Shown one piece after another: positions 1-33,677 of a stretch of DNA of 33,677 bases. The DNA is taken from assembly GCA_904419385.1 (NCBI GenBank), contig CAJFRI010000009.1, positions 1 through 33,677 on the forward strand, in the 5' to 3' direction. Under the pieces are notes generated by a model that saw only the letters and a list, made by a program, of their open reading frames with translations, ran no database searches and was not told where the DNA came from. The translations under genes and the position numbers were made by a program. Position 1 is the first letter of the stretch. Each line of letters starts with the position of its first letter. Source of the stretch: Candidatus Heteroscillospira lomanii (GTDB lineage: Bacteria; Bacillota; Clostridia; Oscillospirales; Oscillospiraceae).

Positions 1-77
1 AGCACCCGCTGCTCCCGGCCTCTTGCCTGATTTTTATATCTGCTTATATCGCGCGGGAGCTCCGCCTCCGCTTTTTA

Positions 78-1109
78 TCACTCGATGATGTCCCAGAGCC
101 TCTGTCTGTAATAGTAGTCGCGGGCTGTCTTGAAGAACATGTCGATGTTGTCCATGTCGGTGTACGGCGGCAGGTCGCAGCCGGAGGAGAGGACGAAGTT
201 GTCGTGCCCCTTGGTCTGGTCGAACAGGCGGGTCACGGCGCGGCGCACATCGTCGGCCGAGTGGGAGTTGAACACGGCGGAGGGGCTGATGTTGCCCATG
301 ACGAGGCAGTTGGACGGTATCTTCTCGAGCATGAGCTGCATATCGGCGCTCTCACCGAAGTGGTAGGCGATGCAGCCGGTCTCGAGGATCTCGTCGGTGA
401 GGCGGTTGATGGCGCTGCCGCAGTTGTGGTAGATGACAATGAAGTGCTTGTCCTGCACCTGCTCGACTATGTCGCGCACATACTTGGATGAAAACTCGCT
501 CATGAGGTCCGGCGAGAGCAGCCCGGCGAGCGGCTCAGCCATGACGACGGCGTTGGCGCCGGCGGTCTTCTGGGCCTCGATGTACTTGGTGATGAACTCG
601 GAGGCCTTCTTGAGCACGACATGCACGGCGTCGGGATCGGAGTAGCACTTGACCATGATGTCGTTCACGTTCATGAGCCTGCCGGCCAGGGAGAACGGGC
701 CTATGCAGCCGCCGAAGACCGGGCGGTCGTTTATCAGCTTGTTGGCCTTGCGTATGGTGTCGACGCAGACGCCGGTGCGGCCCGCGCCGACCTCGGGCAC
801 CTGGAGCTTCTCGGCGTCGTCCATATCGTCGATCAGCCGCCCGATGATGGTGGGCACCTCGTCGACGCCATAGACGGTGTGCGCGCCGAAAGCCTCGGCC
901 TCGACGGAGAGGTCCATATAAGACAGCGCCGCGGGCATGTCGTATCTGTCGGCGATGAGGCGCATGCCGAGCGCCTGGTAGGAACTGCTCTCGACCAGCT
1001 CTTTCACAGTTATGAAGAGGAGCTGCACCGCGGGATAGCTGAGGATGGGCATGGGCTTCTTCTCGCCGTATTTCACCCTGTCGATCCAACTGTACATATC
1101 CATTGTCAT
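78..1109 (-). CDS. Uroporphyrinogen decarboxylase-family (MtaA/MtbA-like methyltransferase) protein; start trimmed to MTMDMYSW
   Basis: ORF 78..1184; UroD-like features (GGCIGPFSLAGRLM, VMAEPLAGLLSP, YHNCG, VMGNISPSAVF). AGGAC Shine-Dalgarno just upstream of the ATG at 1109. Confidence 0.85.
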   Translation of the reverse strand: MTMDMYSWIDRVKYGEKKPMPILSYPAVQLLFITVKELVESSSYQALGMRLIADRYDMPAALSYMDLSVEAEAFGAHTVYGVDEVPTIIGRLIDDMDDAEKLQVPEVGAGRTGVCVDTIRKANKLINDRPVFGGCIGPFSLAGRLMNVNDIMVKCYSDPDAVHVVLKKASEFITKYIEAQKTAGANAVVMAEPLAGLLSPDLMSEFSSKYVRDIVEQVQDKHFIVIYHNCGSAINRLTDEILETGCIAYHFGESADMQLMLEKIPSNCLVMGNISPSAVFNSHSADDVRRAVTRLFDQTKGHDNFVLSSGCDLPPYTDMDNIDMFFKTARDYYYRQRLWDIIE

Positions 1110-1251
1110 TACCGTCCTTTGTTGTAATATTCTACAATGGCGCCGCCGTTTTATCGGCTCCTTGTATGGGCGATAATAGCACAATACATCAGCAAATGCA
1201 ATAGCCTCAGCAAAAGAAACTCAACTTTTTACGTTTGTTAATTGTATGATA

Positions 1252-1731
1252 TCACAAATGTCCGCCCAGGAGATATATCTCCAGGCCGCGGCTGCGGGCA
1301 TAGCGGAGGGTGTAGGCCGTGCCGCCGGTGGCGCGGCGGCAGAAGGCTATGCACGCGCTGCTCGAGTCGACGAGGGCGCGGTTGCGCTCTTGCATGCAGC
1401 CGGGCAGATAGCTCTCGTGCAGGATGACGACTTCGTCCGCCGCGGCCTTTATCCTGCTGTACACAGCCGCCTGGGACGGTGAAAAGCGGCGCGCCTGGTC
1501 GGCGCACGGCAGGATGAGCACGAGCTCCAGCCCGAGCTCGCGGCGCAGGCGCAGGACCGTCTCGGCCGCCATCGTGTCGAATCCGACGGCGCCGCCGGCG
1601 GCAAAGCGCGTCTTCCCGCGCGCGGCCATGCCGCGCACAGCCTCCTCCAGCTCGCGCGCGAGCGCCGGGCGCATATATGCGGGCACATCTCTGTGCCCGG
1701 TGAAACAGCATGTCTCGCTTCTGTTGTCCAT
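1252..1731 (-). CDS. SLOG/DUF1273 (YpsA-like) family protein
   Basis: N-terminal CCFTGHRDVP, then GGAVGFDTMAAETVLRLR and LILPC motifs typical of DUF1273/SLOG proteins. Confidence 0.8.
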   Translation of the reverse strand: MDNRSETCCFTGHRDVPAYMRPALARELEEAVRGMAARGKTRFAAGGAVGFDTMAAETVLRLRRELGLELVLILPCADQARRFSPSQAAVYSRIKAAADEVVILHESYLPGCMQERNRALVDSSSACIAFCRRATGGTAYTLRYARSRGLEIYLLGGHL

Positions 1732-1846
1732 GACTACCTCTCAATAAAGTGTTTGGCGATATTATACCACACGGATGCAAGAAATGCGGCGGAAACACGC
1801 GGCGCCGCGGCGCTAAAATGCGCTTTAAAAACAGGCGCCGCCATGT

Positions 1847-1852
1847 TATAAT
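1847..1852 (+). promoter_or_regulatory. Probable -10 box (TATAAT) upstream of the glycosyltransferase gene
   Basis: TATAAT at 1847-1852; the -35 region (TTAAAA) is weak. GTG start with AAAGGAC Shine-Dalgarno downstream. Confidence 0.4.
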
Positions 1853-1884
1853 AGCGCCAAATCCATCACGAAAGGACTCCGCAA

Positions 1885-2688
1885 GTGGACATTCTCGTCA
1901 CGTTAAACGAAAACTATGTGCCCCAGCTCCGGGTCATGCTCACCTCGCTCGCGCTCAACTGCCCCGGCGAGCAGACGACAATCTGGCTGCTGCACCGCAG
2001 CCTCAGCGCCGATACCGTGAGCTCGCTCGAGAGCTTCTGCCTCGCGCACGCGCTGCATCTGCGCGAGGTGAAGGCGTCCGGCGACCTCTTTGCCGGCGCG
2101 CCGGAGACGAAGCAGTACCCCGTCGAGATGTATTTCCGGCTGCTCGCCGGTGAGCTGCTGCCGAAATCCGTCAGCCGTGTGCTGTACATCGACCCGGACA
2201 CGCTCGTCATAAACCCGCTGCGTGAACTGTGGGAGACCGACATGCAGGGCAAGACTTTTGCCGCCTGCGCCCACACAGGCATGACGGAACTGGCCAACAA
2301 CATAAACTCCATGCGTCTCGGCTCGGAGAAGTACTATAACTCCGGCGTGCTGCTCATAGATCTCGACAGGGCCCGCGCGGCGATCACGCCGGAGCGTCTT
2401 TTCAGCTATGTTGCCGAGCACAAGCACGAGCTCATCCTCCCGGACCAGGACATGCTCAACGCCATGTTCGCCGACGACATACTCGACCTGCCGGACATAC
2501 TCTGGAACTACGACGCGCGCAACTACTCCAACTACTTCCTGCGCACCTCAGGCGAGGCGGACACGAGCTGGGTCATGGCGCACACCGCCATACTCCACTT
2601 CTGCGGCCGCGCCAAGCCGTGGAAGCCCATGTACCGCTACCGCTTCGGCGTGCTGTATAAACACTACATGCGCCTCGCCGAGCGCTGA
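1885..2688 (+). CDS. Glycosyltransferase family 8 protein
   Basis: MDILVTLNENYVPQLRVMLTSLALN, LYIDPDTLVINPLRELW (DxD-like), YYNSGVLLIDL, LPDQDMLNAMF, ILHFCGRAKPW: canonical GT8 motifs. GTG start. Confidence 0.93.
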   Translation: MDILVTLNENYVPQLRVMLTSLALNCPGEQTTIWLLHRSLSADTVSSLESFCLAHALHLREVKASGDLFAGAPETKQYPVEMYFRLLAGELLPKSVSRVLYIDPDTLVINPLRELWETDMQGKTFAACAHTGMTELANNINSMRLGSEKYYNSGVLLIDLDRARAAITPERLFSYVAEHKHELILPDQDMLNAMFADDILDLPDILWNYDARNYSNYFLRTSGEADTSWVMAHTAILHFCGRAKPWKPMYRYRFGVLYKHYMRLAER

Positions 2689-2690
2689 GC

Positions 2691-3374
2691 ATGGACGGGG
2701 TAAAGATACTCTACCGCGACAGGCGCGTGTGCGTCTGCGTGAAGCCGCACGGCGTGCTCTCCACAGACGAGCCCGGCGGCCTGCCGGGTCTTGTGCGCGA
2801 ACAGATCGGCGGCGAGATCTTCACCGTGCACAGGCTCGACCGCGTGGCGGGCGGGCTCGTCGTCCTCGCCCGCTCGAGTGCGGATGCGGCGGCGCTCTCG
2901 GCCGAGATCAGGGACGGCGGCTTTAAAAAACGCTATCTCGCGGCTGTGCTCGGCCGCCCCGAGCGGGCGCGCGGCGAGCTGCGCGACCTGCTGCTGCGCT
3001 CGCGGGCCGAGCGCAGGACCTATATAGTCTCAGAGCCGGAGCGCTATGCCAAGGAGGCCGTGCTGAGCTATGAGCTGCTCGGCGAGGCAGGCGGCATATC
3101 GCTGCTGCACATCGCGCTCGGCACCGGGCGGACACACCAGATCCGCGCACAGCTCTCCTCACGCGGCATGCCCATAGCCGGCGACAGGAAATACGGCGGC
3201 GGCAGCGCCGGGTGCCCGACCGCGCTCTGGTCCTGCGCCGTCGAGTTCTCACACCCGCGCACAGGGCGGCGCATGAGCTTTGCCGAGGCGCCGGAGCGCG
3301 TCTTCCCCTGGGACAGGTTCAGCTCCGAGCTCTTCGACGGGCCCACCCTCTTGCGCGGCGTGGACGTGCTGTAA
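2691..3374 (+). CDS. RluA-family pseudouridine synthase
   Basis: VCVKPHGVLSTDE, catalytic HRLDRVAGGL, GRTHQIRAQLSSRGMPIAGDRKYGG. Confidence 0.93.
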   Translation: MDGVKILYRDRRVCVCVKPHGVLSTDEPGGLPGLVREQIGGEIFTVHRLDRVAGGLVVLARSSADAAALSAEIRDGGFKKRYLAAVLGRPERARGELRDLLLRSRAERRTYIVSEPERYAKEAVLSYELLGEAGGISLLHIALGTGRTHQIRAQLSSRGMPIAGDRKYGGGSAGCPTALWSCAVEFSHPRTGRRMSFAEAPERVFPWDRFSSELFDGPTLLRGVDVL

Positions 3375-3392
3375 CGGAATATTTCACAGCGC

Positions 3393-3427
3393 ACCGCCGG
3401 TATTCAAAGAATACCGGCGGTTATTTT
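3393..3427 (+). terminator. Intrinsic terminator after the pseudouridine synthase gene
   Basis: ACCGCCGGTATTC-AAA-GAATACCGGCGGT perfect inverted repeat followed by TATTTT. Confidence 0.85.
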
Positions 3428-3462
3428 GCGAGGGGATCACAAATTTTAACAAAATAAAAATT

Positions 3463-3489
3463 TTAGCACTCTCCTCTTGACAGTGCTAA
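3463..3489 (+). promoter_or_regulatory. CIRCE operator (HrcA binding site)
   Basis: TTAGCACTC-N9-CAGTGCTAA; consensus TTAGCACTC-N9-GAGTGCTAA, 17/18 arm bases match. Confidence 0.92.
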
Positions 3490-3505
3490 AATAAAGGACT
3501 ATTAT
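3477..3505 (+). promoter_or_regulatory. Sigma-A-type promoter overlapping CIRCE, driving hsp20
   Basis: TTGACA (3477-3482), 17-nt spacer, TATTAT (3500-3505); a TATAAT also sits at 3503-3508. Confidence 0.75.
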
Positions 3506-3583
3506 AATGGCGTACCAGATGAGAGGGCCTCGAGAGAGGGCCCCGGCAGGGCACAAAAGGCAATTCGAAACGGAGGAATTTAT

Positions 3584-4021
3584 ATGTTGCCCAGCATTTT
3601 TGGTGAAAATCTTTTCGATGAGTTCTTTAACGACGCTTTTGACGACAGCTTCTTCAGCGGCAAAAACCCGCTTTATGGCAGACACGCGAAAAACCTGATG
3701 AAGACCGATATCAAGGAGCACAAGAACTGCTATAAGATCGCCGTTGACCTGCCCGGCTTCAAGAAAGACGAGATCAAGGTCAAGCTCAAGGACGGCTACC
3801 TCACAGTGAGCGCGGCCAAGGGCCTCGACAAAGACGAGGAGGACAAGGGCCGCTTCATCCGCCGCGAGCGCTATGCCGGCGCGTGCAGCCGCAGCTTCTA
3901 TGTCGGCGACGTGACCAACGACGAGATCAAGTGCAAATTTGAGTTCGGCGTGCTCACGATCACCCTGCCGAAGCGCGACAAAAAGGCCGTCGACGGCAGC
4001 AGCCGCATAATGATAGAGTGA
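3584..4021 (+). CDS. Hsp20/alpha-crystallin family small heat shock protein
   Basis: TDIKEHKNCYKIAVDLPGFKKDEIKVKLKDGYLTVSA... FEFGVLTITLPK: alpha-crystallin domain. GGAGG Shine-Dalgarno. Confidence 0.95.
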   Translation: MLPSIFGENLFDEFFNDAFDDSFFSGKNPLYGRHAKNLMKTDIKEHKNCYKIAVDLPGFKKDEIKVKLKDGYLTVSAAKGLDKDEEDKGRFIRRERYAGACSRSFYVGDVTNDEIKCKFEFGVLTITLPKRDKKAVDGSSRIMIE

Positions 4022-4033
4022 CCGTGCAAAGGC

Positions 4034-4067
4034 AAAGGCCGGGGAAATCCCCCGGCCTTTTTGTTTT
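4034..4067. terminator. Intrinsic terminator between hsp20 and the convergent deaminase gene
   Basis: AAAGGCCGGGG-AAATC-CCCCGGCCTTTTTGTTTTT. Confidence 0.88.
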
Positions 4068-4550
4068 TCAGTCTCTCGGGACGGTGTCGTCGTTGCGGAC
4101 CCATTCATCCACGCCGACGACCTCATAGCTGTCATCGCCCGTGCGGCACACGACGGTCTCGATGCCCGAGTTGATGATGAGCCTGCGGCACATGGAGCAC
4201 GGCGTCGTCGTGGTGAGGTACTCGCCGGTCTGCGCGTCGCGCCCGACGAGATAGAGCGTCCCGCCCAGCATGTCGCGGCGCGAGGCCGAGATGATGGCGT
4301 TGGCCTCGGCGTGCACGCTGCGGCAGAGCTCATAGCGCTCGCCGCTCGGTATGCGCAGCTCCTCGCGGGTGCACCGGCCGAGGTCGGAGCAGTTGCAGCG
4401 GCCGCGGGGCGCGCCGTTGTAGCCCGTCGATATGATCTCGTCGTTGCGGACTATGATGGCCCCGTATTTCCGTCTCAGGCAGGTGCTCCGCTCGAGCACA
4501 GAGGCCGCGATATCGAGGTAGTAATTTATCTTGTCTGTGCGTTTGAACAT
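4068..4550 (-). CDS. Deoxycytidylate (dCMP) deaminase / ComEB-family zinc deaminase; start trimmed to MFKRTDK
   Basis: VHAEANAII and TPCSMCRRLIINSGIETVV zinc-deaminase motifs; GAPRGRCNCSDLGRC insertion typical of dCMP deaminases. Confidence 0.92.
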   Translation of the reverse strand: MFKRTDKINYYLDIAASVLERSTCLRRKYGAIIVRNDEIISTGYNGAPRGRCNCSDLGRCTREELRIPSGERYELCRSVHAEANAIISASRRDMLGGTLYLVGRDAQTGEYLTTTTPCSMCRRLIINSGIETVVCRTGDDSYEVVGVDEWVRNDDTVPRD

Positions 4551-4597
4551 GGTTCCCACTCTCCGGCAGGCCGCATGGCTGCGGCGCAAAATTTTTC

Positions 4598-4626
4598 TTG
4601 ATTTAGAGCGCGGCGCGGTGTATAAT
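4598..4626 (+). promoter_or_regulatory. Promoter for tRNA-Ser
   Basis: TTGATT (4598-4603), 17-nt spacer, TATAAT (4621-4626), directly upstream of the tRNA. Confidence 0.75.
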
Positions 4627-4642
4627 AATCAGGCTTTGGTAC

Positions 4643-4736
4643 GGAGGTGTATCGAAGTGGTCATAACGAGCTCGACTCGAAATCGAGTTGGCGGTGATGA
4701 GCCGTCACGTGGGTTCGAATCCCACCGCCTCCGCCA
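4643..4736 (+). tRNA. tRNA-Ser (anticodon CGA), with encoded CCA
   Basis: GGAGGTG/CGCCTCC acceptor stem, anticodon arm CTCGA-CTCGAAA-TCGAG (anticodon CGA), long variable arm, GGTTCGAATCC T-arm, G discriminator then CCA. Confidence 0.95.
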
Positions 4737-4737
4737 C

Positions 4738-4776
4738 GCCGCCGGAGCAAAGCCCGCTTTGTTCCGGCGGCTTTTT
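4738..4776 (+). terminator. Intrinsic terminator of tRNA-Ser
   Basis: GCCGCCGGAGCAAAG-CCCG-CTTTGTTCCGGCGGC followed by TTTTT. Confidence 0.88.
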
Positions 4777-4869
4777 ATACCCGCGGCACAAAAGACGCCA
4801 TCCGCCCGCTTCGGCTCCGTTTCCGCGCAGGGAAAGACGCCGCTTGGTTCATTATATCAGAAAAACGCG

Positions 4870-4899
4870 AAAATTGCAGTTCTTTGCTGCAATTTTTTC
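4870..4899 (+). terminator. Second hairpin with T-run (possible terminator)
   Basis: AAAATTGCAG-TTCTTTG-CTGCAATTTTTT. Confidence 0.5.
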
Positions 4900-5010
4900 A
4901 TTTTTCCGGCGCGCTGCGCGCCTGTTCCGGCATGAAACGCCGGACTTCGCCCGTCTCTTTCCGTTTCTCGGAAATTCCCTCACATATTGAAGATTTTTTC
5001 GCCGAACGCA

Positions 5011-5039
5011 TTGACTCAGGCGCTTGCAGGCACTAAAAT
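5011..5039 (+). promoter_or_regulatory. Putative feo operon promoter
   Basis: TTGACT (5011-5016), 17-nt spacer, TAAAAT (5034-5039), ~57 bp upstream of the FeoA ATG. Confidence 0.65.
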
Positions 5040-5095
5040 TAATTGTTGTGCAATGATATCGATGATACAATTTCCACGCAAGGAGTAATTCGCCC

Positions 5096-5332
5096 ATGTT
5101 ATTGAAAGATGCCGTAACAGGCAGAAAATATATCGTGGAGCATATCGAGCTGCCGTTTCAGATGGAGCGCCGCCTCGAGGCCCTCGGCATGACGCGAGGG
5201 ACGCCCGTGTCCGTCCTCAGCCGCAAGGGCAAGGGGATACTCATCATCAAGCTCCGCGGCACGAGATTCGCCCTCGGGTATAACATCACCAGAAACATCG
5301 AGGTAAAGGAGGGCGGCGCCGATGAGCGATAA
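5096..5332 (+). CDS. feoA: FeoA-domain ferrous iron transport protein A
   Basis: Small SH3-like FeoA protein (LEALGMTRGTPVSVLSRKGKGILIIKLRGTRFALGYNITRNIEV) overlapping feoB. Confidence 0.9.
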   Translation: MLLKDAVTGRKYIVEHIELPFQMERRLEALGMTRGTPVSVLSRKGKGILIIKLRGTRFALGYNITRNIEVKEGGADER

Positions 5333-7367
5333 CGAGATGACGATCGGTTTCATAGGAAACCCCAACTGCGGCAAGACCACTCTCTTCAACGCCTACACCG
5401 GCGCCAACCTCAAGGTCGCCAACTGGCCGGGCGTCACGGTCGAAAAGGTCGAGGGCGTCATGCGCGACCACGACATGACCATACATCTCGTCGACCTGCC
5501 CGGCACATACAGCCTCACCTCCTACACCATGGAGGAGATGGTCTCGCGCCAGTTCATCCTGAGCGGAGAAGTCGACGTCATCATCAACGTCGTCGACGCC
5601 TCCGCGCTCGAGCGCAGCCTCTACCTCACGCTCCAGCTCCTCGAGCTGGGCCGGCCCGTCGTGATGGCGCTCAACATGATGGACATAGTCGAAAAGCGCG
5701 GCATGGAGATCGACCTGCACCGCCTGCCCGAGATGCTCGGCATACCGGTCATCCCGGTCTCCGCACGGCAGCGGCGCGGCCTCGACATCCTGCTCCACGC
5801 CGCAATCCACCACCGCGGGCACGAGGCGCCCGACCGGCTCATCCATGAGCACAGGCACGCCTCCCGCCACCAGCACGACCACGACGAATACGCGATGGTA
5901 TATTCCGATGTGATCGAGGACAAGATAGACCAGCTCATCCCCGCGCTCATGCTGCGTTACCCAGACATGACCAATTTCCGCTGGCACGCCATCAAGCTCC
6001 TCGAGGGCGACAGGGAGATCACGGAGAAATACCCCGTGGACATGCCCCAGGTGCTCGACCGGAGCTATGAGTCGGACATCATCAATCAGAAATACGACTT
6101 CATCGGCGAGATCATCGATGAGGTCCTGCTCCACAAGGAGCAGCAGGACATGCTCACCGAGCGCGCCGACAGGCTGCTCACCAGCAAGGTGTGGGGCATA
6201 CCCGTGTTCCTCGGCATCATGGCCGTCACCTTCTTCCTCACGTTCACCGTCGGCGACTGGCTCAAGGGCTATCTCGAGATCGCCATCGGCTGGCTCTCCG
6301 ACGGGGTGACCGCGGCCCTCGCCGCGGCGGACGCCGGGGACGTCGTGACCTCGCTCGTCGTCGACGGCATAATCGGCGGCGTCGGCACCATAGTCACCTT
6401 CCTGCCGAACATACTCATCCTCTTCCTCTGCCTCGCCCTGCTCGAGGACAGCGGCTACATGGCCCGCGTGGCCTATGTCATGGAAGGCATAATGAGCAAG
6501 CTCGGCCTGTCCGGCAAGGCGTTCATCCCCATGCTGCTCGGCTTCGGCTGCACGGTGCCGGCCATCATGGCCTCCCGCGCGCTCGAGAGCAAGCGCGACA
6601 GGTTCAAGGTCATGCTCGTCACCCCGTTCATGAGCTGCAACGCCAGGCTCACCATATACATCCTCTTCTCCGAGATGTTCTTCCCGGACAACGCCATGGT
6701 CGTGGCCTACTCGATGTACCTCATCGGCATAGTCGTGGCCATAGCCGTGTCGGCCGTCATCCACGTCATCGACCGCAAGAACACCGCGAACTATCTCATG
6801 ATAGAGCTGCCGGAGTACAAGCTGCCCGACGGGCGCACCGTGGCCATATATGTTTGGGAGAAGGTCAAGGACTATCTCGAGAAGGCCGGAACCACCATCT
6901 TCCTCGCCACGCTCATCATCTGGGCCCTGCTCAACTTCGGCCCCGGCGGCTACTGCTCCGACATGTCCGACAGCTTCGGCGCCGTGCTCGGCCGGCTGCT
7001 CGTGCCCTTCTTCGAGCCCATAGGCCTCGGCTTCTGGCAGATCGCCGTGGCGCTCATAGCCGGCATCTCGGCGAAAGAGGTCGTCGTGTCGAGCTGCGCC
7101 GTGCTCTTCGGCATAGTCAACGCGAGCTCCGCCGAGGGCATGTCCGCCTTCGCCGCCGCGCTCGAAAGCATAGGCTTCGGCCAGTTCAACGCCTTCTGCC
7201 TCATGGTGTTCTGCCTGCTGTACATACCCTGCGCCGCCGCGCTCGGCACCATACGCAAAGAGGCGAACAGCTGGGGCTGGATGTGGTTCACCGCTTTCTT
7301 CCAGCTCACCACGGCCTGGCTCGTCACCTTTGCGGTGTACCAGATCGGCTCGGCCATACTGTTTTGA
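5322..7367 (+). CDS. feoB: Ferrous iron transport protein B (GTPase/permease)
   Basis: G1 GNPNCGKTTLFNAYTG, DLPGTYSL, NMMD, Gate motifs (GFGCTVPAIMASR; MSCNARLTIYILF), multiple TM segments. Confidence 0.97.
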   Translation: MSDNEMTIGFIGNPNCGKTTLFNAYTGANLKVANWPGVTVEKVEGVMRDHDMTIHLVDLPGTYSLTSYTMEEMVSRQFILSGEVDVIINVVDASALERSLYLTLQLLELGRPVVMALNMMDIVEKRGMEIDLHRLPEMLGIPVIPVSARQRRGLDILLHAAIHHRGHEAPDRLIHEHRHASRHQHDHDEYAMVYSDVIEDKIDQLIPALMLRYPDMTNFRWHAIKLLEGDREITEKYPVDMPQVLDRSYESDIINQKYDFIGEIIDEVLLHKEQQDMLTERADRLLTSKVWGIPVFLGIMAVTFFLTFTVGDWLKGYLEIAIGWLSDGVTAALAAADAGDVVTSLVVDGIIGGVGTIVTFLPNILILFLCLALLEDSGYMARVAYVMEGIMSKLGLSGKAFIPMLLGFGCTVPAIMASRALESKRDRFKVMLVTPFMSCNARLTIYILFSEMFFPDNAMVVAYSMYLIGIVVAIAVSAVIHVIDRKNTANYLMIELPEYKLPDGRTVAIYVWEKVKDYLEKAGTTIFLATLIIWALLNFGPGGYCSDMSDSFGAVLGRLLVPFFEPIGLGFWQIAVALIAGISAKEVVVSSCAVLFGIVNASSAEGMSAFAAALESIGFGQFNAFCLMVFCLLYIPCAAALGTIRKEANSWGWMWFTAFFQLTTAWLVTFAVYQIGSAILF

Positions 7368-7376
7368 GGTGATATC

Positions 7377-7508
7377 ATGCCGACGGTGATCGTCCTCGCC
7401 GTCATAGCCGTCTGCGCCGCTCTGGCGATAAGGCGGCTGCGGACGAGGCGCAGAAAAGGCTGCGGCGACTGCGGCAGCTGCCCGTACAGAGACGGCGGCT
7501 GCCATTGA
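7377..7508 (+). CDS. FeoB-associated Cys-rich membrane protein (43 aa; absent from the ORF track)
   Basis: Manual translation: MPTVIVLAVIAVCAALAIRRLRTRRRKGCGDCGSCPYRDGGCH*. One N-terminal TM plus CxxC...C tail, immediately after feoB with GAGGTGATATC Shine-Dalgarno. Confidence 0.85.
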   Translation: MPTVIVLAVIAVCAALAIRRLRTRRRKGCGDCGSCPYRDGGCH

Positions 7509-7521
7509 GCCGCGGGTATGC

Positions 7522-7560
7522 AAAGCGCCCCTCCTGCACATGCAGGAGGGGCGCTTTTTG
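7522..7560. terminator. Intrinsic terminator after the feo operon (likely bidirectional)
   Basis: AAAGCGCCCCTCCTGCA-CA-TGCAGGAGGGGCGCTTTTTG. Confidence 0.88.
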
Positions 7561-7575
7561 CGCGCGGGAACAGGC

Positions 7576-7965
7576 TCAGTCCTGCTCCGCGCCGTCCGCC
7601 GGTTCGGGGCCGGCGAGCATGTATTCTATCTCGAGAGTCGAGGAGTAGCCGCTCGCCGTGGTCTTGACGACCCGGTCGCCCGGGGACATGCTCTGGCGCA
7701 TGGCGTTGCACACCATGGGCATGCGGCTGCGGAGCTTGAGGCTCTTGTGTATGTCGTTCGCGCGGAGAGTGAGCGACGTCTCGCCCCTCTCCCGAGCGCG
7801 GCGCTTGAGTTCGGCTATGTACAGCTTGATGCCCGTGGTAGTGATCTTCGGCTGTTCGGAAGCGCGCTCCCTCCCGGCACCGCTCTTCTTCCTGAGGATG
7901 GCGACCTCCTCTTCCAGCTTCTGTATTCTGGAGAGCATCTCGACTATTATGGTGTCATAGTTCAT
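7576..7965 (-). CDS. Conserved hypothetical protein with N-terminal coiled coil
   Basis: MNYDTIIVEMLSRIQKLEEEVAILRKK... SLTLRANDIHKSLKLRSRMPMVCNAMRQSM... SGYSSTLEIEYML; resembles a conserved clostridial family of unknown function, same strand downstream of carB. Confidence 0.65.
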   Translation of the reverse strand: MNYDTIIVEMLSRIQKLEEEVAILRKKSGAGRERASEQPKITTTGIKLYIAELKRRARERGETSLTLRANDIHKSLKLRSRMPMVCNAMRQSMSPGDRVVKTTASGYSSTLEIEYMLAGPEPADGAEQD

Positions 7966-8039
7966 GAGGACACTCCTGTCTCCCGTGACCGGGTCTGATT
8001 ATCTTCGCCGCCCGGCTTCCCGGCGGGCGCGCCGGGGCC

Positions 8040-11000
8040 TCAGTCGGCGTCTATGGTCGACACGCGCGGGCAGATCTCCTCCAGGACCCCGAGCAGGGCC
8101 CTCACGGTGTCGAGCGAAGTGAATATCGTGACGTTGTTCTCGATGGCGCAGCGGCGTATCGCGGCGCCGTCCTCATAGTGGACTCCGGAGAGCACGGCGC
8201 GGGTGTTCACCACATAGCTCACCTTTCCGGAGCGTATCGACTCGAGGATCTCGGTGCTGCCCTCGCTGAGCTTGCGGCGCACCGTCGCCTTTATGCCGTG
8301 TTCGGCGAGGAACTCCGCCGTGCCTATGGTGGCCTCGAGGTCGAAACCGAGCTCGGCAAAGCGCCGCGCTATGGGCAGGGCCTCCTCCTTGTCCTCGTCC
8401 GCGAGAGTGAGGATGACAGCGCCCTCGCGCTCGAGCCTCAGCCCGGAGGCGAGCAGGGCTTTGTAGGTCGCGCGGTGGAGCTCCGAGTCGTAGCCTATGG
8501 CCTCGCCGGTCGACTTCATCTCCGGCGAGAGGAAGGCGTCCATGCCGCGCAGCTTCGCGAACGAGAAGGCCGGCGCCTTGACGTACCAGCGGCTGCGCTG
8601 CGGCATGGGCGCGCCGGCGAGCCCCTGCTCGCGCAGGCTCACGCCCAGCATGGCGAGCGTGGCGATATCGGCGAGCTGGCAGCCCGTGGCTTTCGAGAGG
8701 AAAGGCACCGTGCGCGAGGAGCGCGGGTTGACCTCGATGACGTAGACCTCCTCGTCCGGCGCGACGATGAACTGGATGTTATACAGCCCGACTATGCCTA
8801 TGCCGAGGCCGAGCTCGCGCGTGTAGCGCAGGATGGTCTCCTTCACGCGGCCGGATATGCTGAACGGCGGGTAGACGCTTATCGAGTCGCCGGAGTGGAC
8901 GCCGGTGCGCTCGACGAGCTCCATTATGCCGGGGACGAACACGTCGGTGCCGTCGCAGACGGCGTCGACCTCGACCTCGCGGCCTCGAATGTAGCGGTCG
9001 ATGAGCACCGGGCGCTCTTCGTCCATCTCGACCGAGGTCTCCAGATAGGCGCGCAGATGCTCTTCTTTTGCGACTATCTGCATGGCCCGGCCGCCGAGCA
9101 CGAAGCTCGGGCGCGCCAGCACGGGGTAGCCTATCTCGGCGGCGGCGCGCAGCCCGTCCTCCGCCGACGTCACCGCCCGGCCGCGCGGCTGCGGGATGCC
9201 GAGGCTGAGCAGCAGCTTTTCAAACACGTCGCGGTTCTCCGCGCGCTCGATGGCCTCGCAGCCCGTGCCGATGAGCTTCACGCCGCGCTCGGCAAGCGGC
9301 ATGGCGAGGTTGACGGCCGTCTGTCCGCCGAGGGACACGATGACGCCGTCGGGCTTTTCGAGCTCCACGACGTTCATGACGTCCTCGGGCGTCAGCGGCT
9401 CGAAATAGAGCTTGTCCGAGGTGGTGTAGTCGGTGGAGACCGTCTCGGGGTTGTTGTTGATGATTATGGCCTCGCAGCCGGCGGCGCGTATGGTCTTTAC
9501 GGCGTGGACCGTCGAGTAGTCGAACTCGACGCCCTGGCCTATGCGTATGGGTCCCGAGCCGAGCACGAGGATCTTGCGGCGGCCGGACACGCGCGACTCG
9601 TTCTCCTCCTCCCAGGTGGAGTAGAAATACGGGACATAGCTCTCGAACTCGCTCGCGCAGGTGTCTATCATCTTGTAAACGGGCTTTATGCCCCACTTCA
9701 GGCGCATATCATACACTTCGAGCTCGCTCATCCCCCACTCACGCGCTATCTCACAGTCGGAGAAGCCGAGTCGCTTGGCCTCGAGGCACAGCTCGCGCGA
9801 CACGCCGCCCTCGCGCAGGACGGCCTCGAACTCGACGATACGGCGCACACAGCGCAAAAACAGCGGGTCTATGCGGCAGGCGGCGAATATCTCCCCGTCG
9901 CCCACGCCGCGGCGCATGAGCTCCGCGATGGCAAATATGCGCTCATCCGTGCCGGAGGAGACATGGCGCATGAGTTCATCTCTGCCCGCGCCGGTGAGCT
10001 TGTCGAGCCTCAGGTGACAGGCGCCGATCTCGAGCGAGCGGACGGCCTTGAGCAGGCTCTCCTCCAGGCTGCGGCCGACGCTCATGACCTCGCCGGTGGC
10101 CTTCATCTGGGTGCCGAGGCTGTTGTCGGCGTCTGTGAACTTGTCGAACGGGAAACGCGGCATCTTGGTGACGACATAGTCGAGCGCGGGCTCAAAGCAG
10201 GCGGGAGTGTTGACGAGCATGATCTCGTCGAGGTGCATCCCGACGCTTATCTTGGCCGACACGCGGGCGATGGGATATCCGCTGGCCTTGGAGGCGAGCG
10301 CCGACGAGCGCGACACGCGGGGGTTGACCTCGATGAGGTAATATTGGAAAGAATTCGGGTCGAGCGCGAACTGCACATTGCAGCCGCCCTCTATCTCCAG
10401 CGCGCGTATCAGCTTCAGGGCGCTGTCGCGCAGCATCTGGTACTCCTTGTTGGTGAGCGTCTGCGAGGGGCAGACGACTATGGAGTCGCCGGTGTGTATG
10501 CCGACGGGGTCGATGTTCTCCATATTGCAGACGGCGATGGCGGTGTCGTTCGCGTCGCGCATTATCTCGTACTCTATCTCTTTATATCCGCGCACGCTCT
10601 TCTCGACCAGCACCTGGTGCACGGGCGAGAGCTCGAGCGCGTTTTTCATTATCTCGCGGAACTCATCCCCGTTTTCGGCGAAGCCGCCGCCCGTGCCGCC
10701 GAGGGTGAACGCCGGGCGCAGGACGACGGGATAGCCTATCTCCTCCGCCGCGGAGAGGCCCTCCTCCATGCTCTCCGCAGTGCGCGACGGGAGCACCGGC
10801 TCGCCCAGGCTCTCGCACAGCTCCTTGAACAGCTCGCGGTCCTCCGCGCGCTCTATACTGCTGCTGCGGGTGCCGAGTAGCTCGACGCCGTATTTTTCGA
10901 GCACGCCCTCGCGCTCGAGCTGCATGGCGAGATTGAGGCCCGTCTGGCCGCCTATGCCGGGGAGCAGGGCGTCGGGGCGCTCGCGCTTGATTATCGCGGT

Positions 11001-11222
11001 GAGGTATTCCGCGGTGAGCGGCTCCATGTACACGCGGTCGGCGATGGCGGAGTCGGTCATTATCGTCGCGGGGTTGGAGTTGCAGAGCACGACCTCATAG
11101 CCCTCTTCCCTCAGGGCGAGGCAGGCCTGGGTGCCCGCGTAGTCGAACTCGGCGGCCTGGCCTATGACTATGGGGCCGGAGCCTATCACCATTATTTTCT
11201 TCAGATCCGTTCTCTTAGGCAC
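8040..11222 (-). CDS. carB: Carbamoyl-phosphate synthase large subunit
   Basis: 1060 aa; duplicated ATP-grasp halves ([22 protein letters not shown] / [22 protein letters not shown]), C-terminal MGS domain. Confidence 0.98.
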
Positions 11223-12309
11223 GGCCCTGTCCCTCCTTCATCATGGCTGCAAAGCGCCGGAATATCCCCGCGCCGTCGTGCGGCCCCGGGGCGCTCTCCG
11301 GGTGGAACTGCACGCCGAACGCGCGCTCGGAGGCGTTCGCGACGCCCTCGACGGTGTTGTCGAGGAGGTTGCGGTGCGTCACGGCGAGGCCCGTGCCGGC
11401 GAGAGTGTCCTCGTCGACGGCATAGGAGTGGTTCTGCGCGGTCATGGCGATCTTGCCCGTGGCGAGCTCCATCACGGGGTGGTTGCCGCCGCGGTGGCCG
11501 AATTTGAGCTTGTAGGTCCGCGCCCCGCTCGCGAGGGCGAGAAGCTGGTTGCCGAGGCAGATGCCGAAGATGGGCATGCGCCCCATGAGCGCGCGGATGG
11601 TCTCGGCGGCCTCGGGCACGTCGGTGGGGTCGCCGGGCCCGTTCGACACGAGCAGGCCGTCGGGCGCCAGCGCGGCTATCTCCCCGGCCGGGGTGTCGTA
11701 CGGCATGACGGTCACGCGGCAGCCGCAATCAGCGAGCGAGGCGACTATGCTGAGCTTGACGCCGCAGTCGAGCAGCACGGCGCGCAGCGGCGCGTTTTCG
11801 CCGCCGGCGGTCCACGGCTCGCGGCACGACACGCGCCTGACCTGATCGTGCGGCAGCTCTGCGGCCTCGAGCCGCTCGAGCGCCGCCTCGACGGGGGTGC
11901 CGATATCGGTGATGAGGGCTTTCGACGAGCCGTGGTCGCGGATCGCGCGGGTGAGGCGGCGGGTATCGACGCCGCATATCCCGGCGATGCCATGGCGCAG
12001 CATGGCGGCCTCGAGCGGTTCCCTGCCGCGGAAGTTCGACGGCTCGCGTGTGTACTCGCGCACGATGAGCCCGTCGATGGCCGGGCGGCGGGTCTCGTAG
12101 TCGCCGTCGGCCAGGCCGTAGTTGCCGATGATGGGGTAGGTCATGACGACGGTCTGGCCCGTGTACGACAGGTCGGAGATTATCTCCTGATATCCCGCCA
12201 TGGAGGTGTTGAACACCACCTCGGTGACGCGCTCGGCGCCGTCGCCGAAGCCGTATCCGCAGAACTCGTCTCCGGTGGGCAGGACGAGCTTTCTGTTGTA
12301 TCCGTTCAT
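11215..12309 (-). CDS. carA: Carbamoyl-phosphate synthase small (glutamine amidotransferase) subunit
   Basis: [64 protein letters not shown]. Overlaps carB by 8 nt. Confidence 0.98.
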
Positions 12310-13925
12310 ATGTTCTCTCCTCTCCCGGCGCGCTCGAGCGCCGCTCCGACGAAGCCCATGAACAGGGGGTGCGGCCTGTTCGGCCTGCTCTTGAACTCGG
12401 GGTGGAACTGCACACCGACGAAAAACGGCCCGCCGCCGAGCTCCACGGCCTCGACCAGGCGCCCGTCGGGCGAAAGCCCCGCGAGGCGCAGCCCCGCGTC
12501 CGTGAGCGCGCCGCGGTACTCGTTGTTGAACTCATAGCGGTGGCGGTGCCGCTCGCTGATGAGGTCTGTGCCGTAGCACTCGGACATAAAGGTGCCGGGC
12601 TCTATGCGGCAGGGGTATGCGCCGAGGCGGAGCGTGCCGCCCTTGTCGACCTCCTCGCTCTGGCCGGGCATGAAGTCGATGACCTTGTGCGCGCACTCCG
12701 GGCAGAACTCGCCGGAGCCGGCGCCGGCAATGCCGGCGGCTGAGCGCGCGAACTCAATGACCGCGGTCTGCATGCCGAGGCAGATGCCGAAATACGGCAC
12801 GCGGTTCTCGCGGGCATATCTCGCGGCGAGGACCATGCCCTCTATGCCGCGGCTGCCGAAGCCGCCCGGCACTATTATGCCGTCGGCCTCGGCGAGCTTG
12901 GCCTCGCAGTTGTCCACGGTGAGGTTCTCGGAGTCCACCCAGTCTATGCACATCTGGGCGCCGTGGGCCCAGGCGGCGTGCCTGAGCGCCTCGGCGACGG
13001 AGAGATAGGCGTCGTGCAGGCGGACATATTTGCCGACGAGCGCCACGCGCACCGGGCGCTTTGCGTCCTCTATGCGCGCGACCATGTCGCGCCAGTCCTT
13101 GAGGTCGGGCTCCGGGGTCTCGAGCGACAGCTCGCGGCACACTATGCCCGACAGGCCCGACTGTTCAAGAAACAGCGGCGCTGAATAGAGCACCGGGAGC
13201 GTGAGGTTCTCTATCACGCAGTCGGGCTTCACGCCGCAGAAATCGGATATTTTGCTGAATATGGAGCGGTCGGTGATGGGCTCGTCGGCGCGCAGGACGA
13301 TGATGTCCGGCGAGATGCCGAGGCCCTGGAGCTCTTTCACCGAGTGCTGGGTAGGCTTTGACTTGTGCTCGCCGGAGGCGCGCAGATACGGCACCAGCGT
13401 GACGTGGATATAGAGCGCGTTGCCGCGGCCGGCCTCGCGGCCGACCTGCCTGATCGCCTCGAGGAAGGGCTGGCTCTCTATGTCGCCTATGGTGCCGCCG
13501 ACCTCGGTGATGACGACGTCGGCGCCGGTCTTTTCGCCGACGGCGTAGATGAAGCGCTTGATCTCGTCGGTGATGTGCGGGATGGTCTGCACCGTGCGGC
13601 CCAGGAACTCGCCGCGCCGCTCTTTTGATATGACGTTGGCGTAAACCTTGCCGGTGGTGAGATTCGAGAACCGGTTGAGGTCCTCGTCTATGAAACGCTC
13701 GTAATGCCCGAGGTCGAGGTCGGTCTCGGCGCCGTCCTCGGTGACGTAGACCTCGCCGTGCTGATAGGGGCTCATGGTGCCCGGGTCGAAATTTATGTAC
13801 GGGTCGAGTTTTTGTGCCGCGACCTTGAGCCCGCGGGCCTTGAGCAGCCGTCCGAGCGAGGCCGCCGTGATGCCCTTCCCGAGCCCGGACACGACCCCGC
13901 CGGTAACGAAAATGTATTTCGTCAT
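12306..13925 (-). CDS. pyrG: CTP synthase; start trimmed to [10 protein letters not shown]
   Basis: [76 protein letters not shown]; GATase GICLGMQ. GGAGGT Shine-Dalgarno; 4-nt overlap with carA. Confidence 0.98.
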
Positions 13926-13947
13926 ATCCTTACCTCCAAAAATTGCA

Positions 13948-13991
13948 GCAAAAAAGCGCCCGTCAGGGGGCACTTATCCCCTGACGAACGC
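13948..13991 (-). terminator. Intrinsic terminator in the pyrG leader (attenuator-like)
   Basis: Minus strand: GCG-tt-CGTCAGGGG-ATAAGTGC-CCCCTGACG-gg-CGC-TTTTTT, between the promoter and the pyrG Shine-Dalgarno. Confidence 0.82.
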
Positions 13992-13999
13992 CATTGTTC
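13986..13999 (-). promoter_or_regulatory. Small leader hairpin overlapping the base of the pyrG-leader terminator (candidate antiterminator element)
   Basis: Minus strand GAAC[AATGGC]GTTC; hexaloop with A1 and G4; its 3' arm overlaps the 5' arm of the terminator. Confidence 0.45.
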
Positions 14000-14008
14000 A
14001 ACTCAATT

Positions 14009-14038
14009 AGAATACAACAAGAATGCTCAACCTGTCAA
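14009..14038 (-). promoter_or_regulatory. Promoter upstream of the pyrG leader
   Basis: Minus strand TTGACA, 18-nt spacer, TATTCT. Confidence 0.75.
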
Positions 14039-14065
14039 GAACCTGCGCGCAGAAAATTTCCGCGG

Positions 14066-14650
14066 CTATCCGAGCTCTTTTATTATCTGCTCCGCCACGG
14101 CGCGGCGCGGGAGGCGGCTGTCCATCGATTTTTTCTCGATATACCTGTGCGCCTCGGCCTCAGCCATGCCCCGGCGCTCTATGAGCAGCCACTTCGCGCG
14201 GCTCACGAGCCTTATCTCCTCTATCTTCTCGTCGACGGAGGCGCGGCGGTCCTCCATGCGCACGATGCGCTCGCGCATGGCGCACATGACGCGGAGCATC
14301 TGCTCCACCGAGCTCAGCGGGGCCGGCTTTGCCATCGTGACCACCCCGTGCTCGAGGGCGCGGGCGCCGGCCTCCTCAAAATTGTCGCGCCGCACGAGGA
14401 GCAGCACTGCCGAACCGCTCCCGTCGCACAGGTCGCACGCAAGGCGCACTCCGTGGTCGTCGGGCAGCGGCGAATTTATTACCACGATGTCAAACTGCGC
14501 GTCCACTGTGCGGCGGCGGGCCTCGCCCGCGCTGTGCACGACGGTGACCGGCCAGAAATCCGTCGGCGGCAGGAGCGTCATCGCCGTGTTGTTGAAAGCC
14601 TCAACGGCCGATACGAGCAGGACGCTGTATGTCTTTTCCCTGAAAACCAC
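14066..14650 (-). CDS. ANTAR-domain response-regulator-like antiterminator with degenerate receiver domain
   Basis: C-terminal RLVSRAKWLLIERRGMAEAEAHRYIEKKSMDSRLPRRAVAEQIIKEL is a canonical ANTAR domain; N-terminal CheY-like fold with FDIVVINSPLPDDHG. Confidence 0.9.
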   Translation of the reverse strand: MVFREKTYSVLLVSAVEAFNNTAMTLLPPTDFWPVTVVHSAGEARRRTVDAQFDIVVINSPLPDDHGVRLACDLCDGSGSAVLLLVRRDNFEEAGARALEHGVVTMAKPAPLSSVEQMLRVMCAMRERIVRMEDRRASVDEKIEEIRLVSRAKWLLIERRGMAEAEAHRYIEKKSMDSRLPRRAVAEQIIKELG

Positions 14651-14681
14651 GGCTCAGCCCCCTTTCATGTCCCGCCGCGGT

Positions 14682-15893
14682 TCAGCGGTCCGCCCGGCAG
14701 TAGGCCTCGACTATCGCGTCGGGCAGATGTTCCCTGATGAAGCCGCTGGCCGAGGCGGCGGCCGCCGCCTCGGCATAGGAGGCGGGCAGGCGGCCGAAGC
14801 CGCGCAGCTCCTCGCTCGAAGCGGTGTAGAGGTTGAAGTCGGCGGCAGGCGGCAGCTCGAGCGCGTGGGCGATGCCGTGCAGCCCGGCGTGGATGATGAG
14901 CGCATACGCCAGATACGGGTTCGCCGCCGGGTCGGCCGAGCGGAGCTCGGCGCGGCGCTGCGGCCCCGTGGCCGCGGGGATGCGGATGAGCTGGGAGCGG
15001 TTCTCGCTCGACCAGCTTATATATCCCGGGGCCTTGCAGCTGCCGAGCCTGTCGAAAGAGGCCCTGGTGGGGTTGAGGAAGAGCGTCATGTCGCGGATTT
15101 TCGCCATCATGCCGGCGATGACCTGTGGCAGAGGATCGCCCTTGCCGTGCACGGAGACGTTTATGTGCATGCCGCTGCCGGGCTTGTCGGGCAGCGGCTT
15201 TGGCGAGAAGTCGGCGCAGAGGCCGTTGCGGGCCGCGATGGTCTTGACGACCGACTGGAAAGTGACCGCGTTGTCCGCCGCGGTGAGGGGGTCGGAGTAG
15301 CGGAAATCGATCTCGTTCTGGCTCGGCCCCTCCTCGTGGTGCGAACTCTCGGGCTGGATGCCCATGCGCTCGAGCGTGAGGCAGATCTCGCGGCGGATGT
15401 TCTCGCCGCGGTCGTCGGGGGCGATGTCCATATACCCGGCGTGGTCATACGGCTCGCGCGTCGGCTCGCCGCGCTCATCGGTCTTGAAGAGGTAAAACTC
15501 CAGCTCCGAGCCGAAGTCGAATTCATAGCCCGCGGCGCGGGCGTCGGCTACGGCCGATTTGAGTATGGCCCTGGTGTCGGTCTCGAGCTGGGAGCCGTCG
15601 GGCCGCGTGATGTCGCAGAACATGCGCACCACCCTGCCGCTCTCCGGGCGCCAGGGCAGGCCCGACAGCGTCGCCGGGTCGGGGCGGAGGAACATGTCGG
15701 AGCGGACCTCTCCGCCGAATCCCTCGATGGCCGAGGCATCTATGGCTATGCCGTACTCAAAGGCGCGCTCCAGCTCGCCCGGCATTACGGCGATGTTCTT
15801 CTGCCGGCCGAACACGTCGCAGAAGGCGAGGCGGATGAACTTCACGTCCTCCTCCGCCACATACTGCATGACCTCATCTTTTGAATAATTCAT
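14682..15893 (-). CDS. glnA: Glutamine synthetase type I, short C-terminus; start trimmed to MNYSKDEV
   Basis: FCDVFGRQKNIAVMPGELERAF, GSELEFYLF, SHHEEGPSQNEIDFRY, GSGMHINVSV, NRSQLIRIPAATG, AELRSADPAANPYLA. Confidence 0.95.
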   Translation of the reverse strand: MNYSKDEVMQYVAEEDVKFIRLAFCDVFGRQKNIAVMPGELERAFEYGIAIDASAIEGFGGEVRSDMFLRPDPATLSGLPWRPESGRVVRMFCDITRPDGSQLETDTRAILKSAVADARAAGYEFDFGSELEFYLFKTDERGEPTREPYDHAGYMDIAPDDRGENIRREICLTLERMGIQPESSHHEEGPSQNEIDFRYSDPLTAADNAVTFQSVVKTIAARNGLCADFSPKPLPDKPGSGMHINVSVHGKGDPLPQVIAGMMAKIRDMTLFLNPTRASFDRLGSCKAPGYISWSSENRSQLIRIPAATGPQRRAELRSADPAANPYLAYALIIHAGLHGIAHALELPPAADFNLYTASSEELRGFGRLPASYAEAAAAASASGFIREHLPDAIVEAYCRADR

Positions 15894-15921
15894 TGCCCGA
15901 TCCGCACTCCTTATATCAAGA

Positions 15922-16641
15922 TCAGTCAGCCACATACATCTGCTTGTACGGGCTGCGGCTGTCGGGCGTGACCACGGTGAAGGGCGAATCCATGATCTCC
16001 GCCGCGCTGCCGCCGAAATAGCCGCAGTAGCGCGCCGCGAGGGCGCTTATCTGCTCCAGGTCCCCGTCGCCGGCCGGGCGGGCGCTGACCTGTTTGGGGA
16101 ACACGATATTCTCACATGCGCCGCGCACATAGAGCTTTCCGCCGTGCATCCCCGTGCACGGGAAATTGCTCACAGGCGGGCGGCCGGGCTCTCCGAGGCC
16201 GAACACGGCTATGATGCCTCCGGCGAGATACTCGCCGATGAAGCTGCCGGCACAGCCGCCTATGACCATGACGGGGAGTTTGTCCTGATAGGCTTTCATA
16301 TGTATGCCGGCGCGGTAGCCCGCGTTGCCGCGGACATAGATCTCGCCGCCGCGCATGGCATAGCCCGCCGTGTCGCCTATGCTGCCGTGGACTATTATCG
16401 AACCGGAGTTCATGGTGTCGCCCACGGCGTCCTGGGCGTTGCCGAACACCTCGATGGTCCCGCCGTTGAGGTAGGCCCCCAGGGCGTTGCCCGGCACGCC
16501 GAATATCTTTATATCGCAGCCGCTCATGCCCGCCGCGATGAACCTCTGCCCCACGCATCCGCGCACCTCGCAGAAGCCTCCGGCGGCCCTGATGGCCTCA
16601 TTGAGCGCGGCGAAGTCTCTGCCGCGCGCATCTATTGTCAT
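15922..16641 (-). CDS. Glutamate synthase GXGXG-domain subunit (GltB C-terminal domain equivalent)
   Basis: Repeated GG-x-G beta-helix motifs (NGGTIEVFGNAQDAVGDTMNSGSIIVHGSIGDTAGYAMRGGEIYVRGNAGYRAGIHM). GGAGGTG Shine-Dalgarno upstream of the ATG at 16641. Confidence 0.93.
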   Translation of the reverse strand: MTIDARGRDFAALNEAIRAAGGFCEVRGCVGQRFIAAGMSGCDIKIFGVPGNALGAYLNGGTIEVFGNAQDAVGDTMNSGSIIVHGSIGDTAGYAMRGGEIYVRGNAGYRAGIHMKAYQDKLPVMVIGGCAGSFIGEYLAGGIIAVFGLGEPGRPPVSNFPCTGMHGGKLYVRGACENIVFPKQVSARPAGDGDLEQISALAARYCGYFGGSAAEIMDSPFTVVTPDSRSPYKQMYVAD

Positions 16642-16679
16642 AGTATCACACCTCCGCTTGTTTTTCCAGCTACGTTTTC

Positions 16680-18185
16680 TCACTCGCCGGCGTGCAGTAT
16701 GCCGAGTATCCTGAGCTCACGCTCGTGCATGCCGACTCCGCGGAGCATGAGCCTGTTGCCGCGCAGAGCTTCTATCGAGTTTATGCCCATGCCGCCCATC
16801 ATCTCCTTGATCTCGTGCTTCCACGCTGTCATGAGCATGACGAGCCGGCGGCTGCCCTCGTCGGGATCGAGTCTCTTGACGAGCTCCTCCCTCTGGGTGG
16901 CGATGCCCCAGCTGCACCTGCCGTCCTGGCAGCTGCGGCAGAGATGGCAGCCGAGCGCGAGCAGGGCCGCCGTGCCTATATAGCAGGCGTCTGCCCCGAG
17001 GGCCACGGCCTTCACGACGTCGGCCGAGGAGCGGATGCTGCCGCCCACGACGAGCGACACGTTGTTCCTTATCCCCTCCTCGCGCAGCCGGGTGTCGACC
17101 GCGGCGAGCGCGAGCTCTATGGGTATGCCGACGTTGTCGCGTATGCGGGTCGGGGCCGCGCCCGTGCCGCCGCGGTAGCCGTCGATGGCTATTATGTCCG
17201 CGCCGCTGCGGGCTATGCCGCTCGCTATGGCCGCGATGTTATGCACGGCGGCGACCTTGACGATGATGGGCTTTTTATATCCCGTCGCCTCTTTGAGCGA
17301 GTACACGAGCTGGCGCAGGTCCTCTATGGAGTAGATGTCGTGGTGCGGCGCGGGGGAGATGGCGTCGGAGCCCTCGGGTATCATGCGGGTGCGGGAGATG
17401 TCGACGCCCACCTTGGCGCCGGGCAGGTGCCCGCCTATGCCGGGCTTCGCGCCCTGGCCAATCTTTATCTCTATGGCGGCGCCGGCCTCGAGGTACTGCT
17501 CGTGCACGCCGAAGCGCCCGGAGGCGACCTGGACTATGGTGTTCCGGCCGTATTTGTAGAAATCCTCGTGCAGCCCGCCCTCGCCGGTGTTGTAGTATAT
17601 GCCGAGCTCCTCGGCCGCGCGGGCGAGGCTCTCGTGCGCGTTGTAGCTTATCGAGCCGTAGCTCATGGCGGAGAACATGACGGGCAGCGACAGTTCGAGC
17701 TGGGGCGGCAGGGTGCAGTCGAGCCCGCCGTCCGCCCGGCGGACTATGCGCTCGGGCTTGCGCCCGAGGAACACGCGCGTCTCCATCGGCTCGCGCAGCG
17801 GGTCTATGGACGGGTTCGTGACCTGCGAGGCGTTTATCAGCATGCGGTCCCAATAGACCGGCTGGGGCTTGGGGTTGCCCATGGACGAGAGCAGCACTCC
17901 GCCGCTCATCGCCTGCTTGTAGACCTGCTGTATGGTCTTGGAATCCCAGTTGGAATTCTCGCGCAGGCGGTTGTCGGTGCGCACGATCTTGATGGCGCGT
18001 GTCGGGCAGGTGGCGACGCAGCGCTGGCAGTCGACGCACTTCGTCTCGTCGGCCGCCATGGCCTTGGCCTTCGCGTCGTAGCTGTGCACCTCATGGGCGC
18101 ACTGCTTCTCGCATATGCGGCAGCGGGTGCACTTGGCGTCGCTGCGCACGACCTCGAATTCGGGCCAGATATAGTTCACATTCAT
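16680..18185 (-). CDS. Glutamate synthase central (FMN-binding) subunit with N-terminal 2x[4Fe-4S] ferredoxin domain
   Basis: CTRCRICEKQCAHEV... CVDCQRCVATCPTRAIKIV; GQGAKPGIGGHLPGAKV, SPAPHHDIYSIEDL, IIAIDGYRGGTGAAPTRIRDNVG. True start MNVNYIWPEF at 18185 (TGATG overlap with the upstream gene), not 18593 as in the track. Confidence 0.95.
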   Translation of the reverse strand: MNVNYIWPEFEVVRSDAKCTRCRICEKQCAHEVHSYDAKAKAMAADETKCVDCQRCVATCPTRAIKIVRTDNRLRENSNWDSKTIQQVYKQAMSGGVLLSSMGNPKPQPVYWDRMLINASQVTNPSIDPLREPMETRVFLGRKPERIVRRADGGLDCTLPPQLELSLPVMFSAMSYGSISYNAHESLARAAEELGIYYNTGEGGLHEDFYKYGRNTIVQVASGRFGVHEQYLEAGAAIEIKIGQGAKPGIGGHLPGAKVGVDISRTRMIPEGSDAISPAPHHDIYSIEDLRQLVYSLKEATGYKKPIIVKVAAVHNIAAIASGIARSGADIIAIDGYRGGTGAAPTRIRDNVGIPIELALAAVDTRLREEGIRNNVSLVVGGSIRSSADVVKAVALGADACYIGTAALLALGCHLCRSCQDGRCSWGIATQREELVKRLDPDEGSRRLVMLMTAWKHEIKEMMGGMGINSIEALRGNRLMLRGVGMHERELRILGILHAGE

Positions 18186-19279
18186 CAATACCGCCCCTCC
18201 TTTACCCTCACGATGACCGGCTCGCCGCCGGCCGGGGCCCAGACGTTCTCGGCGTCGGGCTCGATCGCGCGTATGGCCGACTCCTCGCTCGCTATGAACA
18301 CGCGGTCGCCCTTCTCGCCGACGACCATGCTGCGCAGCTTGAGCCTGTCGTTGAGCGCCATGAGCCCTCCCGAGAAGCCGAGGACTATGGAGAACGGCCC
18401 TGTGACAAGCAGGCTCGGGAACGCGGTGCGCAAATAGGTGAGCTTTTCGCGCTCCGCCTCCGGGGCGCGCGCTATGGTGGACCAGAAAGGCGCCGCGATG
18501 ACGGAGGCGAGTTCCTCCAGCGTGAGGCCCTGTCGCCGCACGAGGTAGTCCGCGATATAGGTGATGACCTCGGTGTCGGTCTGGAGGGTGCACTTATATC
18601 CGAACATCTCTATGAATCGGCGGTTGGCGTCGTAGGACGAGATCTCGCCGTTGTGGACGACGGAGAAATCGAGCAGGGAAAACGGGTGCGCCCCGCCCCA
18701 CCAGCCGGGCGTGTTCGTGGGATAGCGGCCGTGGGCCGTCCAGGAATAGGCCCCGTACTCATCGAGCCGGTAGAAGCGGCCGACGTCCTCGGGGAAGCCG
18801 ACGGCCTTGAAAACGCCCATGTTCTTGCCGCTGGAGAACACATGGCAGCCGTCGAGGCAGGCGTTTATGTGCATTACCAGCCGCGCCATGAACTCGTTCT
18901 CGTTCTGCTGCCTCTCCGCGAGGACGGAGCGCAGCGGCGTGACGAAATATCTCCATATCATGGGCTCGTCGGTGATCTCTGCGGTGGTGCGCGTGGGCAT
19001 GCGCTCCGACTTGACGACCTCGACCTCGTCGTGCAGGTATTTTTCACAGTCGGCTCTGGCGCTGCGGCTGTCGAAAAACAGGTGGAGCGCGAAGTAATCG
19101 CGGTATTCAGGATAGATGCCATAGCCGGCAAAGCCGCCTCCGAGGCCGTTCGAGCGGTCGTGCATAGGTATCATGCTTTTTATGATGCCTTCGCCGGACA
19201 TGCGCTCGCCGCTGGTCGATATCACGGCGGATATCGCGCAGCCGGAGGGGATGCGGATCTGGCCCTCCAATTGTTTCAT
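18185..19279 (-). CDS. Glutamate synthase class II glutamine amidotransferase subunit (GltB domain 1 equivalent); start trimmed to MKQLEGQIR
   Basis: SGCAISAVIS, GLGGGFAGYGIYPEY, GRYPTNTPGWWGGAHPFSLLDFSVVHNGEISSY, QTDTEVITYIADYL: N-terminal nucleophile GATase motifs. Confidence 0.92.
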   Translation of the reverse strand: MKQLEGQIRIPSGCAISAVISTSGERMSGEGIIKSMIPMHDRSNGLGGGFAGYGIYPEYRDYFALHLFFDSRSARADCEKYLHDEVEVVKSERMPTRTTAEITDEPMIWRYFVTPLRSVLAERQQNENEFMARLVMHINACLDGCHVFSSGKNMGVFKAVGFPEDVGRFYRLDEYGAYSWTAHGRYPTNTPGWWGGAHPFSLLDFSVVHNGEISSYDANRRFIEMFGYKCTLQTDTEVITYIADYLVRRQGLTLEELASVIAAPFWSTIARAPEAEREKLTYLRTAFPSLLVTGPFSIVLGFSGGLMALNDRLKLRSMVVGEKGDRVFIASEESAIRAIEPDAENVWAPAGGEPVIVRVKEGRY

Positions 19280-19302
19280 GGCTCCCAGTCCTTTCAGAAA
19301 AT

Positions 19303-19348
19303 AAAAAGGGCGCCTGCTCATGGGCACAGCATGCCCAAAGCAAACGCC
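19303..19348 (-). terminator. Intrinsic terminator in the glutamate synthase operon leader
   Basis: Minus strand: GGCG-tt-TGCT-tt-GGGCA-TGCTG-TGCCC-atg-AGCA-gg-CGCC-CTTTTT. Confidence 0.78.
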
Positions 19349-19356
19349 TTCGTTTG
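19341..19356 (-). promoter_or_regulatory. Small leader hairpin overlapping the glutamate synthase leader terminator (candidate antiterminator element)
   Basis: Minus strand CAAACG-AAGG-CGTTTG at the predicted 5' end of the RNA; its 3' half overlaps the terminator base (GGCG). Confidence 0.45.
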
Positions 19357-19362
19357 ATTCTT

Positions 19363-19391
19363 AAGATACTACACCCCGCCGCGCTTGTCAA
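19363..19391 (-). promoter_or_regulatory. Promoter of the glutamate synthase/glnA/ANTAR operon
   Basis: Minus strand TTGACA, 17-nt spacer, TATCTT. Confidence 0.8.
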
Positions 19392-19429
19392 TCCCTTTTG
19401 AGAAAATGATGATTTCGTCAAATTAGCTA

Positions 19430-19458
19430 TTGACAAGGGCGTTTTTTTGGCGTATATT
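19430..19458 (+). promoter_or_regulatory. Promoter of the glnN operon
   Basis: TTGACA (19430-19435), 17-nt spacer, TATATT (19453-19458). Confidence 0.85.
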
Positions 19459-19469
19459 ATGCCACATCA

Positions 19470-19483
19470 AGACGCAGACGTCT
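19470..19483 (+). promoter_or_regulatory. Small leader hairpin overlapping the glnN leader terminator (candidate antiterminator element)
   Basis: AGACG-CAGA-CGTCT immediately 3' of the predicted transcription start. Confidence 0.45.
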
Positions 19484-19518
19484 CTGAGGGATATCCTCAG
19501 CGGCGCCTGCGTCTTTTT
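19471..19518 (+). terminator. Intrinsic terminator in the glnN leader
   Basis: GACGCAG...(CTGAGG-GATAT-CCTCAG)...CTGCGTC-TTTTT, between the promoter and the glnN Shine-Dalgarno. Confidence 0.8.
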
Positions 19519-19542
19519 CATTTTCGGAAAGGATGACGAACA

Positions 19543-21639
19543 ATGGCAAGCATACCTGAGTATTTCGGCAGCATGGTCTTTGATGACAGAGTGATGCGCT
19601 CGCGCCTCACCTCCGAGGTATATGATTCTCTCCAGCGCACCATAGTCGAGGGCAAGAAACTCGACGTATCCGTGGCCAACGCGGTCGCCGAGGCGATGCG
19701 CGACTGGGCCGTCGAGAAAGGCGCCACCCATTTCACCCACTGGTTCCAGCCCATGACCGGCATCACCGCCGAGAAGCACGACAGCTTCATCACCCCCTCG
19801 CCCGACGGCGGCGTCATCATGGAGTTCTCCGGCAAAGAGCTCATCAAGGGCGAGCCCGACGCCTCCAGCTTCCCCTCAGGCGGCCTGCGCGCCACGTTCG
19901 AGGCCAGGGGCTACACCGCCTGGGACCCCACCTCATATGCGTTCATAAAGGGCAAGACCCTCTGCATCCCCACCGCGTTCTGCTCCTACGGCGGCGAGGC
20001 GCTCGACAAAAAGACCCCGCTCCTGCGCTCGATGGAGGCCCTGAACCGCCAGGCCCTGCGCATACTCAAGCTCTTCGGCAGGGACGACGTCCGCCGCGTG
20101 ACCACCTCGGTCGGCCCCGAGCAGGAGTATTTCCTCGTGACCAAGGAGCTCTATGACAGGCGTCCCGACCTCATCTACACCGGGCGCACCCTCTTCGGCG
20201 CCAAGCCTCCGAAGGGCCAGGAGCTCGACGACCACTACTTCGGCGTGATAAAGCCGCGCGTGGCCGAATTCATGGCCGACCTGAACGAGGAGCTCTGGAA
20301 GCTCGGCATCCTCGCCAAGACCGAGCACAACGAGGTCGCCCCGGCGCAGCACGAGCTTGCCCCCATATATACCACCACCAACATCGCCACCGACAACAAC
20401 CAGCTCACCATGGAGATCATGCAGCGCGTCGCCGCGAAGCACGGCCTCGTCTGCCTGCTCCACGAGAAGCCTTTCGACGGCGTGAACGGCTCCGGCAAGC
20501 ACAACAACTGGTCCATCGCCACCGACGCCGGCGCAAACCTCCTCTCCCCGGGCGACACCCCGCACGAGAACGCGCAGTTCCTGCTCTTCCTCGTCGCCGT
20601 CATCAAGGCCGTCGACGACTATCAGGACCTGCTGCGCACCTCCGTCGCCACCGCCGGCAACGACCACCGTCTCGGCGCCAACGAGGCCCCTCCGGCCGTC
20701 ATCTCCGTGTTCCTCGGCGACGAGCTCACGGCCATCCTCGAGTCCATAGAGAACGACGCGCCTTACAGCTCAGTTGAAAAGACCATCATGAAGCTCGGCG
20801 TCCACGCCCTGCCGCGCTTCACCCGCGACACCACCGACCGCAACCGCACCTCGCCTTTCGCTTTCACCGGCAACAAGTTCGAGTTCCGCATGGTCGGCTC
20901 GTCCGACTCCATCGCCTGCGCCAACATCATGCTGAACGCCGCCGTGGCCGACACCCTGCGCATCTTCGCCGACGAGCTCGAACCCGCCGCCGACTTCAAC
21001 TCCGCCCTGCACGAGCTCATCAAGGACACCATCATCAAGCACAAGCGCATCATCTTCAACGGCAACGGCTATGACGACGCCTGGATCGAGGAGGCCACCA
21101 AGGTCCGCGGCCTGAGCAACCTGCGCACCACGCCCGACTGCATGCCCAGCCTCATCGCCGAGAAGAACATGGCCATGCTCACCGGCGAGAGGGTCTACAC
21201 CGAGGCCGAGCTCCACTCCCGCTATGAGATCCTGCTCGACAACTACTGCAAGGCCGTCAGCATAGAGGCCCGGACCATGTGCCAGATGGCGCGCCGCGAC
21301 ATCCTGCCCGCCATCGAATCCTATGCGGCCTCCCTCGCCTCCGCCGCCGCGGCAAAGACCGCCGTCGTGCCCGCGGCCGGCTGCCGCTTTGAGAAAAAGA
21401 CCGTCGCCCTCCTGAGCGGGCTGGCCGACGTCATAGACGAGGGCATAGAGTCCCTCGCCTCCGCGCTCGCCGAAGTCTCGGCCCGCGGCGACATTGCCGC
21501 CCAGGCCGGCGGAATCCGCGACGAGATCCTGCCGCGCATGGACGCCCTGCGCAAATCGGTCGACGAGGCCGAGACGCTCACCTCCAGCGAATACTGGCCG
21601 TATCCGTCCTACGGCGAGCTGCTCTTCGGCGTGAGATAA
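19543..21639 (+). CDS. glnN: Glutamine synthetase type III
   Basis: 698 aa; [108 protein letters not shown]. Confidence 0.98.
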
Positions 21640-21640
21640 G

Positions 21641-21682
21641 GGCCGTTTACGGCCGGGCTCCCGCCCGGATGGAGGCGGGAGC
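21641..21682 (+). other. Two consecutive intercistronic hairpins between glnN and amt, no T-tract
   Basis: GGCCG-TTTA-CGGCC (21641-21654) and GCTCCCGCC-CGGATGGA-GGCGGGAGC (21657-21682). Confidence 0.6.
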
Positions 21683-21714
21683 ATGACAATATGAAAGGTG
21701 AAGGAGAAACCACT

Positions 21715-23427
21715 ATGGAATACAGTGCGGTAAATACTATGTGGGTTCTGATCGGAGCGGCTCTGGTGTTTTTCATGCAGGCTGGATTCTCAATGTGCGA
21801 GGCCGGCTTCACGCGGGCAAAGAACACCGGCAACATACTCATGAAAAACCTCATGGATTTCTGCATAGGCACGCCTTGTTTCTGGCTGTTCGGATTTGGG
21901 ATAATGTTCGGCGGCAGCTCTGCCATCATAGGCACGCTCGACCCGATGATAAGAGGCGATTACAGCGCCATACTCCCCTCCGGCGTGCCGCTCTGGGCTT
22001 ACGTCATCTTTCAGACCGTGTTCTGCGCCACAGCCGCCACGATAGTCTCCGGAGCAATGGCTGAGCGCACGAAGTTCTCCGCCTACTGCATATACAGCGC
22101 CGCCATATCCCTGTTCATCTATCCCATATCCGGCCACTGGATATGGGGCGGCGGCTGGCTCGCACAGCTGGGCTTTCACGACTTTGCCGGCTCCACCTGC
22201 GTCCACATGGTCGGCGGCATCTGCGCCATGGTCGGCGCCGCAATACTCGGGGCCCGCATAGGCAAGTACGACAAAGACGGCAAGCCCCGCGCCATTCTCG
22301 GCCACAATCTCACCTTTGCGGCGCTGGGCGTGTTCATACTCTGGTTCTGCTGGTTCGGCTTCAACGGGGCTTCGACCGTCGGCATGGACAGCGACGAGCT
22401 CATCGAACGTGCCGGTCTGGTGTTTTTCAACACGAACATCTCGGACGCGGTCGCCTGCTGTGCCGCCCTCATCGTGACCTGGCTGCGCTACGGCAAGCCC
22501 GATGTGTCCATGACATACAACGCGGCTCTCGCCGGGCTCGTCGGCATCACCGCTGGCTGCGACGCGGTCGAGCCGCTCGGTGCCGCCGTGATGGGCGTCA
22601 TCTTCGGCATCGTGATAGTATTCTCGGTTGAATTCTTCGACAAGGTGCTCAAGATAGACGACCCCGTGGGCGCCATATCTGTGCACGACGTATGCGGGGC
22701 GCTTGGGACGCTGCTGCTGGGCTTCTTTGCCTCCGGTTCGTCCACCGAGCCGGGCCTGTTCTACGGCGGCGGCCTCCACTTCCTCGGCATACAGGCCGCC
22801 GGAGTCCTGAGCGTCGCAGCGTACACCGCGGTGGTGATAACCGTAGTGTTCACGCTGATCAAGCACACCATCGGCCTGCGCGCCTCCGCCGCCGACGAGC
22901 TTGCCGGACTCGACATATCCGAGCACGGCCTGCTCACTGCCTACGCCGGCTTCGCCATGCTGCCCGACACCGTCGCCTCCGGCAGCGAGCCCGATCTCAC
23001 TCCCCCGCCGTTCGAGCCCGTGCCCGACTATGAGGCCGTGCCCGTTGAGCGGCGCAGGGCGTCCGGCGAACACAAGCTCACAAAAGTTGAGATAATCTGC
23101 CGTGAGGGCCGTTTTGAGGCGCTCAAAAACGCATTGACCGGCATAGGCATCACCGGTATGACCGTGTCGCATGTGCTCGGCTGCGGCATACAGAAGGGCC
23201 GTCCTGAATACTACCGCGGCGTACAGGTCGAGGCAGCGCTGCTGCCCAAGGTGCAGGTCGACATAGTCGTGAGCAAGGTGCCGGTGCGCGAGGTCATTGA
23301 AGTCGCCAAAAAAGTGCTCTACACCGGCCATATAGGAGACGGCAAAATATTCATCTACGACGTCGAGAACGCCGTTAAAGTCCGCACAGGCGAGGAGGGC
23401 TACGACGCGCTCCAGGACGTCGAATAA
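21715..23427 (+). CDS. Ammonium transporter (Amt) with C-terminal PII signal-protein domain fusion; start trimmed to MEYSAVNTMW
   Basis: Amt: AGFSMCEAGFTRAKNTGNILMKNLMDF, GHWIWGGGWLAQLGFHDFAGS, HDVCGALGTLLLGFFA. PII: TKVEIICREGRFEALKNAL... GCGIQKGRPEYYRG... LLPKVQVDIVV... YTGHIGDGKIFIYDVENAVKVRTGEEG. AAGGAG Shine-Dalgarno. Confidence 0.95.
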   Translation: MEYSAVNTMWVLIGAALVFFMQAGFSMCEAGFTRAKNTGNILMKNLMDFCIGTPCFWLFGFGIMFGGSSAIIGTLDPMIRGDYSAILPSGVPLWAYVIFQTVFCATAATIVSGAMAERTKFSAYCIYSAAISLFIYPISGHWIWGGGWLAQLGFHDFAGSTCVHMVGGICAMVGAAILGARIGKYDKDGKPRAILGHNLTFAALGVFILWFCWFGFNGASTVGMDSDELIERAGLVFFNTNISDAVACCAALIVTWLRYGKPDVSMTYNAALAGLVGITAGCDAVEPLGAAVMGVIFGIVIVFSVEFFDKVLKIDDPVGAISVHDVCGALGTLLLGFFASGSSTEPGLFYGGGLHFLGIQAAGVLSVAAYTAVVITVVFTLIKHTIGLRASAADELAGLDISEHGLLTAYAGFAMLPDTVASGSEPDLTPPPFEPVPDYEAVPVERRRASGEHKLTKVEIICREGRFEALKNALTGIGITGMTVSHVLGCGIQKGRPEYYRGVQVEAALLPKVQVDIVVSKVPVREVIEVAKKVLYTGHIGDGKIFIYDVENAVKVRTGEEGYDALQDVE

Positions 23428-23457
23428 AAAACAAAGACAGATCGGAAGAGGTCAGAT

Positions 23458-25038
23458 ATGTGTTCTATTATGGGTTACTGCGCGCCATGCGCCGATCTTG
23501 AGCTATTCAAACAGGGCTTCGGCCGCACGGTCTCCCGCGGCCCCGACGACAGCCGCATCGCCGACACGGGGCGCGGCCTGCTCGGGTTCCACCGGCTCGC
23601 CATCATGGGGCTGAGCCCCGAGGGCATGCAGCCGTTTGAACTCGACGGGAGCTATGTCGTGTGCAACGGGGAGATCTACGGCTTTGAAAAGCTGCGCGAG
23701 GCCCTCTCGGATAAGTATACTTTCAAAAGCGGCTCCGACTGCGAGGTGCTGCTCCCGCTCTGGCGCGAGCACGGCACCGGCATGTTCCCCATGCTCGACG
23801 CGGAGTTCGCCCTCGTCATCTACGACGCCGCAACTCAGGGCTTTATCGCCGCCCGCGACCCGATCGGCATCCGCCCTCTGTTCTACGGCTACGATAAAAA
23901 CGGCGCGATCATGTTCGCCAGCGAGGCCATAAACCTCGTCGGCCTCTCCGATCACATCATGCCTTTCCCGCCGGGATGCTACTGGAAGGACGGCGAGTTC
24001 GTGCGCTACTGCGACATCGCGGCCCCGCACGGCAGCGTCATCGGCGGGCTCGGCGAGGTCTGCGCCGGGATACGCGCCCGGCTTATCCGGGCCGTTGAGA
24101 AGCGCCTGGTCTCGGACGCGAAAGTCGGATTCCTGCTCAGCGGCGGGCTCGACTCCTCTCTCGTGTGCTCCATCGCACAGCGCAGCTCGGAGCAGCCCAT
24201 ACGCACCTTTGCGATAGGCATGGACACCGACGCGATAGACCTGAAATACGCCCGCGAGGCGGCCGATTTCCTCGGCTGCGACCACACGGAGGTCATCATC
24301 ACCCGCGGCGACGTCATCTCCTCGCTCGAGAAAGTCGTGAAAACGCTCGGCACCTTCGACATAACCACCATCCGCGCCAGCATGGGCATGTATCTCGTCT
24401 GCAAATACATCCACGAGCACACCGACATCCGCGTGCTGCTCACCGGCGAGGTGTCCGACGAGCTGTTCGGCTACAAGTACACCGACTTCGCCCCCTCGGC
24501 GGATGAGTTCCAGCGCGAGGCGGAGAAGCGCGTGCGCGAGCTGTACATGTACGACGTGCTCCGCGCCGACCGCTGCATCTCGGTCAACTCGCTCGAGGCG
24601 CGCGTCCCCTTCGGCGACCTCGACTTCGTGAGCTATGTCATGGCGATAGACCCCGAGATGAAAATGAACCGCTACGGCAAGGGCAAATACCTTCTGCGCC
24701 ACGCGTTCGAGGGCGGCGGCTGGCTGCCCGACGGCATACTGTGGCGCGAGAAGGCCGCCTTTTCCGACGCCGTCGGCCACTCCCTCGCCGACGACCTGAA
24801 GGAGTATGCAGACTCGCTCTACACCGACGCGGAATTCGAGGAGAAGCGCAGCAAATACAGCCACGCGCAGCCGTTCACCAAGGAATCGCTGCTCTACCGC
24901 GAGCTGTTTGAAAAATATTACCCCGGCCAGGCCGGCATGATAAAGGACTTCTGGATGCCGAACCGCTCCTGGCCCGGCTGCGACGTCGACGACCCTTCGG
25001 CCAGGGTGCTCACAAACTACGGCGACAGCGGGAGGTAA
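23458..25038 (+). CDS. asnB: Asparagine synthase (glutamine-hydrolysing)
   Basis: MCSIMGY N-terminal Cys nucleophile, RGPDDSR, NGEIYGFEKLRE, LLSGGLDSSLVCSIA, LTGEVSDELFGYKY. Confidence 0.96.
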   Translation: MCSIMGYCAPCADLELFKQGFGRTVSRGPDDSRIADTGRGLLGFHRLAIMGLSPEGMQPFELDGSYVVCNGEIYGFEKLREALSDKYTFKSGSDCEVLLPLWREHGTGMFPMLDAEFALVIYDAATQGFIAARDPIGIRPLFYGYDKNGAIMFASEAINLVGLSDHIMPFPPGCYWKDGEFVRYCDIAAPHGSVIGGLGEVCAGIRARLIRAVEKRLVSDAKVGFLLSGGLDSSLVCSIAQRSSEQPIRTFAIGMDTDAIDLKYAREAADFLGCDHTEVIITRGDVISSLEKVVKTLGTFDITTIRASMGMYLVCKYIHEHTDIRVLLTGEVSDELFGYKYTDFAPSADEFQREAEKRVRELYMYDVLRADRCISVNSLEARVPFGDLDFVSYVMAIDPEMKMNRYGKGKYLLRHAFEGGGWLPDGILWREKAAFSDAVGHSLADDLKEYADSLYTDAEFEEKRSKYSHAQPFTKESLLYRELFEKYYPGQAGMIKDFWMPNRSWPGCDVDDPSARVLTNYGDSGR

Positions 25039-25040
25039 GC

Positions 25041-26480
25041 ATGGCAGACAGGCATATACACGAGGAGTGCGGCGTGTTCGGCATATATTCGCCGAAACGC
25101 GCCCCGCTCGCCGAACTCACATATTTCGGGCTCTACGCCCTTCAGCACCGCGGGCAGGAGAGCGCCGGCATCGTCGTGAACGACGACGGCGTCTTCGCCG
25201 CGCAAAAGGAGCCCGGCCTCGTGGGTGAAGCCTTCACTCACGACGACCTGCGCGCCCTCGGCGAGGGCAACATCTCCGTCGGCCATGTGCGCTATGCGAC
25301 CACGGGCTCCGACAACCGGCGCAACGCCCAGCCCATAGTCATAGACCACCACAAGGGCGCCCTCGCGCTCGCCCACAACGGCAACCTCGTAAACGCATGG
25401 GAGCTGCGCACGTCGCTCGAGGAGGCGGGCTGCATCTTCCACACGACCTCCGACTCGGAGATAATCGCATACGTCATAGTCCAGGAGCGGCTGCGCCATG
25501 CCTCCATCGAGGAGGCGGTGTCGGCCGCGATGGCGCGTCTTAAAGGGGCGTACTCCCTCGTCATCTCCTCTCCGGCCAAGCTCATCGCCGCCCGCGACGA
25601 ACACGGCTTCCGCCCGCTGTGCATGGGCACGAGGGCCGACGGCAGCACGGTATTCGCCTCGGAGTCGTGCGCTCTCGACGCCGTGGGCGCAAAGCTCGTG
25701 CGCGAGATAGAGCCGGGCGAGATCGTCGTCGTGTCGGCCTCGGGCGCGCGCTCGATAAAAGACCACTGCGGCAAGGCGCCGCACAGCCTCTGCGTGTTTG
25801 AATATATTTATTTCGCGCGGCCCGACTCAATCATCGAGGGCGCGGGAGTCAGCCTCGCGCGGCAGCGCGCGGGCCGCTTCCTCGCCGGGGAGCACCCCGT
25901 CGAGGCCGACGCCGTCATCGGTGTGCCCGACTCGGGGCTCGACGCCGCGCTGGGCTACGCCGCGGCCTCCGGCATACCCTATGCCATCGGCTTCACCAAG
26001 AACAAATACATAGGCCGCACCTTCATCGCCCCCGAGCAGAGCATGCGCGAGGAGGGCGTCGACATAAAGCTCGGGCCCGTCCGCTCGGCCGTCGAGGGCA
26101 AGCGCATAGTCCTCATCGACGACTCCATAGTGCGCGGCACGACCTGCCGCCGCACCATAGAGATGCTGCGCCGCGCCGGAGCCAGGGAGATACACATGCG
26201 CGTGAGCGCGCCGCCCTTCGTCGCCCCCTGCTACTACGGCACGGATGTCGACAGCGCCGACCGGCTCATAGCCAACCACCACACCGTGCCCGAGATAGCG
26301 CAGATCATCGGCGCCGACTCGCTCGGCTATCTCAGCATGGAGCACGCCATGCAGCTCACGGGCAAGAAGTGCGGCGGGTTCTGCGCGGCATGCTTCGGCG
26401 GCGGCTACCCCGCCGGCGAGCCCTCCGCCGGCGGCAAGAACCGCTTTGAAAAAAAGAAGATACACGACAAAAAAGAGTAA
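25041..26480 (+). CDS. purF: Amidophosphoribosyltransferase
   Basis: ECGVFGIY, ALQHRGQESAGIVV, GNLVNAWELR, IGVPDSGLDAALGYA, VLIDDSIVRGTTCRRTIEMLRRAGA, CGGFCAACFGGGYP. Confidence 0.97.
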   Translation: MADRHIHEECGVFGIYSPKRAPLAELTYFGLYALQHRGQESAGIVVNDDGVFAAQKEPGLVGEAFTHDDLRALGEGNISVGHVRYATTGSDNRRNAQPIVIDHHKGALALAHNGNLVNAWELRTSLEEAGCIFHTTSDSEIIAYVIVQERLRHASIEEAVSAAMARLKGAYSLVISSPAKLIAARDEHGFRPLCMGTRADGSTVFASESCALDAVGAKLVREIEPGEIVVVSASGARSIKDHCGKAPHSLCVFEYIYFARPDSIIEGAGVSLARQRAGRFLAGEHPVEADAVIGVPDSGLDAALGYAAASGIPYAIGFTKNKYIGRTFIAPEQSMREEGVDIKLGPVRSAVEGKRIVLIDDSIVRGTTCRRTIEMLRRAGAREIHMRVSAPPFVAPCYYGTDVDSADRLIANHHTVPEIAQIIGADSLGYLSMEHAMQLTGKKCGGFCAACFGGGYPAGEPSAGGKNRFEKKKIHDKKE

Positions 26481-26482
26481 AA

Positions 26483-26516
26483 AAAGCCGCCGCGTTGTCG
26501 ACAACGCGGCGGCTTT
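26483..26516. terminator. 34-bp perfect palindrome; bidirectional terminator between purF and ftrB-like gene
   Basis: AAAGCCGCCGCGTTGTCGACAACGCGGCGGCTTT, flanked by an A-run upstream; convergent gene ends. Confidence 0.82.
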
Positions 26517-26524
26517 CGCTCCGT

Positions 26525-26725
26525 TCAGTCTTTGGTCTTGTAGTAGAGCAGGCAGTGGCAGTAGCCCTCGAAATCGGGGTCTGCCATCTGCTCGCGGAAC
26601 TCGCGGCAGATGCACTTGGTGTCCTCCGTGCGGTCGACGCGGCAGGGGCAATATCCCCCCGTGCGCTTGAGTCCCTCGCGTATCGAGGCGACGACCTCTG
26701 GATCACTGTTCAGACGTATAGCCAT
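26525..26725 (-). CDS. Ferredoxin:thioredoxin reductase catalytic (beta) chain-like protein; start trimmed to MAIRLNSD
   Basis: GGYCPCR...KCICREF...GYCHCLLYYK: the CPC/CxC/CHC pattern of FTR beta subunits. Confidence 0.9.
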   Translation of the reverse strand: MAIRLNSDPEVVASIREGLKRTGGYCPCRVDRTEDTKCICREFREQMADPDFEGYCHCLLYYKTKD

Positions 26726-27053
26726 ATGTCTCCACCCCCAGGGCACACATGATGGATTCCTCTATCTCCTGATGAGACTGGAGCCCGACGAGCTTATCCG
26801 CCGGCTTGCCGCCGACGAAGAGCAGCATCGTGGGCACCGCAGCTATATTGTAATCCTTTGCGAGCGGCGCGTCAACACCAATGTCGACGGTCGCGACGTC
26901 GAGCACTCCGGCGAGGTCGTCGGAGATGTCCTCGAGCGTGGGGCGCAGTATGCGGCAGGGGCGGCAGCCGCTGGCGCTGAAGCCGACGAGGACCGGGCGG
27001 TCGCTCGCGAGCACGGCAGAGCCGAAGTTGTCGGCGGTGATGTTCTTGACCAT
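26703..27053 (-). CDS. Thioredoxin-family protein with CRPC active site; start trimmed to MVKNITADNF
   Basis: Trx fold: VLVGFSASGCRPCRILRPTLEDIS, VDIGVDAPLAKDYNIAAVPTMLLFVGGKPADKLVG (cis-Pro VPT). Overlaps the ftrB-like gene. Confidence 0.93.
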   Translation of the reverse strand: MVKNITADNFGSAVLASDRPVLVGFSASGCRPCRILRPTLEDISDDLAGVLDVATVDIGVDAPLAKDYNIAAVPTMLLFVGGKPADKLVGLQSHQEIEESIMCALGVETYGYTSEQ

Positions 27054-27161
27054 TTTATTTACCTCTTCCGCCGCTCCGTGCGGCGGCCTTTCTATCTGAC
27101 GATTTTTATATAACATCTGCTATTATATCCGCCCAAGGTTCAATATAACAGCGGCATTGTG

Positions 27162-28262
27162 TTAAATCGTCATCAAATAAGCGGCCGCAACGAATACTAT
27201 GAGGCCGAGGAAGTTCACGGCCGAGAACACGAACATATACCGTCCCAGCCTCGCCCCGGGCGAGGCCATATAGAGCTTGAGGGAGATGAGGCTCGCGAGC
27301 GAGGCCACGGGCGTGCCGAGGCCGCCGAGATCCGTGCCGAGCAGCAGGCCGCGCCAGTCGTCCGTCATCGGCGCGAGCAGCACGGCCGCGGGCACGTTGC
27401 TTATCACCTGGCTCGCGGCGGCGGAGGCGACGAGGGCGTTGTCCGCCATGAGCGCCGAGAGCGCATCGTACACCGCCGGTATACGCCCGAGATTGCCGCT
27501 GAACACGAAAAAGCACACGAAGGTCGCGAGCAGCGGCCAGTCGACCATCCCGATGAGCCGCCTGTCGGCCGCAAAGAGCGCCGCGGCGCACAGCACGGTG
27601 AGCAGCCTGTAGTCCAGCACGCGGAACACCGCGAGCAGGCACAGCACGAAGAGCGCGCCGCAGAGCTTCATAAGCCCGGGGCGCAGCGGCAGCTGTTCCG
27701 GCATGACGACCCTCGCCCCGCCCTTTACGCCCACGGCGGCCGGCACGGCCACGAGCACGAGGCTCGCCGCCGTGAACGGCAGCACAGCGGCAAAAAACTC
27801 CGCCGGGGAGAGCGAATAATATGAGAACAGGAACAGGTTCTGCGGGTTGCCCACCGGCGTGGCCATGCTGCCGAGGTTCGCGGCCACCGTCTGGAGCACG
27901 ACTATGCGTATCACGTCGCGCTCCCGGCCCATGGCCTCGAGCACCATGAGGGCAAACGGCACAAAGGTGAGCAGGGCGACGTCATTCGTGACGAGCATCG
28001 AAGTGAAAAACGGCAGCAGCACCAGCGCGAGGTATACCGCCCTCGCGCTCTTCTCGCCGGAGAGCAGCGCGCGCGACAGCGCGGCGAAGGCCCCGCTCAC
28101 GCGCAGCCCGGCCACGGTGCCCATCAGGCAGAACAGCATGCAGAGCACGCGCCAGTCTATGTATCCCGCGTAGCCCGCGTCGGGCGGGACGGCGAGGGCG
28201 CTCAAGGCGGCGCAGACGAAAGCTATGGACAGCACGGCCTCCCGCCTGGCAAAAGCGGTCAT
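27162..28262 (-). CDS. ArsB/NhaD/SLC13-type anion transporter (citrate/sodium symport superfamily); start trimmed to MTAFARREAV
   Basis: Multiple hydrophobic segments; LVTNDVALLTFVPFAL, ANLGSMATPVGNPQNLFLFSYY and VISNVPAAVLLAP typical of the ion transporter superfamily. Confidence 0.85.
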   Translation of the reverse strand: MTAFARREAVLSIAFVCAALSALAVPPDAGYAGYIDWRVLCMLFCLMGTVAGLRVSGAFAALSRALLSGEKSARAVYLALVLLPFFTSMLVTNDVALLTFVPFALMVLEAMGRERDVIRIVVLQTVAANLGSMATPVGNPQNLFLFSYYSLSPAEFFAAVLPFTAASLVLVAVPAAVGVKGGARVVMPEQLPLRPGLMKLCGALFVLCLLAVFRVLDYRLLTVLCAAALFAADRRLIGMVDWPLLATFVCFFVFSGNLGRIPAVYDALSALMADNALVASAAASQVISNVPAAVLLAPMTDDWRGLLLGTDLGGLGTPVASLASLISLKLYMASPGARLGRYMFVFSAVNFLGLIVFVAAAYLMTI

Positions 28263-28267
28263 CTTCC

Positions 28268-28888
28268 TCAGCAACGCGAGAGCGCCCCCTCCAGATACTC
28301 GCGCACGTCGAACGGCTCGAGCGGCGAATTTTTCGCGAGATACAGCGGATGGTGCGGGTGGCCGGCCTTGGAGCGCTTGCCGCAGCAGAACCACTCGGCG
28401 CCGCAGCGCTCGCCTGTCTCGGCCATGTCGCGCACGCACAGCGGCAGATAGGCGCGCTTTTCGATGACGGCGCCCCACGCCGCCCACACGGCCGGGCGCG
28501 CGGCGCTCAGGCGCAGGACATACTCAAACGCGCGCATGTTCTCGCGGTGCAGCCGCTCGTTGAGCTCGCGGTCCATGTCGTCGGGGCGCGTGGCGCGCTG
28601 GGCATAGACGTTGAACATGATAAAGCTGTCGAAGCCGTTGCCGAGCGCTATGCGCTCGACGGACTTGAGCGTGTTGTCGAGATTCCCGGGCTCGGCGGTC
28701 GAGGGGTTTACGCCTATGCAGATGAGCGGCTTTTCCCCGCGCGTGCCGAGTATGTAGCGGTAGTCGCAGTAGTAGTCGGGCACATATATCCACCTGGCGC
28801 TGTCGTAGCCGCCGCTGGGCGGGGCGGAGAGCGCCTCGTCGAAACTGAGGATGTCGATGTCCTCCGTGCCGCATGACGGGATGTGCAT
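28268..28888 (-). CDS. DUF1643-family protein
   Basis: YRYILGTRGEKPLICIGVNPSTAEPGNLDNTLKSVERIALGNGFDSFIMFNVYAQRATRPDDMD matches the DUF1643 pattern. Confidence 0.88.
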   Translation of the reverse strand: MHIPSCGTEDIDILSFDEALSAPPSGGYDSARWIYVPDYYCDYRYILGTRGEKPLICIGVNPSTAEPGNLDNTLKSVERIALGNGFDSFIMFNVYAQRATRPDDMDRELNERLHRENMRAFEYVLRLSAARPAVWAAWGAVIEKRAYLPLCVRDMAETGERCGAEWFCCGKRSKAGHPHHPLYLAKNSPLEPFDVREYLEGALSRC

Positions 28889-28917
28889 GAATGATCCCCC
28901 TTTTCAGTCAGGACTAC

Positions 28918-28946
28918 AGTATAAACCAAAGCCGCGGCGCGCGCAA
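28918..28946 (-). promoter_or_regulatory. Putative promoter of the DUF1643 gene
   Basis: Minus strand TTGCGC, 17-nt spacer, TATACT. Confidence 0.45.
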
Positions 28947-28953
28947 GGGCGGA

Positions 28954-28982
28954 TTGACGCGCGGGCCGCGCTCTGCTAAGAT
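28954..28982 (+). promoter_or_regulatory. Putative promoter of the AlkZ-like/TIGR04076/macrodomain operon
   Basis: TTGACG (28954-28959), 17-nt spacer, TAAGAT (28977-28982). Confidence 0.6.
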
Positions 28983-29003
28983 AGGTTCAAAGGAGGCCGT
29001 GCG

Positions 29004-29711
29004 ATGGCTGGAAAATACAAGCTCCGCTCCGCGCACACCTGGCGCGGGCTGCTGGAATATATAAACGAGCTGGGGTTCCTCCCTCTGTTCAAAAACGAGA
29101 TAGCCGGTTTCTCCGCCGAGGAGATGACCTTCGACATGCCGTGGTGGAGCGGCGTGCCGGAGCTCGACCCATGGTACTGGCGCGAGGAGATCGCCCGCAG
29201 CGGCGAGGCGGCCTACGGCAAGTTTTTTGCCGGCAAGGCGGGTTTTTTGAGCCTGGAGTGGCTGCCCGTGTTCGCCAACTGGCGGCGCGACGGCTATGAC
29301 TTCGATGCCCGCTGGGACGACGGGCGCGCGAACATCCGCGAGAAGAAAATAATGGACTGCTTCGCGCCCGGCAGCCGCTGGATGAGCACCGAGCTCAAGC
29401 AGGCGGCCGGCTTCGGCAAGGGCGGCGAGAAAAACTACGCCGGCATCACAACGCTGCTGCAGATGGAGACCTATCTCGTCACCGCAGACTTCCGGCGCCG
29501 GGTGAACAAGCGCGGCGGGGAATACGGCATGACCGTCGCCGTGCTAGCGCCGCCGGAGGAGCTGTGGGGCGCGCCTCTCGTGCGGGAGCGCTATTCGGAG
29601 GAGCCCCGCGTCTCGCGAGAGCGCGTGTTCGAGCGGGCGAGGGAGCTCTTCCCGCGCGCCGGCGAGAGCGCGCTGAGGCATGTGCTTGGTTTCGGAGGTG
29701 ACAGGTTTTGA
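29004..29711 (+). CDS. AlkZ-related (winged-helix DNA glycosylase-like) protein, tentative
   Basis: AGGAGG Shine-Dalgarno; SAHTWRGLLEYINELGFLPLFKNEI... FFAGKAGFLSLEWLPVFANWR... TTLLQMETYLVTADFRRR resembles short AlkZ-related proteins; no search was run. Confidence 0.55.
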   Translation: MAGKYKLRSAHTWRGLLEYINELGFLPLFKNEIAGFSAEEMTFDMPWWSGVPELDPWYWREEIARSGEAAYGKFFAGKAGFLSLEWLPVFANWRRDGYDFDARWDDGRANIREKKIMDCFAPGSRWMSTELKQAAGFGKGGEKNYAGITTLLQMETYLVTADFRRRVNKRGGEYGMTVAVLAPPEELWGAPLVRERYSEEPRVSRERVFERARELFPRAGESALRHVLGFGGDRF

Positions 29712-30022
29712 AAAAATGCCGCATAACCGCCGTGCGCTGCGCACGGTACGGCGACCTGATAGCAAAATACGAAAACCCCATCGAGCACGCCTGCGGCGTG
29801 CGCGAGGGGGACGTGTTCATCGCAAACGGCTGGGAAAAACCGGCGGGGCTGTGCCAGAGCGCGTGGGACAGCATGTCGCCCTTCGTCCTCGCGCTGTCGC
29901 ACGGGGCCGAGGACATATACGATGGCTGGATGAAAAACCCCCGCTCCGCCATGATCTCGTGCAACGACGGGTTCCGCCCGGTGAGCTTTCTCATAGAGGC
30001 GCTCGACGAGGACGCCGACTGA
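29708..30022 (+). CDS. TIGR04076-family protein
   Basis: KKCRITAVRCARYGDLIAKYENPIEHACGVREGDVFIANGWEKPAGLCQSAWDSMSPFVLALSHGAE...WMKNPRSAMISCNDGFRPVSFLIE; overlaps the previous gene by 4 nt. Confidence 0.82.
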   Translation: MKKCRITAVRCARYGDLIAKYENPIEHACGVREGDVFIANGWEKPAGLCQSAWDSMSPFVLALSHGAEDIYDGWMKNPRSAMISCNDGFRPVSFLIEALDEDAD

Positions 30023-30037
30023 AACGGAGGGAAAAAC

Positions 30038-30508
30038 ATGGCTCTTGAGATAATACACGGGGATATAACCAAGGTGCGCGCCGACGCGATAGTCAACGCC
30101 GCGAACAGCTCGCTGCTCGGGGGCGGCGGGGTCGACGGCTGCATACACCGCGCGGCGGGGCCCGAGCTGCTGGCCGAGTGCCGCACGCTCGGCGGCTGCG
30201 AGACAGGCTGCGCCAAGATAACGAAGGGCTACCGCCTGCCGAGCCGCTATGTGATACACACAGTCGGCCCCGTCTGGCACGGCGGCGGGCACGGCGAGAG
30301 GGAAAAGCTCGCCTCGTGCTACCGCTCGTCCCTCGCGCTCGCGCTCGAGCACGGGTGCAAGACCGTCGCCTTCCCGCTCATCTCCGCCGGGGTCTACGGC
30401 TACCCGAAAGAGCAGGCCCGCGCCGTCGCAGAAGAGACGATAAACGAATTCCTGAGAGACCACGGTGACATGACGGTCTTCCTCGTGCTCTACGACCGCG
30501 GCCGCTGA
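30038..30508 (+). CDS. Macrodomain protein (O-acetyl-ADP-ribose deacetylase / YmdB-like)
   Basis: [90 protein letters not shown]. Confidence 0.96.
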
Positions 30509-30514
30509 ATATGC

Positions 30515-30555
30515 AAAAAGTCTACGGAGCGTGGATGGTCTCCGTAGACTTTTTA
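30515..30555 (+). terminator. Intrinsic terminator after the macrodomain gene
   Basis: AAAAAGTCTACGGAG...CTCCGTAGACTTTTT. Confidence 0.88.
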
Positions 30556-30592
30556 TGTTATGCTCTGCCCGTGAAAGGAAGGAGTTGTTTTT

Positions 30593-31237
30593 ATGGACTG
30601 TGCAAAAGTCGGCGCGCTCATCAGGGAGCTGCGCCGCGAACGCGGCCTGACGCAGCGCGCGCTCGCCGAAGAGCTCGGCATAAGCGCAAAGGCCGTGTCG
30701 AAGTGGGAGTGCGGCCGCGGGGCGCCCGACGCATCGCTCTGGGACTCGCTCTCCGAAAAACTCGGGGCTGAGGTGACGCGCCTGCTCCAGGGCGAGCTCA
30801 GGAGCTCGCCGCGCGACAGCGGCCGGCTCGACCGGATGCGCTTTTTCGTCTGCCCCATCTGCGGCTCCATGTCCGCGAGCACGGGCAGCCCCGCCGTGTC
30901 ATGCTGCTCGCGGCGGCTCAGCGCACTGCCGGTGCGGGAGAGCGGCGCGCCTGAGCTCGGAATCGAAGAGCTCGACGGCGAGCTCTACATCACGATAGAC
31001 CACGACATGCGCAAGGACCATTACATCATGTTCGCCGCTGTTCTGACCGACGACGGAGCCGTCATCCACAGGCTCTACCCCGAGCAGGACGCCGCGCTGC
31101 GCATCGCCCAGCCGCGCCGGGGCGCGTGGCTCTATCTCTGCTGCACCAGGCACGGGCTTTTCAGATACCGTCTCAGCCCAGCAGCGCGCAAAAGCTCACC
31201 GCCGCCCCAAAGATACAGCCGGCAGCACACAGAGTGA
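30593..31237 (+). CDS. XRE-family HTH regulator fused to a desulfoferrodoxin-like (desulforedoxin + superoxide-reductase-like) module
   Basis: HTH: IRELRRERGLTQRALAEELGISAKAVSKWECGRGAPD. Then CPICG...SCC, then IDHDMRKDHYIMF... and CTRHGLFRY resembling the HPMxxEHYIxWI and CNxHGL motifs of superoxide reductases. Confidence 0.82.
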   Translation: MDCAKVGALIRELRRERGLTQRALAEELGISAKAVSKWECGRGAPDASLWDSLSEKLGAEVTRLLQGELRSSPRDSGRLDRMRFFVCPICGSMSASTGSPAVSCCSRRLSALPVRESGAPELGIEELDGELYITIDHDMRKDHYIMFAAVLTDDGAVIHRLYPEQDAALRIAQPRRGAWLYLCCTRHGLFRYRLSPAARKSSPPPQRYSRQHTE

Positions 31238-32114
31238 GCGCCGCGGCGAACATAACCGTGAACGCCAGAGGTATGAGCGAGAGCGGGATGAGCACGGCGT
31301 CCGCCGCGCGCAGCGGCAGATAGAACCTGCCTGTGCGCATGTCGCGCCTGAGAGCGTACTCCTCGCCGCGCCTGAACCTCCCCCGGCTCACCGAGCGGCG
31401 CGGGAACCAGCGTTCCCGCCCGTGCGCGCCGCAGTACTCGAAAACGGGGTAGTAGTCGTGGCCGCCGTCGCCGTCGCTGCGGCGCAGATGGCCGACGCAC
31501 ACGGCGCCGACCTCCTCAAGCTGTCCCGCCGCGCCGAGCAGCAGCTGCATCAGCGGGGAGACTATCGGGCGCAGGGCGTACGGCATGAGTCCCAGCCATA
31601 CCGCCGCGGCCGCGGGCACACAGACGGCGCCGATCGCGGCGAACAGGGCAAAGACGGCGAGGTTCGGGGCCTCCGGCGAAAACGCCGAGATCTGCTCGAG
31701 CGCCTCCCTGCCGCGCACGGCGACGATCAGTCCTGTAAGCGCAGCGAGCGCGCCCATCGCAGCCGCTGCCGCCCAGAACGGGCGCGCCTCGCTCCTGAGG
31801 GCGACGGCCGAGTCGTCCGGCCGGTAGAGCAGGCCGACCTCGCTGCCCGCCTCCGGGGAATTTATGACGCCGTGATATGTCATGACGCGCTCCATCTCAC
31901 GCCCGCCGGCGGAAAAGCGCAGCGTCGCCTCGGCGCTCGAGCGCTCGTCGTCGGCCACCCCGTCCCTGTCCCATGAGACACTGAAGTGCACCGAGACGCA
32001 GCGCGCCCTGACGCGCTGTGCGCCGGCCCATTCGCGCGAGCGGAGACGTCCGCGCCTGGCGGCGCTCAAAAACAGGGCGGCTATAAGAAAGCATATTGCG
32101 GCTGCCTCCGGCAT
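31173..32114 (-). CDS. DUF3592-like membrane protein
   Basis: N-terminal TM, DGVADDERSSAEATLRFSAGGREMERVMTYHGVINSPEAGSEVGLLYRPDDSAVALRSE, then further TM segments. Convergent 65-bp overlap with the HTH gene. Confidence 0.65.
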   Translation of the reverse strand: MPEAAAICFLIAALFLSAARRGRLRSREWAGAQRVRARCVSVHFSVSWDRDGVADDERSSAEATLRFSAGGREMERVMTYHGVINSPEAGSEVGLLYRPDDSAVALRSEARPFWAAAAAMGALAALTGLIVAVRGREALEQISAFSPEAPNLAVFALFAAIGAVCVPAAAAVWLGLMPYALRPIVSPLMQLLLGAAGQLEEVGAVCVGHLRRSDGDGGHDYYPVFEYCGAHGRERWFPRRSVSRGRFRRGEEYALRRDMRTGRFYLPLRAADAVLIPLSLIPLAFTVMFAAALTLCAAGCIFGAAVSFCALLG

Positions 32115-32240
32115 TTTACATCACATCCGGTTCCATATCCGCGCGGAGCAGGGCCCCGCGTCCATATCACCATGATAGCTTCGCATCCGCGCGGGAGCAA
32201 CCGCGTTTCGGTCAAGCGTCTGTAAAATCTGTGTCTGATA

Positions 32241-32271
32241 AAAAGGCGGGAGGGCACCCTCCCGCTTTTTT
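32241..32271. terminator. Bidirectional intrinsic terminator at the 3' end of the acetyltransferase gene
   Basis: AAAAG-GCGGGAGGG-CA-CCCTCCCGC-TTTTTT. Confidence 0.82.
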
Positions 32272-32816
32272 CACAGCTTTTTGATGATCCGCGCCGGCAC
32301 GCCGCCGGCCATGACTCCTGACGGTATGTCCCGCGTGACGACGGCTCCCGCACATATGACTGTGCCGCTGCCTATCGTGACGCCGGGCATGACCTTGACT
32401 CCGCCGCCGAACCACACGTCGTCACCCACGGTGATCGGCTTTGCGTACTCCAGCCCTGTGCGGCGCAGCCCGGCGTCGAGCGGATGCCCCGCCGTGTAGA
32501 ACCCGCAGCCGGGGCCGACGAACACGTTGTCGCCGAATTTTATCGCAGCGCAGTCGAGCATGACGCAGCCGTGGTTCGCGTAAAAGTTTCTGCCCGTCTC
32601 GATATTGTAGCCGTAGTCGCACCAGAACGGCGGCTGGATGAAAGTGTTCTCGCCCACGCGGCCCAGCAGGTGCATGAGCAGCCTGCGCATGCCCTCGCTG
32701 TCGGAAGGGCGCAGGTTGTTATAGTCGAAGCAGAGCTCCTTGCTCCTGTTGAGCTCGTCCAGCAGCGCCGACGGGTCATAGAGCTCGCCCGCGTCGCGCT
32801 TTTCCTTTTCGGTCAT
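32271..32816 (-). CDS. Sugar O-acetyltransferase (maltose/galactoside acetyltransferase, LbH family); start trimmed to MTEKEKRDAG
   Basis: FIQPPFWCDYGYNIETGRNFYANHGCVMLDCAAIKFGDNVFVGPGCGFYTAGHPLD... DDVWFGGGVKVMPGVTIGSGTVICAGAVVTRDIPSGVMAGGVPARIIKKL. Confidence 0.95.
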   Translation of the reverse strand: MTEKEKRDAGELYDPSALLDELNRSKELCFDYNNLRPSDSEGMRRLLMHLLGRVGENTFIQPPFWCDYGYNIETGRNFYANHGCVMLDCAAIKFGDNVFVGPGCGFYTAGHPLDAGLRRTGLEYAKPITVGDDVWFGGGVKVMPGVTIGSGTVICAGAVVTRDIPSGVMAGGVPARIIKKL

Positions 32817-32938
32817 TTTTCCGCCTCCCATGGGGTATTCTCCCGCAATTATAGCAGAGATATCCCCGGGCGGCAAATCCTTGCAAAAGCACGGAAATCA
32901 TGGTATCATGGGCAAAAAACACGAGGAGCAGCAGCGCC

Positions 32939-33553
32939 ATGAAAACAGAGCCTGTCATCAGAATGGAGACCGAAAGCGACCGCGGCGAGGCCGAACGCCT
33001 CACCCGCGACGCATTCTGGAACGTATACCGCCCCGGCTGCACGGAGCACTATGTGCTCCATGTCCTGCGCCGCAGCAGCGGCTTTGTGCCGGAGCTCGAC
33101 CTTGTCATGGAGCTGGACGGCCGGCTCGTCGGTCACATCATATACATGCGCTCGCATATCTCGGCCTGCGACGGCCGTGAGATCCCGGTCATGACCTTCG
33201 GCCCGCTGAGCATCAGCCCGGAATATCAGCACATCGGCCTGGGCTCGCTCCTGCTGCGCGAGTCCATGGCGCGCGCCCGCGCGCTGGGTGCCGGAGCGCT
33301 CTGCATCGAGGGCAATCCGAAGTTTTACGGCCGCGCGGGCTTCTCGGCGGCGTGCGAACACGGCATAAGCTGCGACGGGGCGGAGCCCTCGCCCTATTTC
33401 CTGCTCGCCGAACTCGAGCCGGGCTATCTCGACGGCGTGAGCGGCGTATATCACACTCCGCGCGCCCATTTCGTCGACGAGGATGAGGCCGCCCGCTTCG
33501 ACAGCCGCTTTCCGCCGAGGGAAAAGCTCCGCCTGCCGGGCCAGCTGTTTTAA
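32939..33553 (+). CDS. GNAT-family N-acetyltransferase; start likely MKTEPVIRME
   Basis: VMELDGRLVGHIIYMRSHI... VMTFGPLSISPEYQHIGLGSLLLRESMARARALGAGALCIEGNPKFYGRAGF. Confidence 0.92.
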   Translation: MKTEPVIRMETESDRGEAERLTRDAFWNVYRPGCTEHYVLHVLRRSSGFVPELDLVMELDGRLVGHIIYMRSHISACDGREIPVMTFGPLSISPEYQHIGLGSLLLRESMARARALGAGALCIEGNPKFYGRAGFSAACEHGISCDGAEPSPYFLLAELEPGYLDGVSGVYHTPRAHFVDEDEAARFDSRFPPREKLRLPGQLF

Positions 33554-33634
33554 GTGAAAAGAAAAAGCTCCGCGCTTCCGGTCGGGGGTCATAAGAAAGC
33601 AATATCGGTTTTCGCAGGAACGGCATGGCTTCGG

Positions 33635-33677
33635 TCATGCCGTTTCCTGTTTCATCAGCTCGTCCACGGGGATAAAT
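33635..33677 (-). CDS. Possible 3' end of a CDS truncated by the window edge (…FIPVDELMKQETA*)
   Basis: Open minus-strand frame ending at TGA 33637..33635; only 13 codons visible. Confidence 0.3.
   Translation of the reverse strand, partial: FIPVDELMKQETA

Follow-up and report, generated by a model that had tools for sequence, protein, structure and literature searches.

A probable NitR-type ANTAR regulator with a degenerate receiver and candidate single-hexaloop leader targets in nitrogen operons of Clostridia

In a 33,677-nucleotide stretch of the Candidatus Heteroscillospira lomanii genome (hereafter the window), the gene that directly follows glnA encodes a protein with a degenerate receiver and an intact ANTAR domain, and three operon leaders each carry a hexaloop that competes with an intrinsic terminator. 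The protein is likely to be a NitR-type ANTAR antiterminator with a phosphorylation-dead receiver that would act on these three hexaloop-terminator leaders. Of the findings, the stronger are those on the leaders, candidate RNA targets that were overlooked in the original prediction. On balance, we also lean towards a wider view, i.e., a widespread regulon of Clostridia in which a phosphorylation-dead ANTAR antiterminator acts on single-hexaloop leaders at the transcript start, glutamine-making and glutamine-using operons are controlled jointly, and the signal is other than PII.

Genomic context of the regulator

The original prediction had placed an ANTAR regulator with a pseudo-receiver domain directly downstream of glnA, which was borne out by the position of the open reading frame, by Pfam and by profile alignment (Table 1). 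The gene starts 31 bases past the glnA stop codon on the same strand. Its 194-aa product matches the ANTAR family at aa 140-190 above the curated cut-off (Pfam PF03861; E 5.4e-16, 58.6 bits vs 27.3), its match to Response_reg lies below the cut-off (E 8.7e-4, 19.9 bits vs 30.2), and it is the sole ANTAR protein in the source genome. The gene belongs to a GS/GOGAT cluster, behind glnA and with gltB further upstream, and by its ANTAR domain and this gene context the predicted protein matches a NitR-type ANTAR regulator, for which the reference was a description only. The amidotransferase, ferredoxin-FMN and C-terminal domains of the glutamate synthase large subunit are encoded by three separate genes, and the ammonium transporter at 21691-23427 has a fused C-terminal PII domain, an arrangement common among nitR-carrying relatives. 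Elsewhere, the source genome encodes another GSIII, with no leader match (G000:C53:2128-4221), and another ammonium transporter with PII sequence behind it (G000:C14:21788-23386). An ANTAR protein is encoded in 35 of the 60 related genomes, and matches to the family profile at E<=1e-20 were found in 96 of 240 genomes of the class.

Table 1. Features of the window, with predicted promoters and leader attenuators.
Feature	Position	Strand	Basis or remark
nitR-like gene, pseudo-receiver + ANTAR protein, 194 aa, GTG start	14066..14650	-	ORF, Pfam, profile alignment
Asn59 codon (AAT), phospho-acceptor position	14474..14476	-	
ANTAR RNA-binding domain, aa 140-190	14081..14233	-	
glnA, glutamine synthetase type I, directly 5' of nitR	14682..15935	-	
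Split glutamate synthase genes gltB3, gltB2, gltB1, overlapping or nearly, upstream of glnA	15922..19327	-	
Putative operon glnN (GSIII), amt-PII fusion, asnB, purF, 3' of glnN leader	19543..26480	+	
Putative operon pyrG, carA, carB, 3' of pyrG leader	8040..13925	-	
gltB leader attenuator, P1 CAAAC[GAAGGC]GTTTG at 19341-19356, overlaps terminator	19300..19356	-	model E 1.0e-4, training row
gltB leader promoter TTGACA-17-TATCTT	19391-19363	-	predicted
glnN leader attenuator, P1 AGAC[GCAGAC]GTCT at 19470-19483, overlaps terminator	19469..19519	+	model E 3.3e-6, training row
glnN leader promoter TTGACA-17-TATATT	19430-19458	+	predicted
pyrG leader attenuator, P1 TGAAC[AATGGC]GTTCG within 13984-14001, overlaps terminator 13992-13955	13955..14001	-	model E 1.0e-3, outside training set
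pyrG leader promoter	14038-14009	-	predicted

Degeneration of the receiver site

A family profile built from 24 homologues, all of which score for ANTAR and 19 of which score for a receiver, was aligned to Rv1626 (1S8N) over nearly the whole length and without gaps around the acceptor (E 4.5e-26); further matches were EutV (6WSH, E 1.7e-13), AmiR (E 5.6e-13, C-terminal half), NasR and many receivers. In the profile alignment Asn59 takes the place of the acceptor Asp that closes beta3, the Glu-Asp pair after beta1 is replaced by S14-A15 (no readable homologue has the acidic pair), and of the Thr/Ser and Lys of phosphorylated response regulators only the lysine is kept, as Lys108, with Val86 at the switch Thr. 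The original prediction had read an Asn in place of the phospho-acceptor Asp, a missing N-terminal acidic pair and a remaining lysine, and the alignment to Rv1626 places all three as claimed; the loss of the switch Thr/Ser is an additional one that it did not list. AlphaFold on the single sequence gave a mean pLDDT of 54 and no usable receiver.

The acceptor column was then read in 100 aligned rows from the relatives and the class Clostridia, of which 99 were readable at this position and one was not. Asn was found in 76 homologues, Asp in 10, His in 5, Gly in 4, and Val, Ser, Glu and Ala in one each, i.e., the residue is other than Asp in 89 of the 99. The Asp-bearing homologues are scattered over the tree (at least seven changes for Asp, 14 changes in all), and so many independent changes would be as expected of a site that is not used for phosphate. 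At the same time, the motif N-x-P-L-x-D-[DE]-x-G is conserved in place of the usual receiver loop and the lysine is kept. The site thus appears degenerate yet constrained, which would fit control by contact or by a ligand better than decay, and, judged from these alignments, the degenerate receiver is a trait of the family and not a matter of chance. Phosphorylation-independent control, as originally proposed, is well supported by the non-Asp acceptor in 89 of 99 homologues and by the absence of the Mg-binding acidic pair from all readable rows.

A histidine kinase might nevertheless control NitR by placing phosphate on D64 or D65 of NSPLPDD, or on the Asp of some homologues, because D64 is nearly invariant, Asp occupies the acceptor position in 10 homologues, and about 20 HATPase_c matches (some possibly other than kinases) occur in the whole genome. 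We consider this highly improbable. In the profile alignments it is N59, not D64, that falls on the acceptor of Rv1626, of EutV and of an NtrC-family receiver, D64 lying five residues further on in the beta3-alpha3 loop, and the acidic pair and mostly the switch Thr are lost as well, the Asp-bearing homologues included. No kinase adjoins nitR in the window; the earlier statement that none is encoded there agrees with the window content but carries little weight because of the HATPase_c matches genome-wide.

Candidate leader attenuators

The leaders of glnN-amt-asnB-purF, gltB-glnA-nitR and pyrG-carAB each contain one promoter-proximal hexaloop hairpin (P1). In each leader, P1 lies a few bases past a sigma-70-like promoter and shares bases with the stem of a terminator that is followed by a U-tract. 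By predicted energies the terminator fold is favoured by about 8-13 kcal/mol over the best P1-retaining fold, and therefore P1 would need help to form. No Rfam family was found for the glnN, gltB and pyrG leaders. The pyrG loop (AATGGC) is a full fit to the minimal single-hexaloop target (stem, A1, G4 and terminator overlap). In the glnN (GCAGAC) and gltB (GAAGGC) loops G4 is kept, but position 1 is G where ANTAR targets have A, which speaks against NitR acting on two of the three leaders. In these two loops G1 and C6 could pair, turning the hexaloop into a tetraloop.

We infer the direction of control and the binding of NitR to the leaders from sequence, with predictions for the promoters, the 5' ends of the transcripts and the folding energies. 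With an adequate supply of nitrogen or glutamine, NitR would be held inactive, the leaders would fold as terminators and the operons would be mostly off. When supply runs short, NitR would become active and bind, probably in dimeric form, to the one hexaloop that the growing transcript carries at its 5' end, stabilising P1, so that the terminator is blocked and transcription may read through into gltB-glnA-nitR, glnN-amt-asnB-purF and pyrG-carAB. The circuit would be self-reinforcing because nitR lies inside one of its own target operons. The signal would reach the pseudo-receiver via contact or a ligand, not via phosphate.

A further point against such a mechanism is that ANTAR antitermination, where studied, depends on two hexaloops: EutV acts on two, and altering the linker between them sharply lowered induction (PMC3369931). 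The EutV-RNA structure showed that the dimer engages a single hexaloop at any one time, and the minimal motif was redefined as one hexaloop, although antitermination by EutV requires both and work on single-site use was called for (PMC8934654). For the present leaders the canonical dual-hexaloop reading was rejected in 30 of 33, which lack a second ANNG hexaloop hairpin ahead of their first U-tract; such a hairpin was found in 3 of the 33 leaders and in none of those in the window. Relative to the predicted promoters, the hexaloop starts 11-19 bases (mostly 13-17) past the end of the -10 box; this puts P1 at the predicted transcript start and leaves no space for another hexaloop in front of it. 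Some relatives have glnN leaders with two complete units in tandem. Single-hexaloop leaders would have escaped earlier target searches because these demanded two hairpins (PMC3369931). The protein is of a known type, and the RNA layout with one hairpin is a variant that has seldom been documented.

Leader units in related genomes

Of 60 leaders that belong to glnN, gltB and amt homologues, 30 carry a C[RNNGRY]G loop backed by four or more further pairs, whereas dinucleotide shuffles gave 0.49. The P1 stems of the relatives differ (TGAAC/GTTCA, AAGGC/GTCTT, GAGAC/GTCTC, ACAGC/GCTGT, CGGC/GTCG), while the loop stays near AANGGC. Covariation of the five-pair stem was 0.80, compared to 0.31 in column-shuffled and at most 0.21 in slid alignments; the rows had been preselected for stems of at least four pairs, and the dinucleotide shuffles are the fairer test. 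P1 is consumed by the downstream-paired terminator in the predicted minimum-energy fold of 32 of 33 leaders.

A covariance model that spans the promoter and P1, built from the 33 leaders, was searched in the 60 genomes. Among the 23 matches outside the training set at E<=1e-3, 16 or more precede amt, asnB, asnA, gdhA, glnA, gltB or pyrG; the remainder include dapF and purB, and a few look spurious. Single-hexaloop units also lie 5' of a gene for NADP glutamate dehydrogenase (L116 in G021, AAGGGC) and of dapF (L128 in G053, AATGGC). As far as these predicted hairpins tell, the hexaloop unit, with its covarying stem, recurs throughout the order in front of nitrogen genes.

Matches to the RNA model were present in 27 of 35 genomes with an ANTAR protein vs 2 of 25 without one (p 7e-8), most of the ANTAR-bearing genomes having served for training. 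With the training genomes excluded, the counts were 4 of 12 vs 2 of 25 (p 0.07), which makes the link between protein and RNA model only suggestive there and weakens the case for NitR acting on the leaders. Two genomes in which no ANTAR protein was detected, G041 (purB; L120/L140) and G051 (asnA; L111), carry perfect units, which likewise counts against it and would instead suit ordinary promoter-proximal attenuators that work with another factor, NitR acting elsewhere. We regard the latter as unlikely, since the units are mostly on nitrogen genes of nitR-carrying genomes and the loop fits the ANTAR signature of EutV (A1 in nearly all, a C-G closing pair, and G4, which was required in choosing the leader rows) (PMC3369931). 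NitR-dependent antitermination remains the reading that we prefer.

Possible signals and partners

The original prediction had named GlnA, GlnN or the PII domain as possible partners. Co-occurrence with the regulator was counted over 59 relatives (34 with and 25 without it) for GSI (31 of 34 vs 4 of 25, p 4e-9), for Amt-PII (23 of 34 vs 2 of 25, p 3e-6) and for GltB1 (18 of 34 vs 0 of 25). GSIII showed no association (27 of 34 vs 22 of 25, p 0.49), and GlnN was rejected as a partner on this ground.

This co-occurrence, together with a place in a putative target operon, speaks for the Amt-fused PII domain (21691-23427) as the partner of NitR. Five genomes that encode NitR (G036, G013, G042, G054 and G055; 95-99% complete), however, lack any P-II family protein, which rules out PII as a general partner and leaves a role of the fused domain quite improbable.

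Only GlnA thus stood from the original list, strongly associated with the regulator, and it is the best single partner candidate, although not an obligatory one. Glutamine-bound, feedback-inhibited GS might sequester NitR, as AmiC does with AmiR, NasS with NasT and Bacillus GS with TnrA, and we tentatively take glutamine-loaded GlnA as the foremost single input, short of calling it probable. In addition to the co-occurrence, glnA lies within 400 bases upstream of the regulator gene in 88 of 100 rows, contact control has precedents among ANTAR proteins in AmiC-AmiR and NasS-NasT (PMC3369936, PMC3795266), and the GS-TnrA contact has been described (PMC6316151). Shared operon membership alone, however, could produce an equal association, and G016 (99% complete) and G007 (88%) both lack GSI yet keep NitR and leader targets (in G016, the glnN leader). 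In these genomes nitR lies 5' of pyrG (G016) or of carA (G007). They form one supported, long-branched clade in the tree, and because of this a secondary loss of GSI with rewiring is possible.

The next candidate after GlnA is a small metabolite, whether glutamine, 2-oxoglutarate or a nucleotide, that may bind in or near the former acceptor pocket of the pseudo-receiver. The conserved pocket rim N-x-P-L-x-D-[DE]-x-G with its lysine, and the occurrence of NitR both without PII and without GSI, are consistent with such a ligand; we consider a ligand conceivable but rather doubtful.

Comparison with known systems

A NitR-type protein and the nitrogen theme are already known: according to a review, the ANTAR regulator NitR of Clostridium saccharobutylicum uses antitermination to induce GS/GOGAT genes when nitrogen is limiting (PMC6316151), and a broad link between ANTAR targets and nitrogen genes was drawn by Ramesh et al. 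In the open-licence literature we found no description of a family-wide N-x-P-L-x-D-[DE] pseudo-receiver, of single-hexaloop leaders, or of operons that make glutamine and operons that use it being controlled together. The regulon offers dozens of natural single-hexaloop attenuators for testing and suggests how Clostridia, some of them without a PII protein, could tie nitrogen assimilation to glutamine demand.

Among the characterised regulators, NitR of C. saccharobutylicum, compared by description only, is alike as an ANTAR regulator of GS/GOGAT genes (PMC6316151). AmiR of Pseudomonas aeruginosa resembles the present protein in its unphosphorylated, contact-controlled pseudo-receiver with coiled coil and ANTAR domain (PMC3369936), but it has the partner AmiC, of which no counterpart was noticed in the window, and the receiver half of the present family matches true receivers, Rv1626 among them, and not AmiR. 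NasT, which is freed from its sensor NasS, is likewise a receiver-ANTAR protein that governs nitrogen assimilation via leader RNA (PMC3795266), although its sensor binds nitrate and none was noticed here. EutV differs in its acceptor Asp54, its kinase and its need for two hexaloops (PMC8934654), whereas EutV and Rv1626 are the closest solved folds by sequence, and the hexaloop signature and terminator overlap of EutV targets are common to the present leaders.
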